Positions 1 to 64,000 of a stretch of DNA of 64,000 nucleotides are shown here, one piece after another. A program made the position numbers and the translations under genes. How positions within the stretch are numbered: position 1 is the first letter of the stretch; each line of letters opens with the position of its first letter. The notes under the pieces were generated by a model. That model saw only the letters and a program-made list of their open reading frames with translations, was not told the DNA's origin and searched no databases. Source of the stretch: Akkermansia muciniphila (lineage in GTDB: Bacteria > Verrucomicrobiota > Verrucomicrobiia > Verrucomicrobiales > Akkermansiaceae); NCBI GenBank assembly GCA_945874895.1, contig CAMCIC010000008.1:62001-126000 (forward strand), written 5' to 3'.

Positions 1-1039
1 CGAGCACCTGTGCCGTCCATCCTGACATGCGGGCGATGGCGAAAATCGGCGTGAACAAATCGGTGGGGATGTTGAGAGAATGATAGACCGTCGCGGAATA
101 GAAATCCACATTGGCATTGAGCCCCTTGCGATCACGCATGATCTCGGCAATACGCTCGGACATTTGAATCCACTTCGGCTCACCCAGCTCTTGGGTCAAT
201 TCGATCGCCAAACGACGCAGGTGCGGAGCGCGGGGATCAAGCACTTTGTAGACGCGATGGCCAATGCCCATGATCTTTTCCTTGCGCTCCAGTTTTCCTT
301 CTACGAAGGCATCGACGTTTTCCAAGCTGCCGATTTTTTCCAACATATGGATCACGCCCTCATTGGCACCACCATGCAGCGGTCCCTTGAGCGTGCCGAT
401 GGCGGAGGTCATGGCCGAGTAAAAATCCGATAGAGTCGCCACCGTTACCCGCGCCGAGAAGGTAGAGGCATTCATACCATGGTCCGCATGCAGTGTATAA
501 GCAACATCGAGGATTTTCGTGGCACGTTCGGTAGGTGCTTCGCCGTTGATCAGATAGAGGAAATGAGCAGCTTCCGAGAGGTCCGTGCGGATCGGTGGAA
601 GTTCGAGACCTTGGCGGAAACGATGGAATGCGGCCACGATGATGGGAGTTTTTGCCACAAGTGAGATTGCGATCGAGGCATTCGCGACCGCATCGGGTTC
701 GCCGATTTTCGCACGCTTATCAAAGATGCCAAGAATGGAAACACCAGTGCGCACCACATCCATGGGATTGCTATCCTTAGGCAGGGCTTTGAGGAAATCG
801 ATCAATTCCTGAGGCAATGATCGCTGACTGCGCAACTCCTGCTCCATGGAAGCAAGCTCCGCGCGGTTCGGCAAACGACCGTGGTGGAGAAGATAGGTGA
901 CTTCTTCAAACGTGCAATGCGCCACCAGTTCATCAATGCTGTAGCCCAGATAACTCAAACGACCCTCCGCTCCCTCTACATTCGATAGCGCGGATTCATT
1001 AGCGATTACTCCCTCTAGGCCTTTTGCGTATGTTGTCAT
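1..1039 (-). CDS. gltA: Citrate synthase, C-terminus cut by window edge
   Basis: This gene is absent from the ORF track because its stop lies outside the window. I translated the minus strand from the ATG at 1037-1039 and obtained about 346 codons without a stop. The protein carries family motifs: 'ADHGMNAST', 'LKGPLHGGANE', 'GIGHRVYK' followed by 'DPRAP', and 'NVDFYSATVYHSL', which include the active-site His residues; the catalytic Asp should lie in the last motif region. It condenses oxaloacetate and acetyl-CoA to citrate at entry to the TCA cycle, in the cytoplasm. Family members run 370-430 residues, so about 30 or more C-terminal residues are missing. It is divergent from tsaB across a 122-bp spacer that holds a perfect inverted repeat. 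Confidence 0.95.
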   Translation of the reverse strand, partial: MTTYAKGLEGVIANESALSNVEGAEGRLSYLGYSIDELVAHCTFEEVTYLLHHGRLPNRAELASMEQELRSQRSLPQELIDFLKALPKDSNPMDVVRTGVSILGIFDKRAKIGEPDAVANASIAISLVAKTPIIVAAFHRFRQGLELPPIRTDLSEAAHFLYLINGEAPTERATKILDVAYTLHADHGMNASTFSARVTVATLSDFYSAMTSAIGTLKGPLHGGANEGVIHMLEKIGSLENVDAFVEGKLERKEKIMGIGHRVYKVLDPRAPHLRRLAIELTQELGEPKWIQMSERIAEIMRDRKGLNANVDFYSATVYHSLNIPTDLFTPIFAIARMSGWTAQVL

Positions 1040-1101
1040 GGTATGAATTTGAACGCAGTCAAGAAAGCCTGTGGGGCGCTTCTGCGCAAGGGAGAAACGA
1101 C

Positions 1102-1135
1102 AAAAATGGCAAAAAAGCGATCAGTTGCCATTTTT
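1102..1135. promoter_or_regulatory. 11-bp perfect inverted repeat between gltA and tsaB
   Basis: AAAAATGGCAA and TTGCCATTTTT form a perfect 11-bp inverted repeat with a 12-nt spacer. It sits in the only region that can hold the promoters of divergent gltA and tsaB. The right arm contains the TTGCCA that I read as the tsaB -35. It could be an operator or, on the minus strand, a hairpin in the gltA leader. The sequence alone cannot distinguish these. Confidence 0.5.
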
Positions 1136-1153
1136 CCGCGTTTCTGCAACATT
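1125..1153 (+). promoter_or_regulatory. Candidate tsaB promoter with very short leader
   Basis: TTGCCA, a 17-bp spacer and AACATT lie 8 nt before the tsaB ATG. The -35 matches the sigma70 consensus at 5 of 6 positions and the -10 at only 3 of 6. The spacing resembles several other genes in this window whose -10 abuts the start codon. Confidence 0.3.
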
Positions 1154-1161
1154 GCTCTTGC

Positions 1162-1818
1162 ATGCAAGCCACGGTTACCGTCGTTTTGGAAACATCCACC
1201 CCACAGGGCAGTGTAGGGTTGTGGAACGGGACATGGCAGGAAATCGCTTTTTTCAGCGAACGCAGCCATAACTGCGCAGTGTTCGCCCCCTTGCAACAAC
1301 TGCTGGATGCACTGAAAGGTTCCCGAATCGAGCGTATCCTCGTCGGCACTGGACCCGGCAGCTATAGCGGCACTCGTGTCGGCATTGCCGTGGCACAGGG
1401 GCTAGCCATCGCCCACTCGGCCGAACTGATTGGGCTGCCCTCGGTTCTTGCCACACCGATCGCACATGCATCACCACGCTGTCGTGCCATCGGCGATGCG
1501 CGGCGCGGCGACTGGTGGTGGTATGATATCCACCAAAGTTCGTGTGCTGCATCACCAGCAATGGGAAACAAAGAGGAGCTCAACCAGATCCTTGGCGATA
1601 CGGTTCCTGCCTTTTCACTGGATCCGATTCCTGCTGACGCTCTCATTCAAACAATCGCACAGGAAACACCCACGGCAGGACTCCTTTGGCAAGCCTGGCA
1701 ATCATTGACCACTGAGCAACAAGCCTACTGGTCGGCTCAAATCGTGCAGCCCGTGTATCTCAAGCCACCGCATATCACCCAAGCCAAAGCGGGGCATCCC
1801 CTACAGCGCGGGCGCTGA
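1162..1818 (+). CDS. tsaB: tRNA threonylcarbamoyladenosine biosynthesis protein TsaB
   Basis: TsaB is the inactive-paralogue partner of TsaD in the complex that makes t6A37 on ANN-decoding tRNAs. The protein shows the ASKHA-type N-terminus 'TVVLETSTPQGSVGLW' and the diagnostic 'GTGPGSYSGTRVGIAVAQG' loop near residues 60-80. The ORF track begins at 1024, but homology starts at the ATG at 1162. That gives 218 residues, normal for the family; the 46 upstream codons would overlap the gltA start. The C-terminus ends in a 'QPVYLKPP' stretch typical of TsaB. It is divergent from gltA and convergent with murI. No tsaD, tsaE or tsaC lies in the window. Confidence 0.88.
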   Translation: MQATVTVVLETSTPQGSVGLWNGTWQEIAFFSERSHNCAVFAPLQQLLDALKGSRIERILVGTGPGSYSGTRVGIAVAQGLAIAHSAELIGLPSVLATPIAHASPRCRAIGDARRGDWWWYDIHQSSCAASPAMGNKEELNQILGDTVPAFSLDPIPADALIQTIAQETPTAGLLWQAWQSLTTEQQAYWSAQIVQPVYLKPPHITQAKAGHPLQRGR

Positions 1819-1983
1819 CCTAGGCACCATTTCCATTCATACAGAAATCATATCCATCGTAAATTACGACTTATTATGGAAAATGCTCTAAGATATGCTG
1901 CTAGGCAGAAAAATCAGGGCCTTGAGACATGCTTGGTTGCGGACATCCATCCGCGGACTCAGCCACGGGGTGTTTGTATCAGA

Positions 1984-2781
1984 CTATAGCTCCACCCGCG
2001 AAATGTTGGGCGGACACTTGTGGAGGAAACGCTTGGCAAGATTTTCAAATTGTTCGGAAAGGTCGGTAAGGGCGATCGAGAGGTTGCCCTGCCGCGTGGG
2101 CTCCGCCAGCATATCGCGTTGTCGGAGTTCCTGTTGCAAATGAAGCGCGCAGGTAGTGGCGGAATCGACAATCCGCACGCGGTCGCCGATCATTTCCTGC
2201 AACACTGGCACCAGTAAGGGGTAGTGCGTGCAGGCTAGCATGAGAGTGTCGATACGCTGATCGAGGAGAGGCTGCAAATAGGTTTCCAAAACCTGTCGCG
2301 TCGCGGGGTGATCGATCCAGTTTTCCTCAATCAAGGGCACGAGCAGAGGCGTGGCTTGCTCGATGATGACCATGTCTGGGCGACGCAAGCTAAGTGCCTG
2401 TTGGTAGGCATGGGAAGCAATCGTTCCGCGGGTGGCGATGATGCCCACGCGTTGGGCCCGCGGGTCGGCCAATACGGCTTCCACACCTGCCTCGATGACG
2501 CCGACAATCGGGACTTGGTAACGTTCCTGCAACATCGGCAGGGCATGCGCCGTAGCGGTATTGCAGGCCACTACGATCGCTTTGACCTCCTGCTGGAGCA
2601 AGTAGCGCACGTCTTCATCGGAAAAACGGCGTATGGTTTCGGGTGACTTCGAGCCGTAGGGTACGCGGGCGGTATCTCCCAGATAAACGATGTCTTCTCC
2701 AGGCAGTAGTTCCTGCACGGCCCTCACCACCGTGAGCCCACCTACCCCCGAATCAAAAATGCCCAAGGCGCTATTGTTCAC
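1984..2781 (-). CDS. murI: Glutamate racemase
   Basis: MurI interconverts L- and D-glutamate to supply D-Glu for peptidoglycan in the cytoplasm. The 265-residue length is standard. The sequence begins 'ALGIFDSGVGGLTVV' and carries both catalytic cysteines in their usual settings, 'VACNTATAHALP' near residue 72 and 'LACTHYPLLVP' near residue 183. The gene follows the transglutaminase gene on the same strand after a 70-bp gap and may be co-transcribed with it. It converges with tsaB. The 165 bp between the tsaB and murI stops contain only weak inverted repeats and no obvious terminator. Confidence 0.95.
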   Translation of the reverse strand: MNNSALGIFDSGVGGLTVVRAVQELLPGEDIVYLGDTARVPYGSKSPETIRRFSDEDVRYLLQQEVKAIVVACNTATAHALPMLQERYQVPIVGVIEAGVEAVLADPRAQRVGIIATRGTIASHAYQQALSLRRPDMVIIEQATPLLVPLIEENWIDHPATRQVLETYLQPLLDQRIDTLMLACTHYPLLVPVLQEMIGDRVRIVDSATTCALHLQQELRQRDMLAEPTRQGNLSIALTDLSEQFENLAKRFLHKCPPNISRVEL

Positions 2782-2851
2782 ACACCCTGCTTACAGCAAT
2801 CGTCCCGCGTCGCCAAGAGGAATGAATGCGAAGCACAACCTCCATGCGGGA

Positions 2852-5005
2852 TCACCGCAGCGCTTGGATGATCCCACAAATCTTACGCAAACGTTGCATC
2901 GCATCTTCCTCGGGCTCAGCCGGATCATAACGCAGCTGATTGTGCAATGCGATGGCTTCGGCCAGCACCTCTGCATCCATCTGCGATTCCAGTTTTTGCA
3001 ACCACCGGCTGTAGGGCATCGCTGCGGGGCGAGGACCAATTTTTTTCACCAACCATCGCTCTAATTCGGAGATCGGCGTCTTGCGAAGGAATGAAATCCT
3101 TCCCGCAGATTCACGCTTGGTGTGAGAGCGGGTCTGCCATAACCGGTAGATCACCCACACGGCTATACCCGATGCGAGCACGGACAGCACCGTGATCACC
3201 ATCGCCTTGTTTTCCGGTTGCGTCCGCCAAACGGTAAAATTCTCCCGCATGCGTTGCCAAGCATCGATCCAATCGCGCCGCCATCCCGTCATGCCAATCT
3301 CGACCTGCAGCCACGCGGGAGGTGTGGTGTCGACATTGACCCAACGCTCCGTCCTCTCATTCCAAGCTCGGCACCAAGCGTGCGCGTGCGTGCCGCGCAG
3401 CACATACTCACCGGTTTTCGGATGGCGCTCTTGCACGGAAAACCCTACACAATAGCGCGCATTCACTCCCGCCTCACGCAACAACAAGGTCGTGGCTGTC
3501 GCAAAATATTCACAGTGACCGCTTTTTTCTTCTAACAAAAATTGTGCCAGCAAACTGTCACGCCCGGTCATGGTGCGATATCGGTTGCCCTTTTGCTCGT
3601 CTTTCCACTTGGCCTCCAGCTTGTCCTGGATGCGCAGGTAGGTGGAATACTGAAAAGACTCAGAGAAATAGGATCGTAAGGTCCCAATTTTTTCCTCAAG
3701 CGACATGGTGCGCAGGCCCAGTTGATCCACAAGTCCACGCAATACCACACGCTCCTGCGGCGGAATGCTACGATCTACGGACTCTACTTTGTTGTTCTCT
3801 GCCGCGAATGGTGGTCCGTCTCGATCGAAGGCTCCATCCCAACGCGCCACCGCCTCCACTACGGCATGGCGCGGCGTGATGCGCACAGAGCCAATCGAAT
3901 TGAATTCCAGTTCCTGCGCATTGACATACAACGAATGCAACGACCCCGGTAGGGGGAGGAGTGAATCGGTCTTCACCGCACCCACGATGCGGAAACGCGG
4001 CAGATCCCAGCGATCCTCTTCACCCACCGTGAGCTCACCGGTCGTACGATAGAGCTTCTCATCGTCCGCCGCATTTTCACCACGGTCCGCGCGCCCCACT
4101 GCAGCGAGACCCTTGAAGTCCATTTCCTGATTGGTGCCATCGAGTGGCTCATAACGCCAGTGACCACTGGGGTAATATCGATTGTAACTGGCCGTCATCA
4201 GCAAATCCGGCACAAGACCATTCTCATGGCGAAGACGCCAGAAAATTTCCGATGACTGCTTGATTTTCCCAACGTGGCCGATGTTGGTGTTGCTGCGATG
4301 CCACTGTGTGCTTTGCGTGGAACCACCGCTTCCTCCTCCCCCACCCATCAGAAGTTCATGCGCGCGACGCAATCCCCACTGGGTAGTCGCCGCCAAACTT
4401 GCCATGAGCAACAACCCCACCACAAGAGCACGTTTTTGCCGACGGCGCACACGTGAGGATGCCCACAAACTCCAACCGGTGAGCAGCAGCAAACCGATGA
4501 AAAAAAACGGATCGTAAGCATTTCGACCGGCTGCAGAAAACAACAAGGTCATGACAAAATACACCGACGTGAATGGAATGCGTTGGGTCACGGGGTTCAT
4601 TCCCAACTCACGGTCTAAGGCCAATTTTTTGCGCGAAAAATACGAAAAGGTATTGAGCGGAATGGTGTCCGCAAAACCATACGCCTGAGTGAACTGGACT
4701 GACATCAGGAAGATCGGCATCCAGGACACAAACTCACGCACGGTCTCCGGCTCCACTCCGTTCATCCACAGCACAAAAGCCGTAACTAGCATCGCCATGA
4801 CGGAAAGCGACCAAGCGCGGACGTAGGCTTTTTCCCCAAAATCCCAGCGCATAGGGAGCCAATGCGGCCCCTCGAAGAGAAACGCCAAGCCCAATCCCAC
4901 GACCGGCAGCTCCGCCATCCAGCCCCAGAAAATCAACGCCGCCCCTAACAACATGCGAGGGAATCGCACAGTCGTCCCCGAGCCATTTCGCACGGCAGTT
5001 TCCAT
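2852..5005 (-). CDS. Membrane-anchored transglutaminase-like protease-fold protein
   Basis: This 717-residue protein has an N-terminal block of about five to six membrane segments (residues ~15-220), a large extracytoplasmic region, and a transglutaminase-like core. The triad is visible as 'SGHCEYFATA' (Cys near 497), 'THAHAWC' (His near 540) and 'WVNVDTTPP' (Asp near 555). A further membrane helix follows near residue 605, with a short cytoplasmic tail. This is the bacterial TgpA-like architecture (DUF3488, transglutaminase, C-terminal domain). A Gly/Ser-rich run of five glycines lies just after the membrane block. Members often sit with MoxR and DUF58 genes, which are not seen here. Substrate is unknown, and cell-envelope processing is a guess. 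Confidence 0.82.
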   Translation of the reverse strand: METAVRNGSGTTVRFPRMLLGAALIFWGWMAELPVVGLGLAFLFEGPHWLPMRWDFGEKAYVRAWSLSVMAMLVTAFVLWMNGVEPETVREFVSWMPIFLMSVQFTQAYGFADTIPLNTFSYFSRKKLALDRELGMNPVTQRIPFTSVYFVMTLLFSAAGRNAYDPFFFIGLLLLTGWSLWASSRVRRRQKRALVVGLLLMASLAATTQWGLRRAHELLMGGGGGSGGSTQSTQWHRSNTNIGHVGKIKQSSEIFWRLRHENGLVPDLLMTASYNRYYPSGHWRYEPLDGTNQEMDFKGLAAVGRADRGENAADDEKLYRTTGELTVGEEDRWDLPRFRIVGAVKTDSLLPLPGSLHSLYVNAQELEFNSIGSVRITPRHAVVEAVARWDGAFDRDGPPFAAENNKVESVDRSIPPQERVVLRGLVDQLGLRTMSLEEKIGTLRSYFSESFQYSTYLRIQDKLEAKWKDEQKGNRYRTMTGRDSLLAQFLLEEKSGHCEYFATATTLLLREAGVNARYCVGFSVQERHPKTGEYVLRGTHAHAWCRAWNERTERWVNVDTTPPAWLQVEIGMTGWRRDWIDAWQRMRENFTVWRTQPENKAMVITVLSVLASGIAVWVIYRLWQTRSHTKRESAGRISFLRKTPISELERWLVKKIGPRPAAMPYSRWLQKLESQMDAEVLAEAIALHNQLRYDPAEPEEDAMQRLRKICGIIQALR

Positions 5006-5122
5006 AGACGCACATTCTCACAGATGATCGATCCTAGCAAGCGAACGCTCAAGCCCTGCACGACAAGCACGGCATTGACTCCATCACACACGCATGCTGG
5101 ACTTTCCCCAGAGAAGAGAATC

Positions 5123-5653
5123 GTGAGCTGCATACAAACATGCCCCTATCTTCCCTCACTGGCAGGGGGGGAAACATTCGACCACCACCTGCTCGGGCGC
5201 CACGGCGAGGCGCGCGATGCAGCGTTCTACTTCGATGCGCTGCGATACGGTCACGCGCTTTGGCATCAAGGACACGCGGGGCGCGCGCTTTTGGCTCTCA
5301 CGCGTGCGCTCTATGCCGACGTAGCTGCGGAGGATGCGATCTTGCAGTCGTGGCCGCTACCATATGCCGCGATGGCGTGGATGATTCGTTTTCACCATAG
5401 CGATGATTTCCCCGGCAATCCGCGACTCAGTTACCAGCATCAGGCGACGCGTCTGCGCGGTGAACGCTGGGAACTACGCTCCGCGCGCGCTTGGGCCGTA
5501 TGGGCCATCGTCCGAGCCATCCGCCCCCAACTCCCGGGTGATCCCACCTGCCCCGAATTCTCCCACCAAGACATCCACTTTCTGTTAGAAAAAAACGGCC
5601 ATCCCGGTGAATCGGAATTGTGGAGGCAGGCCTTGGGCGGATCTGAATCTTGA
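5123..5653 (+). CDS. Conserved-looking hypothetical protein, GTG start
   Basis: I do not recognise a family. The ORF track starts at 5024, but a GTG at 5123 is preceded by GAGAAGAGA at ribosome-binding distance, and a possible promoter (TTGACT, 17 bp, TGGACT, 5075-5103) lies inside the longer version. The 176-residue product is soluble, rich in Ala, Trp, Arg and His, with alpha-helical character and no signal peptide or membrane segment. A 'ALRYGHALWHQGHAGRALLAL' type helix pair resembles tetratricopeptide-like packing, but no repeat is established. It is divergent from the transglutaminase gene. The longer ATG start at 5024 cannot be excluded. Confidence 0.6.
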   Translation: MSCIQTCPYLPSLAGGETFDHHLLGRHGEARDAAFYFDALRYGHALWHQGHAGRALLALTRALYADVAAEDAILQSWPLPYAAMAWMIRFHHSDDFPGNPRLSYQHQATRLRGERWELRSARAWAVWAIVRAIRPQLPGDPTCPEFSHQDIHFLLEKNGHPGESELWRQALGGSES

Positions 5654-5730
5654 CCCATGTGGTTCGTGCCTGTTCCGCAGTTTGGCTATTGCAGGCAAAT
5701 AGGAATTGCAGGAAAAATCGCATCGAAAGA

Positions 5731-5805
5731 TGGTGCGCGGTGTAGGTTTCGAACCTACGACCCCCACCGTGTCGAGGTGGTGCTCTACCACTGAGCTAAC
5801 CGCGC
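5731..5805 (-). tRNA. tRNA-Val (anticodon GAC)
   Basis: The minus strand reads GCGCGGT acceptor, D-arm GCTC-AGTGGTA-GAGC, anticodon stem CCACC/GGTGG around loop TCGACAC, variable loop, T-arm with GGTTCGAAACC, then ACCGCGC, discriminator A and an encoded CCA. The central loop triplet is GAC, which decodes GUC and GUU valine codons. All four stems pair by inspection. The spurious 75- and 125-residue ORFs over it are shadows. Confidence 0.96.
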
Positions 5806-5940
5806 TACTGTTGCAGCGGGCGGGAAATTACACCCGCCGCCCCCCGCATGGCAATCCTTTTTTTGACGGATTTTCATTTTCACCAACAACTACTTGGGAA
5901 AAGGCATTGCCGAAGTTCCCCCGATACGATAACAAACCGC

Positions 5941-7359
5941 GTGATTGCAAACGTATTAGCCGAACGCTACGCCTCCGAAAACATGCAGGCGATCTGGTCC
6001 GCCGAAGGTCGCATCCAACTCGAACGAGAGTTCTGGATTGCGGTGATGAAAGCACAAAAAGATCTAGGACTCGACATTCCTGACGAAGCCATCGCTGCTT
6101 ACGAAAAGGTGAAAAACCAAATCGACGTCGCCTCCATCATGCACCGTGAACGCACCACCCGCCATGATGTGAAAGCGCGCATCGAGGAATACAACGACCT
6201 CGCCGGTCACGAGCACGTGCACAAGGGCATGACCTCGCGCGATCTTACGGAAAATGTGGAGCAACTGCAGGTCTACAAATCACTCTTCGTGTTGCGGGAC
6301 AAATGCGTCGCCGTGTTGCACCGTTTCCGCAAGCATGCGGAAAGCACCCGCCATCTTGTGCTGACGGCCCGAACCCACAACGTGGCCGCGCAGCCGACAA
6401 CCATGGGCAAACGCATCGCGATGTTTGGTGAGGAATTCCTCCACAGCTTGCGGAATCTGCAATCCACGATCGAGCAATACCACGTGCGCGGACTGAAGGG
6501 CGCCGTAGGAACGCAGATGGACCAGCTCTCCCTCTTCGATGGCGATGCCTCCAAAGTCTCCGCCTTGGAACAACGCATCGTCAACCATCTGGGCATGAAA
6601 GGCGTGTGGATCAACGTCGGCCAGGTCTATCCACGGTCGCTCGATTTCCGCGTGGTTTCCTGCCTCACCGACTTGGCTTCGGCACCGTCATCCTTCTGCA
6701 AAACCCTACGTCTCATGGCGGGTCACGAGACCGCCAGCGAGGGCTTCGCACCAGGACAAACCGGCTCCAGCGCGATGCCACATAAGATGAATTCGCGCTC
6801 TTGCGAACGCGTCAACGGCTTCCATGTCATCCTCAAGGGCTACCTCGCCATGGCCGCAGGACTAGCGGGTGATCAGTGGAATGAAGGCGACGTTTCCTGC
6901 TCCGTAGTGCGCCGCGTGATGCTACCAGATGCCTTTTTCGCGCTCGATGGATTGCTGGAGACATTCCTCACGATTCTCGATCAAATGGAAACCTATCCGG
7001 AAATGATCGCCTCGGAAACGCAGCACTACCTGCCATTCCTAATGACTACCACGGTGATGATGGAGGCGGTGAAAAACGGCGTCGGCCGTGAGACGGCTCA
7101 CAAGGTCATCAAAGAACACGCCGTTGCCACCGTGCAGGACCTGCGCCGCGGAAAAATCGACCGCAACAACCTCATCGAACGTCTGGCCCATGACGTGCGT
7201 CTCGGTCTGACGCGTGAAATCCTCGACCATATTCTGAAAAAGGGCGAAACGGAAACCGGTGCCGCGGATCCTCAGGTCGATTGGTTTTCCGAAGCCGTTC
7301 AGACGCTCGAAACGGAATTCCCCAACGCGTTGACCTACGCCCCGGGAGCGATTCTCTAA
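5941..7359 (+). CDS. purB: Adenylosuccinate lyase
   Basis: PurB performs two cleavages in purine synthesis: SAICAR to AICAR and adenylosuccinate to AMP, each releasing fumarate. The signature 'GSSAMPHKMNSR' appears near residue 280, and 'TARTHNVAAQPTTMGKR' holds another catalytic His region. The track starts at 5848, but the conserved N-terminus 'ANVLAERYAS' begins after the GTG at 5941, giving 472 residues, usual for this subtype. GATAAC ends 7 nt before that GTG and may be the -10 of a leaderless promoter; its -35 is weak. The queC start follows 12 nt downstream, so queC-queE may be co-transcribed. Confidence 0.93.
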   Translation: MIANVLAERYASENMQAIWSAEGRIQLEREFWIAVMKAQKDLGLDIPDEAIAAYEKVKNQIDVASIMHRERTTRHDVKARIEEYNDLAGHEHVHKGMTSRDLTENVEQLQVYKSLFVLRDKCVAVLHRFRKHAESTRHLVLTARTHNVAAQPTTMGKRIAMFGEEFLHSLRNLQSTIEQYHVRGLKGAVGTQMDQLSLFDGDASKVSALEQRIVNHLGMKGVWINVGQVYPRSLDFRVVSCLTDLASAPSSFCKTLRLMAGHETASEGFAPGQTGSSAMPHKMNSRSCERVNGFHVILKGYLAMAAGLAGDQWNEGDVSCSVVRRVMLPDAFFALDGLLETFLTILDQMETYPEMIASETQHYLPFLMTTTVMMEAVKNGVGRETAHKVIKEHAVATVQDLRRGKIDRNNLIERLAHDVRLGLTREILDHILKKGETETGAADPQVDWFSEAVQTLETEFPNALTYAPGAIL

Positions 7360-7371
7360 CACATCATTCGC

Positions 7372-8064
7372 ATGACAACGGCACCCTCCATCGTCCTCTT
7401 GAGCGGCGGCATGGATTCTGTCACGGCGCTCTACCATGCATATGAGTGCGGATCGGTGAGTGTGGCAGTCAGTTTCGACTACGGTTCCAAGCACAATGCA
7501 AAGGAATTGCCCATGGCAACATGGCATTGTGAACGGCTCGGCTTGCGGCATGAAATCGTGAACCTCGATTTTTTCACCACACTGTTTCAAAGCCATTTGC
7601 TGCGAGGCGGGGCGGACATTCCTGATGGACACTACGCCGAGGAAACGATGAAACAAACCGTGGTGCCGTTCCGCAATGGCATCATGCTGGCGATTGCCGC
7701 AGGCATCGCCGAAAATGCAGGCGCTGGGCGTTTGGTGATCGCCGCCCATGCCGGGGATCACGCGATCTATCCAGATTGCCGGGAGTCATTCATGCTAGGC
7801 ATGGCCGCGGCCGTGCGTGAGGGAACCTACGCGCAGGTCGAGATCGACCGACCTTTCATTGCTATGGACAAAGCCGCCATCGCCAAGCGCGGCCAAGAAC
7901 TGGGCATCGACTTCCACCAAACGTGGTCTTGCTACAAGGGGGGTGACATTCACTGCGGCACCTGCGGCACCTGTGTCGAAAGACGCGAAGCATTTCTGTT
8001 AGCCGGAATGACCGACCCCACCGCATACCTCGAAACCCCACCGTTGCCGCAAGCGCCATGCTGA
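7372..8064 (+). CDS. queC: 7-cyano-7-deazaguanine synthase (preQ0 synthase)
   Basis: QueC converts 7-carboxy-7-deazaguanine to preQ0 using ATP and ammonia on the queuosine route. The PP-loop 'LLSGGMDSVTAL' is at residues 9-20. The C-terminal zinc site shows as 'SCYKGGDIHCGTCGTCVER' with four cysteines near residues 187-204. The length of 230 residues is typical. The stop overlaps the queE start by 7 nt (ATGCTGA), indicating translational coupling. queD, queF and tgt are not in the window. Confidence 0.95.
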   Translation: MTTAPSIVLLSGGMDSVTALYHAYECGSVSVAVSFDYGSKHNAKELPMATWHCERLGLRHEIVNLDFFTTLFQSHLLRGGADIPDGHYAEETMKQTVVPFRNGIMLAIAAGIAENAGAGRLVIAAHAGDHAIYPDCRESFMLGMAAAVREGTYAQVEIDRPFIAMDKAAIAKRGQELGIDFHQTWSCYKGGDIHCGTCGTCVERREAFLLAGMTDPTAYLETPPLPQAPC

Positions 8065-8750
8065 TCTCGGAAATTTTCTACTCCCTGCAAGGCGAGGGCT
8101 CACTGGTCGGAGTGCCCAGCGTTTTCGTGCGCAGCTCCGGTTGCAATCTGCGCTGTGTCTGGTGCGACACGCCGTATGCATCGTGGAATCCGACTGGTCA
8201 GGAAATGACGATGGATCAGATCATCGCCGAAATCCTCCCCCACCCCGCACAGCACGTGGTGCTCACCGGCGGAGAACCAATGATCGCCAAAGGCATGCAT
8301 GAACTTGCTCCGCAGCTGCGCGATTTGGGCAAGCACATCACCATCGAGACGGCGGGGACCATCATGCCCGGCGGTATCGCCTGTGATCTCGCCTCACTGA
8401 GCCCGAAGCTCGCGCACTCCACACCCCGTGTCGAAAATGCCGGGGCATGGTCGGCACGACACGAGCGCGACCGCTGGCAGCCCGATGTCATCCGCGCGTG
8501 GATCGATCATTGCGATTACCAACTCAAGTTTGTCGTGCGCACACTGAGCGACGTGGAGGAAATCATTGCGCTGCTGGATCGAGAAAAGATTTCCGTGCCC
8601 GCGCATAAAATTCTGCTCATGCCCGAGGGCACCGATGCCACCGTCCTACAGCATAGCGCGCGACAAGTCGCCGAATGGTGCAAGCAGTTCGGCTTTCGCT
8701 ACACACCGCGTCTGCACATCGATCTTTACGGCAACACGATGGGCACCTAA
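8058..8750 (+). CDS. queE: 7-carboxy-7-deazaguanine synthase (radical SAM)
   Basis: QueE is the radical-SAM enzyme that rearranges 6-carboxytetrahydropterin to CDG, the substrate of QueC. The protein begins 'SEIFYSLQGEGSLVGVPSVF' and shows the cluster-binding motif 'GCNLRCVWCDT' (C-x3-C-x2-C near residues 30-37). 'VLTGGEPM' is the conserved GGEP SAM-binding motif. At 230 residues it is of normal size. It overlaps queC, so the two consecutive steps are coupled. A long inverted repeat follows the stop before the next gene. Confidence 0.94.
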   Translation: MLISEIFYSLQGEGSLVGVPSVFVRSSGCNLRCVWCDTPYASWNPTGQEMTMDQIIAEILPHPAQHVVLTGGEPMIAKGMHELAPQLRDLGKHITIETAGTIMPGGIACDLASLSPKLAHSTPRVENAGAWSARHERDRWQPDVIRAWIDHCDYQLKFVVRTLSDVEEIIALLDREKISVPAHKILLMPEGTDATVLQHSARQVAEWCKQFGFRYTPRLHIDLYGNTMGT

Positions 8751-8751
8751 A

Positions 8752-8803
8752 GCAAGCGAAAAACCGAGAAAAAAATCAGTGTGATTTTGCGATTCCCGCT
8801 TGC
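8752..8803. repeat. Nested inverted repeats downstream of queE
   Basis: GCAAGCG (8752) and CGCTTGC (8797) pair as an outer 7-bp stem. Inside it AAAATCA-GTG-TGATTTT forms a second stem. The element fills the space between queE and the pterin dehydratase. It could be a weak terminator or an mRNA-end structure. No proper T-run follows. Confidence 0.4.
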
Positions 8804-8856
8804 ATTCCTTCTCGCATCAAACGCAATCTCGCTGCGAAGCCAATTACCTTTCACCC

Positions 8857-9141
8857 ATGTCAGACCTGTTAGAAGAAGACGAATTGAAATCCGCCCTGAA
8901 GAAATGCCCTGAGTGGGAATACGAGAAGAAAGCCATCACTCGTGTGGTGGAGTTCGAGGAATTCAATGACGCAATTGATTTCGTCAACGGCGTGGCGGAA
9001 ATCGTCGAGGAAGCCCAGCATCACCCTGAGATCAACATCCGCCACACCCGCGTGTTGCTGAAACTCACCACCCACGATGCCGGCGGCGTGACTGATGCGG
9101 ATATCGAACTGGCGCAACGCATCGACAACCTCATCGACTGA
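8857..9141 (+). CDS. 4a-hydroxytetrahydrobiopterin dehydratase (PCD/DCoH)
   Basis: The protein dehydrates 4a-hydroxytetrahydropterin to recycle the pterin cofactor after aromatic hydroxylation; in many bacteria lacking the hydroxylase its role is less clear. The family signature is present as 'EEAQHHPEINIRHTRVLLKL' followed by 'TTHDAGGVTDAD', supplying the active-site His residues. The ATG at 8857 gives 94 residues, typical, whereas the track start at 8800 adds a non-homologous tail across the upstream hairpin. A strong rho-independent terminator follows 22 nt after the stop. No phenylalanine hydroxylase gene is nearby. Confidence 0.9.
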   Translation: MSDLLEEDELKSALKKCPEWEYEKKAITRVVEFEEFNDAIDFVNGVAEIVEEAQHHPEINIRHTRVLLKLTTHDAGGVTDADIELAQRIDNLID

Positions 9142-9163
9142 GGCACATCCCGTTCTTTTACCC

Positions 9164-9199
9164 AACGGAGTTCGCCATCGCGGTGGACTCCGTTTTTTT
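9164..9199 (+). terminator. Rho-independent terminator after pterin dehydratase
   Basis: AACGGAGT and ACTCCGTT pair, with an inner CGCC/GGTG extension, and the hairpin runs into a seven-T tract. It sits between the convergent pterin dehydratase and sulfatase genes. Confidence 0.8.
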
Positions 9200-10595
9200 A
9201 TCGCAACGATTTCTCCAACGCTTGCATGCGTTGCCACATTCCCTTCACACGCTCGGGTTGCTCTGCGGCGCGATCGTAGCGTTCACCCAAATCGTGTTCT
9301 ACCTGAAACAGTAGAGGTTTTTCAGGACTGGCACTGAAACCATCGTAATCGCCCGTCTGGCTGATCAGGCGCACGTGCAATTTCCACGGACCTTCACGAT
9401 AGGCGTTCGCTTCGTTTGTCGCGCCCGAATAAAGTAGGGCAAAGGGCGCGAGGGGGTGGCGAAATCGATCTGGCATGAGCAGGGGCCGGATGTCCCGGCC
9501 ATCCATCTTGCTCTCTAGCGATGCTCCGCATACTGCAAGAACGGTGGGCATCACATCGAGAGTGCTGGCGGGCTCCAACTGACGCTTCGCCTGAATCACA
9601 CCAGGCCAATAAAAAATCCCTGGCACCCGATGCCCCCCTTCCCAATTCGAGCCTTTGCCGTCGCGAAACGGCTGGGCGTAGCCGATGTGCATGCGGGCCT
9701 CGCCATACTTCGGATCGTTTGCCGTTTTTTGAAACCGAATCCACGGACCGTTGTCAGAAGAAAAAATCACCAACGTGTTTTCCCGCAGACCCGCTTGTTC
9801 GATCGTGGTGAGAATGCGTGCGACCGAGTCGTCGATCTCCGCCATCACATCACCCAACAACCCGCGACGCGATTTTCCGCGGTAAGCGGCATCGACATGC
9901 AATCCGAGATGCGGCTGGTTGTAGGCGAGGTAGGTAAAAAACGGCTTATCCTTCTGACGTGTGATAAAATCGATAGCGGCATCGGTGTAGCGTTTGGTCA
10001 GTGAATCCGACCGATCCTTTTGCGACGGCAGATGTTTCGCGATGACCTTGTATCCCGCAATCGGTTCCGTTCCTGTGGGATCGGATTGGAGCAATTGGGC
10101 ATCGGCGTAATCGTGAGAGACATTCGTACCCAGCCATTCTTGAAATCCGTGTGCCAGCGGCAAGGTAGCGGCGGACATTTGATTCTTGGCATTCGGATTT
10201 CCCAAATGCCATTTGCCGAACATGCCTGTGGCATAGCCGCGCTGTTGCAAAGCCTCCGCAATCGTTACTTCCTCGGCCCGCAAATGCGATTTGCTGTCTG
10301 GATTGATCACCCAAGAGCCCAATCCCGAGCGCTGGGGATATCGCCCGGTGAGCAGCGAGTAACGCGAAGCACTGCAAGCCGGCGAGGTCACGTAAAACTG
10401 GGTAAAATTCACTCCCTGCTCCGCCATACGGGCGATGTTCGGTGTCTCGATCACCGGATTGCCGTGATGCGAGTAATCGCCATAACCACTATCGTCAAGG
10501 TAGATCAAAATCACGTTCGGGCGATCCATCGCCTCGCGAGCCTGCGTCATTCCCGCCAGCAACAACAGCAAGGTCACCCAAGATTTCATGCGCAT
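9198..10595 (-). CDS. Secreted Cys-type sulfatase (S1 family)
   Basis: A 465-residue arylsulfatase-like hydrolase with an N-terminal signal peptide ('WVTLLLLLAGMTQA'). The metal-binding start 'PNVILIYLDDSGYGD' and the active-site motif 'CSASRYSLLTGRYP' (Cys near residue 74) are clear. The Cys must be converted to formylglycine by an activating enzyme that is not in this window. The motif has Ala where the strict consensus C-x-P-x-R has Pro, a common variant. 'FGKWHLG' supplies further conserved residues. Such enzymes desulfate polysaccharides; the substrate cannot be told from sequence. It lies 6 nt downstream of the membrane protein gene on the same strand. Confidence 0.9.
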   Translation of the reverse strand: MRMKSWVTLLLLLAGMTQAREAMDRPNVILIYLDDSGYGDYSHHGNPVIETPNIARMAEQGVNFTQFYVTSPACSASRYSLLTGRYPQRSGLGSWVINPDSKSHLRAEEVTIAEALQQRGYATGMFGKWHLGNPNAKNQMSAATLPLAHGFQEWLGTNVSHDYADAQLLQSDPTGTEPIAGYKVIAKHLPSQKDRSDSLTKRYTDAAIDFITRQKDKPFFTYLAYNQPHLGLHVDAAYRGKSRRGLLGDVMAEIDDSVARILTTIEQAGLRENTLVIFSSDNGPWIRFQKTANDPKYGEARMHIGYAQPFRDGKGSNWEGGHRVPGIFYWPGVIQAKRQLEPASTLDVMPTVLAVCGASLESKMDGRDIRPLLMPDRFRHPLAPFALLYSGATNEANAYREGPWKLHVRLISQTGDYDGFSASPEKPLLFQVEHDLGERYDRAAEQPERVKGMWQRMQALEKSLR

Positions 10596-10601
10596 GATAC
10601 G

Positions 10602-11348
10602 TCAGCGCGGCAGCAGAATTTTCTCCTGATCGAGACCGGTGATGCGCTTGAGTCCGGTGAGCATACGCCAGAGCGTGCCGCCGAGAAAAACTAGCAAAGG
10701 CAAGCCGATCACCACAAAGCCCCAGAAGGTGATTTTGCCCACCTTCTCGTTGTAGAGTTCGCGTGCATTGGCGGCGTTGTGATCGAGTCCACCGAGGAAA
10801 TGCAGGGCCAGCCCGAGATTCAGCACGGTGCTGATGAGAAAGGAACAGGCGAACAACAATGTGCAGTGCCATAGCAACCTGGCATATTCCGCCTGCGTTC
10901 CCTTCTCGGTCACCGTCTGCTCGATGAGAGGAATGTTGAAGACCGAATCGTTATAGAGAAACGCCTGCATCAATGGTGACTTGGTGCGGTGGGAAAAAAG
11001 AACTGCGAATCCGAGCACAAATGGAATGCAAGCCTCCTTGATGCCGAAGAGCAAGGCGGCATTCGGTTTGACCGTGCCGTCCTGATTCCACAGATAAATT
11101 GTGAGACCGCCGGTCAATGCCACGGAAACCAAACCGAGAAAGGAGAAAAAATTCGCCTTCTTCGTTTTGTAGAAAAACCAGATGCCATACGCCAGTGGCG
11201 GCAGCAGTGCGACAAGCATCGCGTAGGTAGGACCGATGTGCCACATCTTTCCGCCTTCCTTGCTCATGGAGCTGAGCGCGAACACTGGGATCAGCACATT
11301 GATCAGAATGTTGTGCAGCGGGTTTTCTTGCTCTGGGTTTTTGGCCAT
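10602..11348 (-). CDS. Multi-pass inner-membrane protein, VC0807-like
   Basis: The 248-residue product has about six hydrophobic segments separated by short loops and a conserved-looking start 'NPLHNILINVLIPVFALS' followed by a polar 'SKEGGKMWHIGP' loop. This layout resembles VC0807-family proteins of unknown function, related to septation-protein-A-like membrane proteins. I assign only membrane localisation with confidence. It lies between fba and the sulfatase gene on the minus strand. A terminator-like hairpin after fba suggests it is mostly transcribed separately or by read-through. Confidence 0.7.
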   Translation of the reverse strand: MAKNPEQENPLHNILINVLIPVFALSSMSKEGGKMWHIGPTYAMLVALLPPLAYGIWFFYKTKKANFFSFLGLVSVALTGGLTIYLWNQDGTVKPNAALLFGIKEACIPFVLGFAVLFSHRTKSPLMQAFLYNDSVFNIPLIEQTVTEKGTQAEYARLLWHCTLLFACSFLISTVLNLGLALHFLGGLDHNAANARELYNEKVGKITFWGFVVIGLPLLVFLGGTLWRMLTGLKRITGLDQEKILLPR

Positions 11349-11378
11349 AAAAGAAAATGGGCGGACCGCGGCCCGCCC
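11349..11378 (-). terminator. Rho-independent terminator after fba
   Basis: On the minus strand GGGCGG and CCGCCC pair around an 8-nt loop and are followed by ATTTTCTTTT. It separates fba from the membrane-protein gene. Confidence 0.65.
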
Positions 11379-11393
11379 GAGATTGAGAATTCG

Positions 11394-12425
11394 TTAGACC
11401 GTACCAAAGATCGTCTTACCGGTGGAAAGCAGGTCATCGCAAGCCTCCTTGAGACGGTTCGCCAGACCGATTTCGGCTTTTTTCAGATAAGAACGGGGAT
11501 CGTAGAGCTTCTTATCGCCCACCTCACCATCGATCTTGAGCACGCCCTCGATGTTCTGGCAGATGTGGGTGACGATGGGACGCGTGAAGGCGTATTGGGT
11601 ATCGGTATCGATGTTCATTTTCACCACACCATAGCCGAGGGTTTCGCGGATTTCCTCCAGCTCGGTGCCGGAACCGCCGTGGAATACGAGGTCCATTTCG
11701 GCAGCGGCGCCGTATTTGTCGGTCACAGCTTTCTGGCCATCGCGCAGAATCGTGGGCTTGAGTTTCACCGCGCCGGGCTTGTAGGAACCATGCACGTTGC
11801 CGAAGGTCGCGGCGAAGAGGAATCGGCCGATGGGGCTGAGAGCCTCATAGACATCCACCATGTCCTCGGGCGTGGTGTAGAGTTTTTCGGCAGGCAGGCC
11901 GGAAGTATCGTGGCCGTCTTCTTCTCCACCGACGCAACCGGCTTCAACTTCAAGAATGATGCCCAGCTCCGCGCACTCCTTGAGCAGCTCTTTGGAAATC
12001 GCGAGGTTTTCTTCCAAGGGCACCACCGAGCCATCAAACATGTGACTTTGGAACAAAGGCCCCTTGCCCTCGGCAATGCGTTCGCGGGAGGCTTGCAGCA
12101 GCGGCTTCAGGAAGGAATCCACAGCGGAGGGGTGGCAGTGGTCGGTATGAAGAGCCACCAGCACATTGTATTTCTCCGCAAGACGGTGAGCGGCCTCGGC
12201 CAATACGATGGCGCCGAATGCCTCATTGCCCACGCTGGTGCCGGAAGCGAACTTGCCGCCGCCCGTGGAAACCTGGATGATGCCGTCGGACTTCGATTCA
12301 GCGAAGGCACGCAGCGCCCCATTGATGGTGGTGATGCTGGTGACGTTGATCGCGGGATAAGCATAACCGCCCTTCTGAGCGGCATCGAGCATGGCACGGT
12401 ATTGAGCGGGAGTAGCGATAGGCAT
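11394..12425 (-). CDS. fba: Class II fructose-bisphosphate aldolase
   Basis: This zinc enzyme splits fructose-1,6-bisphosphate into DHAP and glyceraldehyde-3-phosphate. The zinc and substrate motifs are visible: 'ALHTDHCHP' near residue 92, 'LEVEAGCVGGEEDG' near residue 155, 'GNVHGSYKPG' near 210 and 'FHGGSGT' near 250. The 343-residue length and the E. coli FbaA-like extended N-terminus place it in the class IIA type. It is flanked by a candidate promoter at 12435-12463 and a terminator at 11349. A 524-residue ORF on the opposite strand is a shadow. Confidence 0.95.
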   Translation of the reverse strand: MPIATPAQYRAMLDAAQKGGYAYPAINVTSITTINGALRAFAESKSDGIIQVSTGGGKFASGTSVGNEAFGAIVLAEAAHRLAEKYNVLVALHTDHCHPSAVDSFLKPLLQASRERIAEGKGPLFQSHMFDGSVVPLEENLAISKELLKECAELGIILEVEAGCVGGEEDGHDTSGLPAEKLYTTPEDMVDVYEALSPIGRFLFAATFGNVHGSYKPGAVKLKPTILRDGQKAVTDKYGAAAEMDLVFHGGSGTELEEIRETLGYGVVKMNIDTDTQYAFTRPIVTHICQNIEGVLKIDGEVGDKKLYDPRSYLKKAEIGLANRLKEACDDLLSTGKTIFGTV

Positions 12426-12434
12426 GACGACGGA

Positions 12435-12463
12435 GTTTTAGGCGCTGCAGACCATCATGACAA
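12435..12463 (-). promoter_or_regulatory. Candidate fba promoter, near-leaderless
   Basis: On the minus strand TTGTCA, a 17-bp spacer and TAAAAC precede the fba ATG by 9 nt. With a start point 6-7 nt past the -10, the 5' leader would be about 2-3 nt. Confidence 0.4.
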
Positions 12464-12498
12464 GCACTTTCGGGTGAAGGCAATGTTGCATGATCGTT

Positions 12499-12981
12499 TC
12501 ATTTCACCGTGCAGGAATCAACCCGCAGCACCCGAATGGTGGTCGACTTTTCATTTTTTTTGATGTCCCTTTTCAGCACAGAGAACTCGATGATCGCAGA
12601 AGTGGTCAGCGTGCCACCACCGTTCTCCTGATACTCCACTTTGAAATGGTTGTTGTTCGCCTCCATCAATCGATATCGTTTGAAGCCGCTCGCGTCGGTT
12701 GCGCGAAATACGGTCCAACCGTCTTGATGCTTGACTTCGTCATTCGCGAACTGATTGCGGTTCTTCTCAACGGCATCGAGATTGATTTCCGTAACCACCG
12801 GATTTTCCCTATCGGCATCCCAGCATAAAACCAGGCTAAAGACTTGTGGATGTGCCTTGAAATCAAGTGCTGCGTCAACCCGGCTCTGGGCAGGAACCCG
12901 TAGACTTGTGATGCCTAAAACCATCGTAGCAGCTATGATTTTTCGTGCAATGAGTGGTGAAAAAAAGAACGATCGGGTCAT
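12499..12981 (-). CDS. Hypothetical secreted protein
   Basis: I recognise no family. The 160-residue ORF has a basic N-terminus and a hydrophobic stretch ending 'RVPAQS', consistent with a signal peptide of about 32 residues. The mature part is small and polar with a few aromatic-rich strands and two cysteines, suggesting a small beta-rich periplasmic protein. It is on the same strand as fba and gnd, with no operon partner evident. The 240 bp between it and gnd hold only the gnd terminator and short spurious ORFs. Confidence 0.6.
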   Translation of the reverse strand: MTRSFFFSPLIARKIIAATMVLGITSLRVPAQSRVDAALDFKAHPQVFSLVLCWDADRENPVVTEINLDAVEKNRNQFANDEVKHQDGWTVFRATDASGFKRYRLMEANNNHFKVEYQENGGGTLTTSAIIEFSVLKRDIKKNEKSTTIRVLRVDSCTVK

Positions 12982-13154
12982 ATCTATCGTGTTTTTTTAT
13001 GAATGATCAAGTGATGCGGAGCAAGAGACAGAATGACATGAGTCTTGCTGATCGCGATCATGAAGAATGCAGAAAATCCTGTCGATCACCATCGTCATTT
13101 TTTTCTTCGCTTCATGACACATGGTTTTGTTCGGATTTTTTTCGCGCGTCGTTG

Positions 13155-13193
13155 AAAAAAAATCCCCTTGAGAACACTTTTGCTCTCAAGGGG
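13155..13193 (-). terminator. Rho-independent terminator after gnd
   Basis: CCCCTTGAGA and TCTCAAGGGG form a perfect 10-bp stem with a 10-nt loop. On the minus strand the stem is followed by ATTTTTTTT. An A-run on the other side may allow weak use in both directions. Confidence 0.88.
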
Positions 13194-13221
13194 AAAAATA
13201 CGATGGATCCAAAATAGGGAA

Positions 13222-14640
13222 TCAACCAATCACATCCGGCCAGCTGGTGTGGAAGAATTCGCCACGTGGCTTGTCCGTGCGCTCGTAGGTGTGGGCGCCG
13301 AAGAAGTCGCGCTGGGCTTGCAGTAGGTTCGCGGGCAGGACGGCACTGCGGTAGCTGTCGTAGTAGCCGAGTGAAGCACTGAAGGCTGGAACGGGGATGC
13401 CGTTGATGGTGGCGAGGGCCACGATCTCGCGCCAGTTTTGCTGGAACTCGTTGAGGAGATTCTTGAAGAACGGCGCAAGCATGAGGTTGCTCAGCTCAGG
13501 ATTGCTGCGGTAGGCGTCCGTGATGTCGTTGAGGAAACGCGCGCGGATGATGCAACCACCGCGCCAGATGGCGGCGATTTTCCCGAGGTCGAGGTTCCAC
13601 TGCTTCTCGGCACCCATGGACTTGATGAGGTCGAGACCCTGAGCGTAGGAAATGATTTTCGAAGCGAAAAGCGCATCGTGCACTCTTTTCACCAACTCGG
13701 CTTTGTCGCCGGTGATGTTTGCCTTAGGCCCTTGCAGCTCGGCGCTGGCGGCCACGCGTTTTTCCTTCATCGAGGAAAGGATGCGTGCTTCCACGGCGGC
13801 ATTGATCGTGGAGATCACGACCGCATTTTCGACGGCATTCATGATGGTCCACTTGCCAGTGCCTTTTTGACCGGCGGTGTCGAGGATGACATCGACGAGA
13901 GCCTTGCCGGTCTCGGGGTCGTTTTGTTTGAAAATTTCCGCTGTGATCTGGATCAAGTAGCTTTCGAGGTCGCCATTGTTCCAGTCTGTAAAGACCTGTC
14001 CGAGCTCAGCCGCAGAGAACCCAGCGGCTTTGAAGATGTTATAGGCCTCGCAGATCAGCTGCATATCACCGTATTCGATGCCATTGTGGATCATTTTTAC
14101 GTAGTGACCTGCACCGCCGGGACCGATGTGGGTCACGCAGGGCTCGCCATCGACTTTGGCGGAAATGGATTCGAAAATGGGCTTCATCACATCCCAGGTA
14201 GAAAGCGGACCGCCGGGCATGATGGAGGGGCCTTTGCGGGCACCTTCTTCGCCACCGGAAACACCAGCTCCGATGAAACGCAGGCCTTTTGCCGAGAGAT
14301 AGGCATCGCGACGCTCGGTGTCAGTGTAAAGCGAGTTGCCGCCATCGATGATGATATCGCCTTGATCGAGCAGCGGGATCAGTTGTTCGATCACTGCGTC
14401 CACGGGGCCACCGGCTTTCACCATGATCTGGATTTTGCGCGGTGTGGCGAGAGATTGCACGAACTCTTCAAGAGTCTTCGAGCCGACAAGTTTTTTGTCG
14501 GGGTGAGCCGCGATGAATTCATCGGTAGTGGCGGTGGTGCGGTTGTAGACGCTGACTTGAAAGCCGCGCGATTCCACATTGAGAACGAGATTTTGGCCCA
14601 TGACGGCCAGTCCGATAAGTCCGAAGTCGCTTTTGCTCAT
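13222..14640 (-). CDS. gnd: 6-phosphogluconate dehydrogenase (decarboxylating)
   Basis: Gnd oxidises 6-phosphogluconate to ribulose-5-phosphate with NADP, the third oxidative pentose phosphate step. The N-terminus 'FGLIGLAVMGQNLVLN' is the dinucleotide-binding fold, 'GGNSLYTDTERR' and 'GAGVSGGEEGARKGPS' are the substrate signatures, and the C-terminal 'AQRDFFGAHTYER' is typical of the long (472-residue) form. The track adds 18 residues upstream; the ATG at 14640 begins the conserved region. zwf and opcA lie 39 kb away, so the pathway genes are not in one operon. A strong terminator follows. Confidence 0.96.
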   Translation of the reverse strand: MSKSDFGLIGLAVMGQNLVLNVESRGFQVSVYNRTTATTDEFIAAHPDKKLVGSKTLEEFVQSLATPRKIQIMVKAGGPVDAVIEQLIPLLDQGDIIIDGGNSLYTDTERRDAYLSAKGLRFIGAGVSGGEEGARKGPSIMPGGPLSTWDVMKPIFESISAKVDGEPCVTHIGPGGAGHYVKMIHNGIEYGDMQLICEAYNIFKAAGFSAAELGQVFTDWNNGDLESYLIQITAEIFKQNDPETGKALVDVILDTAGQKGTGKWTIMNAVENAVVISTINAAVEARILSSMKEKRVAASAELQGPKANITGDKAELVKRVHDALFASKIISYAQGLDLIKSMGAEKQWNLDLGKIAAIWRGGCIIRARFLNDITDAYRSNPELSNLMLAPFFKNLLNEFQQNWREIVALATINGIPVPAFSASLGYYDSYRSAVLPANLLQAQRDFFGAHTYERTDKPRGEFFHTSWPDVIG

Positions 14641-14783
14641 GGTGATGGAAGTTTGAATCGCGCTTGGCATAGGAGAAATGCCGCCCTCGCGCAACCCCTA
14701 GTTTCGGCATATCAAAGAAATTTGCGAGAGGTAAGGCGCCGATTTGGGTCCGCAACTTCACTTGGATCGGGTTTCCCACGTTT

Positions 14784-15536
14784 TTATTTCCAAACATCCC
14801 AGAGGAGTTTGAAGGTCATGCTGAAAACGACGACGAGAAAAACTGGGCGAATGAAAGCTGAACCGCGATGGATCACGAGGCCGGATCCGATGCGTGCGCC
14901 TAACAACTGACCGGCGATCATCGCAAGGGCGGCGCGGAAATCGACATGCCCAGCATGGAGGAAAAACACCAATGCGCCGAGGTTGCTGGCGAGATTCATA
15001 GCCTTAGTGTAGCCCGTTGCGTCGCGCAGCTCCATGCCTTGAACTGCGACGAGGGCGAGCAGCCAGAATGAGCCGCAGCCGGGACCGAAAAAGCCATCGT
15101 AAGCCCCTAGGATCACGCCGAAGGTCAGAGCGAATGCCAAATGACCCATCCGACGAGTTTCAACCGCAAGCCCGAAGCGCCGATTCATCGCGGTATACAA
15201 CGCCACTGCCGCGAGCAACCAAGGGATAAGCAGACGCAGCGAGTCTTTCGACACCAGGGTCACCGCCCAAGCTCCCATCGCACTGGCCAGAAATGACGCC
15301 ACTACCCCCCATGGCAAAGCCGGCGTTTTCATCAATCCGGCACGGTGATAGCGCCATACGGTCAAGGTGGTGCCGCAGGCGGATTGCAGCTTGTTCGTGC
15401 CCAAGGCCAAATGCGCGGGCACCCCAACCGCGAGCAATGACGGCACAGTGATCAAACCACCGCCGCCGGCGATGGCATCGATCAGGCCGCCAGCAAATCC
15501 GGCAACGAATAACAACGCGTAGGCGAGTTCGGACAT
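14784..15536 (-). CDS. TSUP-family sulfite exporter/permease-like protein
   Basis: A 250-residue membrane protein with about seven to eight hydrophobic segments. The start 'GGLIDAIAGGGGLITVPSLL' and the internal 'GAYDGFFGPGCGSFWLL' are the duplicated signature of the TSUP (TauE/SafE, DUF81) family, related to E. coli YfcA. The track extends the ORF 146 codons upstream through an arginine-rich, out-of-character stretch; the true start is the ATG at 15536, divergent from the esterase gene. These proteins move sulfite, sulfonates or other organic anions; the substrate here is unknown. Confidence 0.88.
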   Translation of the reverse strand: MSELAYALLFVAGFAGGLIDAIAGGGGLITVPSLLAVGVPAHLALGTNKLQSACGTTLTVWRYHRAGLMKTPALPWGVVASFLASAMGAWAVTLVSKDSLRLLIPWLLAAVALYTAMNRRFGLAVETRRMGHLAFALTFGVILGAYDGFFGPGCGSFWLLALVAVQGMELRDATGYTKAMNLASNLGALVFFLHAGHVDFRAALAMIAGQLLGARIGSGLVIHRGSAFIRPVFLVVVFSMTFKLLWDVWK

Positions 15537-15628
15537 CCAGCGCCACGTTGCGTTTGCCACTGCGCACTGACAAGCCCGAATCAATCGCGCGCCTCGATGT
15601 TTTCGGAAAGCATGATGCGATCGCTGCG

Positions 15629-15634
15629 TATGAT
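15629..15634 (+). promoter_or_regulatory. Candidate -10 box 6 nt before esterase start
   Basis: TATGAT matches the sigma70 -10 at 5 of 6 positions and ends exactly 6 nt before the ATG. No good -35 lies 16-18 bp upstream. The spacing repeats that of hom and pilT. Confidence 0.3.
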
Positions 15635-15640
15635 CATGAC

Positions 15641-16522
15641 ATGACCCGCGCCCTCGCCACGCTTCTTGCCCTTCTCTGGCTCCCCTGTGCCCAGGCGCAA
15701 AACCAGTTCGATGGTCCAACTGGCAAACCATACGTCTACAAGACATCCGCGGGAAAGGAACGGAAAATGGAACTCTTTTTCCCGCCGAACCACGACCCAA
15801 AATCCGCTCGGGTGCCCGGCATGATTCTGTTTCACGGCGGCGGCTGGCAAGGCGGCCATCTCTCACAATTCCGCGCCGCCTGCGCCTACTTCGCCAAGCG
15901 CGGTCTGGTATGCGCCACCGCCGAATACCAAATGCTCGACAAGCAAGGCAAAGCCGCTTTGCCCGCTGGCACATCGTTCAAACGAGTCTGCGTGACCGAT
16001 GCTACATCCGCGATCCGTTGGTTCAAGAGCAACGCCGCCATGCTTGGCATGGACCCCGCGCGCGTGATCACTGGTGGCGGCAGTGCGGGCGGTCACATCA
16101 GCGCTCTGGCTACCATGAATCCTGCGCTCAACGATCCAAAGGATCCGCAAGACATTGACACCAAAGTCGTGGCATATCTGTGGTTCAACCCCGCGTTCGC
16201 GACCGATGACACCAAGGACCCAGAAATCGACATTCTCACCCACATGAACGCTGGACTCGTACCCAGTATCGTTTTTTTCGGCGATCAAGATGAATGGAAA
16301 AAAGGCTGGGACATCGCCCATGACAAATGGAAAAAACTCGGGGTGAAGGATTTGCAACTCCACATGGCCAAGGGACAAAAACACAGCTTTTTTAATAAAG
16401 ATCCATGGCGCACGGTCACACTCATCGCCGCTGACGAGTTTCTCGTGAAACACGGACTCCTGACCGGCAAATCCACCCTGCAAGCACCTGCCAGCGGCGA
16501 ATCGCTGATACAGGCTCCCTAA
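15641..16522 (+). CDS. Secreted alpha/beta-hydrolase (esterase/lipase, BD-FAE type)
   Basis: The 293-residue product from the ATG at 15641 has a signal peptide ('LATLLALLWLPCAQAQ'). The oxyanion-hole motif 'FHGGGWQGG' and the nucleophile elbow 'GGGSAGGH' (Ser near residue 145) are clear, and 'GQKHSFFN' near the end provides the catalytic His. This arrangement fits secreted carbohydrate esterase-like hydrolases common beside polysaccharide-degrading genes. The substrate is unknown. The track start at 15548 would add 31 codons without homology. It is divergent from the TSUP gene and precedes hom. Confidence 0.82.
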   Translation: MTRALATLLALLWLPCAQAQNQFDGPTGKPYVYKTSAGKERKMELFFPPNHDPKSARVPGMILFHGGGWQGGHLSQFRAACAYFAKRGLVCATAEYQMLDKQGKAALPAGTSFKRVCVTDATSAIRWFKSNAAMLGMDPARVITGGGSAGGHISALATMNPALNDPKDPQDIDTKVVAYLWFNPAFATDDTKDPEIDILTHMNAGLVPSIVFFGDQDEWKKGWDIAHDKWKKLGVKDLQLHMAKGQKHSFFNKDPWRTVTLIAADEFLVKHGLLTGKSTLQAPASGESLIQAP

Positions 16523-16584
16523 CAAGTCCGGCAGTCTTGATTTCTGCTGCCTCACACTGCGCGTGACATCATCCGGTTTCGGGC

Positions 16585-16613
16585 TTGCCGCAACATGACT
16601 GCCACCCTACAGT
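16585..16613 (+). promoter_or_regulatory. Candidate hom promoter, leaderless
   Basis: TTGCCG, a 17-bp spacer and TACAGT precede the GTG start of hom by exactly 6 nt. Transcription would begin at or within 1 nt of the start codon. No ribosome-binding site is present upstream. The start codon is independently fixed by protein homology. Confidence 0.5.
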
Positions 16614-16619
16614 CGCTGC

Positions 16620-17933
16620 GTGACATCGACCCCTTATGGCATCGGACTAGCAGGCTGCGGCACTGTCGGCACAGGCGTGATCCGCGCCCTGCAACGAAAC
16701 GGCGAACTCATCCGGCAGCGCTGCGGCGGCTCCATCGAAATGAGCGTCAAGCGCATCCTGGTGCGCGACCGCGACAAACCTCGACACGAGACAGTGGATG
16801 CATCGTTAATCACGACGGATTGGCAAACGCTGGTGGATGATCCTACAGTCCACATCGTGGTGGAACTCATCGGTGGCACCGGACTGGCGTTCGACATCGT
16901 CGCGCGCGCCCTCAGCTTACGCAAACCGGTGGTCACCGGCAACAAGGCGCTGCTGGCGGAGCGTGGTGCGGAGCTTTTCGCTCTGTCGAAACAGCACAAC
17001 ACGCCCATTCATTTCGAGGCCGCGGTAGCTGGGGGCATTCCCATCATCAAGACCGTGCAGGAAGCCTTCATCGGCAACCGCATCAAGGCGATGTGCGGCA
17101 TCATCAATGGCACCAGCAATTACATCTTGCAGCGGATGTCAGAGGCTAAGCTCGACTTCGCCACCGCCTTGCGGGAAGCACAGGATTTAGGCTATGCCGA
17201 GTCTGACCCCACCCTCGATGTGAACGGTTGGGATGCCGCGCACAAGGCGATTCTGTTAGCCACCCTCGCCTATGGTTTCCCGATTTCACCCGCGCTGGTT
17301 CATGTGGCGGGTATCGAGCAGGTCAAACCCATCGACATCGATTTCGCCCAACAACTGGGCTACGTGGTGAAACTTCTGGCTGTGATCCGCCAGCACGACG
17401 ATGAATCGATCGAATTGCGTCTGCAGCCTTCCTTTGTCAGCAAGCATCATATCCTCGCCTCGGTGAACGGTGTATTCAACGCCGTGGCCGTGCATGGTGA
17501 CGGCGTGGGAGAATCACTATTTTACGGTCGTGGTGCCGGTGAGGATCCCACTGCCTCCGCAGTAGTGGCCGACCTCGTCGAGGCCGCGCGCTCCCTGGCT
17601 CATAAACTGCCGCACCGTGGATTCCTGCCCTGGGGCAAGGAGGGTCGCTTGCTCCCGATCGAAGAAACGCGCACCGCGTATTACGTGCGCTTCGATGTTA
17701 CCGATCGACCCGGAGTTGTGGCGGAAATTGCGACCGTATTGGCGCAGCACCGCATTGGCATCAGCGGCACTCATTCCCCCGTTAATCCGGAAAACCCCGA
17801 TGCCGAATTCGTAGACATGGTCTTCCTGCTTCACAGTTGCCCCTTTGGCCTGCTGCAACAGGCGCTGCGCGAAATTGCCGCTCTCAACTGCGTCAACTCC
17901 GAGCCCGTGGTGTTCCGCATCGAACAAATTTGA
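16620..17933 (+). CDS. hom: Homoserine dehydrogenase with C-terminal ACT domain
   Basis: Hom reduces aspartate semialdehyde to homoserine, the branch point to threonine and methionine. The GTG start gives 437 residues. 'GIGLAGCGTVGTGV' near residue 7 is the NAD(P)-binding loop, 'TGNKALLAERG' and 'GGIPIIKTVQEA' belong to the cofactor domain, and 'GIINGTSNYIL' with 'GYAESDPTLDVNGWDAAHK' is the catalytic signature. An ACT domain near residues 350-430 begins 'YYVRFDVTDRPGVVAEIA', implying feedback control by an amino acid, usually threonine. A leaderless-type promoter lies immediately upstream. Confidence 0.96.
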   Translation: MTSTPYGIGLAGCGTVGTGVIRALQRNGELIRQRCGGSIEMSVKRILVRDRDKPRHETVDASLITTDWQTLVDDPTVHIVVELIGGTGLAFDIVARALSLRKPVVTGNKALLAERGAELFALSKQHNTPIHFEAAVAGGIPIIKTVQEAFIGNRIKAMCGIINGTSNYILQRMSEAKLDFATALREAQDLGYAESDPTLDVNGWDAAHKAILLATLAYGFPISPALVHVAGIEQVKPIDIDFAQQLGYVVKLLAVIRQHDDESIELRLQPSFVSKHHILASVNGVFNAVAVHGDGVGESLFYGRGAGEDPTASAVVADLVEAARSLAHKLPHRGFLPWGKEGRLLPIEETRTAYYVRFDVTDRPGVVAEIATVLAQHRIGISGTHSPVNPENPDAEFVDMVFLLHSCPFGLLQQALREIAALNCVNSEPVVFRIEQI

Positions 17934-18060
17934 TGGAGCGAAATCAATTCGTTTTCTGAGTCAAAATTTTGATCCATTGCGGCATAGTCTACCGGATTTT
18001 TTCCGTAAAAACGGACCGCATCAACAGGTCGAAAATTTTTCACGTTCATCGATCTCTTGC

Positions 18061-18142
18061 ATTCTACCGCTTGAGGCCCAGAACTGTTGCTTCTGGTCTC
18101 TAGGCTGTCTTCCTACACACCTTTGGTGCGGGATGGTAGAAT
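18061..18142 (+). other. Possible structured RNA element downstream of hom
   Basis: ATTCTACC (18061) pairs with GGTAGAAT (18135) as an 8-bp closing stem. Inside are two hairpins: GAG/CTC stacked on CCAGAA-CTGTTGC-TTCTGG, and CACC-TTT-GGTG. Together they form a plausible three-way junction of 82 nt. It lies in the 302-bp gap between hom and the lipoprotein gene, which has no coding content I can support. It matches no riboswitch class I recognise. It could be a small RNA, a 3' UTR structure, or chance pairing. Confidence 0.3.
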
Positions 18143-18149
18143 TGCTCGG

Positions 18150-18169
18150 AAAAATACATCGTATTTTTT
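18150..18169 (+). terminator. AU-rich hairpin with T-run after hom
   Basis: AAAAATAC-ATC-GTATTTTT forms an 8-bp stem with a 3-nt loop and ends in T residues. It would be a weak terminator for hom or for the structured element just upstream. Confidence 0.4.
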
Positions 18170-18173
18170 GCAT

Positions 18174-18206
18174 AAAAAAACACGAGGGAGCCGGAACTCC
18201 CCCGTG
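18174..18206 (-). terminator. Rho-independent terminator after large lipoprotein gene
   Basis: On the minus strand CACGGGGGAG-TTCCGG-CTCCCTCGTG forms a GC-rich stem followed by seven T residues. Confidence 0.85.
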
Positions 18207-18235
18207 TGATCTTTTCCAAAAAAAGCGGAATCCGA

Positions 18236-20452
18236 TTAGCGCGTCTTTAGGTGGAAGGATGTGCGGTCGGTGCCCGATTCCTTACGGGTGTGAAGGGTCA
18301 TGTTGTCCAACTCGCTCAGGGCATTGAGGCTGTCCTTGATCATTTTTTGATTGGCGGTGAAGTCCCCAGCGGCTGACTTGTTGTCCTCGAAGATGGTCTC
18401 TTTGTTTTCATCGACCGCCTTGAGCCAGTGCTCGGCACAGGCGCGAAGGGCATCGAACTTCACGCTCAAGTATGCGCCGGTTTTTCCGGTTTTGGACAAT
18501 GCGGCTTCTTGGGCGAGTCCGACCGCATGCTTCTTAGAACTCGATAGCACGAACCAATTGTCATCCAGAGTTACGGAAGGCGCAAAGTCATCGGTGAACA
18601 AAGGCCCGGCGAAGAACCAGGTGACGAGGCCATTTTCCTTTGAGCTCATGGGCTTAGGCATGGCTTGCTCCGATTCCATCATCGCGCTAACCTGTTTCAT
18701 GATGCTCTCACCGGAAGCGTTCATCTGGTCCCAAGCGGCGGCAAGTTTCGCGCGATCCTTGACGGGCTTGACCCAGGACACGCGTGGGAATTTTCCGGAC
18801 TTCACTAACTCCTGCGGAACATTGGGCAGCGGTGGCATTTCGCCACTCAGATCGACCACGACGGCAGACTCATTGCCCAAGCCACCGCTCATATCCACGC
18901 TCATGGCTTGCCAGAGTTTCACCGTGTCATCGCTGAAATTTTCCTCGAACATGTTGAAGTATTGTTTGAAGGAATCAAAACTGGGATTGTCTTTCACCTC
19001 CCATGTGCTGACGTTTTTGGTAACGGCGTAGGTGGTTTCCACCAACGACTCAAGATACGCGTTAGCCTTCACGCCGTAAGCGGCATTTCCCGTCCAGTTC
19101 GCGAAAATCGCGGTGTCTTTGTGGGACTCGAGAGAACCCATCTGATTTTTCGCTTCCGTCTGAATATTAGGAGAATTGCTGCCGCCGAAAGTTTCGATTT
19201 TGAAACCCTCATCGAGCATGGCCACAGCTCCGAAGTTGCTGAACTTGATCATGCTCGTCAGTTCTTTTTCCCGCTCGCCGATCACATCGAGCAATGCCTC
19301 GATCTCACGAGTATCGACCTTACCATTGCCAGCGATCGCATCGCGCATGGCTTGAGCGATGACGGAAATGCCATTGCCGCTGCTCAGCCCCTCGAGCACT
19401 GACTTGTCACTGTATGCCACGGCGACGGGATTTTTCTCAAGATAAGGGTCGACGAAGGCGAGCGCTTGGGAAGCTGCGAAAGATTCGGACGGAGTAGTCG
19501 CAAATCTCAAGTCCTCCTTGCGACTCCCGAGGAACAACACCACGTAATCATTCACCACTCCGGTGACCGCGATGATGTTTTTCTCCGCTAGAATTTTCCA
19601 TAGCTCCGCCTGAACATCTTTTTCCAATTTTTCATCCATGCGCTCCATCAATGCCTGATCCGCCTTCAAGTCCTCGACGAGTTTCTTGCCCACGATCTGA
19701 TGGCCCTCAAAGTTGCGCCCCTCGACTTCGAATTTCATTTCCTCCGCGGAGGCGCCGGCCACAGCAAGATTGGCAGTCATGTCCTTGAAAGCCTGCAAAA
19801 CTTTTTCACGATTGGCCGTCGTGGTTTTGCAACCGAGCCATATCGGTGGGCTTTCCGATTTTTTCAACAACCCGAGTCCGCTCTGAGGATCCTTCACCAT
19901 ATCAAACAGTGGCCCTTCTTCGCCCAACATCTCCAGGTCTGTCTCCTCGTCCTTCAAAGAAGAAATCACCATGGTCAAGAGATTGCGGAATTGGAAATAA
20001 TTTTGACGGTTGGAAAAACATACAAGATGGGCCGACTGCTCGCCCGTATTCTTGCCCGTGGCGAGGAAAAACTCTTGGCCGAGGAAATCCATGGGGGCAA
20101 CTCCTTCCGCCCCCTTCCCCTCCACCATCGCATCGATGCCTGGGTTCTGAGAAGATAGGAACCCGTAAAATTTGCTCCCCTTGAAACGCTTCACGAGCTC
20201 GGCACCATTTTGCACCAACAGAAGAGTTTCGGTATCCTTGGGTAGCATTTGCGCAAAGCCCAGCTTCGATGCGCGGTCCGAGGGCGCGACATGGGGCGTC
20301 GGCACAACGGGAGATTCTGTTGCAGCATCGGGAGCGGTAGGTTCGGCCGATGGCAGAGTGGTGACAGGCGTTACGGATGGTTCTTTTTTGCAAGAAACTA
20401 CCGCTAACGAAGCAGCTAGAGGAAGAGTGAGGAAAAGAGAAGAAGATTTCAT
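18236..20452 (-). CDS. Large hypothetical lipoprotein (738 aa)
   Basis: I recognise no family. The ATG at 20452 starts a lipoprotein signal ending 'LAVVSCKK', so Cys 19 or so should be acylated. A Pro/Ala/Thr-rich linker of about 40 residues follows, then a long soluble region with repeated short phrases such as 'FFLATGKN', 'VVLFLGSRK' and 'NWFVLSSSKKHA', giving an impression of repeated alpha/beta units. It may resemble the DUF3352-type envelope proteins, but this is a guess. The track start at 20521 would run into the DUF1080 gene. It follows that gene after 65 bp and ends in a strong terminator. Confidence 0.75.
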   Translation of the reverse strand: MKSSSLFLTLPLAASLAVVSCKKEPSVTPVTTLPSAEPTAPDAATESPVVPTPHVAPSDRASKLGFAQMLPKDTETLLLVQNGAELVKRFKGSKFYGFLSSQNPGIDAMVEGKGAEGVAPMDFLGQEFFLATGKNTGEQSAHLVCFSNRQNYFQFRNLLTMVISSLKDEETDLEMLGEEGPLFDMVKDPQSGLGLLKKSESPPIWLGCKTTTANREKVLQAFKDMTANLAVAGASAEEMKFEVEGRNFEGHQIVGKKLVEDLKADQALMERMDEKLEKDVQAELWKILAEKNIIAVTGVVNDYVVLFLGSRKEDLRFATTPSESFAASQALAFVDPYLEKNPVAVAYSDKSVLEGLSSGNGISVIAQAMRDAIAGNGKVDTREIEALLDVIGEREKELTSMIKFSNFGAVAMLDEGFKIETFGGSNSPNIQTEAKNQMGSLESHKDTAIFANWTGNAAYGVKANAYLESLVETTYAVTKNVSTWEVKDNPSFDSFKQYFNMFEENFSDDTVKLWQAMSVDMSGGLGNESAVVVDLSGEMPPLPNVPQELVKSGKFPRVSWVKPVKDRAKLAAAWDQMNASGESIMKQVSAMMESEQAMPKPMSSKENGLVTWFFAGPLFTDDFAPSVTLDDNWFVLSSSKKHAVGLAQEAALSKTGKTGAYLSVKFDALRACAEHWLKAVDENKETIFEDNKSAAGDFTANQKMIKDSLNALSELDNMTLHTRKESGTDRTSFHLKTR

Positions 20453-20517
20453 AAGGTGGATGGTCAAGTGAAGAAACAGATGCTTGGACGGAAAGGAAGT
20501 CCTGCGGGATGGACTCA

Positions 20518-21294
20518 TCAAGGCTGGTCAACCTTGCCGAGCGGGCGAACCCAGAAATTCCGGTATTCCATCGGATCGCCATGGAATTGCAGGCGAATGG
20601 GAGCGGTCTCGGGATGCTTGGGAGGATAGACTGGCATTTTCTTATGCGTGCTGAGGCCGATGAAAGTGCTGTGATTTTGGACCACGACTCCGTTGTGAAG
20701 AACGGTCACGTGCGCAGGCGTTTTGACTACCTCACCCTCATACACGGGAGGAGTGAAGATGATATCGTAACTCTGCCACTCGCCTTGCGCGGTGGTGGCG
20801 TTCACCAAGGGAGGCATCTGCCCGTAGAGAGAGGCCGCCTGACCATCGGGATAGGTTTTATTGTTATGGCTTTGGAGAACTTGGATTTCGTAAAGACCCA
20901 TGAGGAAAATTCCGCTGTTGCCTCCACTCTGGCCATTGACCTTACGGTCGGCCGGGCATCGCCATTCGGCGTGCAACTGGATCGCACCGAAGGATTGCTT
21001 GCTCACGAGATCTTTTTTCGCGGCAACCATCACGCCATCTTTGATTTCCCAAGTGGGTGACTGCCAAGCGTCGAGGTTCGTGCCATCGAACAGCACCACC
21101 GCGTCAGCGGGAGCTTTCACGGATACAGCGCCGGAATTGGCGACCATGTGTGGTTGCGGACGAGTTCCATCATGGACTTCATACGACACGCCCGGAAGCA
21201 CAGGATTCCCTGACTTCACGCCGAAGCCATCTGCCCAAACCCACCCCGTCGTGGGAACAACGATCATTGCGGTAACTGCCAAGGTTGTTTTCAT
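20518..21294 (-). CDS. Secreted DUF1080 (3-keto-disaccharide hydrolase-like) protein
   Basis: A 258-residue secreted protein with an N-terminal signal ('LAVTAMIVVPTTGWVWA'). The core 'LFDGTNLDAWQS', 'EWRCPADRK', 'GNSGIFLMGLYEIQVL' and 'YRNFWVRPLG' is the DUF1080 signature, a concanavalin-like lectin/glucanase fold abundant in Verrucomicrobia and Planctomycetes. Some members act on 3-keto sugars or bind polysaccharide; function here is not established. It shares the strand with the downstream lipoprotein gene. Confidence 0.88.
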   Translation of the reverse strand: MKTTLAVTAMIVVPTTGWVWADGFGVKSGNPVLPGVSYEVHDGTRPQPHMVANSGAVSVKAPADAVVLFDGTNLDAWQSPTWEIKDGVMVAAKKDLVSKQSFGAIQLHAEWRCPADRKVNGQSGGNSGIFLMGLYEIQVLQSHNNKTYPDGQAASLYGQMPPLVNATTAQGEWQSYDIIFTPPVYEGEVVKTPAHVTVLHNGVVVQNHSTFIGLSTHKKMPVYPPKHPETAPIRLQFHGDPMEYRNFWVRPLGKVDQP

Positions 21295-21456
21295 TACCGC
21301 GCCAGTAAGGCGAAAACTCTCGAAATTTCAATGCAATACTGCGAAACACGGCAGAAAATGCGATGATCATGGATCAGACCGAGAGGCAGCCGAGATTTGC
21401 TCTTGAGTTTGCTACGTCCGTTTCGCATGGTGATGGGACTCCATCGATTGCCCTGC

Positions 21457-22215
21457 ATGAACCATCCCTTTTTACGAATCTGCGCACTCGTCCTCACCGG
21501 AACCTTTGTCCACGCACAGGATGCTCCGGAGATGCTCACAGCTTTGCTCAAGGTCGATCAACCCGTGCGTGCGGAAATCGTCGTAGTCATGCCACCGCCC
21601 GACATTGAAAAATACATCAGCAAGGTGGAACAAGCCGCGCAGAAGGATCCTGACTGGTTCACCGAATATTCCAAAAATACCAACCCTGGCGTGCCCTTGC
21701 CTTTTCACGAAAAACTGGGCATCACCAAACAGGAATACGACGAGTATCTCGCCCTGTGGGCCAAACGTGAACTCAAACCAGCGCAGGAAATATCCTTGCT
21801 GCTTCGCAAAAGCTCGGACGGTCGCTGGAACATCATAGGATCCGGAGCTGCAGCTGTTGTGTCGAGTCTTCGCTACTCTGCGCAGGACGACAACTGGAAA
21901 TCCACCAACGGCATCATGAGTCGCCTCGACGACATCAAGGCCGATGCCAATAGCATCTTGGGCGCTTGGACAGGAAAGGAATGGCGTTTCGAAGAAGAGA
22001 CCAGCTTATCCAAGATCAAAGAAAATTTCGCGATCGGTTTGACGAGCGACAAAAAACACCACTTGATCGTCTATCGAGCTCAGGAACTAACAACGACGGG
22101 CACCCGTTTACTGGACAAAAACATCGTGATCCGCATTCCGGCAAGTGTTGCGGCCGCGCCCTCCAGTGAAGGGCCTGCCAAAGCAAAAAATCCCGCCAAG
22201 CCCACCAAACGATAA
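21457..22215 (+). CDS. Hypothetical secreted protein
   Basis: I recognise no family. The ATG at 21457 begins a signal peptide ('ICALVLTGTFVHAQ'), giving 252 residues. The mature part contains a helical stretch 'DIEKYISKVEQAAQKDP', a strand-rich centre and a low-complexity Ala/Lys/Pro tail. The track start at 21397 precedes the signal by 20 codons and is unlikely. It is divergent from DUF1080 and lies 36 nt upstream of rsmD, so both may share a transcript. Confidence 0.68.
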   Translation: MNHPFLRICALVLTGTFVHAQDAPEMLTALLKVDQPVRAEIVVVMPPPDIEKYISKVEQAAQKDPDWFTEYSKNTNPGVPLPFHEKLGITKQEYDEYLALWAKRELKPAQEISLLLRKSSDGRWNIIGSGAAAVVSSLRYSAQDDNWKSTNGIMSRLDDIKADANSILGAWTGKEWRFEEETSLSKIKENFAIGLTSDKKHHLIVYRAQELTTTGTRLLDKNIVIRIPASVAAAPSSEGPAKAKNPAKPTKR

Positions 22216-22251
22216 CTCACATGGCTTCATGATCCCAGCGACCACCCATCC

Positions 22252-22842
22252 ATGAGAATCATTGCAGGATCCGCCGGACGCATGGCCATCAAAGTACCGC
22301 ACGAGGTCGCACGACCGACTACGGACTTCGTCCGGCAAGCCATGTTTTCCATCTTGGGTGAGCGTGTCATAGACGCGCACATCGCCGATCTTTTCGCTGG
22401 CTCTGGCGCTCTGGGTTTGGAATCTCTGAGTCGCGGAGCCAGCAGTTGCGTGTTTGTCGATGAGAGTCATCAGGCTATCAAAACAATTCACCACAATCTA
22501 AACACCACACGACTGGAAGGTGCGAGGGTGATGCAATGCGACGCACTTTCCTTCCTCAAGCGAGACTCCTTGCGCTATGACTTGATTTTTGCCGATCCTC
22601 CGTATGCCAAGCACCCATTGGATACGGAACACATCAGCAAGCTGTTGGACTCGGGCTGGCTTTTACCGAGGCTCAAGGCCGATGGTTTGTTTTATGCCGA
22701 GGTTTCGAAAAATACAAAATCTCCTGAACATGAGCATTGGCATTTGATCGACCGCAGGCATTACGGAAGTTCCGCGATCTTGCTTTATCAGGCCAGAGAT
22801 CGGCAAGAAGCGAGCAAGCCAGAAGAATCCGGATGTTCTTGA
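22252..22842 (+). CDS. rsmD: 16S rRNA (guanine966-N2)-methyltransferase RsmD
   Basis: RsmD methylates G966 of 16S rRNA in the small subunit. The start 'MRIIAGSAGRMAIKVP' followed by 'RPTTDFVRQAMFSIL' is typical. 'ADLFAGSGALGLESLSRGA' binds SAM, and 'FADPPY' near residue 115 is the catalytic (N/D)PPY motif of amino-methyltransferases. At 196 residues it is of normal size. The stop codon overlaps a TTGACA that may be the -35 of the next gene. Confidence 0.93.
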   Translation: MRIIAGSAGRMAIKVPHEVARPTTDFVRQAMFSILGERVIDAHIADLFAGSGALGLESLSRGASSCVFVDESHQAIKTIHHNLNTTRLEGARVMQCDALSFLKRDSLRYDLIFADPPYAKHPLDTEHISKLLDSGWLLPRLKADGLFYAEVSKNTKSPEHEHWHLIDRRHYGSSAILLYQARDRQEASKPEESGCS

Positions 22843-22874
22843 CATGCGATACAATCACGATAGGGAGTCATAAG

Positions 22875-24497
22875 GTGATACGAAATTTTTCATGGCTGAT
22901 TCTGATGGCATTGGCTTTGCCCGCCATCGGTCAAACGAGCCCGGTCAACGACAACATCAATAGCCGTATCAATCTGGGCTCGGTTGCTTCTTTCACGACG
23001 AGCACCAGCAACTTGGGTGCGAGTACACAGAACCAAGAGAACACCGTAAACGGCTTGTTAGGCGCAACCCTCTGGTGGCAGTGGACTTGTCCCTCAGCGG
23101 GCTGGTGCCGGATCGATACCCGAGGCAGTGACATTGACACTGTGCTGAAGATCAACACCGGGAGCAACGCGAGCAGCGCGATGCTAGGCTACAACGACGA
23201 CGAAGCTAGCGACCAGATCACGAGCAGCCTGAGTTTCATCGCAACGGCAGGCACGACATACTATCTTCAGATCGGTGGTTATCAGGGTGAAGAAGGAAAC
23301 ATTCAACTCAACATCACCACAGGCGCTGGAGCGACACCCAGTCACTGGCCCAGCGCTGTGAGTTTCTCACCGACATCGGTCACGACATCCACGGGCGACG
23401 CAGTCGTCACGACGGAAATCGCAATCACCGGAACCTTAGGCATCACGGGCAGCGTGGATCTCCAATTTTTGCGGCCGAATGAAACAGTCGTGTCACCCAC
23501 TCTATCAGGATCACTCGCCTACAGCAGCGGGACGCTGCCCGCGTCTGTCTCATGCACGATACCGCGCTATTCAGCCGCGGGAGATTGGAATCCCTTGGTC
23601 ACTTTGCAACCAGAAACGGGCAGTGCCTTGCGGTTCGGCAACGGCAATTCCGGACGTCCTTATTTGCTCAATAGTTCGATCTTGCCCAGCTTGAGTGTGG
23701 CCAATTCCGGCACCAGTGACGTTCTCGCGCCTGTGCTTCAGAGTTTCAATATCAGCACCACCGAGGCCGATGTGAATCAAGGTCCTGCGACGATCTCGCT
23801 GAGCGCTGTCATTTCCGATGATGTGAGTGGCGTGCTTCAAGCAGCCATATGGCTCTATCACCCCACGGATCCCGCTCTCCATCTCATGCTGCCTGTTGCT
23901 CTCACAGCTGGCAACTCTGTCAATGGCACTTGGTCGGGGCAAGCGACCATTCCCCGAGAGTATCCCAGCGAAATTTATTCCGTTAACATCATGGTGAGTG
24001 ACAAGGCCTTGAACCAAGCCGTTTACGGAGCCTATAGCAATCTCCAAACACCCGGTGGCGATGTATTTTTCACTATCCATGGTGGCGGAGCCTACTGGCA
24101 GTGGGCCTACCGGCACATCAAACCCAGCAGCACATTGGTCCACCTTACGGATGATGCGAACGGCGATGGGATCAACAATCTCCTTTGTTACGCCTTTGGC
24201 ATCAATCCCCTCAGCTCCCCCCTTGCAGGATCAACTCCCACCGCAACCCTAACCCAGGATTCACCAGCCCAACTGACGATCCATTACAGGCGGAATGCCA
24301 CACCTGACAGCGGCCTCAGTTATTTTCCAGAGTTCAGCGAAAATCTCAGCACATGGGAGGCGTCGTCCAACGAGCCTACGATGATTTCCGAAACAGGAAA
24401 CTGGCAGGAATGGCAAGCCATCGACCATGAGACGACTTCGAACACGCCACGTCGATTTGGGCGTGTTCGCGTCATTTACCTTGATACCTCTTCTTGA
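22875..24497 (+). CDS. Secreted PPC-domain protein with C-terminal 'NGDGINNL' motif
   Basis: The GTG at 22875 has GGGAG 7 nt upstream and begins directly before a signal peptide ('FSWLILMALALPAIGQ'), giving 540 residues; the track start at 22737 lies inside rsmD. Residues ~25-140 resemble a bacterial pre-peptidase C-terminal (PPC) beta-sandwich ('LWWQWTCPSAGWCRIDTRGS', 'TTYYLQIGGY'). A middle Ig-like region ('ISDDVSGVLQAAIWLY') follows. Near residue 425 is 'DDANGDGINNLLCYAFGINP', a calcium-loop-like motif found near the C-terminus of many verrucomicrobial exported proteins. Role unknown; cell-surface or extracellular location is likely. TTGACA (22839) may be its -35. Confidence 0.8.
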   Translation: MIRNFSWLILMALALPAIGQTSPVNDNINSRINLGSVASFTTSTSNLGASTQNQENTVNGLLGATLWWQWTCPSAGWCRIDTRGSDIDTVLKINTGSNASSAMLGYNDDEASDQITSSLSFIATAGTTYYLQIGGYQGEEGNIQLNITTGAGATPSHWPSAVSFSPTSVTTSTGDAVVTTEIAITGTLGITGSVDLQFLRPNETVVSPTLSGSLAYSSGTLPASVSCTIPRYSAAGDWNPLVTLQPETGSALRFGNGNSGRPYLLNSSILPSLSVANSGTSDVLAPVLQSFNISTTEADVNQGPATISLSAVISDDVSGVLQAAIWLYHPTDPALHLMLPVALTAGNSVNGTWSGQATIPREYPSEIYSVNIMVSDKALNQAVYGAYSNLQTPGGDVFFTIHGGGAYWQWAYRHIKPSSTLVHLTDDANGDGINNLLCYAFGINPLSSPLAGSTPTATLTQDSPAQLTIHYRRNATPDSGLSYFPEFSENLSTWEASSNEPTMISETGNWQEWQAIDHETTSNTPRRFGRVRVIYLDTSS

Positions 24498-24504
24498 TCA
24501 AAAC

Positions 24505-24532
24505 TTGACAACGAGCCCGCGGCGTCTAGCTT
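24505..24532 (+). promoter_or_regulatory. Candidate promoter of metal-efflux operon, leaderless
   Basis: A perfect TTGACA, a 16-bp spacer and TAGCTT end exactly 6 nt before the GTG of the His-rich gene. The -10 matches consensus at 3 of 6 positions. No operator palindrome for a known metal regulator is apparent. Confidence 0.4.
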
Positions 24533-24538
24533 GGTAAT

Positions 24539-24868
24539 GTGTTCCGCGTAATACGCATTCTGATTCTGCTTCTCACATGGGTGGGGCTGAGTGCGCGCGC
24601 CGCAGATCTTCCCTCAAGAATCCATGAAAGCCATCAGGAAGTCTGCGAGCATCCTCACGAGCACGATCATGAGGATGATACCCCTTGTCAGGAAAGCCAT
24701 CACCACTGCCATTGCCAGAACTTGCCACCGCTGTTCTGCCTCCCTGAATTTCCCCTGCGTACCAACGCTTCCATCCTCTCCGTGAGCTCCGCGAAGCCAG
24801 AACGCACGCAGTGGGAGCTCCCTGACGACCCAGTCTATGATCGGGTAGTTCCGCCCATCATCAACTGA
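24539..24868 (+). CDS. Small His/Cys-rich secreted protein, first gene of metal-efflux operon
   Basis: The 109-residue product has a signal peptide ('RILILLLTWVGLSARA') and then a dense metal-ligand stretch near residues 35-60, including 'HEHDHEDD' and 'CQESHHHCHC'. The second half is Pro-rich. It starts with GTG and no ribosome-binding site. Its place at the head of an RND efflux operon suggests a periplasmic metal chaperone or buffer. I know no named family. Ligand composition fits Cu, Zn, Ni, Co or Cd, with no way to choose from sequence. Confidence 0.72.
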   Translation: MFRVIRILILLLTWVGLSARAADLPSRIHESHQEVCEHPHEHDHEDDTPCQESHHHCHCQNLPPLFCLPEFPLRTNASILSVSSAKPERTQWELPDDPVYDRVVPPIIN

Positions 24869-24950
24869 AGGACCTAACGCATTCTTGCGTACTCATGTCA
24901 TCGCCACCGTGAATGCCACGGTCTGGACCTTGTATGATCATCCTTCACCC

Positions 24951-26171
24951 ATGTTGCTTGTGAGCCGAATATCCCTATTTCTTTGCCTGTTGATTTTCCC
25001 CATTAGTGCCGAGCCCGAATTGATTCTAACCGAAGCGAATATCGCCGACCGCATCCACATCCAAAATCCCGATCTCAAAGCAGCGCGCTGGAAAATCCAA
25101 GAAGCGCTGGGACAGTATCAGCAGTCGGGGCGGCCGGCCAGACCCAGTCTCGACGTCCAGTGGTCACATGATTCCCGCTTGCGAGAAGGCGAAGTAAAAA
25201 TCGGAGTGACGCGATCGTTTCCCGTCACCGATCGATTGCAGTGGGAAAAGGCAATCAGCAAGGCCCAGTTGGAAGCAGCGGAAATGGAAATCCGCCGCGT
25301 GGAACAACAACTCGTCACCGATGCTCGGTTGATTCTGATCCAAGTGATCGCCCTCAAAAACCGTCGTCAATGGATGACGCTCGAGGAGAAAGAAGCACGC
25401 GAGTTCGCAGCACAGTTACAAAAAAATCAACAACGTGCAGAAGGCTCCGCGCTGGAAGCGACTCAGGCGAAAATCGATGCCTCCAGTCTACTCATCGAGC
25501 AGAAGCAACTCGATGCCCGCGAAGTGGCATTGCTAGCCGAATTGAGAAACCTGTTAGGCATGCCCATCGGTGCAAGCATCCATGCGAGCAACGAACTTCC
25601 CGCCTTGATGCCCGCTGCCGGAGGAAGCCTAACGCAACGAGCTGACTACCAACAGACACTCAAGCAAATCGATACCGCAAAAAACCGCGTGCAACGCGAA
25701 CTCTCAAACCGCTATGACAATCTGGATGCAGGGATTTTTCTCAGCGGCATGCGCCAGCAAGATCTACCCAGTGGATACAACAATGATGTGATGTTGGGAT
25801 TTCAACTGAGCATTCCGCTTCCTTTCGGCGATGACAATTCAGGAAATATCGCGACTGCTAAGGCTCAAGTGGAACGCTTTCATGAGGAAGCCAAGTCCAT
25901 TCTCACCAAAGCGAAACACGAATCACAGGGCGCCAGCGCAGAAATGCTGGAGTGGAAAAAACTCGACGCCCAGATCACCGACGAACTTCTGCCACTGGCC
26001 GAAGAACAACTGAAGCTCGCCATGCAAGCCTACACACAAGGACAAGGAGACCTCTCATCGATTTTTCGTGCGCGCACACAAAAACGTCAACTTCTACTCT
26101 CACGCGTGGACGCGCGCAGCTCCTATCACCTTGCACGCATCCGTCTACAAGCGGCTCACGGTCAACCATAA
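24951..26171 (+). CDS. Outer-membrane efflux factor, TolC/CzcC family
   Basis: The ATG at 24951 starts a signal peptide ('SLFLCLLIFPISAEP'), giving 406 residues; the track start at 24885 is a TTG further upstream. The mature protein has two long alpha-helical, heptad-like stretches around residues 130-210 and 290-390 typical of the trimeric efflux barrel-tunnel, and 'AYTQGQGDLSSIFRARTQ' near the end is a characteristic second-repeat motif. It would form the outer-membrane duct of the pump encoded downstream. The adaptor gene follows after 18 nt. Confidence 0.87.
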   Translation: MLLVSRISLFLCLLIFPISAEPELILTEANIADRIHIQNPDLKAARWKIQEALGQYQQSGRPARPSLDVQWSHDSRLREGEVKIGVTRSFPVTDRLQWEKAISKAQLEAAEMEIRRVEQQLVTDARLILIQVIALKNRRQWMTLEEKEAREFAAQLQKNQQRAEGSALEATQAKIDASSLLIEQKQLDAREVALLAELRNLLGMPIGASIHASNELPALMPAAGGSLTQRADYQQTLKQIDTAKNRVQRELSNRYDNLDAGIFLSGMRQQDLPSGYNNDVMLGFQLSIPLPFGDDNSGNIATAKAQVERFHEEAKSILTKAKHESQGASAEMLEWKKLDAQITDELLPLAEEQLKLAMQAYTQGQGDLSSIFRARTQKRQLLLSRVDARSSYHLARIRLQAAHGQP

Positions 26172-26189
26172 AACTGAAACTCTCCACAC

Positions 26190-27377
26190 ATGAATCCCTC
26201 TTTCCGCGTATCTCTGGCAGCCCTCCTGCTAACGCCCCTCATCCTCGCAGAGATGGCTGTTCCTCCCGTCCTGCTCACCGAGCAAGGCGTGAAAAACCTT
26301 GGTCTCGCGACCGTCAGCGTCGAGGAGTCCAACTTTGAGACCACCACCTTCGCCCTCGGTCGAACCGAGGCCATCCCCGAAAACCGCGCCATCTTGAGCA
26401 GCCGGACTTCCGGACGTGTGCTCGAGCACAAATTGAAGATCGGATCATACGTAGAAAAAAACGATTCACTCGTTTTCATAGAGAGTCGGCAACCGGGCGA
26501 TCCACCACCGAGCCTATGGCTCAAGGCGCCGACATCCGGCACCATCATATCAGTCAACACGAAGATGGGTGCGCCTTTGGAACCGACAGACAGTCTTGCC
26601 GAAATCGCCGACTTGAAAACAATCTATCTGATCGTCACTCTTCCTCAGGCGACTGCTGGGAAAATCAAGCAAGGAACGCAGGCGAAAGTGCGTTTCCCCA
26701 TCCGCCCAGATCGGGAATACGAAGCCACTCTGCTGAAGTTTGCTGCTTGCCCTTGTCCAGACCCCGCCTGTGCTCTGGGGCAGGATATGTCTACCCGCTC
26801 GCAACAAGCCGAGGCCGCTGACCTGAATAGTGCAGGTGTCATATTTACCATCGACAACCCCGACAATCAACTTCGTCCTGGGATGAATGCGGAGTGCTCG
26901 ATCATCATGGAAAAACGCCAGGGAGTTCTCAGTGTGCCCCGAGAGGCCCTGCAAGGAAGCCCATCCAATCGGCACGTCTATGTCAAACACCTGACCATCC
27001 CACATGCATTCGACCGAGTAAACGTGCAAACCGGTCTATCAAGCAACGGTCGGGTGGAAATCATCGATGGACTGGTGCCGGGCGACGAGGTCGTGACACG
27101 AGGATCCTACTCGCTCGGTTTTTCAAGCAGCAGCAGTGGTCCTTCGTTGAAGGAAGCGATGGATGCCGCACACGGACACGAACACAATGAAGATGGTTCG
27201 GAAAAATCCACGGATCATCCCACAGCGGATCCTCATGAAGAACACTCTCACGAACACCAAAGCCTCGGCATGCGCGAAATGTTTTTCATGACCTCCACCA
27301 GCATTCTCGCCTTGCTGCTCGTCATCGTTTCGAAGCGTCGCCGTTCCTCCAATACTACCAGCTCTGATCTCTCCTAA
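26190..27377 (+). CDS. RND periplasmic adaptor with Cys cluster, His-rich tail and C-terminal membrane helix
   Basis: The 395-residue adaptor (CzcB/CusB type) has a signal peptide, a barrel-sandwich region ('SRTSGRVLEHKLKIGSYVEK' and 'LKAPTSGTIISVNTK'), a beta-barrel and membrane-proximal domain ending 'IIDGLVPGDEVVTRGSY'. Three features are odd. First, a cysteine cluster 'CPCPDPAC' near residues 186-193 interrupts the beta-barrel. Second, a His/Glu/Asp-rich segment ('HGHEHNEDG', 'HEEHSHEHQ') lies near residues 326-357. Third, a hydrophobic helix 'STSILALLLVIV' with a basic end near residues 366-384 should anchor the C-terminus in the inner membrane. Ordinary adaptors lack that helix. It lies 3 nt upstream of the pump gene. 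Confidence 0.87.
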   Translation: MNPSFRVSLAALLLTPLILAEMAVPPVLLTEQGVKNLGLATVSVEESNFETTTFALGRTEAIPENRAILSSRTSGRVLEHKLKIGSYVEKNDSLVFIESRQPGDPPPSLWLKAPTSGTIISVNTKMGAPLEPTDSLAEIADLKTIYLIVTLPQATAGKIKQGTQAKVRFPIRPDREYEATLLKFAACPCPDPACALGQDMSTRSQQAEAADLNSAGVIFTIDNPDNQLRPGMNAECSIIMEKRQGVLSVPREALQGSPSNRHVYVKHLTIPHAFDRVNVQTGLSSNGRVEIIDGLVPGDEVVTRGSYSLGFSSSSSGPSLKEAMDAAHGHEHNEDGSEKSTDHPTADPHEEHSHEHQSLGMREMFFMTSTSILALLLVIVSKRRRSSNTTSSDLS

Positions 27378-27380
27378 CCC

Positions 27381-30300
27381 ATGCTTAACTCTCTCATTCG
27401 CTGGTCGTTGCGGAATCGTGCAATCATTCTGTGTTTTTCGCTTTTGATCTTGGCGGCCGGCTTCAAGACGGGTCGCGATCTGCCAGTGGAAGTATTGCCC
27501 GATCTCACCAAACCTACCGTAACGATTCTCACAGAATCGCCCGGACTTTCGCCCGAAGAAGTCGAGGCTCTTGTCACTCAACCCATCGAAAACTCGATGA
27601 TGGGCGTGGCGGGACTCTCCCGCATGCGCTCCACATCAGACATCGCCCTCTCTCTGGTATTTGCTGAGTTCGAGTGGGGCACGGACATCTACCGCGCCCG
27701 TCAATTGGTGCAGGAACGCCTACAGGTCGCGCGGGAACAATTGCCCTATGGCGCACAACCGTATCTCACACCCGTCGCCTCACTGATGGGGGAAATCCTG
27801 CTCATCGGAGTAAAGAGCCATGACAGCAAAACCGCACCTATGGATGTGCGCACGGTCGCGGATTGGAACATCCGCATACGGCTCCAGGCCATACCTGGCG
27901 TGGCAGAAGTGCTCAACATGGGTGGCGGGGTGAAACAAGCGCATGTCCAACCTGACCCATGGCGCATGCAGGCCAATGGAGTAACGATCGAGGAACTGGA
28001 AGAAGCCGTGAAAAAGGCCGCATCCAATACCACAGGCGGATTCATCGACAATGGAGCGCAAGAAATCATGGTGCGCAATCTCGCCATGACGGTAGAGCTC
28101 GCGGACATTTCCCGCACCATCATCAAAAAACCGGGAGGACGTCCCATCGCCATTTCTGATGTCGCTACCGTCGCATGGGGCACAGAACCCAAACGCGGTG
28201 AGGCTGCCGTCAATGGCAGCCCCGGCGTGATCATGAGCGTGATCAAGGCACCTGGCTTCGATACCATCGCACTGACCGAAAAAATCGAAGCCGCCATCGC
28301 TGGTCTGAAACCCACGCTCCCCGCGGGAGTCGAGGCCACGGTATTATTTCGCCAACGTGATTTCATCGACAGCGCGATCGGCAATCTAAAAAAAGCCATC
28401 GTCGAAGGTGCCGTGATGGTGACCCTCGTCCTATTGCTTTTTCTTCTCAGCTTCCGCACCACCTTCATCACCCTGATGGCAATGCCTCTGAGTTTTTGCA
28501 TTACCTTACTCACCTTCCAATGGCTGGGACTCAGCGTGAACAGTATGACGCTCGGCGGGCTGGCCGTAGCCATTGGCATGGTAGTGGACGATGCCATCGT
28601 CGATGTGGAAAACGTCTTCCGTCGTCTGCGCGAGAACGCGCAACAAAAGGAACCCTTGCCGAAACTCGAGCTCATTGCCCTAGCATCGGGCGAGGTGCGC
28701 AATTCGATCTTATATGCCACCATCCTCATCGTGTTGGTATTCGTACCGCTGCTCGGTCTGTCTGGAGTGGAAGGAAAACTTTTCGCCCCCATCGCCATCG
28801 CCACGATCATCAGCATGCTCGCGTCCTTTGTGGTCTCTCTCACCGCGATTCCCGTGTTATGTTCGTTTTTGCTGAGAGCGCCCGCGGACCGCACGCGTCC
28901 TCGCGTGCCTTTTTCCAACGCTTCACGGAAAACCGAATCCGATACGAGCTGCTCCTTGAAAGATCCTACCGATGATGCGCGAGCAGAACACAAGGGGGGA
29001 GATGTGATCCCCGATAATCCCCACAACGACGGCCGACTGGTTCGCCTTCTCAAATGGCTGCTGAAATCTACCGTCCTGCGTCTCAGCCTGCACCAGCCCG
29101 TGTTGATCATCGCCCTCGTCTCGATGCTGTTGGCACTCGCCCTGATGCTCTACCCGCAGATGAGCCGCGACTTTCTACCGGCTTTCCACGAGGAAACGGC
29201 CGTCGTCACAACCGGCGCCGCGCCGGGAACCTCTCTGGCGGAAATGGAAATCATCTCTGAAGCCGTGGAAAAACAAATCCGCCAGATTCCCGAAATCCTA
29301 CACATCGGACGCCGCATCGGACGCGCTGAGCGCAGCGACCACGTCGTGCCCGTGAACAATGTCGAGTTCGACATCGACTTTAAAAAGGACGGCAAAGGTC
29401 GCCCTCTCGCCGTGGTGCTGGATGACATGCGTAGCCGCATCAAAACCGTGCCTGGCACCTTTAGCATCATCTCTGGACCTCTATCGCACCGTATCAGTCA
29501 TTTACTCAGCGGTGTCACCTCACCCGTAGCGGTCAAAATCTTCGGTCCCGATCTGGCGACCATCACCCATCTCGGCGAACAAGTGCAGAGGATCGCCAAA
29601 ACGATCCCCGGTCTCTCCGATGCAAAGCTAGATACTCAGGCACAAATCCCCCAACTGCGCATTGAGTTGGATCGTGATCGCGCACTCGCCCACGGCGTTT
29701 CTCCGGGCGAATTGAACTCGGAACTTTCCACGCTACTCGGTGGGGCACAGGTAGCTCAGTTGCGCGAGAACCAGCGCGTCATCGACCTCGCCATCCGCCT
29801 ACCGGAAAAGCTACGAGGCGATGCCGACACCATCCGCAACCTCCCCATCCATACCGTTACAGGTGCCCACATCCCTCTTCATCTGGTGGCTGATGTGCGC
29901 GAGGCATCGGGACCCAGCGCCGTGTATCGAGAAAACACCCAACGCCGCTATGTGGTATCCATCAAACCGAGCGAGCGTGATGCTGGTGCTCTTGTGGTCC
30001 AGTTGGAACAAAAGGTCCGCAATCAGATGAAATTTCCCGAAGGCTATGTCATCAGCTATGAAGGCGATTTCCGCGCGGAACAAGCCGCCGCGAAACGAAT
30101 CGCTCTGCTTTTCGCGGCGATTCTCCTAGTGATTGTGATGCTGCTCTGGTCGTATTTCCGAAGTCTCGTATTGGCCATGCAGGTGCTGATCAACCTGCCG
30201 CTCGCCTTAATGGGAAGCCTGGCCCTGACCTGGCATCTTGTAGGCAACATTAGCATCGCCACGCTGGTGGGATTCATCGCAGTGGGCGGAGTCGCCGCAC

Positions 30301-30629
30301 GCAACGGCATCATGATGATCTCGCACTATCTCCATCTGATGAAACACGAGGGCGAAGGCTTCACCGACTCGATGATCGAACGAGGCACCTTGGAGCGCTT
30401 CGTGCCCGTGACCATGACCGCTCTCTCGGCGGGCATTGCGCTGATTCCTTTCGTCATCGCGATGGGAGAACCCGGCAAAGAAATTCTTAGTCCTGTCGCC
30501 ATCTGCATCGTCGGCGGTCTGGTGAACTCGACCCTGCTCGACTTCGCCGTCACACCCGCGGTGTTTCGCCTCTTTGGCAAAAAGGCCGCAGCCAAGGCGA
30601 TTGCACTCAACGCTCCCGCCACGCACTAA
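27381..30629 (+). CDS. Heavy-metal efflux RND transporter, CzcA/CusA family
   Basis: The 1082-residue pump has the RND layout: a first membrane helix, a large periplasmic loop, helices 2-6, a cytoplasmic linker near residues 500-555, helix 7, a second periplasmic loop and helices 8-12. The helix-4 proton-relay signature reads 'GMVVDDAIVDVENVFRRLRE' near residues 399-418, as in heavy-metal (HME) pumps. The linker is charged and variable, with 'SCSLKDPTDD'. It would expel a metal cation from periplasm or cytoplasm through the co-encoded adaptor and outer-membrane factor using proton flow. Whether it is Cu/Ag or Co/Zn/Cd specific cannot be told; I did not locate the CusA methionine triad with confidence. 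Confidence 0.93.
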   Translation: MLNSLIRWSLRNRAIILCFSLLILAAGFKTGRDLPVEVLPDLTKPTVTILTESPGLSPEEVEALVTQPIENSMMGVAGLSRMRSTSDIALSLVFAEFEWGTDIYRARQLVQERLQVAREQLPYGAQPYLTPVASLMGEILLIGVKSHDSKTAPMDVRTVADWNIRIRLQAIPGVAEVLNMGGGVKQAHVQPDPWRMQANGVTIEELEEAVKKAASNTTGGFIDNGAQEIMVRNLAMTVELADISRTIIKKPGGRPIAISDVATVAWGTEPKRGEAAVNGSPGVIMSVIKAPGFDTIALTEKIEAAIAGLKPTLPAGVEATVLFRQRDFIDSAIGNLKKAIVEGAVMVTLVLLLFLLSFRTTFITLMAMPLSFCITLLTFQWLGLSVNSMTLGGLAVAIGMVVDDAIVDVENVFRRLRENAQQKEPLPKLELIALASGEVRNSILYATILIVLVFVPLLGLSGVEGKLFAPIAIATIISMLASFVVSLTAIPVLCSFLLRAPADRTRPRVPFSNASRKTESDTSCSLKDPTDDARAEHKGGDVIPDNPHNDGRLVRLLKWLLKSTVLRLSLHQPVLIIALVSMLLALALMLYPQMSRDFLPAFHEETAVVTTGAAPGTSLAEMEIISEAVEKQIRQIPEILHIGRRIGRAERSDHVVPVNNVEFDIDFKKDGKGRPLAVVLDDMRSRIKTVPGTFSIISGPLSHRISHLLSGVTSPVAVKIFGPDLATITHLGEQVQRIAKTIPGLSDAKLDTQAQIPQLRIELDRDRALAHGVSPGELNSELSTLLGGAQVAQLRENQRVIDLAIRLPEKLRGDADTIRNLPIHTVTGAHIPLHLVADVREASGPSAVYRENTQRRYVVSIKPSERDAGALVVQLEQKVRNQMKFPEGYVISYEGDFRAEQAAAKRIALLFAAILLVIVMLLWSYFRSLVLAMQVLINLPLALMGSLALTWHLVGNISIATLVGFIAVGGVAARNGIMMISHYLHLMKHEGEGFTDSMIERGTLERFVPVTMTALSAGIALIPFVIAMGEPGKEILSPVAICIVGGLVNSTLLDFAVTPAVFRLFGKKAAAKAIALNAPATH

Positions 30630-30672
30630 CAAGCATATCCATGCATCGAACCTATCTCTCCACCATTCCCAT

Positions 30673-31128
30673 ATGAAAACATCCACAATTCTGACCGCCG
30701 TCCTATTCGCTCTGTTCACACAACTTCCCGCCTATTGCGCCGAAGAAAAAGACCATGATCATGCACAGGAAGAAAAACACGTCCACGCAGAAAACGTCAC
30801 GAAAGGCCCTCATGGCGGTCACGTCATCGAATCCAAAGGCGGCTTTTCCTTCGAAGTCACCGTAGACAAGGACCGCAAGGCACGCATCGTATTTCTCGAC
30901 AAAGAAAACAAAATCGCCGCATTGGCGGATCAGAGCATCACAGGAATAGCAGGTGAACGCTCGGCTCCAACAAAAATCACATTCGCCAAGGGTGCGGACT
31001 CCGATGCCAACGTTCTCATCGCAGACAAGCCCTTGCCGGCGGGAGCCCACGTGCCCGTCATTCTCAGCATCAAAGTCTCCACCGATGCCAAGACTGTCGT
31101 GGAACGCTTCGAGCTACACCTGCATTGA
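30673..31128 (+). CDS. His-rich periplasmic protein, last gene of metal-efflux operon
   Basis: The ATG at 30673 begins a signal peptide ('LTAVLFALFTQLPAYC'), and the track start at 30574 lies inside the pump gene. The 151-residue product then has 'EEKDHDHAQEEKHVHAEN' and 'GPHGGHVIESKGGFSFEVTV', followed by a beta-rich domain of about 100 residues. The 'GPHGG' phrase occurs in small proteins of heavy-metal RND loci. A periplasmic metal-binding role is inferred from context and ligand content. It closes the operon 43 nt after the pump. Confidence 0.75.
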   Translation: MKTSTILTAVLFALFTQLPAYCAEEKDHDHAQEEKHVHAENVTKGPHGGHVIESKGGFSFEVTVDKDRKARIVFLDKENKIAALADQSITGIAGERSAPTKITFAKGADSDANVLIADKPLPAGAHVPVILSIKVSTDAKTVVERFELHLH

Positions 31129-31168
31129 TCTTACCTGCGAGGATCGGCAGGTTGCCGCGCTTTACGCG

Positions 31169-32500
31169 TCATTTTGCGAGTTCACGGAGCAAGTGTTGGT
31201 TCAATGCGATGCCTGCTTCGAAATTAGCGACGGGGAAATTTTCGTTAGGCGCGTGGATCTGGCAATCGGGCAGAGCAAGGCCTAACAGAAGCGTGTCTGC
31301 GCCGAGGATTTCGCGGAATGCCTGAATGATGGGTATACTACCGCCTTCACGGATCAGCACCGGTTCGCGTCCGAAGGCCGCTTGTAAGGCTCTCTGGGCC
31401 GCTTTACCGAAAGGAGAATGCGGATCAGCGTGGTAGGGTTTGCCATCGTGACCGATCTCCACCTCAATGCTCACGCCCGCTGGGCAATGCGCTTCGAAAT
31501 GCCGCTTCACCTTTTGCAAAATATCCTTCGGATCCTGATCGGGCACCAGACGGAAGGAAAATTTCGCAAAAGCCTCGGCGGGCAATACGGTCTTGGAACC
31601 TTCTCCTTGATAGCCGCCACCGATGCCATTCACTTCCGCCGTGGGTCGCGCCCACACGCGCTCTGCCGAACTGTAGCCGGGTTCCCCAAACACCGTAGGA
31701 GAGCCAGTCACAGCGAGATAATCTGCATCCGAAACTCCCGGGATCGACTGCCACATCGTGCGCTCCCAATCTTGAAGCGGACGCACATCGTCGTAGAAAC
31801 CATCGACCAGAATTTTCCCTTCGGCGTCATGAAGACTCGCGACCAACCGTGCCATCGCCGTGGCCGGATTGGCCACCGCGCCGCCATAAATGCCGGAATG
31901 GAGATCGCCCTTGGGTCCGCGCAAGGTGACTTCCGCGCAGGCGATGCCGCGAAGGCCATAGCCCATCGTCGGCACCCCAGGCGCCACCATTCCCGTGTCT
32001 GACACCGCGATCACATCGCAACGCAACTCCTCGCGGTGGGCCTGCAAAAATGGCGTGAGATTCGGGCTGCCGATTTCTTCTTCGCCCTCGAAGAGAAAAA
32101 TCAAATTTACTGGCAGTTCACCTTCTTCGCGCAATGTTTTTTCTACTCCCAGCACATGTGCGAGCATCTGTCCCTTGTTGTCAGTGGCACCACGGCACCA
32201 GATTTTCCCGTCGCGAATTTCTGGTTCGAACGGGGCGCTGTGCCACAAATTCACAGGATCCACCGGCTGCACATCGTAATGCCCGTAGATCAAAACCGTC
32301 TTGCGATCAGGGCGATGCTCATTCCTTGCCACCACGATCGGATGTCGTGCGGTCTCATGCAACTCGGTGCGCAAACCCATCCCGCGGAGTTTTTCCACCA
32401 GCCACTCGGCACAATCCCTGACATCGGAGCTATGGCGTGAATCCGTAGAAACACTGGGAAAACGGAGGAATCGAAACAAATCTTCTAATTCAAGAGTCAT
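31169..32500 (-). CDS. M20-family dipeptidase/peptidase
   Basis: The ATG at 32500 begins the conserved region ('LEDLFRFLRFPSVSTDS'), giving 443 residues; the track extends 40 codons upstream. Metal and catalytic motifs appear as 'LIYGHYDVQPVD' near residue 80, 'CRGATDNKGQ' near 110 and 'FLFEGEEEIGSPN' near 145. This is the M20A/CNDP-type dipeptidase lacking a signal peptide, so a cytoplasmic peptide-degrading role is expected. It converges with the metal-efflux operon and diverges from the following secreted proteins. Confidence 0.9.
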   Translation of the reverse strand: MTLELEDLFRFLRFPSVSTDSRHSSDVRDCAEWLVEKLRGMGLRTELHETARHPIVVARNEHRPDRKTVLIYGHYDVQPVDPVNLWHSAPFEPEIRDGKIWCRGATDNKGQMLAHVLGVEKTLREEGELPVNLIFLFEGEEEIGSPNLTPFLQAHREELRCDVIAVSDTGMVAPGVPTMGYGLRGIACAEVTLRGPKGDLHSGIYGGAVANPATAMARLVASLHDAEGKILVDGFYDDVRPLQDWERTMWQSIPGVSDADYLAVTGSPTVFGEPGYSSAERVWARPTAEVNGIGGGYQGEGSKTVLPAEAFAKFSFRLVPDQDPKDILQKVKRHFEAHCPAGVSIEVEIGHDGKPYHADPHSPFGKAAQRALQAAFGREPVLIREGGSIPIIQAFREILGADTLLLGLALPDCQIHAPNENFPVANFEAGIALNQHLLRELAK

Positions 32501-32722
32501 GTTTCTACCCATGGCGCATGATCCCGATGCGGGCAAGGACAATCCTCCCTTCAAGCGAAAATCATGGGGCTCCGCAGCATGGAACAAATTTGTCACCGTG
32601 TGGCCTGCTTCCTTTTGCATTTCCGCTTGCGGGTGAGGGACGCATGGAAGATGATCGGAGTGTTACCTCGAATGAACCTTTTTCCTCGGCACGGAAGCTG
32701 CTGATCCCTCCCATCATTGCTT

Positions 32723-33403
32723 ATGAAATTTCTTCCCAAAGCCATCGTCGTCTTGCTGCTCAGCGTTATGACCATGAACGTCTGGTCAGAAGAGCTGGAG
32801 CATGGATTTCTGAACCTCGCCAACATGGTGCCGAATGCCGCAGCCTGCAAGGTCACGATCGATGGCAAAGACCTGATGCCAGGAGGTCTCAAGTCCATCC
32901 AATCGACCGGATGGTTCATCGTGCCCAAAGGCTTGCACCAACTCAGTTTGGAAATCGAGGGCTACAAGTCAGCCAAAGGCAGCGTTAACATCGATCCCGA
33001 CGAAACGGTCTTGTATGTGATTTTCCTCCAACAGATCGGAGAAAAAAAGGATGCCAATGGGAAGGAACGTCCGCCAGAGATTCGGATCAAGCGCTGCGCG
33101 CCGCAGCCCTACGAAAAGGGACACAAGCTCCAAGTCATGTCATTTTGTCCCGAGCCTGAGACTTTTCAAATTGGTTCGCAGCAGATCAATTTGGAGCTCT
33201 TTGGCACCCAAGACATGACCACATGGAACGGTGGTGCGTTCGACATCATGCAAAAAAACAAAGTCATTGGCGGCTGTCCTGACGCGCAGGAAAAAGGCGC
33301 TTACATTCTTCTGATCGGCAGCAATCACAAACGCACCTGCGCGGCACTTCTGGTGCGCAGCGAGAAGCAACAGTTGCCGCCTTGGATGAAAGACAAACGA
33401 TAA
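32723..33403 (+). CDS. Hypothetical secreted protein, member of adjacent pair
   Basis: I recognise no family. The ATG at 32723 begins a signal peptide ('KAIVVLLLSVMTMNVWS'), giving 226 residues. An N-terminal domain resembles a small PEGA-like beta fold ('VTIDGKDLMPGGLKSI', 'GLHQLSLEIEGYKSAKGSV'), in which a protein decorates lipoprotein or cell-wall surfaces. The rest is beta-rich with several cysteines. The next gene begins 3 nt after the stop and also encodes a secreted protein with a related 'NLTTQ..S' beta style, so the two probably work together. The 222-bp upstream spacer has no clear promoter. Confidence 0.68.
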   Translation: MKFLPKAIVVLLLSVMTMNVWSEELEHGFLNLANMVPNAAACKVTIDGKDLMPGGLKSIQSTGWFIVPKGLHQLSLEIEGYKSAKGSVNIDPDETVLYVIFLQQIGEKKDANGKERPPEIRIKRCAPQPYEKGHKLQVMSFCPEPETFQIGSQQINLELFGTQDMTTWNGGAFDIMQKNKVIGGCPDAQEKGAYILLIGSNHKRTCAALLVRSEKQQLPPWMKDKR

Positions 33404-33406
33404 ACC

Positions 33407-33967
33407 ATGCGCCCCACATTTGTTCTGATGCTCTCACTCGTCCTGCCCTCTGCAGCAGGAAATTTCAACGTGGTACACCTTGCCGAAAAACAGGATCTTG
33501 TCATCGAGATTCTTTGTGATCAACGCAATCAGGCGATCACCCTGCAACCGGGAGGCGATAGCGGCACCTTCACGCTACCCGAGAAAAAGGCCGAATTCCG
33601 GATCAGGGATCAGAGCATCGAACCCTGCAAAGTCGCAGCGGATCGAGCGGGCCGCCTCATCATGATCTATCGCAAGTCTGACAAATTGCTTTGGCATACC
33701 GTCACCAGCAAAGCGGAAAAAAACAAGACTTCGCTGCGATTGATCAATCTGACAACGCAGGACGTCAGCTTAAGCATGAAGGATAAGACCATAGAACTCG
33801 CAGCGGGAAAAGATCACGATGCGGGAGTGTTTGACTCACTGAACCTAAGCGTGAGCTTGAACGGTCAGAAAAAACAGAGCGTGAAAGTCGAGGAACCCAC
33901 GGCATGGGTGGGCATCATCTACCCCACGGATGCTGGGCCCAAGTTGCAATTTGTGGCAGATCGCTAG
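33407..33967 (+). CDS. Hypothetical secreted protein, second of pair
   Basis: I recognise no family. The 186-residue product has a short signal ('LMLSLVLPSAAG'), no cysteine-rich or membrane part, and a beta-strand pattern resembling the previous protein ('LRLINLTTQDVSLSMKDKTI'). The two genes are separated by 3 nt, implying co-translation. A perfect hairpin follows the stop. Function is not assignable. Confidence 0.66.
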   Translation: MRPTFVLMLSLVLPSAAGNFNVVHLAEKQDLVIEILCDQRNQAITLQPGGDSGTFTLPEKKAEFRIRDQSIEPCKVAADRAGRLIMIYRKSDKLLWHTVTSKAEKNKTSLRLINLTTQDVSLSMKDKTIELAAGKDHDAGVFDSLNLSVSLNGQKKQSVKVEEPTAWVGIIYPTDAGPKLQFVADR

Positions 33968-33992
33968 AGTTCGTCAACCATGGCGCCATGTG

Positions 33993-34017
33993 AACGCCTG
34001 GCCGATGCAGGCGTTTG
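33993..34017 (+). terminator. Hairpin terminator between convergent genes
   Basis: AACGCCTG-GCCGATG-CAGGCGTT is a perfect 8-bp stem with a 7-nt loop followed by TGTGT. The T content is low, so termination may be modest or work in both directions for the convergent serine hydrolase gene. Confidence 0.45.
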
Positions 34018-34052
34018 TGTCGCAAGCCACAATGTCTTCACGCACGCGCCCC

Positions 34053-35207
34053 TTATGGATTGGGGGCGGCCAAAGCTTTTTCCTGCAATCGTTGGCGGGA
34101 ACCGGAGCCATCAGAGTTCGAAAAATCAGCTCGTTGCACCATGAATAAAAAGTATTTTCCGCGCACGGGGTCGATCCAGCACTGCGTTCCATAGACACCA
34201 CCATGACCGTAGGATCCTGCCGATAGACTGGCGCTCACGCCCTGGGGTTCACGAACCACACACACGCCCCATCCCCAGCCATTTCCAGGGGTAAAACCGG
34301 TTTTGAGATCACCCGTTTGCACCTGCGTCATTTGCTTTACCGAATCCTCGCTGATTACTCGCTTGCCATGCCATTCACCTTTACCTAATAGCATTTGCGC
34401 GAAATTCCCGTAGTCCTTGGCCGTGGAAAAAAGTCCGCCATTGCCCCGCGGATATCGGTTCCGATCCATCAGCGATTTTCCCGCAAGAAACCGCAACGGA
34501 GCCACCTGCCATTTGTCTTGCTGTCGACCATAGGAAGTCGCCAGGCGTCTCACCTGATCCGCTGTAGGATAGAAGCTGGTGTTTTTCATCTCCAGCGGAT
34601 CAAAAAAATGCTGCTGTAAAAAATTTTCAAACGATGTGCCAGAAACCGCTTCGACCACACGCGCGGCCGTATTGATCCCACTCTGGCAATAGCGCCACTG
34701 GCTGCCGGGAGCATAGATCAGAGGCAAGCCAGCCACGCATTTCGTCAACTGCTCCAGCGAATTCATGGTGATCTCTTGATCGCGCGGGACCTCGCTCAAT
34801 CCTGAGCAATGGCTGAGGCATTGACCAATGGTAATGGAGGAAGGCTTTCCTGCTGCATCCTTGAGCATGGCGAATTCTGGCAAGTATTTTGCGACTGAAT
34901 CGTTGACCTGCAGTTTGCCCTGCTCCTGCAATTTCATGATCGCGCAAGCGGTCACCGGTTTGGTCATCGACGCGATCCAGAACAAATCATCCTCAGCCAT
35001 CCAACGATTGTGTTCCCGATCCGCATGACCGGCCATGACCATTTCGATCACGCCATTGGCATCACCCACTGCCGCGATACCACCGACAATCTCCTGCCGA
35101 TCAACCTCCTCCTGGATTGCTCGTGCAAAGGGTGTGGGATCTTTCGCGAGACATCCCAAGACCGAGCACAAACTGAACAAAAAAATCAAATATCGAGAGT
35201 GGTTCAT
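34053..35207 (-). CDS. Serine hydrolase, beta-lactamase class C/S12 family
   Basis: The ATG at 35207 precedes a signal peptide ('LIFLFSLCSVLGCLA'), giving 384 residues. The catalytic 'SMTK' (S-x-x-K) is near residue 80, the second motif is a Tyr-containing 'WRYCQSG' near residue 178, and the third is 'GHGG' near residue 335. These mark a penicillin-binding-protein-like esterase/peptidase family (EstB, CubicO relatives) rather than a proven beta-lactamase. A cysteine at the end of the signal ('VLGCLA') could be a lipobox. Periplasmic location is expected. Confidence 0.88.
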   Translation of the reverse strand: MNHSRYLIFLFSLCSVLGCLAKDPTPFARAIQEEVDRQEIVGGIAAVGDANGVIEMVMAGHADREHNRWMAEDDLFWIASMTKPVTACAIMKLQEQGKLQVNDSVAKYLPEFAMLKDAAGKPSSITIGQCLSHCSGLSEVPRDQEITMNSLEQLTKCVAGLPLIYAPGSQWRYCQSGINTAARVVEAVSGTSFENFLQQHFFDPLEMKNTSFYPTADQVRRLATSYGRQQDKWQVAPLRFLAGKSLMDRNRYPRGNGGLFSTAKDYGNFAQMLLGKGEWHGKRVISEDSVKQMTQVQTGDLKTGFTPGNGWGWGVCVVREPQGVSASLSAGSYGHGGVYGTQCWIDPVRGKYFLFMVQRADFSNSDGSGSRQRLQEKALAAPNP

Positions 35208-35286
35208 AGTCCAGCGATGAAAATCCATATGAGTGTCGGCTTGGGGCTAGAGAAATCGCAAAGAAGGCGAGAAATCATCATTTTTT

Positions 35287-35694
35287 TCAGTTGCCTAGTC
35301 CCGAAGATGGGCGGGAGCGATCCTCGGCGCCCGCGGGCCATTCTGGTTTACCGATGGGCGGCGATGGTGCGGTTTTGGGTGGCTCGATGGGCTCAGGAGG
35401 CGCGTCAGAGCCTTTGATGATCACCGATGTACTTCCAGCGGGTTTGCCAGGAGCATTTCCCGCATCTTGCAAAGAAGGATCATCCAGTCGGTTCAGCAAA
35501 TCGGGATCGCGCAACTGATTCGCGAGATCGCTCGAATCGTCCGCCACCTTGGTCTCTGTTCCCTGCTCAGAAGTCGCTTCGCCCGCTGTGTCGTGAGGAA
35601 CGACGCCAGCATGGACAGGCTCCTCCACCGCCTTGCGGGCGCATGACGCCACCAGGCATGTCAGAATCCCTACCATCGTCACGCACGTTCGCAT
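35287..35694 (-). CDS. Small Pro-rich lipoprotein
   Basis: I recognise no family. The 135-residue product has a lipoprotein signal ending 'TCLVASCARK'. The mature part is disordered-looking, rich in Asp, Pro, Ser and Gly, with 'PPEPIEPPKTAPSPPIGKP' at its centre. It lies upstream of the serine hydrolase on the same strand and diverges from the tonB gene. It could be an envelope spacer protein. Confidence 0.6.
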   Translation of the reverse strand: MRTCVTMVGILTCLVASCARKAVEEPVHAGVVPHDTAGEATSEQGTETKVADDSSDLANQLRDPDLLNRLDDPSLQDAGNAPGKPAGSTSVIIKGSDAPPEPIEPPKTAPSPPIGKPEWPAGAEDRSRPSSGLGN

Positions 35695-35801
35695 GACCGA
35701 AAGTCAGAAGGACATCCTCCTGTTTGAAAAGAAAGAAATCACAAAATCGTGGCCTAATGCCTTGTGATTCAGCCAAAATTACGGCAACCTAGTGCTCGGC
35801 T

Positions 35802-36980
35802 ATGCCAGCAGCATCGACCATACGCCCATCGCAAAACGACCAATCCCTATGGTTGCTGTCTTTTGTGATCGCGATATTGATGACGTTTGGCATGATGCTA
35901 GGCATTGGTTTCATGGTGCTTCAAACAGAATCATCCTCGCACAGTCCCTCTCTGATCCGCGCTGCCCTTGAACGGGTCGTGGTGATCGTGGCCCCGCCCG
36001 AACTCACGACTCCGATACCTGCCATCGAACCAGCCACTCCGCCCATCACCCGACCAGGATTTGCAAGAACGTCCCCCGATCAAAGCTCGAATCCTCCGGA
36101 ACGAGCGGATTTCATCGGCGAACGTGACACCATCGCGACCAGTGATTCGCTGCCCGTAGCGGGTGCTCCCGAGCTACCGAGTCAGGCGGGGCGCGAGCCC
36201 AGACGACCCGGAGAAATTGAAACGACCGAGAGCCGCGCGCAGCAAGGTTCTCTCGATCATAACAAACTCGCACAAAACGAAACATCTTTACCGACAGCGC
36301 CACCACCCCCCTCCCACACACCTGCTACGGACCCACCGGCCGGAAAAACGGAGGCCGGAAAAACCATGACCACCGATTCGGCGCAACCGACCGCAGCGAC
36401 CGCCGATGAAGCTCCCAAGACCATGGAGCGCAAGGACTCAGCAACGGTTCCCGGCAACCAACTGGTCGAACGGACGTCGACTCCGCAAATCGATCCCAAG
36501 CCCCAAGCCGCCGATTCATCTTCACGCGACATGGCGGAGAAGACTGTGACTGAGAAAGCGGAGCTGCCCAAACCGACACCGCCCGCGAAGAGCGATGATC
36601 CAGGATTTCGCGGCAACCAGACCAAAACAAAACTCAGTGGTTCCATCACCCGTCAAGGACGCTCCGCACTCAATGTCGCCAACACTCCCATGGGGCGTTA
36701 TCACAGCGCACTGAGTCGCGCCGTGGAGGCCGAATGGCATAAGAGCTGCACGAAGTATCGCGACTTCATCACACCAGGCATTCTCACGGTTCGCTTCGTG
36801 ATTGCTCAAGACAGCAGCGTGCGCACCATTTCCGTTGTGGAAATGATCGATGCGGGAGAAGTGCAGAAAGGCTTCACACTCAATGCGATACGACAGGCGA
36901 AAATCCCGCCGATCCCTGCCGATCTCAGGGCCGAAATCGAAGACGAACCGATCGAACTAACCTACAATTTCTATTTCTGA
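35802..36980 (+). CDS. tonB: TonB-like energy-transducing protein
   Basis: The 392-residue protein has a single N-terminal membrane helix (residues ~18-40), a long Pro/Glu/Thr/Ser-rich periplasmic spacer (~70-285), and a C-terminal domain of about 90 residues that begins 'GRYHSALSRAVEAEWH' and ends 'IELTYNFYF', a TonB_C-like fold ('ILTVRFVIAQDSSVRTISVVE'). It would couple the inner-membrane proton gradient to outer-membrane transport. exbB and exbD follow directly, with exbB starting 1 nt after its stop. The TonB C-terminus is weakly conserved, so TolA-like function is an alternative. Confidence 0.8.
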   Translation: MPAASTIRPSQNDQSLWLLSFVIAILMTFGMMLGIGFMVLQTESSSHSPSLIRAALERVVVIVAPPELTTPIPAIEPATPPITRPGFARTSPDQSSNPPERADFIGERDTIATSDSLPVAGAPELPSQAGREPRRPGEIETTESRAQQGSLDHNKLAQNETSLPTAPPPPSHTPATDPPAGKTEAGKTMTTDSAQPTAATADEAPKTMERKDSATVPGNQLVERTSTPQIDPKPQAADSSSRDMAEKTVTEKAELPKPTPPAKSDDPGFRGNQTKTKLSGSITRQGRSALNVANTPMGRYHSALSRAVEAEWHKSCTKYRDFITPGILTVRFVIAQDSSVRTISVVEMIDAGEVQKGFTLNAIRQAKIPPIPADLRAEIEDEPIELTYNFYF

Positions 36981-36981
36981 T

Positions 36982-37671
36982 ATGACATTCTCATTCATTC
37001 TCGCACAGGAAGTGACCGATGCTCAAAGCGCACTTCAAATCGCTTGGAAGTATTTTCAAGACGGTGGACATTTCATGTATCCGCTTTTGCTCTGCCTGAT
37101 TGCAGGTTTCACGATCATCGTGTTCAAACTTCTATCCTTGCGCCGGGGTCTCATCATACCTGCAGAGCTGGTAGAACGCGTGGATCGCTTTGAGGAAAGC
37201 GAAAAAGCCGGCATCGTTGAGCCACTGTTGGCGGAATTCGAACGCGGCAAATCGGCACTGGCCCGACTCGCCGCAGTGGCCGTCAGAAATCGCGGCACAT
37301 CCCAGTCAGAAATCAGCGACGCCGTGCAAACTGCAGCACGTTATGAAATCCTCCAACTTGGGAAAGGCATGACGCAGCTCGATGTGGTCATCGTCGTTTC
37401 TCCACTCCTCGGTCTGCTAGGCACAGCCAGCGGTCTGGCTTTCCTGTTTCAAGAAATGGCCCAATCAGGCGATATCAGTGACGCGCAGCGCATCGCTCTC
37501 GGTATCGCCATCGCACTCAATACCACCATTTTCGGACTTGCGATCACCATACCCTGCGTCATTGCACAAAGTTTTTTCAATCGTAAAATTGAAAGTATCA
37601 CTACCGAACTCGAGTTGGTTTTAACCAAACTCGCTCATGCCTGCCAGAAGCCCCGCAATCCGATACACTGA
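36982..37671 (+). CDS. exbB: ExbB/TolQ-family proton channel protein
   Basis: ExbB forms the pentameric scaffold of the TonB motor. The 229-residue product has three membrane helices: residues ~32-52, ~135-158 and ~170-195. The 'VVSPLLGLLGTASGL' and 'GIAIALNTTIFGLAITIPCV' stretches are the conserved TolQ/ExbB helices 2 and 3. It is immediately flanked by tonB-like and exbD genes. Confidence 0.92.
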   Translation: MTFSFILAQEVTDAQSALQIAWKYFQDGGHFMYPLLLCLIAGFTIIVFKLLSLRRGLIIPAELVERVDRFEESEKAGIVEPLLAEFERGKSALARLAAVAVRNRGTSQSEISDAVQTAARYEILQLGKGMTQLDVVIVVSPLLGLLGTASGLAFLFQEMAQSGDISDAQRIALGIAIALNTTIFGLAITIPCVIAQSFFNRKIESITTELELVLTKLAHACQKPRNPIH

Positions 37672-37680
37672 CAGATTCCC

Positions 37681-38106
37681 ATGAAATTCGTTCGTCCCGC
37701 CAAAAAGAACTCAGGAGTACCGATCGTGCCGATGATCGATATCCTTTTCATCCTTCTGATCTTTTTCATCGTCTCCACCAACTTCAAACGTCCGCGCCAT
37801 CACATGCAAATCACCTTGCCGACCGCAAAGGATCTCCCAACGCAAACGATGATGAAGGAATTGTCCGTGCTCGCTATCAACGCTCAAGGACAAATAGCGC
37901 TGGAGGGTGCGGCGGTGCCTGAAGGACTGCTCGACTCCTACCTCGGAGCATGGCGAAAACTCAATCCCAGTCGCACGCTTGAAATCGAAGCTGACGAAAA
38001 AGCTCCTTTCGGAAAAATGGTAGAAATCTGGGGCGCATTGAACAAGCTCGGCATCAAGGTCATGCCCACGCGCGCCAAAACATCACCTGTGGCACCCAAC
38101 CCGTAA
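37681..38106 (+). CDS. exbD: ExbD/TolR-family protein
   Basis: ExbD provides the single membrane helix with the proton-binding Asp. The helix is 'PMIDILFILLIFFIV' near residues 17-31, and its Asp is present. The periplasmic domain of about 95 residues follows. The 141-residue length is normal. The deformylase gene starts 14 nt after the stop, so def may be part of this transcript. Confidence 0.93.
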   Translation: MKFVRPAKKNSGVPIVPMIDILFILLIFFIVSTNFKRPRHHMQITLPTAKDLPTQTMMKELSVLAINAQGQIALEGAAVPEGLLDSYLGAWRKLNPSRTLEIEADEKAPFGKMVEIWGALNKLGIKVMPTRAKTSPVAPNP

Positions 38107-38120
38107 TACTCGCTCAATTT

Positions 38121-38663
38121 ATGTTGTTAGAAATCGTGCAAATTGGAGACCCCGTGCTGCGGGAAAAGTGCTCGGAAGTCGAAGAGATCAATGAAGAAAT
38201 CGTCGCACTCGCCGAAAACATGCTGGAAACCATGTATCACGCCCATGGTGTGGGTCTGGCTGCCCCCCAGATCGGGCGCGCGCTGCGGATGGCAGTGATC
38301 GATGTCTCACATGATCCTCAATGTGTCAGTTTCATGACCCTCAACGACGAAGATGTCAAAATGGTCGATCAAATGCCCCTGATCATCATCAACCCCGTTC
38401 TTGAACTCGATGGTCCGCGTGCCATCGAGACCGAAGGCTGCCTGAGCATTCGCGGAGTGCGTGCACCTGTGGGACGTCCATCGGTCGTCAAAGCGCGTTT
38501 CCAACAACTTGACGGATCCGAAGTTGTCATAGAGACGGACGGATTGCTGGCTCGCGCTTTTCAACACGAGATCGATCATCTCGATGGTGTTCTTTTCCTC
38601 GATCGGCTCTCGCCCGCGGCGAAAATGGGCATTCGCAAGCAACTGAGATCGCTGGGTGTTTGA
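38121..38663 (+). CDS. def: Peptide deformylase
   Basis: Def removes the formyl group from nascent N-terminal methionine. All three motifs are present: 'GVGLAAPQIG' near residues 39-48, 'EGCLS' near 105 and 'QHEIDH' near 148, which together bind the metal. The 180-residue length is typical. It starts 14 nt after exbD. fmt is not in the window; map, which acts next, is at 58 kb. Confidence 0.96.
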   Translation: MLLEIVQIGDPVLREKCSEVEEINEEIVALAENMLETMYHAHGVGLAAPQIGRALRMAVIDVSHDPQCVSFMTLNDEDVKMVDQMPLIIINPVLELDGPRAIETEGCLSIRGVRAPVGRPSVVKARFQQLDGSEVVIETDGLLARAFQHEIDHLDGVLFLDRLSPAAKMGIRKQLRSLGV

Positions 38664-38798
38664 AGAGGACCGGAGACCAAACGCTGGACGGCGCGTCACT
38701 GCTGATCGCGCGGGTCAGAAATTTTCTCGGCGCAACCGATCGATTTGAGGATCGCCTCCGGGCGAGTAAATCAACAGCGGTGCATCTGGCAGGAAGCA

Positions 38799-38827
38799 TT
38801 GACTCCCGAATCAACATGATGCATCTT
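38799..38827 (+). promoter_or_regulatory. Candidate pabB promoter, leaderless
   Basis: TTGACT, a 17-bp spacer and CATCTT end 5 nt before the GTG start of pabB. The -10 is weak (3 of 6). The spacing matches other candidates in the window. Confidence 0.35.
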
Positions 38828-38832
38828 GCGGT

Positions 38833-40158
38833 GTGGTGAATTTAGATCCGCAACAGCCGAAAGCATGGCAGAAATACACGCCATGGGAAGTTGCCCAACG
38901 TTTGTCGCATCTGCCAGGGATCGTTTTTTTTGATTCATCGGGAAATACGTCGAACCAATCGAGACCAGCCATTTCTCTCATTGCAGCAGAACCGGAATCC
39001 CTCATTCGCGGGCAAATCGACTCACCCCATGATCAACAGCGATTACGGGACGCTTGGCAGTTGCATCGAAAAGAATCATTCGATTGCGGCTATCCCATGG
39101 GGGGGCTTTGCGGATGGATTGATTATGACGGATCGTTCACATTCGGTCATTACCCGCAGATGCTGATCTATCAGCACGAGCGGCAAGAATGGGATGAGAT
39201 CGGAAAATTGTCGACCATGCTCCATGATCAAGGACGCCTGGATCCCTGTAAGGTCGGTGATTTCTGCGCCACCATGGAGCGGGAGGAGTTCATGACTGCG
39301 GTCGAGCGCATCCGCGAATGGATCGCCGCTGGTGACATTTACCAAGTGAACCTGACCCAGCAGTTTGCGGCGCCGTGCGATTCCGAAGGTTCGCTTGCGG
39401 AGCTGTATGCCCTGCTTCGCCAACGATCTCCCGCTCCCATGGCGGTCTGGATGAAAATGGCAGGTAGGGAGATTTTAAGCTCCTCCCCTGAGACCTTTCT
39501 GCGCATCAGTGGCAGACAGATGGAAACCCGGCCCATCAAAGGTACCCGGCCGCGTTTTGCTAACGTGGATGATGACCGACGCTCCGCCTATGAGCTGCAA
39601 ACATCATCGAAGGAGATTGCTGAATTGGTCATGATCACGGACTTGCTGCGCAACGATTTGGGGCAGGTTTGTGAATTTGGCAGCGTGCGGGTGGATGAAA
39701 TGTTGCAACTGGAGACCTACGAGCAGGTTTTTCATCTCGTCTCCACTGTGCGCGGTGAAATGCGCCGCGATCTTGATGACATTGACGTATTGGCAGCCTG
39801 CTTCCCAGGCGGAAGCATCACCGGAGCACCCAAAAAGCGCGCATGTGAAATCATTGCCGCCTTGGAACCCGTGCCACGGGGACTCTACTGTGGTGCCATC
39901 GGATACCTCGGATATAACGGAGAGTCTCAGTTCAACATCGCCATCCGCACTCTGGTGCGCGAAAAAGGAATGCTGCACTATCACGTCGGCGCGGGGATCG
40001 TAGCCGATTCCCAAGCGGCGATGGAATATGAAGAAACTCTTCACAAGGCACGGGGAATCCAGTGGGCCTTATCGGATTGGCAGAATTTCGTTCAAAAAGA
40101 ATTGAACAAATCATGCGACCCGCTAGTTTCCGCACATGGATGCGACACCGCATGCTGA
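38833..40158 (+). CDS. pabB: Aminodeoxychorismate synthase component I
   Basis: PabB converts chorismate and glutamine-derived ammonia to 4-amino-4-deoxychorismate for folate. The 441-residue protein, GTG start, has the chorismate-binding signature: 'EREEFMTAVERIREWIAAGD', 'NLTQQF', 'SSSPETFLRI', 'RPIKGTRPR', 'CFPGGSITGAPKKRA' and 'GYLGYNGESQFNIAIRT'. The anthranilate synthase TrpE is a close paralogue; the chorismate-binding signature 'PIKGT' with Lys, and the short N-terminal part, favour PabB. No pabA lies in the window. Its 3' end overlaps the next gene start by 23 nt. Confidence 0.88.
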   Translation: MVNLDPQQPKAWQKYTPWEVAQRLSHLPGIVFFDSSGNTSNQSRPAISLIAAEPESLIRGQIDSPHDQQRLRDAWQLHRKESFDCGYPMGGLCGWIDYDGSFTFGHYPQMLIYQHERQEWDEIGKLSTMLHDQGRLDPCKVGDFCATMEREEFMTAVERIREWIAAGDIYQVNLTQQFAAPCDSEGSLAELYALLRQRSPAPMAVWMKMAGREILSSSPETFLRISGRQMETRPIKGTRPRFANVDDDRRSAYELQTSSKEIAELVMITDLLRNDLGQVCEFGSVRVDEMLQLETYEQVFHLVSTVRGEMRRDLDDIDVLAACFPGGSITGAPKKRACEIIAALEPVPRGLYCGAIGYLGYNGESQFNIAIRTLVREKGMLHYHVGAGIVADSQAAMEYEETLHKARGIQWALSDWQNFVQKELNKSCDPLVSAHGCDTAC

Positions 40159-40645
40159 TCTAGAACAGGCACCGCTGAGCTCGCTCGAGCGTCAAGTGAT
40201 CGATGTTTTTGTGGATGCGGTCAAGGTCATAGGTCTGCCGAAATCGCTGGGTGAAATCTACGGACTTTTGTTTTTTTCTCCGAACGCATTATCGCTGGAT
40301 GACGTGGTGCGTAAGCTCAAGCTAAGCAAAGGATCCGCCAGCCAAGGACTACGAATGTTACGCGAACTGGGTGCCGTGAAGGAAGCGGAGGGTCAAGGCA
40401 GTCGCAGAACGCTGTATGTGCCCGACGTCGATCTCAAACGTTTGGTGGGTGGATTCATCCGCGAGCAGGTGCGACCACATTTGGAGAGTGGCAAGGGCAA
40501 GGTGGTCAAATTGATCAAACACGCGGATCATGAGGAAGACGCGGAGTTGCAAAAATTTTACAAGCGTCGTCTGAAAAAACTGGACTCCTGGGTCAGTCGA
40601 GGCCGCGTGGTCCTGCCCATCATTCAGCGCGTGTTAGGCGAGTGA
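40136..40645 (+). CDS. GbsR/MarR-type winged-helix regulator
   Basis: The 169-residue protein has a winged helix-turn-helix near residues 35-100 ('SLGEIYGLLFFSPNALSLDDV', 'LSKGSASQGLRMLRELGAVK'), the GbsR-type signature, and a helical C-terminus that should dimerise. It overlaps pabB by 23 nt and precedes the NusG-like gene by 1 nt, so the two are likely co-translated. In other members of this phylum this type of regulator is reported beside exopolysaccharide loci (recollection, not checked); none of those is here. Confidence 0.85.
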   Translation: MDATPHADLEQAPLSSLERQVIDVFVDAVKVIGLPKSLGEIYGLLFFSPNALSLDDVVRKLKLSKGSASQGLRMLRELGAVKEAEGQGSRRTLYVPDVDLKRLVGGFIREQVRPHLESGKGKVVKLIKHADHEEDAELQKFYKRRLKKLDSWVSRGRVVLPIIQRVLGE

Positions 40646-40646
40646 C

Positions 40647-41177
40647 ATGGAGGAACAACGGGAATGGTATGTGGTGAGAACGCAGACCAAGCGGGAACGC
40701 TTGGCGGCGCAACACCTGCGGGAACTGGACGGCGTGGAGGTCTTCTGCCCCATGCTGCGCTATCGCAAGGCGACGCGACGCGGAAAAGTGTGGTGGGAAG
40801 AGGCGCTGTTTCCCAGTTACGTGATGGCCCGTTTTCGTCTCACAGAAATGCAACGCGCGGTGGGCTTTTGCCAAGGGGTGAGAGGCTTTGTCAAGTTTGG
40901 CAGCATCATTCCTCCCATACCCTCAAAAGTCGTAGACGAGATGAGAAAATCATGGCAGGAGGAGGCCACGAACGATGTGCTTACGATCAGCCCCCAATTC
41001 CAACAAGGTGATGAGGTAGAATTGGCGCACGGGCCGCTTCAAGGCTTGAAGGGATCGATCATCGAAGTGATGCCAGGCATCGAACGCGTGAGAGTTCTGT
41101 TAGAATTTCTGGGACAACCGCAGATGGTGGATGTGGATCTTTTTTCTTTGCTGCTGCCACGCCGCCCACTTCCCTGA
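40647..41177 (+). CDS. NusG paralogue, RfaH-like
   Basis: The 176-residue protein has an N-terminal NGN domain ('WYVVRTQTKRERLAAQHLREL', 'EALFPSYVMARF') and a C-terminal KOW domain ('FQQGDEVELAHGPLQGLKGS'). It differs from housekeeping NusG in length, and lies outside the secE-nusG-rplK context, so it is a specialised paralogue in the RfaH/LoaP sense. It would ride RNA polymerase on selected long operons to suppress termination. It is translationally linked to the GbsR-type regulator. Its target operon cannot be found in this window. Confidence 0.83.
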   Translation: MEEQREWYVVRTQTKRERLAAQHLRELDGVEVFCPMLRYRKATRRGKVWWEEALFPSYVMARFRLTEMQRAVGFCQGVRGFVKFGSIIPPIPSKVVDEMRKSWQEEATNDVLTISPQFQQGDEVELAHGPLQGLKGSIIEVMPGIERVRVLLEFLGQPQMVDVDLFSLLLPRRPLP

Positions 41178-41197
41178 AAATCCATGGCTTGAGGGAA

Positions 41198-42157
41198 TCA
41201 GAGATCTGCATTCCGATGATTTCCCGCCACATCTTGACCTGAACAAACGATGCAGCGCTCGAGTCGGGTCTCTTCCTGAATGTGTGAGTCTCGCCAGATG
41301 ACGGAATCGTGAATCACCGCGCCCGCAGCGATGACGGCATTGGCACCAATGCAACTTCTCTCGATGTTTGCTCGGTCGGCAATTTGCGCCGTGGGATGAA
41401 TCACGTTTCCTCGCATCAGGTGTTGATGGGCGTTCAGGTAGCTTTCGCGCTCGCCCAAGTCCCACCAGTCTCCCTCATCGATGACCACGCATCCAAGGCG
41501 TTGATCCTTCGCCAATCGAAGAAATGCTGGAATAACAGATGCGATGTTTTCATCGGGCAGAAACTCTAACAACTCAGAATTCATGCAGTAGATTCCGCTG
41601 AAAACATGCGTGCCCTCGGCGCGACCAAGCCTGTTACGAATATCAGTGACCTTGCCGTCCTGCCAAGCAATATGGCGGGCATCTCCTTGCGAGCGCAAGG
41701 CGAGAGTCACAGGCAAACCAGATGCCTGATGAACCTCTACCAACTTCTGTAGAGGCATCGTCGAAAAAATATCTCCATTGTGCACCAGCACCTCTTCTTG
41801 GCCCATCCAGTTCCGCAAGTTGCGCAGACCACCTCCCGTCTCGAGCAAAATCGGCTCGTGAAACAAGCGAATTGTAGAATCACGCCAATGGCCGAATTCC
41901 ACCGACTCACCGTTTTCGCCGGTTTCTGCCAGCTTCTGCCAGTCCTCACAATTCCAACCCCACCATGGATCCTTCCACATTTGAGGCAAATGATGGGTAT
42001 TCACGGCGAAGTCCGTGCACCCCACATCACGGCAACTCTGCCAAGCGTAATGAATCAAAGGTTGATTCACCAGTGGCACCAATGGTTTGGGCAACCGATG
42101 GGTCAAAGGTTGCAGCCTCGTCCCCAAACCCGCGCCCAGTAAAAAAGCCTTCGTCAC
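41198..42157 (-). CDS. Sugar-1-phosphate nucleotidyltransferase
   Basis: The GTG at 42157 begins the conserved nucleotide-binding sequence 'AFLLGAGLGTRLQPLTHRLP', giving 319 residues. 'KPLVPLVNQPLIHY' and 'VHNGDIF' are NTP_transferase motifs. The C-terminal part has left-handed beta-helix hexapeptide features ('IGANAVIAAGAVIHDSVIW'). This fits mannose-1-phosphate guanylyltransferase or N-acetylmuramate/ glucose-1-phosphate uridylyl-type enzymes (MurU-like). The sugar is not assignable. The track adds 35 upstream codons. A candidate promoter ends 6 nt before the GTG. Confidence 0.83.
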   Translation of the reverse strand: MTKAFLLGAGLGTRLQPLTHRLPKPLVPLVNQPLIHYAWQSCRDVGCTDFAVNTHHLPQMWKDPWWGWNCEDWQKLAETGENGESVEFGHWRDSTIRLFHEPILLETGGGLRNLRNWMGQEEVLVHNGDIFSTMPLQKLVEVHQASGLPVTLALRSQGDARHIAWQDGKVTDIRNRLGRAEGTHVFSGIYCMNSELLEFLPDENIASVIPAFLRLAKDQRLGCVVIDEGDWWDLGERESYLNAHQHLMRGNVIHPTAQIADRANIERSCIGANAVIAAGAVIHDSVIWRDSHIQEETRLERCIVCSGQDVAGNHRNADL

Positions 42158-42163
42158 GCAGTG

Positions 42164-42192
42164 GTTATGCCGATTCACAACGACGATGGCGA
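42164..42192 (-). promoter_or_regulatory. Candidate nucleotidyltransferase promoter, leaderless
   Basis: On the minus strand TCGCCA, a 17-bp spacer and CATAAC end 6 nt before the GTG start. Each hexamer matches the sigma70 consensus at 4 of 6 positions. The start is fixed by homology, so the short distance is informative. Confidence 0.4.
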
Positions 42193-42310
42193 ATCCTTTT
42201 TCCAACCGATCGTCCACATCTGCACTGCAGTCTGCGGCGGTCCTCATGCTTGATCTGGTCATACAATTTCAGACTTCCCATTGGCACGATTTCGCGCCAG
42301 ACTTTCGCCC

Positions 42311-43300
42311 ATGAGCGATACCGCTGTGACCATTGCCGGCACGGGAAGTTATGTGCCCGAAAAAATCCTAACCAATGCCGAGCTGGAGAAGCGCATCGAT
42401 ACCTCGGACGAATGGATCACCACTCGCACGGGAATCAAAGAACGCCGCATCGCTGCCGATGGCGAATTCACATCGCACATGGCCACAAAAGCGGCTCTTA
42501 AGGCTCTAGAACAGGCCGGTCTCGCAGCTGAGGAGATCGAGCTGATCATCGTGGCCACGATCACTCCCGATACCCTCACACCCGCCACGGCCTGTTACGT
42601 GCAGGAGAACATCGGAGCCCGCGGAGCGATGGCGTTCGATGTCTCCGCAGCATGCTCAGGATTTCTCTACGCCATGGAAATCGCTCGCAAAATGATTGCG
42701 GGTGGGGCTGTGCAGAACGCGCTCATCATCGGAGCAGAAAAACTTTCGGCCTTCGTCAACTGGAACGACCGTGGGACTTGCATCCTGTTTGGCGACGGTG
42801 CCGGTGCTGCCGTGTTGCGCAAAGCTCATCCTGGCGAAGGGCGCATTCTTGCCATGGATCTCGGCACCGATGGCTCACTGACGCACCTTCTCAACATTCC
42901 TGGCGGCGGATCGGCGCAGCCCATCACTCCTGAGAATGCCGATGAGCATCTTGCCACACTCGCCATGTTGGGCAAAGAAGTCTTCAAGCACGCAGTGACA
43001 CGCATGAAGAACGCCGCTGAAACAGTCATCACCCGCGCGGGTCTACAACCGTCCGACATCGCCTGCGTGATCCCCCACCAAGCGAACCTGCGGATCATCG
43101 ATGCCATTGCAGATCGACTCTCGGTTCCTAACGAAAAAGTTTTCGTCAACCTCCACCACTACGGCAACACCTCCGCAGCTGCGGTAGCCATTGCACTTGA
43201 TGAAGCACACCGCAGTGGCGCCTTCAAGCGCGGCGAAAACATCGTGTTGGTGGTATTTGGCGCCGGTCTCACGTGGGCAGCTGCCGCAATCCAGTGGTAG
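42311..43300 (+). CDS. fabH: 3-oxoacyl-ACP synthase III
   Basis: FabH starts fatty-acid synthesis by condensing acetyl-CoA with malonyl-ACP. The 329-residue protein from the ATG at 42311 has the catalytic Cys in 'SAACSGFLYA' (near 115), His in 'PHQANLRI' (near 254) and Asn in 'YGNTSAAA' (near 284). The ending 'VVFGAGLTWAAAAIQW' is typical. The track adds ten upstream codons. plsX, fabD and acpP are not adjacent, so it is separated from the usual fab cluster. Confidence 0.96.
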   Translation: MSDTAVTIAGTGSYVPEKILTNAELEKRIDTSDEWITTRTGIKERRIAADGEFTSHMATKAALKALEQAGLAAEEIELIIVATITPDTLTPATACYVQENIGARGAMAFDVSAACSGFLYAMEIARKMIAGGAVQNALIIGAEKLSAFVNWNDRGTCILFGDGAGAAVLRKAHPGEGRILAMDLGTDGSLTHLLNIPGGGSAQPITPENADEHLATLAMLGKEVFKHAVTRMKNAAETVITRAGLQPSDIACVIPHQANLRIIDAIADRLSVPNEKVFVNLHHYGNTSAAAVAIALDEAHRSGAFKRGENIVLVVFGAGLTWAAAAIQW

Positions 43301-43308
43301 TCACCGCA

Positions 43309-43339
43309 AAGCTCTCCCGTCAAAAGAGCCTTATTTTTT
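43309..43339 (+). terminator. Probable terminator after fabH
   Basis: AAGCTCT and AGAGCCTT pair with one bulge around a 9-nt loop, followed by ATTTTTTC. It overlaps the stop of the convergent cyclotransferase gene. Confidence 0.4.
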
Positions 43340-44158
43340 CGCTTTCAGGCGAATCTGATAGATTTTCGGCCAGCATTTGCCGGTGACAAAGAGGTCTCCC
43401 GTGCTGCTGTCATAGGCAATGCCATTGAGTACAAAATCGGGTTCCTTGCGAGTTTCCTTGGCATCGATCCCACTCAGATCGATGGTTCCAATTACTTTGC
43501 CATCGGCTGGATGGATGCGCACGATTTCATCGCGAAACCAGATATTGGCGAAAATTTCGCCTTCAATGAATTCCAATTCGTTCAACTGGGTGACTGGTTT
43601 GCCATCGCGCAGAACGGAGATTTCTTTGACCACTCGAAAGGTGGTAGGATCGAGAAACCGCAGACGCTCGCTGCCATTGCTCATGATGAGCAGTTGTCCG
43701 TCAGTGGTCAAACCCCACCCTTCACCAGAATACCCGAAATTTTTCTGCCACTGGAATGTCTTGGCGTCATAGACGAATCCAGTCTGATTTTTCCATGTGA
43801 GTTGATAGATTTTCCCATTCAGTTCGGTGACTCCCTCGCCAAAGTATTCGGCAGCGAGTTCTTTTCGTAGAACCACGCGGCCTGTCTGTTTTTCCACGCG
43901 GCGGATGCTGGTTTGACCGTTCCCTCCCGTGCCTTCGATCCAATGGCCTTGAGACCAGATCAAGCCCTGAGTGTAGGCTCCGGCATCATGGGGATATTGC
44001 CTGATGACCTCGTATGACAAATCGTTGTAACGCTGCCAGTCAGGCACAGCGCGAGGAATAACGGACACAGGAGCGGGCGGCACCGCCTCGGATTTTTTTT
44101 GGCAAGAGAGGCACGCCACCAACAGCACACAAATTATAGCTTTCATCAGCGTGCTCAT
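43331..44158 (-). CDS. Glutaminyl-peptide cyclotransferase, lipoprotein
   Basis: The 275-residue protein resembles bacterial/plant-type glutamine cyclotransferases, which convert N-terminal Gln to pyroglutamate. It has a lipobox 'VACLSCQK', then a five-bladed beta-propeller pattern with 'FTQGLIW'-like repeats: 'AYTQGLIWSQGHWIEGTG', 'GVTELNGKIYQLTWKN', 'GEGWGLTTDGQ', 'QLNELEFIEGEIFANIW' and 'VLNGIAYDSSTGDLFVTGK'. Placement in the periplasm facing side is likely. It lies 9 nt downstream of parB and may be co-transcribed with it. Confidence 0.88.
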   Translation of the reverse strand: MSTLMKAIICVLLVACLSCQKKSEAVPPAPVSVIPRAVPDWQRYNDLSYEVIRQYPHDAGAYTQGLIWSQGHWIEGTGGNGQTSIRRVEKQTGRVVLRKELAAEYFGEGVTELNGKIYQLTWKNQTGFVYDAKTFQWQKNFGYSGEGWGLTTDGQLLIMSNGSERLRFLDPTTFRVVKEISVLRDGKPVTQLNELEFIEGEIFANIWFRDEIVRIHPADGKVIGTIDLSGIDAKETRKEPDFVLNGIAYDSSTGDLFVTGKCWPKIYQIRLKAKK

Positions 44159-44167
44159 GATCCCATC

Positions 44168-45073
44168 TCACTCATCCACGCCTAACAATTCCAGAATGCG
44201 TTGCAAGTCGTCGTTGCCGTAGTATTCAATTTCGATGCGGCCTTTTTTCGGCGTATGTATGATCTGCACCTGAGTGGCGAAGAGAGTGCGCAGACGGTCT
44301 TCCAGATCGCGCACGTGGGATTCCAACTCAGCATGAGTGGTGGCAGTTGTCGTGCCATTCTTTTTTTTGATGACAGGAGGATGGAGGAAATCCTGCACCA
44401 GTTTTTCCGTGGCTCGAACCGTGAGAGACTTTCGCAGCACTTGGTCCGACGCGAGCAATTGCGTGGACTGATCCTTGAGCGACAGGAGTGCCTTGGCATG
44501 ACCAACACTGATGCGTCCTTGCGCGACCTGCAATTGCACATCATCATGCAAATCCAATAGACGCATGGCATTCGCCACGCTGGCCCGTGACTTGCCGACA
44601 CGAGTGGCAATTTCCTCCTGCTTAAGAGCGTATTCCTTGGCGAGGCGCACATAGCCTGCAGCCTCTTCCATCGGGTTCAGATCCTGACGTTGCAGGTTTT
44701 CAATCAATGCCATCTCCAGCACATCACGATCCGATGCCTGGCGCTCGATGACCGGAACCGTAGCAAGACCGAGCTTCGTAGAGGCCCTCCAGCGGCGCTC
44801 GCCCGCAATCAACTCGAGAGAATCCCCCACACGACGTACGATGAGAGGCTGGATGATGCCGTGTTGACGAATGGACTCCATCAACTCATCCAGTGGAGCC
44901 TCTACGAAATGCTTTCTGGGTTGCAGTGGGCTAGGCACCACCTGAGTCAACGGCACATCGCGCACAAGCTTGCGCTCATCCGGAGAGATCGTGGCCTCCG
45001 GTATCGAAGTAGCGGTAGCTTGTTTTTTGATCAAGGCGCCGAGACCTTTGCCGAGTGCTGCTTTGGTAGCCAT
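44168..45073 (-). CDS. parB: Chromosome-partitioning protein ParB
   Basis: ParB is a CTP-dependent DNA clamp that spreads from parS and helps load SMC. The 301-residue protein has the Spo0J-type start 'ALGKGLGALI', 'VPLTQVVPSPLQPRKHF', the CTP-binding box 'GERRWRAST' near residue 92, and the helix-turn-helix 'IATRVGKSRASVANAMRLL' near 145-165. A basic linker and a C-terminal dimerisation part follow. No parA gene, and no parS-like sequence (TGTTTCACGTGAAACA or close relatives), is visible in the window. A near-leaderless promoter lies upstream. Confidence 0.93.
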   Translation of the reverse strand: MATKAALGKGLGALIKKQATATSIPEATISPDERKLVRDVPLTQVVPSPLQPRKHFVEAPLDELMESIRQHGIIQPLIVRRVGDSLELIAGERRWRASTKLGLATVPVIERQASDRDVLEMALIENLQRQDLNPMEEAAGYVRLAKEYALKQEEIATRVGKSRASVANAMRLLDLHDDVQLQVAQGRISVGHAKALLSLKDQSTQLLASDQVLRKSLTVRATEKLVQDFLHPPVIKKKNGTTTATTHAELESHVRDLEDRLRTLFATQVQIIHTPKKGRIEIEYYGNDDLQRILELLGVDE

Positions 45074-45084
45074 AGTGGAGGGAA

Positions 45085-45113
45085 ATTATGCAGAGATGCG
45101 GAAAAAAAATCAA
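45085..45113 (-). promoter_or_regulatory. Candidate parB promoter, near-leaderless
   Basis: On the minus strand TTGATT, a 17-bp spacer and CATAAT end 11 nt before the parB ATG. The -10 matches consensus at 5 of 6 positions. The predicted leader is about 4-5 nt with no ribosome-binding site. Confidence 0.45.
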
Positions 45114-45188
45114 AGAGGAATTGCAGTGGAACGAATGTTTGATCGCAGATTCCTTGTCAAATCACGGATTTTCCGAGAAAAAAAATTC

Positions 45189-46295
45189 TCAGCGTTGTGA
45201 GGGTTTGGCAAAAAGCAAACAAATTGGTGAAGGAACTGAAAACGTTGCACCAGTGACAGTCAGTTTGCCCGATTGGGGGTCGATGGACAGAACCTGCAGG
45301 CTATCGGAATCCTGACCGGCCACAATCAGGTAGGCTCCACCAGGAGCCACGGCAAAATGCCGCGGAGTTTTGACATCCGTCACAGTCTGTCCCAGTTCGG
45401 TCAAGGCTCCGGTCTTAGGATCGATGGCAAAAGCTGCGATCGATTGATGGCCACGGTTGGAAGCATAGAGGAAGCGACCGTTCGGATGGATCTCGATTTC
45501 TGCTGTGGTGTTGATACCCTGAAACGAGGCAGGCAGCGTGGGAGCGGATTTCTGGGCTGTGAGAGCACCACCGCTACGCGTAAAATGCGTGACTGAATTG
45601 CTGAGTTCATTGACAACATACACCCATGGCTGACTCGGATGGATGGCGAGATGTCGCGGTCCGTCTCCCGCCGTGGATGGAGAAAAAGGAGGTTCCGCAG
45701 CGAAAATTTTCGCGGAGTCTTTGTCATAGCCGTAAGCCAGCGTTTGATCCAATCCCAGATCTGGGACTAAGAGCGCATCGCCGACAAAGTAGACGCCATG
45801 GGCATGCGGTGCCGTTTGACGCTGGGGATGGACGCTTTTTCCCTGATGCTTCACGACGGTTACCGGTTCAGAGGGAAGCCCCTTGGCATCGAGCAAAAAT
45901 GATGCCGTGCTGCCAGCGCCGTAATTTGCCACCGCCATAACATGACCTTGCGGTTCGATGGCCAAATGACAAGGACCTTTGCCGCCCGAGGGAACATCGC
46001 CGAGAAACGTGAGCATGGAATTTTCACCGATCGCGAAAGTCGCGAGTGATCCTGTGCCATCGGGACGGGCGCCGATCGAATACAACAGCTTTTTGTGAGG
46101 GTTGAGGCAAAGAAAACCTGGATCCTTGTAGGTCGCAGCCAGACGCAGGTTGCCAATCGAGCCAGTGGCATCATCAAAATCCACCAAATAAATCCCCTTG
46201 CTGTTGCGATCCGTGCGAGTGCCTACGTAACAAGGATGAATCGCTGCCGAGGCATATGCGCCGAGAGCGAGAATGATGATAAAAATTGGTTTCAT
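45189..46295 (-). CDS. Secreted lactonase family beta-propeller (Pgl-like)
   Basis: The 368-residue protein has a signal peptide ('FIIILALGAYASAA') and a seven-bladed propeller pattern of the YbhE/6-phosphogluconolactonase family ('YVGTRTDRNSKGIYLVDFD', 'GPRHLAIHPSQPWVYVVNE', 'TPRHFAVAPGGAYLIVAGQD'). Cytoplasmic members hydrolyse 6-phosphogluconolactone, but a signal peptide argues for a periplasmic lactone substrate instead. zwf lies 7 kb away, so a link to the pentose phosphate route cannot be dismissed. It is divergent from the yqjD-like gene. Confidence 0.83.
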   Translation of the reverse strand: MKPIFIIILALGAYASAAIHPCYVGTRTDRNSKGIYLVDFDDATGSIGNLRLAATYKDPGFLCLNPHKKLLYSIGARPDGTGSLATFAIGENSMLTFLGDVPSGGKGPCHLAIEPQGHVMAVANYGAGSTASFLLDAKGLPSEPVTVVKHQGKSVHPQRQTAPHAHGVYFVGDALLVPDLGLDQTLAYGYDKDSAKIFAAEPPFSPSTAGDGPRHLAIHPSQPWVYVVNELSNSVTHFTRSGGALTAQKSAPTLPASFQGINTTAEIEIHPNGRFLYASNRGHQSIAAFAIDPKTGALTELGQTVTDVKTPRHFAVAPGGAYLIVAGQDSDSLQVLSIDPQSGKLTVTGATFSVPSPICLLFAKPSQR

Positions 46296-46334
46296 TAGGA
46301 GTGAAAGCCAATCGAAGGACTCGTCTTAGGTCGA

Positions 46335-46351
46335 GAAAAATCGCATTTTTC
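46335..46351. repeat. Short AU-rich hairpin between lactonase and yqjD-like genes
   Basis: GAAAAAT-CGC-ATTTTTC is a perfect 7-bp inverted repeat with a 3-nt loop in the 140-bp divergent spacer. Similar A-stem/T-stem hairpins with 3-nt loops occur near 18150 and 8772. Function unknown. Confidence 0.35.
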
Positions 46352-46435
46352 GAGCAAAAGTGTGCCTTGCCATCGACTCCCATTCATGTCAAGGTTCTCC
46401 CTGAGAACGATTAGTAACCCTTATCCTTTCCCATC

Positions 46436-46801
46436 ATGAGCGAATCTTATTCTACCAATGCCGGCAGCCTCGATCCTCAGGCTGGCTTCACTCCCACTCC
46501 ATCGGTCTCTCAGGCCGCCCACGATCTGCGTGTAGCGGCGGAAGGAAAGATCAAAGATCTCGCGAGCCAAGCGGGTATGCTGACAGAAAAAGCGCGGGAG
46601 AGCGCCTCACAATTCCGCGACATCACCACGGAGAAAGCCGCGCATTTCCGCGAGATTGCTCAAGAGCAGTGGACGGACACACGCGCTCGTGCCCGCGAGG
46701 TTCACAGCAGTGCGGAGGAATATGTTCGCCAAAACCCCACCAAGTGCGTCCTCGGCGCTTTGGGCGTTGGTTTTCTGATCGGACTCATCACTCGCCGCTG
46801 A
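46436..46801 (+). CDS. DUF883 (YqjD/ElaB) membrane-anchored protein
   Basis: The 121-residue protein has a helical, charged N-terminal region and a C-terminal 'VGFLIGLITRR' membrane segment with the 'RR' end, the DUF883 pattern. In E. coli, YqjD anchors to the inner membrane and associates with ribosomes in stationary phase. It heads a three-gene group like E. coli yqjD-yqjE-yqjK. Confidence 0.9.
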   Translation: MSESYSTNAGSLDPQAGFTPTPSVSQAAHDLRVAAEGKIKDLASQAGMLTEKARESASQFRDITTEKAAHFREIAQEQWTDTRARAREVHSSAEEYVRQNPTKCVLGALGVGFLIGLITRR

Positions 46802-46811
46802 GCTGCATAGC

Positions 46812-47222
46812 ATGAGCGAAAAATCCCCAGACCCAGCTGCGAAACCCACAGCCGCTGGGAGCGGTTGGCAATCCGCCTTAGCGGAATTTGTCTCTTCCCG
46901 CATCGAATTGATCCGCTTTGAATCCAAGGATGTGGTGCGCTTGTTGGCAGAAAAAACGCGCCACACGGCGATGTTCATCACCTTCTCTGCGTTCGGTTGG
47001 TTTTTCTTTTTGGTCGGCCTGATCGGATGCCTGCATCAATTGACGCGCGCGCCCTGGTGGGCCTATGCCATGGGCTTCGGCCTTCTGCACGCCTTGCTTG
47101 CTTGGCGCATGGCGGCTCTGCTCAAACGCCCGCAACCACCCGTTTTCCCTCATACCTGCGAAGAATTTCACAAAGATCGTCTATGGATGCAAAGCCTCAA
47201 AACGCCGAACTCGAAGAGCTGA
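46812..47222 (+). CDS. YqjE-like phage-holin superfamily (DUF1469) membrane protein
   Basis: The 136-residue protein has two central membrane helices (residues ~55-78 and ~85-102) flanked by polar ends: 'MFITFSAFGWFFFLVGLIGC' and 'WAYAMGFGLLHALLAW'. This matches the DUF1469 family next to DUF883. It starts 10 nt after the yqjD-like gene and overlaps the next gene by 40 nt. The name 'holin' is a family label only. Confidence 0.82.
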   Translation: MSEKSPDPAAKPTAAGSGWQSALAEFVSSRIELIRFESKDVVRLLAEKTRHTAMFITFSAFGWFFFLVGLIGCLHQLTRAPWWAYAMGFGLLHALLAWRMAALLKRPQPPVFPHTCEEFHKDRLWMQSLKTPNSKS

Positions 47223-47575
47223 TCCGCCGCAATGATCTTGCACGACGGGCACTCGCCGATGAGTGGCAGGACGTGCGGCGTCGAATCGATCTGCCCACAC
47301 GCCTCAGCGATCACATCCGCGGCAACCGCGGTCTATGGTTTGCCGGTTCGGCCGCTCTCGGCCTCGTGGCCAGTTCATGGTTCCGCAAAAAAGCTCCATC
47401 CCACCCGAGTGTCACTCCTCCTCGCAAAAGCCTGATCGGCTTGGTTCTCACAAGCGCCTTCACTCTCGCCAAACCCGCGATCAAATCTTGGCTGTGGAGC
47501 GAATTTCAAAAACGCTATCTGTCTCGACAGCCCCTCTCCCCCCGCACAGGCGGCATACGCCATTTCCAAGATTGA
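47183..47575 (+). CDS. YqjK-like small membrane-associated protein
   Basis: The 130-residue protein starts at the ATG at 47183; the track start at 46997 is an upstream internal codon. It has a charged helical N-terminus ('NDLARRALADEWQDVRRRI') and weak hydrophobic segments ('GLWFAGSAALGLVASSWF' and 'LIGLVLTSAFTLA'). It completes the yqjDEK-like trio by position. Sequence similarity to YqjK itself is not certain. Confidence 0.62.
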   Translation: MDAKPQNAELEELIRRNDLARRALADEWQDVRRRIDLPTRLSDHIRGNRGLWFAGSAALGLVASSWFRKKAPSHPSVTPPRKSLIGLVLTSAFTLAKPAIKSWLWSEFQKRYLSRQPLSPRTGGIRHFQD

Positions 47576-47599
47576 TTTTTCCCCATCGAACTCTACAAA
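47572..47599 (+). promoter_or_regulatory. Candidate pilT promoter, leaderless
   Basis: TTGATT, a 16-bp spacer and TACAAA end exactly 6 nt before the pilT ATG. The -35 overlaps the stop of the preceding gene. No ribosome-binding site is present. Confidence 0.5.
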
Positions 47600-47605
47600 C
47601 ATTCC

Positions 47606-48685
47606 ATGTCACACACCGTTCTCGATCACGTTGACCAATATCTCCGCCTCGGCCAGGAATATGGTTGCTCCGATGTGCACCTCGCCACGGCATATCCACC
47701 TGCTTGGAGGCGAAATGGCCAACTCCAGCCGATCTGGGAAGATCACCCGCCACTCACCGAAGAGCAAGCCATGCAACTGGCAAAATCATTCCTCGGGGAA
47801 GCAGAATGGAAACGGCTCGATGAAAGAGGCGATGTGGATTTCGCCTACGACAATGGTGAGGGCCGCTTCCGCGCTTCCGTCGTGCGTCAGCGACTCGGGC
47901 TCGACATGGTCTTCCGTATCATCAGCACGAATATCCGTAGCATTCAAGACATCGGCCTGCCGATCGATCACATCGTGCCCCTCACCCGTTACCACAATGG
48001 CTTGGTGCTCGTGACCGGTTCAGTCGGTTCGGGAAAATCCACCACTCTTGCCGCTTTGATCGACTTCATCAATCGCGATCGCGAGGACCACATTCTCACC
48101 CTAGAGGATCCGATTGAGTATGTCTTCGACTCACAAAGCTGCCACGTCAACCAACGCGAAGTCCACTCTCACACCGAGTCGTTTGCCAAGGCGCTGCGTG
48201 GAGCTCTGCGGGAAGATCCTGATGTCATCATGGTGGGTGAGATGCGCGACCTAGAAACCATCCAGTTGGCTCTTACCGCTGCGGAAACAGGTCACTTGGT
48301 TCTCGGCACCTTGCACACCGGCAACGCTCCACGCACACTGGACCGGATTCTGGACGTATTCCCCACAGATCAGCGCGACCAGATTCGTATCATGGTGTCC
48401 GAATCCCTTCGTGGTATCCTCTCCCAACAATTGGTTCCCAAGGCCGATGGATCGGGGCGAGTGCTGGCGCTCGAGCTGCTCGTCAATACGCCGGCCGTGG
48501 CAAACTGCATTCGCGAGGGTAAGACCTTCATGCTGCCCGGCGTGATGCAGACCGGCAAAAACGTCGGCATGATCACCATGGATGAATCGCTGCGCAGACT
48601 CTACGTGCAAGGCGTCATTACTCCTGACGAATGCCTCTATCGAGCCGAGGACAAGATCCAAATGCGCGCTTTTTTCCAATCCTAA
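47606..48685 (+). CDS. pilT: PilT-like type IV pilus retraction ATPase (first copy)
   Basis: A 359-residue hexameric ATPase that pulls pilin subunits back into the membrane. The Walker A motif is 'GSVGSGKSTTLAAL' near residue 140, with a Val where the second copy has Thr. 'ILTLEDPIEYVF', 'NQREVHSHTESF', 'LREDPDVIMVGEMRDLETI' and 'LTAAETGHLVLGTLHTGNA' are the Asp, Walker B and His boxes of PilT. The C-terminal 'NCIREGKTF' corresponds to the AIRNLIRE region needed for retraction. A second copy follows 49 nt downstream. Confidence 0.93.
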   Translation: MSHTVLDHVDQYLRLGQEYGCSDVHLATAYPPAWRRNGQLQPIWEDHPPLTEEQAMQLAKSFLGEAEWKRLDERGDVDFAYDNGEGRFRASVVRQRLGLDMVFRIISTNIRSIQDIGLPIDHIVPLTRYHNGLVLVTGSVGSGKSTTLAALIDFINRDREDHILTLEDPIEYVFDSQSCHVNQREVHSHTESFAKALRGALREDPDVIMVGEMRDLETIQLALTAAETGHLVLGTLHTGNAPRTLDRILDVFPTDQRDQIRIMVSESLRGILSQQLVPKADGSGRVLALELLVNTPAVANCIREGKTFMLPGVMQTGKNVGMITMDESLRRLYVQGVITPDECLYRAEDKIQMRAFFQS

Positions 48686-48734
48686 TGTTTCACGATTGAA
48701 TCAACTTTTTCTTATTTCTTTACTTTTTTGACTC

Positions 48735-49844
48735 ATGGCCCGTATCGATGCCTTATTCCAATATCTGGTCGAATCCAAAGGCTCCGACCTTCACCTTTCC
48801 GAGGGACAACCGCCGAAAATCCGCGTTCACGGGGGCATTCACGCCGTCCCCGATCAGCCCATACTCACGGGTGAAGATTTTCGCGCGCTGTTGGCCGAAA
48901 TTTGTGATCCGAAAGCGTTTGAAAAATACCTCAAGAGCGGCGACCTCGACTTCGCTTACGCGATGGACGAGGCATCACGATTCCGCTGCAACTATCTCAA
49001 ACAAAAGAACGGTCTCGCCGCTGTGTTCCGTCTGATCCCTACGGAAATCATGTCTCTCGAGTCACTGGGCGTTCCCCAAGTGGTCAAAGAGTTCGGACAC
49101 ATGCGCTCCGGCTTGGTGTTGGTCACCGGCCCCACAGGTTCCGGCAAATCGACCACACTTGCGGCCCTACTTGACTACATCAATACCAATTTCGCCCGCC
49201 ACATTATCACGATTGAGGAACCGATCGAGTTCGTGCATCGCAACAAGCGCTCGATCCTGACACAGCGTGAGGTGCCGATCCAGACGCCATCCTTTGCTGA
49301 TGGTCTGCGCGCCGCACTTCGGGAAGATGCCGACATCGTTCTCGTAGGCGAGATGCGTGACTTGGAAACCATTTCGCTCGCTCTCACTGCCGCGGAAACC
49401 GGCCTTCTGGTGTTCGGCACTTTGCACACGAACAACGCCCGTAAAACCGTGGACCGGATCATCGACGTATTCCCCGCAGATCAGCAATCACAAGTTCGCA
49501 CCATGCTCGCAGCCTCATTGCGGGGCGTGCTAGCGCAGTTGCTATGCCGTCGTTGCGACAAGCCTGGACGGACCGCAGTGCACGAAATCATGTTCGCCAC
49601 GCCTGCAGTTTCCGCCATCATTCGTGAGGGTGCCACACAAAAACTCAACGACGTCATCACGGGCGGCAAGAGCGAGGGAATGCAGTTCATGGACGAATCC
49701 ATCTGGTCCAAACTGCGCGAAGGCATGATTTCTCCGCAAGAGGCATACATGAAGGCCATCGACAAAAACCGCTTCAAGAAATTCCTCCCGCCCGAACTTG
49801 CCGCGCTCGGCAATGCTTCCGGAGAAGCACAGGGCGCGCAATGA
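48735..49844 (+). CDS. pilT: PilT/PilU-like ATPase (second copy)
   Basis: A 369-residue paralogue of the previous protein. Walker A is the canonical 'GPTGSGKSTTLAALL' near residue 130; 'ITIEEPIEFVH', 'TQREVPIQTPSF', 'VGEMRDLETISLAL' and 'GTLHTNNA' follow. The C-terminus has 'AIIREGATQKLNDVI' and a Cys pair 'LLCRRCDKPG'. Tandem PilT-like genes suggest a PilT/PilU division of labour. No other pil genes are in the window. Confidence 0.93.
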   Translation: MARIDALFQYLVESKGSDLHLSEGQPPKIRVHGGIHAVPDQPILTGEDFRALLAEICDPKAFEKYLKSGDLDFAYAMDEASRFRCNYLKQKNGLAAVFRLIPTEIMSLESLGVPQVVKEFGHMRSGLVLVTGPTGSGKSTTLAALLDYINTNFARHIITIEEPIEFVHRNKRSILTQREVPIQTPSFADGLRAALREDADIVLVGEMRDLETISLALTAAETGLLVFGTLHTNNARKTVDRIIDVFPADQQSQVRTMLAASLRGVLAQLLCRRCDKPGRTAVHEIMFATPAVSAIIREGATQKLNDVITGGKSEGMQFMDESIWSKLREGMISPQEAYMKAIDKNRFKKFLPPELAALGNASGEAQGAQ

Positions 49845-49912
49845 CATGATCTCCACTTCCCGTTGCCTGAGCATGATGCGCGGACTTCCCTCTGTGAGGC
49901 AGATTTCCCCTA

Positions 49913-49934
49913 GCGCTGCTCCTCAGCGTTTTGA
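49913..49934 (+). terminator. Weak terminator-like hairpin after pilT pair
   Basis: CGCTG-CTCCT-CAGCG is followed by TTTTGAT. The stem is only 5 bp, so support is slight. The remaining 188 bp before the next gene show nothing else I can name. Confidence 0.3.
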
Positions 49935-50032
49935 TATCAAACGATCCCCTGATCTCTCATGAATCGCACCGCTCTGATGCCTGTCATTGGTATGGTCCAG
50001 ACCTTTTCTCATTGATCGAAAAAAAACGCCCC

Positions 50033-50887
50033 ATGCTCATCATCAATCAGGAACCTGTCGATCCATCGCTAATCGAAGATGCCTTTCAACGCATCAAGAC
50101 CACAGCGGAAATGCTCACTGATGTTTCCTGTTGCGAACGTGATGAGGAGTTTTTCGCCCAAGCAGAAAAGGAAGTCATCGATGGAATCCTTCTCGCCCAG
50201 GAAGCAGAAAAACGCCATCCCAAGCTCGACGAGGCAGAAGTAAAAACCGCCATGGAAGCCGCCCTTCGCCAGTGGCGTGAGAACGGCGCATCGTGGGAAC
50301 TCATCGAAAAACATCACGCGCAAATCCACCAAGAGACGACAGCCGCCTTGCGGATGGAGCGCTTTACGCAGGATCTCTTTGCGGACATAGGTGAACCCAC
50401 GGATCGGGAGCTAGAACACTATTACCAAGAGCACCAGCAAGAATTTTTCCAGCCACCGGCGGTGCACGCTCTGCACCTGTTGCGTTTTCCCGATCACGCT
50501 CATCCGTGGCATGTGTATCGCGAATTGCTGGTGCTGCGACAGCAAGTGATGGAAGGTGCGGACTTCGCCACGCTCGCGCGTGAACATACCGAAAAACACA
50601 ACAAGGAAATCGATCTCGACTGGATCACCATGGAGCGGATTCTGCATCCGTTTGAAGCAATTTTGTTTTCTTTGAGAGAAAAGGAAATCAGTCCTATCAT
50701 CAGTCACGATAACGCGTTGCACCTCGTCTACCCTCTCGAAATCCGACCAGCTGTTCAGCTCGGACTTGAGGAAAAATCCGAAGAAATTCGGCAACGCCTG
50801 CTACTAGAAAAAAAACAAGGCGTGCTGCGTGAATTGGCAATGTCGCTGCGCAACTGTGCCCTCATCGAAAGGAGCGAAGACTCCTGA
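50033..50887 (+). CDS. Cytoplasmic parvulin-type (PpiC/NifM-like) peptidyl-prolyl isomerase
   Basis: The ATG at 50033 starts 'MLIINQEPVDPSLIEDAF', giving 284 residues; the track start at 49931 adds non-homologous residues. An N-terminal helical SurA-like chaperone region (~1-135) precedes a parvulin domain (~140-240: 'AVHALHLLRFPDHAHPW', 'LLVLRQQVMEGADFATLAREH'). There is no signal peptide, unlike SurA or PrsA, so it likely acts in the cytoplasm, as NifM does. It converges with the metal permease gene with only 4 nt between stops. Confidence 0.8.
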   Translation: MLIINQEPVDPSLIEDAFQRIKTTAEMLTDVSCCERDEEFFAQAEKEVIDGILLAQEAEKRHPKLDEAEVKTAMEAALRQWRENGASWELIEKHHAQIHQETTAALRMERFTQDLFADIGEPTDRELEHYYQEHQQEFFQPPAVHALHLLRFPDHAHPWHVYRELLVLRQQVMEGADFATLAREHTEKHNKEIDLDWITMERILHPFEAILFSLREKEISPIISHDNALHLVYPLEIRPAVQLGLEEKSEEIRQRLLLEKKQGVLRELAMSLRNCALIERSEDS

Positions 50888-50891
50888 TTCG

Positions 50892-51737
50892 CTAGGCTGT
50901 GAGCGTTCGACGGCGCAATAATACCCCATACTTGGGACTGAACAACCAACTTAACAAAAACAATAGACCGAGCACCATCACAATGGCAGGCCCCGATGTG
51001 AGATGCAAGGGCACGGAAATGATCACTGCCATCACAGCCCCCACCGCCCCCAGAACACCACCGCCCCAGAACAATGCCGAAGTACGATCGGTAAAGAGTG
51101 AAATTGTCGCCGCAGGCGTCACCAAAAGACCCACCGATAAGACGCATCCCACAGCCTGCAGCGATGCCACCAAAGACATGACCATCAAGGCAAACAGCAG
51201 ATACTGCACGAAACGCACCGGCACTCCCTGCGCCGCGGCGACGTTCGGTTCAAACAAGGCCACCAGAATGGGACGCATGAAAAGATTGGCCAGCACGAGG
51301 GTCAGGACGCCTATGCCGAACACGGTCCAGAGATCCGCGTTGGATACCGCGTTGATGTCACCGAACAGCCAATGCTCGAGCTCCTGGCGAACGCCGAGTC
51401 GCGGCAGCAAGGCCACACCACCTGCAAAGGCGGAGGTGTAAAGTACCGCGAGAGCCGTCCCCTGCGCAACGCGGTTGCCACGCGAGATCGCCACGGATCC
51501 CAAGCCCACGATCAAGGCCGCGATCAGAGCACCAAGAAACGCATTCAGCTGCGTAAGCGCTCCAGTGATCATGATCGCCACCGCAATGCCAGGCAACATC
51601 GTATGAGAAAGTGCGCTGACCGACAGAGCCGTGCGGCGAAGGATCACGAAACCGCTAAAAAAACCGTTGGTAAAGCCGACTAGGGCCGCTGCTGCCAGCG
51701 CCCTTTGAAAAAATGCATGATCGAGCATGTCCCACAT
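50892..51737 (-). CDS. Metal ABC transporter permease (ZnuB/MntB family)
   Basis: The ATG at 51737 begins 'MWDMLDHAFFQRALAAAALV', giving 281 residues with about eight membrane segments, the ABC-3 permease pattern ('GFVILRRTALSVSALSHTMLPG', 'LLVTPAATISLF'). It would move Zn, Mn or Fe with an ATPase and binding protein. Neither partner lies beside it: upstream is opcA, and the other neighbour is a parvulin gene. The track start at 51875 runs into opcA and is too long. Partners must be elsewhere, or it has been separated from them. Confidence 0.87.
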   Translation of the reverse strand: MWDMLDHAFFQRALAAAALVGFTNGFFSGFVILRRTALSVSALSHTMLPGIAVAIMITGALTQLNAFLGALIAALIVGLGSVAISRGNRVAQGTALAVLYTSAFAGGVALLPRLGVRQELEHWLFGDINAVSNADLWTVFGIGVLTLVLANLFMRPILVALFEPNVAAAQGVPVRFVQYLLFALMVMSLVASLQAVGCVLSVGLLVTPAATISLFTDRTSALFWGGGVLGAVGAVMAVIISVPLHLTSGPAIVMVLGLLFLLSWLFSPKYGVLLRRRTLTA

Positions 51738-51810
51738 CGTTCCGTGACTGTAGCAAAATGAGCCGAGCAAGCAAGCAAACATGAAGTTTGCTATGGGCTC
51801 ATCCAAGCAT

Positions 51811-52893
51811 TCACGCATCCAACAAATGAAGGAACATCGGTAGGATTTTGAGGAAAAGAGAATTTTTTCCCCCACGAGCGAGCTGATCGCCGATCAGCGT
51901 GCCGCAGTCATCACTACCCGCAGGAGCGAGTGAATCCGTGACATGATCCCCGATGCTCAGACGCATGTGAAGATGGGAAGCTGCCGCGGCGCGCGCGATC
52001 ACGATTTCCAATCCACCTCCGGCAATGACAAGAGCCCCCAGCGGCGCCGATGTTTCATCGGCCACCAATGTGACCTTAACTGGCTCACCTGTTTTTCGCT
52101 CCAAAGAAATCCCCTGCTTGTTGCCATTCTGCCTCGCCAGCACCAATTGCAACTCCATGCCTTGTCGCCAGCCAGCCTGTGTGGCCAACCAAGCAAGAAG
52201 TTGCAACGCGGAATTGCGATACTGCGGGTGATACGTGATTTTCACTTCATCCACATGCGGCAAAGCCTTTTGCGCAAGCGGATCATCGAACATCGATGCC
52301 ACCGCCAAACGGAAGTGGTAGGTGCGGGTCCACGCGAGGTCCTGCACCACCAGCACGCGACCGGAGGAAATCGCATCTTCGATCACACGGAACGACACCA
52401 ACGGATTTTCCCAATCACTGCTATCGAAAACAAACCGATCGATGACCGAATAGAGCCGTTCCTCGAAAATAGAAGAAAGCTCACCCTGCCACCAGAGGAT
52501 CAGGGGAAGGTCACTCGTAAGATGGGCGAAAACGGTATTGCGCAAGCGACCCTTTGACACACCGGTGAGAGAAAAAGAAATCTGCTCGCAGCACACAGAT
52601 TTTTTACCACCGCTGAGATGGCAATGGGCAGTGATCCACGCACGGATGGAAGCATCTTTCACCTCGCGGTTCATTTCCACCAGCAGCGCCCGGCAGGCAT
52701 GCTCTCGTGTGAGTTCGCGCACGATGGCCGAGTTCCTGTCAAGCGATCCCTGTTTTTCCGAATACACGCAGAGATTGATCAGGCAGGCATTGGTGCGCGC
52801 CTCATCCTGCGCCCACAATTGCCGCAAGGCCTTGTGAATGTTGTCCACGGCCACTTCCTGCCCTAACTCCGGATCCATTGTGAAATGACTCAT
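51811..52893 (-). CDS. opcA: Glucose-6-phosphate dehydrogenase assembly protein OpcA
   Basis: OpcA is an allosteric activator of Zwf, best known in cyanobacteria and actinobacteria. The 360-residue protein has an N-terminal alpha/beta half ('NACLINLCVYSEKQGSLD', 'DLPLILWWQGELS') and a C-terminal domain with 'LLAWLATQAGWRQGM', both typical. It starts 11 nt after zwf in the same direction, so they are co-transcribed. Its presence implies redox-linked control of Zwf. The ORF start 'MSHFTMDPELGQEV' has two Met options. Confidence 0.88.
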   Translation of the reverse strand: MSHFTMDPELGQEVAVDNIHKALRQLWAQDEARTNACLINLCVYSEKQGSLDRNSAIVRELTREHACRALLVEMNREVKDASIRAWITAHCHLSGGKKSVCCEQISFSLTGVSKGRLRNTVFAHLTSDLPLILWWQGELSSIFEERLYSVIDRFVFDSSDWENPLVSFRVIEDAISSGRVLVVQDLAWTRTYHFRLAVASMFDDPLAQKALPHVDEVKITYHPQYRNSALQLLAWLATQAGWRQGMELQLVLARQNGNKQGISLERKTGEPVKVTLVADETSAPLGALVIAGGGLEIVIARAAAASHLHMRLSIGDHVTDSLAPAGSDDCGTLIGDQLARGGKNSLFLKILPMFLHLLDA

Positions 52894-52904
52894 ACGAACC
52901 TTCG

Positions 52905-54437
52905 TTAGATTCTACGCCAGTGGTTGCCATCTTCGTGAAGAAGATCGTCTGCCTCTTTCGGTCCCCATGCGCCCGCAACGTATTCCGCCATCGGAATGGC
53001 AACTCCACTCTGGTGCCAGGCCTGCTCGATGCAATCGATGAATTTCCATGCCTCCTCCACTTCATCGCGTCGCGCGAACAAGGTGGCATCACCGGCAATG
53101 GCGTCCAACAAGAGTCGTTCGTAGGCTTCAGGGCTGGGTTTGCCAAAGCTGGTACTGTATTGAAAGTCCATCTTTACCGGCTCAAGGCGCAGGCTCGTGC
53201 CAGGAATCTTGGAAATCATCCGCAGAGAAATCCCCTCATCAGGCTGAATGCGGATCGCAAGCACATTGCCGCCTGTGGCATTCATCGAAGCTGTGTTGAA
53301 CAGCACGCCCGGCGGCGACTTAAAATGCACGGAAATTTCCGTCGCCTTTTTCGGCAATTGTTTGCCCACGCGGATGTAGAAGGGCACACCACTCCAGCGC
53401 CAGGTATCGATCATCAGGCGCAGGGCGACATAGGATTCCGTCATCGATTCGGGATCGACGCGGTCTTCCTCGCGATAACCCGGCACCACCTTCCCGCTGA
53501 CACTGCCCTTGGTGTATTGCGCACGCACCACATTCGCAGCGACTTTTTCTGGTGTGTCCCACTTGCGCAGCGAACGGATGACTTTGACTTTTTCATCGCG
53601 CACACCATCGGCACTGAGATCCGTAGGCGGCTCCATAGCGACGAGGCTGAGCAACTGTAGCAAATGGTTTTGCACCATGTCGCGCAGCGCGCCGGACTTG
53701 TCGTAATAGCCGCCACGTCCGCCCTCCATGCCAAGATTTTCTGAACAGGTGATCTGCACTTGTTCAATGTATCGGCTGTTCCAGAGAGGCTCGAAAATGG
53801 CATTGGCGAAACGCAGCACCATCAGGTTTTGCGCGGTTTCTTTCCCAAGATAATGATCGATGCGATAGGTATCTCGCTCATGAAAGGTCTGATTGACCAC
53901 TTGATTCAGATGCTGCGCGGTGCTGAGGTCCGTGCCAAAAGGTTTTTCTACAATCACGCGAGACCAGCAACCTTCTTTTGCCTGATTGAGGCCTGACTGC
54001 TTCAAATGAGAGAGAATATCGTCAAAAAATTCTGGAGCGCTGGCGATATAAAACAATCGATTGCCCTTGCCACCGCGATCCCGATCAATCTCATCAAGGG
54101 TGTCAGCAAGACGGCGATAGCCATCCGCGTCGGTGAACTCGCTCTGATGATAATGGATGTTGGGGGCGAACGAAGCCCAGACTTCATCGTCGTGCCCATT
54201 GCGCGAGACCTTACGGTTCAATTCCTCAAGACCTTGACGAAAAACATCATCGGATTTTTCACGGCGGGCAAAGCCGATGATTTTGACTCCGGGCGGAAGT
54301 TCTCCATCGAGTGCTAGATTGTACAGTGCGGGCACCAATTTGCGGTGGGTCAAATCTCCGGTCGCACCGAAAATCACCACCGTGCATGGCTCGGGGCGGG
54401 TGCGTGATACCAAATCTTCTCGAAACGGATTGCTCAT
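52905..54437 (-). CDS. zwf: Glucose-6-phosphate 1-dehydrogenase
   Basis: Zwf oxidises glucose-6-phosphate to 6-phosphogluconolactone, producing NADPH. The 510-residue protein has the dinucleotide-binding 'VIFGATGDLTHRKL' near residue 22 and the substrate-site signature 'RIDHYLGKE' near 197. 'EKPFGTDLSTA' precedes it. The family length is 480-515. opcA follows 11 nt downstream, an arrangement also known in cyanobacteria. gnd is 39 kb away. Confidence 0.96.
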   Translation of the reverse strand: MSNPFREDLVSRTRPEPCTVVIFGATGDLTHRKLVPALYNLALDGELPPGVKIIGFARREKSDDVFRQGLEELNRKVSRNGHDDEVWASFAPNIHYHQSEFTDADGYRRLADTLDEIDRDRGGKGNRLFYIASAPEFFDDILSHLKQSGLNQAKEGCWSRVIVEKPFGTDLSTAQHLNQVVNQTFHERDTYRIDHYLGKETAQNLMVLRFANAIFEPLWNSRYIEQVQITCSENLGMEGGRGGYYDKSGALRDMVQNHLLQLLSLVAMEPPTDLSADGVRDEKVKVIRSLRKWDTPEKVAANVVRAQYTKGSVSGKVVPGYREEDRVDPESMTESYVALRLMIDTWRWSGVPFYIRVGKQLPKKATEISVHFKSPPGVLFNTASMNATGGNVLAIRIQPDEGISLRMISKIPGTSLRLEPVKMDFQYSTSFGKPSPEAYERLLLDAIAGDATLFARRDEVEEAWKFIDCIEQAWHQSGVAIPMAEYVAGAWGPKEADDLLHEDGNHWRRI

Positions 54438-54530
54438 GGGCGGGAGGAGAGTTCACCGCAAAGTTGCGCGGCATGAAAGCAGAAATTGTGTTCGTATGGG
54501 GAAAGTTGCTCCTGAGCGGGGCAGCCCTCG

Positions 54531-55448
54531 TCAAAACGAATAACGCAGATTGATCGCGCTGAAGGGCGCAGTTTCCAAATCCTCATCTTTGATCACGCGA
54601 TGATTCGCGTCCTGCAATTCCACTTCTCCCGACAGGTTGACGCCACCTCTTAACGAGAGAGTCAGATGATCGGTAAGTTGATAGATGACCGATGCCGCTG
54701 TCTGCCAGCCATTGATGTTGACGCGATTGACCGCCGAATCGTCAAGATCCCAAGCCCCGCCACTCGGGTAGGCGCTGAGGCTGAGAGTCAGTCGCTCCGT
54801 AGCATGCCATCCGATGACTGCGAATGGCGGTGTCATTTGCACGATGAAAGGCTCACACTTCCAGATGAAACCCAAGGCCGGTACGATCATGTTGTCATCC
54901 GCCGCATAACGACCAAACACCCCACCAGCCAGGCTGAGATTCTCTTGGACACGATAGTTGATCAGCCCGAGCCCCGTGAACTCAACATCATCCCATGAGA
55001 TACCACGAAAATCCGTGCCCAGCCCTGGTGTGACAAATCCCAGCGCCGACCAAGGATTGTTTTCCGGCCTCCATGCCACCGTGATCTGAGCCTCTAAGGT
55101 ATGCAGCGTCTCATCTTGCAAGCCGCCAAATTCATGAAAATCCACATCCGTGAGCGCGTAGCCGATGGATCCCGCGACCAGAAAATCGCCCCACTTCTTC
55201 GCCACGATAGGAGCGATCGTGCGCAACTCCATGAAATCAAGGCCGCCCGGCTGACTTTGAAATTCTTGATGATCCACGACCGACAGGTCTGCCACGAAGC
55301 CCGGTTGCCCGAAACCAAAGGCCGCGGGGTCGATCATGCCCATGCGTTTCTCACGACTGGGTGGCTGCAAAATTTCCTCTGACTTAGCGAACAAGGGCGA
55401 TGACAAAAAACAGAAACCAAGAGACAGAAACAAGGGAATGGCTTTCAT
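54531..55448 (-). CDS. Outer-membrane beta-barrel protein, DUF6268-like
   Basis: The ATG at 55448 begins a signal peptide ('LFLSLGFCFLSSPLFA'), giving 305 residues; the track extends 63 codons into the FKBP terminator region. The mature part alternates short strands ('LSLAGGVFGRYAADDNM', 'LTLSLSAYPSGGAWD', 'HLTLSLRGGVNLSGEVE') and ends in Phe ('INLRYSF'), the usual outer-membrane insertion signal. It resembles DUF6268 barrels; this is from memory. Function unknown. Confidence 0.72.
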   Translation of the reverse strand: MKAIPLFLSLGFCFLSSPLFAKSEEILQPPSREKRMGMIDPAAFGFGQPGFVADLSVVDHQEFQSQPGGLDFMELRTIAPIVAKKWGDFLVAGSIGYALTDVDFHEFGGLQDETLHTLEAQITVAWRPENNPWSALGFVTPGLGTDFRGISWDDVEFTGLGLINYRVQENLSLAGGVFGRYAADDNMIVPALGFIWKCEPFIVQMTPPFAVIGWHATERLTLSLSAYPSGGAWDLDDSAVNRVNINGWQTAASVIYQLTDHLTLSLRGGVNLSGEVELQDANHRVIKDEDLETAPFSAINLRYSF

Positions 55449-55502
55449 AAATTCGTGAAGCAACGGCGAAACATACAGCAAATGGCGAGGGCAGCAACCA
55501 AC

Positions 55503-55535
55503 AAAAAAGCCCCCGCATGAAACCATGCGGAGGCT
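55503..55535 (-). terminator. Rho-independent terminator after FKBP gene
   Basis: On the minus strand AGCCTCCGCAT-GGTTTC-ATGCGGGGGCT is followed by a run of six T residues. The stem has one mismatch or bulge. Confidence 0.8.
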
Positions 55536-55554
55536 TTGCAAATAGAGCCTTCGA

Positions 55555-56367
55555 TTACTCGCCTTGCGGCACAGGCATGGGGAATCCGCCAGGGGCAGGC
55601 GCGGGAGCATCTTCGATGCCCACCAATTCCAATTCAAAAATCAACGCGCTATTGGGTCCCAGATCTGCGCTACCACGTTGTTCACCGTAAGCGAGCTCGG
55701 CGGGGATGAACAGTTTCCATTTAGCGCCAATCGGCATGGTGGTGATGGCTTCTTTGAATCCGGGGATGACCTGAAGAGTCATCGGCACGGGCTTGCCTTC
55801 GGGTGATTTATCGAACTCGGTGCCATCGATGAGAGTGCCGCGATAGTTCACAAGAAACTGCTTGTTGTCTTCCGCACCTTCTTTCGCGGGTTCGTATTTT
55901 TTATCGCCACCCTTGGTCAGTACTTCATACTGGAGTCCACTCTTGGTAGTGGTGACTTCCTTGCGTTTGCCGTTCTCGGCCAGAAAAGCCTTACCCGCAG
56001 CGAGATTCTTAGTGGACAACTCCTTTTCACGGGATTCCATCAAGGACTGCAATGCCATCATCGCAGTCTGGATGTCTTTCTCAGCAACTTCAGGTTCTTT
56101 GCCCGCCATCGCACTCATGAATCCTTTGACAAACTCGGCACTGTCAATGTCCGCCGAGTTGATCCCGAAACGACCGACTTGTTGAGCGAACTGACGACCG
56201 TTTTGAAAACCGAAACCGTAGGAGGTATTTTTTTTCACTTGGTCAGGTGCCATAGCAGGAGCAGCTGGTGCGGCAGGAGCCGTTGCGGGTGCTGCGGGTG
56301 CATCTTGAGCATTGAGCAGCATGGAAGTAGCGAGCATCAGCGCGCCGGTGATAGGGAATGACTTCAT
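55555..56367 (-). CDS. Secreted FKBP-type peptidyl-prolyl isomerase
   Basis: The ATG at 56367 starts a signal peptide ('ITGALMLATSMLLNAQ'), giving 270 residues. A Pro/Ala-rich linker of about 20 residues follows, then a helical FkpA-like dimerisation domain (~45-135) and an FKBP domain (~150-255: 'VNYRGTLIDGTEFDKS', 'VIPGFKEAITTMPIGAKWKL', 'FIPAELAYGEQ', 'LIFELELVGI'). This is the FkpA/Mip architecture, a periplasmic folding helper. The C-terminus is again Pro-rich. The track start is 30 codons too far upstream. Confidence 0.92.
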   Translation of the reverse strand: MKSFPITGALMLATSMLLNAQDAPAAPATAPAAPAAPAMAPDQVKKNTSYGFGFQNGRQFAQQVGRFGINSADIDSAEFVKGFMSAMAGKEPEVAEKDIQTAMMALQSLMESREKELSTKNLAAGKAFLAENGKRKEVTTTKSGLQYEVLTKGGDKKYEPAKEGAEDNKQFLVNYRGTLIDGTEFDKSPEGKPVPMTLQVIPGFKEAITTMPIGAKWKLFIPAELAYGEQRGSADLGPNSALIFELELVGIEDAPAPAPGGFPMPVPQGE

Positions 56368-56379
56368 TTCAGTGGTTAG

Positions 56380-56408
56380 ATGGTTGCTCCAGCAAGCTAG
56401 GCATTCAA
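56380..56408 (-). promoter_or_regulatory. Candidate FKBP promoter, near-leaderless
   Basis: On the minus strand TTGAAT, a 17-bp spacer and AACCAT end 12 nt before the FKBP ATG. The -10 matches consensus at 3 of 6 positions. Confidence 0.25.
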
Positions 56409-56550
56409 TGAGGCTTGTCGAGAGCAAAAAGCTTGATTTTTCGTCACATGCGAACACTCCGTTTTGCGCCGTGACTTTCCGCTTTGTCTGCTTTCACCCT
56501 TGCCACAAGCGTAAAGAACTGATTGCCTCGCGCGTCACCCAACTATCACC

Positions 56551-57837
56551 ATGAAAATCGTCGTCGCATACTCAGGAGGTCTTGATACCTCGGTTCTTCT
56601 CAAATGGCTCAAGGCCAAGTACAACGCGGAAATTATTGCCTACTGTGCGGATGTCGGCCAGGCCGAGGAACTCGACGGACTTGAGCAAAAGGCCCTCACC
56701 ACCGGTGCCAGCAAGTGCTTCATCGGCGACCTCAAGGAGGAATTTGCCCGCGACTACATTTTCCCCATGATCCAAGCTGGCGCCATTTATGAAGGTCGCT
56801 ATATGCTGGGCACTTCGATCGCCCGTCCTTGCATCGCCAAGGGCATGATCGACTGCGCCATAGCCGAAGGCGCGGACGCGATTGCTCACGGCGCTACCGG
56901 CAAGGGCAATGACCAAGTGCGTTTCGAGCTGTCGATGGCATCGCTCGCTCCACACATCAAGTGCATCGCACCATGGCGCGATGCCACCTTCCGCAAGGAC
57001 TTTCCAGGTCGTGCAGAAATGATCGCCTATGCCGAGGCGAACAACATTCCCATCAAGGCATCGATGAAAAAGCCCTACTCGATGGATCGTAATTTACTAC
57101 ACATCTCCTTCGAGGCAGGGATGCTAGAGGACCCTTGGTATGACGCCACCACTCCCGCAGATCGTGAGATGTATGTGCTTTCCACTTCCCCTGAGGATGC
57201 TCCCGACAAGGCAGAGTATGTCGAAATTCTTTTCGAAAAAGGCGATGCCATCGGCCTGCGTTGCGAGGGACTTGCCGGTATCGTCACCGAACTGAAAGAC
57301 GCCACGCCCACCGGCGAGTGCGATGGCTACACTCGATTCACACCGTATGGCATCATGCGAGTGCTGAATTTCCTTGGTGGCAAGCACGGCGTGGGTCGAG
57401 TAGACATTGTGGAAAATCGTTTCGTCGGCATGAAGTCGCGCGGTGTCTATGAAACACCCGGCGGCGCGATCCTGCTCGCCGCCCATCGCGATCTGGAGGC
57501 TCTTACCATGGACCGCGAGGCAATGTTCATGCGCGATTCGTTGATCCCCAAATACGCGCAACTCGTTTACAACGGCTTTTGGTTTGCACCAGAGCGCGAA
57601 GCCATCCAAGCGCTCGTCACCAACACACAACAAACCGTTAGCGGCGAAGTGCGCGTGAAGCTGTACAAAGGCAATATCATGAATGCCGGACGTCGTTCGC
57701 CCTTCTCACTATACTCCGAGGCCGTGGCAACCATGGAAGGTGGTCAAGAAGAAGCCTACAACCAAGACGACGCCACCGGCTTCATTGCCCTCAATGGCTT
57801 ACGCTTGAAAGCTTCCGCTCGTCAGAAGCAGTCTTGA
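56551..57837 (+). CDS. argG: Argininosuccinate synthase
   Basis: ArgG joins citrulline and aspartate in arginine synthesis. The 428-residue protein has the ATP-binding '[12 protein letters not shown]' at residues 6-17, '[14 protein letters not shown]' near 110 and '[16 protein letters not shown]'. The substrate motifs '[14 protein letters not shown]' and '[19 protein letters not shown]' are present. argH is not adjacent. It converges with map; the 46-bp gap is filled by a hairpin. Confidence 0.96.
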
Positions 57838-57848
57838 GATGAGCACCG

Positions 57849-57878
57849 GTCGGATCTGTCCCATGCGGCAGATCCGAC
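57849..57878. terminator. Hairpin between convergent argG and map
   Basis: GTCGGATCTG-TCCCATGCGG-CAGATCCGAC is a perfect 10-bp stem. No T-run follows on either strand, so it may act as a two-way transcript-end structure rather than a classical terminator. Confidence 0.5.
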
Positions 57879-57883
57879 TGACT

Positions 57884-58678
57884 CTACAGTCCCCATTGCT
57901 CAGGCAACGCGGTGCGAGGCCTGTCCGTCAGAATTTCTGGATCACCATCCGTGATGAGCACTGTGTGTTCAAAGTGAGCCGAAGGTCTGCGATCTTCGGT
58001 GATCACCGTCCAACCATCTGAAAGGATTTTCACATACGGAACTCCTGCATTGACCATAGGCTCGATGGCCAAGGTCATTCCGGACTCAAGGATGGGCGTT
58101 TTGCCCTGTGGACGATAATTCGGCACCTGCGGCTCCTCATGAAGATCACGACCTACGCCATGGCCTACAAACTCGCGTACGACAGAAAACCCGCGAGGTT
58201 TCACATACTCCTCCACCGCACCGCATAGGTCAGCAAGACGAGTGCCAGCGCGGGCATGGGCGATGGCTTCATACAAGGACTGCTCGGTGGCAACCAGAAG
58301 CCGCTTGGTTTCCTCGGAGATCTCACCCACAGCCACTGTAAGAGCATTGTCACCGATCCAACCGTTCTGCACAATGCCCACATCGAGACTGACGATATCG
58401 CCGGGCTGAATGATGCGAGCGCTGCCGATCCCGTGCACCACCTCCTCGTTGAGAGAAATGCATGTGTAGGCAGGAAAACCACGATAACCGAGAAAAGCGC
58501 TTCGGCATCCTCGCAACTTCATCAACTCGCCTGCAAATTGGTCGACCTCTCGTGTCGTCTTTCCAGGCTCGATGAATGCCGCTACTTCTTGCAAGATGGC
58601 CGATGCCGTTTGACACGCCGTGCGCATCAAATCGATTTCGCGGCCCACTTTGATGCGGATCTTGTTGCGTTTTGCCAT
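57884..58678 (-). CDS. map: Methionine aminopeptidase type I
   Basis: Map removes N-terminal Met after deformylation. The ATG at 58678 gives 264 residues; the track start is 42 codons upstream of it. Metal ligands are seen: 'SLDVGIVQNGWIGDNALTV' (two Asp), 'FVGHGVGRDLHEEP' (His), 'TLAIEPMV' (Glu) and 'HFEHTVLIT' (Glu). It follows secY after 76 nt with a hairpin in the gap, as in the common secY-map order. infA and rpmJ, which often come next, are not present. Confidence 0.95.
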   Translation of the reverse strand: MAKRNKIRIKVGREIDLMRTACQTASAILQEVAAFIEPGKTTREVDQFAGELMKLRGCRSAFLGYRGFPAYTCISLNEEVVHGIGSARIIQPGDIVSLDVGIVQNGWIGDNALTVAVGEISEETKRLLVATEQSLYEAIAHARAGTRLADLCGAVEEYVKPRGFSVVREFVGHGVGRDLHEEPQVPNYRPQGKTPILESGMTLAIEPMVNAGVPYVKILSDGWTVITEDRRPSAHFEHTVLITDGDPEILTDRPRTALPEQWGL

Positions 58679-58686
58679 AACAATCA

Positions 58687-58705
58687 CTTGTCTCAAAAAG
58701 ACAAG
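58687..58705 (-). promoter_or_regulatory. Hairpin upstream of map
   Basis: CTTGTCT-TTTTG-AGACAAG, read on the minus strand, is a 7-bp stem ending 8 nt before the map ATG. It could modulate map translation or be an intercistronic processing site. Confidence 0.35.
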
Positions 58706-58754
58706 CCACGCTCGGAAGCGCAGCTTGCCAAAACAACATGCGTCACATGTTCGA

Positions 58755-60254
58755 TCAACCTTTGATGATCCAAGCGGCCGCACCCACGATGGTGAAGATG
58801 GCAATCACCACCCAGAGGAAAATCAATACCGAACTGGATGCCGCAGAACCGCTTTGCTGCAGGCGATCATAGCGTCCTTTGAGTTTACCCTTGCGAAGGA
58901 AACCATCGTAGTGACGTTGGAGCAATTGCGTTTCCACTTGGCGCATCACATCAAGGACCACACCCACAAGAATGAGGAGCGAGGTACCACCGAAGAACTG
59001 AACGATAGGCGAGTTCTTGTCGATGTTCATCAGGAGTGCCACACCCGAGGGCAGCACAAAAATTGCTGTGAGGAAAATCGCACCAGCGAAAGTCAGACGC
59101 GTCATGGTGAAGTCAAGAAACTCCCCTGTGGGCTTGCCTGGACGCACTCCAGGGATGTAGCCGCCATTGCGTTTGAGATCCTCTGCGATTTGAGAAGGCT
59201 GGAACATGGTAGCCACCCAGAAGTAGGAGAAAAAGAAAATCCCCACACCACCCAACGTGTAAAACAACCATCCCTGACCCACCGCTTGCTGAAGCTTGAT
59301 CGACCATGGTTCACGGCTGATCCATTGCAAGACGATGCCCGGAAGCGTAATCACGGCCGATACGAAAATGATGGGCATCACACCAGAGTAATTCACCTTC
59401 AAAGGAAGATACTGCGTTTGTCCGCCGAACTGCTTCTTGCCCACGACACGCTTGGCGTATTGAACCGTGATCTTGCGCTGGGCCTGGGTAATCGAAATTA
59501 CCGCCGCAATCACAAAGACAAGGAACGCCAGCATGAAGACCAGCTTCAATGCAATGAAAGGATTAGCATCCACACCCGTGGTGAACATTTTCCAAGCCAA
59601 AACCAGAGCGCCGGGCAGAGCGGAAATGATATTGACCATGATGATGATGGACGTGCCGTTGCCAATCCCCCGCTCCGTCATCTGATCACCGATCCACATC
59701 AACAACATCGTTCCCGATACGATGGTCATCAACGAGAGAGCATGCCAAGCAAAGCTCGGATTGGGAACGAGCTGTCGACCGTTCATCACCTGCTCGATGC
59801 CACTCATCAATCCACGAAGCTGCTCCGGATGAGTCAACGTGGCGGTTAGGAAATACCCCTGCACCAACGCAATCAGCAAAGCAAGATAACGCGTGTATTG
59901 GGTGATTTTCTGACGGCCGCCCTCCTCGCGCGATAGCTTGGACAACTTGGGAACCACAGCGGTCATCAACTGCACCATGATGGATGCAGAAATGTATGGC
60001 ATGATGCCAAGTGCGAAAATACCCGCCTGCTGGAGCGCACCGCCCGAGAACACCGTAAGCATGGCGGTCAAAGGATTCCCCGTGCCACCATCGCTCTTCG
60101 CCATGTGCTTCGTCCACTCATCGAGAAGACCCGCATCCACCCCAGGAAGAGTAATGTGGGCTCCAAGACGCACAATGACGATCATCGCCAGGGTGAAGAG
60201 AATGCGGTCCCGCAGTTCTGGGACACGCCATGTGTTAACAAATGCAGAGATCAT
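58755..60254 (-). CDS. secY: Protein translocase subunit SecY
   Basis: SecY is the ten-helix channel of the Sec system. The 499-residue protein starts 'NTWRVPELRDRILFTLAMIV' and has the plug/helix-2 motif 'GIFALGIMPYISASIMVQL', 'GIGNGTSIII' and the helix-10 region 'LQRHYDGFLRKGKLKGRY'. It is longer than E. coli SecY (443) because of an internal insertion near residues 150-175 ('HPEQLRGLMSGIEQVMNG'), a periplasmic-side loop. It follows rplO after a 108-bp structured spacer. Confidence 0.96.
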   Translation of the reverse strand: MISAFVNTWRVPELRDRILFTLAMIVIVRLGAHITLPGVDAGLLDEWTKHMAKSDGGTGNPLTAMLTVFSGGALQQAGIFALGIMPYISASIMVQLMTAVVPKLSKLSREEGGRQKITQYTRYLALLIALVQGYFLTATLTHPEQLRGLMSGIEQVMNGRQLVPNPSFAWHALSLMTIVSGTMLLMWIGDQMTERGIGNGTSIIIMVNIISALPGALVLAWKMFTTGVDANPFIALKLVFMLAFLVFVIAAVISITQAQRKITVQYAKRVVGKKQFGGQTQYLPLKVNYSGVMPIIFVSAVITLPGIVLQWISREPWSIKLQQAVGQGWLFYTLGGVGIFFFSYFWVATMFQPSQIAEDLKRNGGYIPGVRPGKPTGEFLDFTMTRLTFAGAIFLTAIFVLPSGVALLMNIDKNSPIVQFFGGTSLLILVGVVLDVMRQVETQLLQRHYDGFLRKGKLKGRYDRLQQSGSAASSSVLIFLWVVIAIFTIVGAAAWIIKG

Positions 60255-60300
60255 AGACTGAATGTAAGAAAAAGTTACCGTGTGACTGGAAACACAGCGA

Positions 60301-60320
60301 GGAAGTGCTCAAGCACTTCC
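60301..60320 (-). promoter_or_regulatory. Perfect hairpin in rplO-secY spacer
   Basis: GGAAGTGC-TTGA-GCACTTCC is a perfect 8-bp stem with a tetraloop, 46 nt before the secY ATG on the minus strand. No T-run follows. It may separate secY expression from the ribosomal genes. Confidence 0.4.
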
Positions 60321-60362
60321 CCACAGGAACGTAATTGTTTTCCGGATGCGAGGAGAATGCGA

Positions 60363-60809
60363 TTAAGCTGGCTGGATGGTGCCGCCGGCTTTTTCGATCT
60401 TCTCACGAGCCGTTGCACTGACATGAGCAAACTGCAAAGTCAGGCTCTTGGTCAGATCCCCGTGACCGAGGATTTTTACGTGATCGTAACGACCATTGAC
60501 GATGCCGCAGCTGCGAAGAACTTCCTCGTTGATCACAGCACCATTGTCGAAGTTTTCCTCGAGAGTGGCGACGTTGACGCCGAACACCTTGGTTTTGTAA
60601 TCGAAGTTGTTGAAGCCGCGCTTGGGCAGACGACGGTGCAATGGCATCTGTCCACCTTCGAAGCCTACGCGGACCGTGCCGCCGGAGCGGGCTTTCTGAC
60701 CTTTGTTGCCTTTGCCGGAGGTTTTGCCGTGACCGGAGCTTTCACCGCAACCAAGACGCTTAACGCGATGCTTGGATCCGGCATTGGGAGATAATGTGTG
60801 AAGTTTCAT
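60363..60809 (-). CDS. rplO: 50S ribosomal protein L15
   Basis: L15 is a late-assembly protein of the large subunit. The 148-residue protein has 'RVKRLGCGESSGHGKTSGKG' and the central 'GFEGGQMPLHRRLPKRGF', the family signature. It follows rpsE after 21 nt, with no rpmD (L30) gene between them. Upstream partner genes and direction are standard for the spc operon. Confidence 0.96.
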   Translation of the reverse strand: MKLHTLSPNAGSKHRVKRLGCGESSGHGKTSGKGNKGQKARSGGTVRVGFEGGQMPLHRRLPKRGFNNFDYKTKVFGVNVATLEENFDNGAVINEEVLRSCGIVNGRYDHVKILGHGDLTKSLTLQFAHVSATAREKIEKAGGTIQPA

Positions 60810-60830
60810 GTCCTACTGGATGGTGTGAAG

Positions 60831-61487
60831 TTAGATCGCTTTCGCGGCGACTTTTTTGCCGCGTGAGCTGAGGATGGTTTCGCGGGTGCGAAGACCGGAG
60901 AGAGCCTTGATGGTGGCTTTGACCACGTTGGCATGATTGGAGGAACCCATCGACTTCGCAAGGATGTCCTTGACGCCTGCTGCTTCGCAGACGGCGCGGA
61001 CACCGCCACCTGCGATGATACCCGTTCCGGGAGAAGCTGGCTTGAGGAGCACTTTGCCACCACCGAACTCGGCATAGACCTCGTGAGGCACGGTGCCATT
61101 GACAATCGTAACGGTCGTCATGTTCTTACGAGCGGCGAGTCCGCCTTTTTTGATGGCATCGGATACCTCCTTCGCTTTACCAAAACCGAGGCCTACTTTG
61201 CCTTCCTTATCGCCGCACACGACGAGTGCGGAGAAACTGAAGCGACGACCACCTTTCACCACTTTAGCGCAGCGGTTGATGAACACCACTTTTTCCGATA
61301 GACCGTCATCCACATCGGGACGGCGATCATCGCGTCGTGGACCACGGTTGTTGCCACCTTGGCCACCACGCTGGAAACCGCCTTGGCCGCGGCGTTGATC
61401 AAAACCACCAGAGTTGGCCACGGGACCGAGAGCGTTATCGGCAGCGGGAGTTTCGGGAGAAACGGGAGTGTCAGAGTCTGTTACCAT
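60831..61487 (-). CDS. rpsE: 30S ribosomal protein S5 with Gly/Arg-rich N-terminal extension
   Basis: S5 lies at the decoding-site side of the 30S subunit. The conserved core begins near residue 63 ('[20 protein letters not shown]') and includes '[17 protein letters not shown]' and '[19 protein letters not shown]'. The first 62 residues are extra: an acidic, Pro-rich start, then RGG-like repeats ('[19 protein letters not shown]'). E. coli S5 has 167 residues; this one has 218. Only one in-frame ATG precedes the core, and rplR ends 14 nt upstream, so the extension is well supported. It may contact RNA. Confidence 0.95.
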
Positions 61488-61501
61488 AAAAAATGTGCGA
61501 A

Positions 61502-61858
61502 TTAGAATTGGAGACCGGCTTCCCGGGCGGCTTCGGCAAGAGCTTTCACTTTGCCATGATAGATGTGACCGCCACGGTCGAAGACCACGGCACCGATGTT
61601 GGCAGCCTTAGCGCGCTCGGCGATCAAGGCGCCGATGTTGCGGGCGCATTCGACGTTGGCCTGGGCCTTCTCGGATGCCTTGTCCAAAGTGGACGCGGAA
61701 ACCAAAGTGCGGCGGGCAACATCGTCGATGATTTGAGCGTAAACGTGCTGGTTGGAGAAATACACAGCGAGGCGTGGGCGACTGGCGGTGCCAGTTACCT
61801 TGCGGCGAATGCGCTTGTGAACGCGCTGCCGGATTTCTTTGCGATTGATCGTACTCAT
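61502..61858 (-). CDS. rplR: 50S ribosomal protein L18
   Basis: L18 binds 5S rRNA in the central protuberance. The 118-residue protein shows '[20 protein letters not shown]', '[15 protein letters not shown]' and '[20 protein letters not shown]', all typical. It sits between rplF and rpsE, 35 and 14 nt away. Confidence 0.96.
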
Positions 61859-61893
61859 GTAATGAAAAATGTGTTAGAGTGAATGACGAATGG

Positions 61894-62436
61894 TTATTTG
61901 CCGACGGATTTACCTTCCTTGCGACGAACATGTTCGCCCACGTAACGGACGCCTTTGCCTTTGTAGGGCTCAGGCGGATAGTATCCGCGAACCTCAGCAG
62001 CAAATTGACCGACCATCTGTTTGTCGATCCCTTCCACCTTGATCTTGGTGTTATCCGTAACAGTAACGGTGAGACCATCGGGGATGGGATGAAGCAGTGG
62101 GTGAGAGCGACCGAGCGAAAGATCGAGGTCCTTCCCTTTGACCGCAGCACGGAAACCCACGCCTTGAATTTCCAAGTCCTTGACGAAACCTTTGGAGACT
62201 CCGTTGATCATGTTGTTAACGATCGCACGAGCGGTGCCGTGGAGGGCGCGCAACTGGCGCGAGGTCTCCGAGGTCCGGGTTACGGTCAACTTGTTGTCCT
62301 CGTTGCTCAGCTCAATACCAGCTGGCAAGGTGAAAGCGAGTTTGCCTTTCGGACCCTCGACGGTAACAACGCCACCTTCGTTCTTCACGGTGACTTTTTC
62401 TGGCAATGTGATAGGTTTAACTCCTACGCGTGACAT
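61894..62436 (-). CDS. rplF: 50S ribosomal protein L6
   Basis: L6 sits near the sarcin-ricin loop. The 180-residue protein starts 'SRVGVKPITLPEKVTV', has 'GPKGKLAF' and ends with the signature 'PEPYKGKGVRYVGEHVRRKEG'. Standard length and position. Confidence 0.97.
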   Translation of the reverse strand: MSRVGVKPITLPEKVTVKNEGGVVTVEGPKGKLAFTLPAGIELSNEDNKLTVTRTSETSRQLRALHGTARAIVNNMINGVSKGFVKDLEIQGVGFRAAVKGKDLDLSLGRSHPLLHPIPDGLTVTVTDNTKIKVEGIDKQMVGQFAAEVRGYYPPEPYKGKGVRYVGEHVRRKEGKSVGK

Positions 62437-62464
62437 AAATGTATGTAGTTAGTGGGTTAGAGGA

Positions 62465-62863
62465 TTACCAGACGATGGCGAGTAGTTCTCCGCCGAGTTT
62501 TTCACGCTTGGCGCGAGCTCCGGTCATCACACCTTTCGAAGTCGAAAGGATGGAGATACCCAGGCCGGACATGACGCGTGGAATTTCGTCGGAACCAACA
62601 TAGTTGCGGCGGCCAGGCTTGGAGACGCGCTTGAGTCCGGTGAGGACAGGGCGGCCATCAACAAACTTGCCTTTGACTTTCAGGGTGGGGAATCCGTCGG
62701 TAGTGACGACTTCATAGCTCCAGACGTAGCCCTCCTCCTGGAGGATTTTGGCGATATCTGCTTTGATGCGCGAGTAAGGCGCGGTGAAGACTTCGTTGCC
62801 GGCACGGCTTGCATTGCTGAAGCGTGTCAAGAAGTCGGAAATGGGATCGGAAAGAACGGCCAT
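62465..62863 (-). CDS. rpsH: 30S ribosomal protein S8
   Basis: S8 organises the 16S central domain; in E. coli it also represses the spc operon by binding near the rplE start. The 132-residue protein has 'DPISDFLTRFSNASRAGNE', and the C-terminal 'LGISILSTSKGVMTGARAK' signature. It starts 20 nt after rplE, with no rpsN (S14) between them. Confidence 0.97.
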   Translation of the reverse strand: MAVLSDPISDFLTRFSNASRAGNEVFTAPYSRIKADIAKILQEEGYVWSYEVVTTDGFPTLKVKGKFVDGRPVLTGLKRVSKPGRRNYVGSDEIPRVMSGLGISILSTSKGVMTGARAKREKLGGELLAIVW

Positions 62864-62883
62864 AAAAAGTTTCTGGTAAAATG

Positions 62884-63474
62884 TTAGGCTTGGGCTGCTT
62901 CAGGGGTTTCGCTATCGGATTCACGCTTATTTTCGCGGAATGGCATGCCCAAAGCTTTGAGCAATTCGAAGCCTTCTTTATCAGTCGGGGCAGAAGTGAC
63001 GAAAATCAGGTCAAAACCAATGTTGCGTTTGATTTGATCGATTTCAATTTCTGGGAAAATCGATTGATCGGGCACTCCCATCGCGTAGTTGCCACGTCCA
63101 TCGAAAGACTTGTAGGGAATACCACGGAAGTCGCGGATGTTCGGAGCGGTGATGTTGATGAAGCGATCGAGGAACTCCCACATGCGGGTTCCGCGCAGAG
63201 TAACGCGAGCACCGAGGGGCTCATCAGCGCGCAATTTAAAGTTCGCCACAGCTTTGCGGGAAAACGTGATCGATGGCTTCTGGCCAGTGATTTTGGCGAT
63301 TTCGTTCACGGCATCCTCTACCGCCAGTTTGCGGTCAGGGGCTTTGCCCATGCAGGATGTCACCACGATTTTTTCGAGGCGAGGAACAGCATTCGGGTTG
63401 GTGTAACCCAATTTCTCCTTGAGAGCCGGTATGGCTTTCTCGCGGTAGTGTTGTAGTAGTCTTGGTGTGCTCAT
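62884..63474 (-). CDS. rplE: 50S ribosomal protein L5
   Basis: L5 binds 5S rRNA. The 196-residue protein has 'NPNAVPRLEKIVVTSCMG', 'RGTRMWEFLDRFINITAPN', 'FRGIPYKSFDGRGNYAMGV' and 'FVTSAPTDKEGFELLKALGM'. It carries a C-terminal polar extension of about 15 residues ('RESDSETPEAAQA') beyond the usual 180. The 93-nt spacer before it holds a small ORF and paired segments. Confidence 0.96.
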   Translation of the reverse strand: MSTPRLLQHYREKAIPALKEKLGYTNPNAVPRLEKIVVTSCMGKAPDRKLAVEDAVNEIAKITGQKPSITFSRKAVANFKLRADEPLGARVTLRGTRMWEFLDRFINITAPNIRDFRGIPYKSFDGRGNYAMGVPDQSIFPEIEIDQIKRNIGFDLIFVTSAPTDKEGFELLKALGMPFRENKRESDSETPEAAQA

Positions 63475-63492
63475 ATGTTTGGTTTTAGCGGG

Positions 63493-63567
63493 TCAGCGCA
63501 TTTTGTGATGCTTGCGCTTAAGCGCGGGCGAATGGCTTGGTCGTTCCTGGAGAACAACCGGATCCAT
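63493..63567 (-). CDS. Possible 24-residue basic small protein after rplX
   Basis: The ATG begins immediately after the rplX TAA (TAAATG), in the same frame. It reads MDPVVLQERPSHSPALKR, then KHHKMR and stops with TGA 18 nt before rplE. The product is basic (3 Arg, 3 Lys, 3 His, 2 acidic). The ORF is below the track's size limit. The ALKRKHHKMR end faintly resembles AURKAIP1/COX24 (bS22)-type tiny ribosomal proteins, but that is a by-eye impression over ten residues. Chance is a serious alternative. It has no Shine-Dalgarno of its own; coupling to rplX termination would be natural. Confidence 0.35.
   Translation of the reverse strand: MDPVVLQERPSHSPALKRKHHKMR
63514..63562 (-). promoter_or_regulatory. 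Paired segments in rplX-rplE spacer
   Basis: On the minus strand GGTTGTTC-TCCAG-GAACGACC forms a stem with one mismatch, and GCGCTTAAGCGC is a perfect 12-bp palindrome 20 nt downstream. The location equals the S8 repressor site of E. coli (before rplE). I cannot show the S8 core motif, so this is a positional analogy. Confidence 0.3.
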
Positions 63568-63807
63568 TTAGCCCAGTTTCTTTACGTTAGAAATGTGGAT
63601 GGGTGCGTCCTGATTCAACAGGCCGCCATCAGGATTGGCTTCCGATTTGCGGGTGGCTTTCACCACCGTACGGGTATCACCAACGATAACGGTGCCCTTT
63701 TTCGCATTGACGGCGAGAACTGTTCCGGTTTTGCCTTTGATGGCCACGCTGCCGGTGATGATCTGCACTTGGTCGCCTTTTTTGACGTGTGTTTTGATTT
63801 TGCTCAT
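63568..63807 (-). CDS. rplX: 50S ribosomal protein L24, short form
   Basis: L24 initiates large-subunit assembly. The 79-residue protein has the KOW motif '[20 protein letters not shown]' and ends '[10 protein letters not shown]'. E. coli L24 continues for about 25 more residues past the equivalent 'HVSNV' (104 in total). The short form ends at a clear TAA followed at once by an ATG in the same frame. It lies 21 nt after rplN. Confidence 0.93.
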
Positions 63808-63828
63808 GGACGGGAGAGGTGTGTAGGG

Positions 63829-64000
63829 TTAGACGACTTCGGGTGCAAGCGAAACAATCTTCATGAAGGATTTTTCGCGAAGCTCACGGGCCACAGGGCC
63901 AAAGATGCGGGTTCCGCGAGGATTGTTGTCTTTGTCAATGATGACAATGGCGTTGGTATCGAAGCGGAGAACCGAGCCATCGGCGCGGCGGATCGGAGCG
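63829..64000 (-). CDS. rplN: 50S ribosomal protein L14, N-terminus cut by window edge
   Basis: The gene is missing from the track because its start is outside the window. Translating back from the TAA at 63829-63831 gives 56 residues including '[18 protein letters not shown]', '[17 protein letters not shown]' and the terminal '[12 protein letters not shown]', the L14 signature. It is the first gene of the spc segment seen here, followed by rplX. Confidence 0.95.

Follow-up and report, generated by a model that had tools for sequence, protein, structure and literature searches.

Leaderless gene expression has been studied mostly in actinobacteria, Deinococcus and archaea. Zheng et al. (2011) defined bacterial leaderless genes by a TANNNT element about 12 bp upstream of the start codon, in Actinobacteria and Deinococcus–Thermus, and Verrucomicrobia are unnamed in the main text of that paper (PMC3160421). 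Within the family considered here, Ettwiller et al. (2016) used Cappable-seq to map 886 high-confidence start sites in Akkermansia muciniphila, 10% of them on annotated start codons (PMC4782308). The side claim in an initial annotation of the DNA studied here, that this lineage lacks any such description, is thus wrong at the family level. In its accessible part, PMC10783764 places Akkermansia among organisms that are scarce in Shine–Dalgarno (SD) sequences but have an intact CCUCC, and that part draws no relation between SD scarcity and promoter position, unlike the present analysis. Leaderless GUG starts are poorly used in E. coli but efficiently in Mycobacterium and Streptomyces (PMC9031893).

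We analysed a stretch of 64,000 nt (the window; positions 62,001–126,000 of contig C8) from a metagenome-assembled genome (MAG) of 2.92 Mb in 26 contigs, which lacks a 16S gene. The nearest named relatives of its homoserine dehydrogenase gene, hom, come from Akkermansiaceae MAGs (81–88% amino-acid identity), followed by Haloferula and Luteolibacter, with Rubritalea more distant; the source is an uncultured relative of the gut bacterium Akkermansia (Verrucomicrobiota). The title Akkermansia muciniphila on some close hom records looks like a mis-label, because hom of an Akkermansia-like genus (g3) shares just 52–56% identity. The system described below resembles the leaderless transcripts of A. 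muciniphila in family, in start sites on start codons and in the −10 and −35 logos found in all species analysed there (PMC4782308). That set is experimental, from a gut species and without per-gene conservation, whereas ours is predicted from the sequence of an uncultured relative, shows a stronger signal and is conserved at the level of orthologues. The phenomenon had already been measured in the family, which reduces the novelty; the gain lies in the conservation and the numbers.

The layout is clearest at hom, where the string TTGCCG-17-TACAGT-6-GTG described by the initial annotation is exact at 16585–16622 (Table 1). An in-frame stop lies at −24, and from there to the conserved N-terminus GTG 16620 is the sole ATG, GTG or TTG start. 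With starts fixed by homology, a two-box promoter match (described below) at −14 to −11 was present in 32 of 76 hom orthologues, against 2.4 expected. In genus g3, TTGCG and CATAAT are kept but the −10 element begins at −18, predicting a leader of about 6 nt; the leader length of orthologous hom would thus have changed from about 0 to about 6 nt inside one family. Most hom upstream regions outside Akkermansiaceae did not have the layout, and several carried an SD-like AAGGAG or GGAG.

Table 1. Promoter elements and genes in the window (positions count from its first nucleotide; offsets are relative to the start codon).
Feature	Positions	Strand	Evidence
hom −35 element TTGCCG	16585..16590	+	TTG at −38 to −33 in 51/76 orthologues vs 10.6 expected
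hom −10 element TACAGT, starts at −12	16608..16613	+	YANNNT at −14 to −11 in 49/76 orthologues, 6.1 expected
hom discriminator, 6 nt, no room for leader or SD	16614..16619	+	C at −1 in 82% of non-redundant orthologues
hom, homoserine dehydrogenase, GTG at predicted transcription start	16620..17933	+	Pfam PF00742/PF03447; GTG in 60/76 orthologues
pabB-like promoter TTGACT-17-CATCTT, 5 nt before GTG 38833	38799..38827	+	LLR 7.15, p=0.002; 12/28 orthologues vs 1.4 expected
pabB-like gene, chorismate-binding enzyme	38833..40158	+	PF00425
His-rich gene promoter TTGACA-16-TAGCTT, 6 nt before GTG 24539	24505..24532	+	LLR 7.39, p=0.002
His-rich small protein, genus-restricted, without Pfam family	24539..24868	+	
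Nucleotidyltransferase promoter TCGCCA-17-CATAAC, 6 nt before GTG 42157	42164..42192	−	p=0.022; 9/28 orthologues vs 1.2 expected
Nucleotidyltransferase gene, homology from GTG 42157	41199..42157	−	PF00483
Additional candidate ttgccg-17-taacaa before GTG 5941 (adenylosuccinate-lyase family, PF00206/PF10397)	5907..5935	+	p=0.010, this sequence alone
Additional candidate ttgccg-16-aacgat before ATG 33407	33374..33401	+	p=0.002, this sequence alone
Additional candidate ttgtca-17-caacgt before ATG 15536	15545..15573	−	p=0.002, this sequence alone
pilT promoter TTGATT-16-TACAAA, rejected	47572..47599	+	TTGATT includes TGA stop of gene before
Esterase −10 TATGAT, rejected	15629..15634	+	two-box model

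The initial annotation had proposed a genome-wide search for positional enrichment of the −10 element, with shuffled sequence and operon-internal genes for comparison. Our test covered 1.57 of the 2.92 Mb, taken in stretches that include the window, with 1,223 genes called by codon statistics so that the choice of start was blind to any upstream signal. First genes were those divergent from, or more than 120 nt away from, the preceding gene (n = 577), and operon-internal genes formed the comparison set (n = 318). Before first genes, TANNNT occurred 28 times at −12 and 20 times at −14, against about 5 per other position, and TTGNCN 18 times at −35 and 19 times at −34, against about 5 elsewhere. 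Neither word peaked in the per-position counts for internal genes. TANNNT thus has its centre some 12 bp upstream of the start codon and exceeds dinucleotide shuffles, as in TA-led genes (PMC3160421), with the −10 element of hom at that same distance; unlike in that study, a −35 box is resolved too and the genome has no coexisting SD class.

Single-column base frequencies gave hints only, and two-box scoring was required. An expectation–maximization (EM) model, given weak TANNNT and TTGNCN seeds with flat priors on spacer and position, learned TTG(C/A)C(A) and YANNNT with a spacer of 16–17; its positions were most frequent at −12 and broke off abruptly once −11 was passed. When it was trained on one half of the genes and scored on the other, the best match had its −10 start at −18 to −11 in 144 of 577 first genes (25.0%), compared with 7.9% in dinucleotide shuffles and 9.7% in internal genes, the absolute fractions hinging on a home-made gene caller and a home-made model. 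At −12 alone there were 34 held-out matches before first genes, against 5.0 in shuffles. A slight excess at −12 was also seen in internal genes (9/318), some of which may be true first genes. Raw counts gave the same spacing independently of any model: TTG stood at a spacer of 16 or 17 in 51 of the 138 YANNNT words found at −14 to −11 before first genes (20 at 16, 31 at 17 and about 4 at any other spacer). A −35 TTGNNN and a −10 YANNNT, separated within the 16–18 bp range, are those of sigma-70-type promoters. The positional peak predicted by the initial annotation is therefore present at −12, and is accompanied by a separate −35 peak at −35/−34; E. coli lacks it, and internal genes show little or nothing of it.

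Could this pattern have arisen by chance, either from degenerate hexamers that the eye selects where intergenic DNA is richer in AT, or from in-frame TAA and TAG stops mimicking TANNNT at −12? A position-blind scan of 10–30 kb with a generic consensus found 8 promoters against 10.1 expected, and 18 of the 28 TANNNT words at −12 do begin with TAA or TAG, which are in-frame stops in that phase and swell the TANNNT count. Yet the non-stop TAYNNT also peaks, at −14 (11) and −12 (10), against about 3; stop codons cannot yield a −35 peak or a 16–17 spacer; the peak is missing from dinucleotide shuffles, internal genes and E. coli; and the promoters are conserved among orthologues. We consider chance extremely improbable and refuted as a general account, and the promoters are revealed solely by their position relative to the start codon, not by a blind scan.

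Controls from other bacteria were run through the same pipeline. E. coli K-12 (250 kb, same gene caller) had no promoter excess at these positions and a strong SD peak. Plasmids of Deinococcus deserti, our leaderless control, shared the TANNNT peak at −12 (10/128) but differed in two respects: an SD peak stands out clearly among their other genes, and the model found no −35 match of the TTGCCA type; the two-box model, trained on this MAG, is unsuited to D. deserti, and the control there rests on the TANNNT counts. EM applied to internal genes, or to the E. coli and D. deserti controls, settled on different motifs (an SD-like CAGGAG in both controls), and for this reason we did not read the mixture weights as fractions of genes.

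All six strings listed by the initial annotation, including that of hom, are present in the window. The layout was borne out at the nucleotidyltransferase, pabB-like and His-rich genes by promoter score and orthologue conservation (Table 1): TTCGCCA with CATA or similar is conserved in three congeners at the nucleotidyltransferase, and TTGACA with a match at −13/−12 is kept in both congeneric orthologues of the His-rich gene (2/2). For the other two genes, chance remains the explanation. The pilT string scored 3.53 at its own site and was matched in 1 of 29 orthologues, against 1.4 expected, and the two-box model finds no site at the TATGAT of the esterase; these two of the six showcase genes, which count in favour of chance, should be dropped. 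The FKBP gene (55555–56367), where a −10 element had also been proposed, scored marginally at −18 (p=0.042). The His-rich protein has a hydrophobic N-terminus and is confined to a single genus, with 3 of the 40 family genomes encoding it; it is possibly a secreted metal-handling peptide. At the nucleotidyltransferase, coding potential alone chose an upstream ATG (42247), whereas homology gives GTG 42157. This is the kind of start error that arises without a −10 model; the annotation of such genes is likely to be wrong without one, and gene-start prediction in Verrucomicrobiota should include it.

The initial annotation also pointed to a missing SD and to over-represented GTG starts. The first is true of the genes listed but is not diagnostic: in the 1.57 Mb, SD words preceded 8.0% of first genes and 8.2% of internal genes, compared with 8.6% and 9.0% in the respective shuffles, and in the family loci they were likewise no higher than at shuffle level. 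Because first and internal genes are both at shuffle level, lack of an SD marks no leaderless genes, and this property of TA-led leaderless genes, although found here, does not discriminate. The 16S tails of five family genomes (that of the source MAG being missing) retain CACCTCCTTTC. The genome thus resembles the SD-scarce organisms of PMC10783764, as far as the accessible part describes them, in having no SD enrichment, with CCUCC kept in the five family members checked. Over-representation of GTG was slight and weak in the MAG (18% versus 11%, p=0.10); at leaderless-like genes of the family loci without hom it was 25% versus 11% (p=0.003, or p=0.08 with unambiguous starts). GTG was set aside as a mark of leaderless genes, its enrichment being weak. 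C at −1 was likewise rejected as a transcription-start signature and is instead start-codon context, because the preference is no weaker in internal genes (57%). Internal genes share a Y-C|ATG|A context (Y at −2 in 73%, C at −1 in 57%, A at +4 in 59%). They lack an SD, and their G content is down to about 0.15–0.2 over −20 to −5, for example in the minus-strand operon at 61502–63474 of the window.

These features bear on a second alternative, that the promoters are real but that start-site choice or upstream promoters give short leaders (3–15 nt or more) with a non-SD ribosome signal, few mRNAs being truly leaderless. Since all genes, internal ones included, have Y-C before the start and no SD, there must be a way of initiating on leadered mRNAs other than by SD pairing, and leadered cistrons would appear from their sequence to use a non-SD mode of start recognition. 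The promoter matches also reach −18, and the hom −10 element lies there in the Akkermansia-like genus. Against this stand the sharpest maximum at −12, where a 6-nt discriminator sets +1 on the start codon, the steep drop in match density upstream of −18, and the A. muciniphila start sites that fall on start codons (10%; PMC4782308). In a scan to −150 with a model trained on the very genes scanned, the excess promoter density per 1,000 genes was 45 at −14 to −11, 29 at −18 to −15 and at most 7, about six-fold lower than at −14 to −11, from −19 upstream. By the counts of that scan, some 170 of about 337 excess matches within 100 nt upstream fall within the range of 0–6-nt leaders. We regard predominantly leadered mRNAs as improbable.

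Ordinary sigma-70-type promoters, placed so as to give leaderless or ultra-short-leader mRNAs, are very probably the best explanation. The observed promoter position, spacing, enrichment and orthologue conservation argue for the leaderless reading offered by the initial annotation; just where transcription begins, and by which route the mRNAs are translated, we infer. The promoters would combine a TTGCCA-like −35 element and a YANNNT −10 element across a spacer of 16–17, the −10 element ending about 5–12 nt before the start codon of a first gene. RNA polymerase would start on the start codon itself at hom and at the nucleotidyltransferase, pabB-like and His-rich genes, and up to about 6 nt before the codon at other first genes; the many matches at −18 to −15, implying leaders of 3–6 nt, speak against strict leaderlessness. 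The resulting mRNAs, leaderless or with leaders of 1–6 nt, would need a ribosome start without SD pairing, probably via the 5′-end/70S route known for leaderless mRNAs. If so, the conserved GUG of hom would add Akkermansiaceae to the efficient users of leaderless GUG starts, alongside Mycobacterium and Streptomyces.

The signal extends beyond this MAG. Among the flanking genes of 80 family loci, with hom removed, matches at −18 to −11 preceded 20.0% against 6.8%, and at −12 there were 36 against 4.3. An Akkermansia-like genome (2.65 Mb) had a smaller excess (14.7% versus 7.9%). For non-gut Akkermansiaceae we give roughly even chances to a broader proposal: that starts with 0–6-nt leaders are the commonest single promoter arrangement of first genes, in genomes without SD use though relatives keep the anti-SD, and that GUG is an efficient leaderless start, of which hom is a conserved example. 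The analysis would extend leaderless expression to conserved core genes of an environmental bacterial family, with named genes and exact bases given, and bacteria that make no use of SD signals yet keep an intact anti-SD are useful for asking how ribosomes pick starts. Near-leaderless promoters may be older than Akkermansiaceae, because one genome from another family of the same class has both a promoter excess (15.0% versus 4.3% at −18 to −11) and C at −1; its GC content is 63%.
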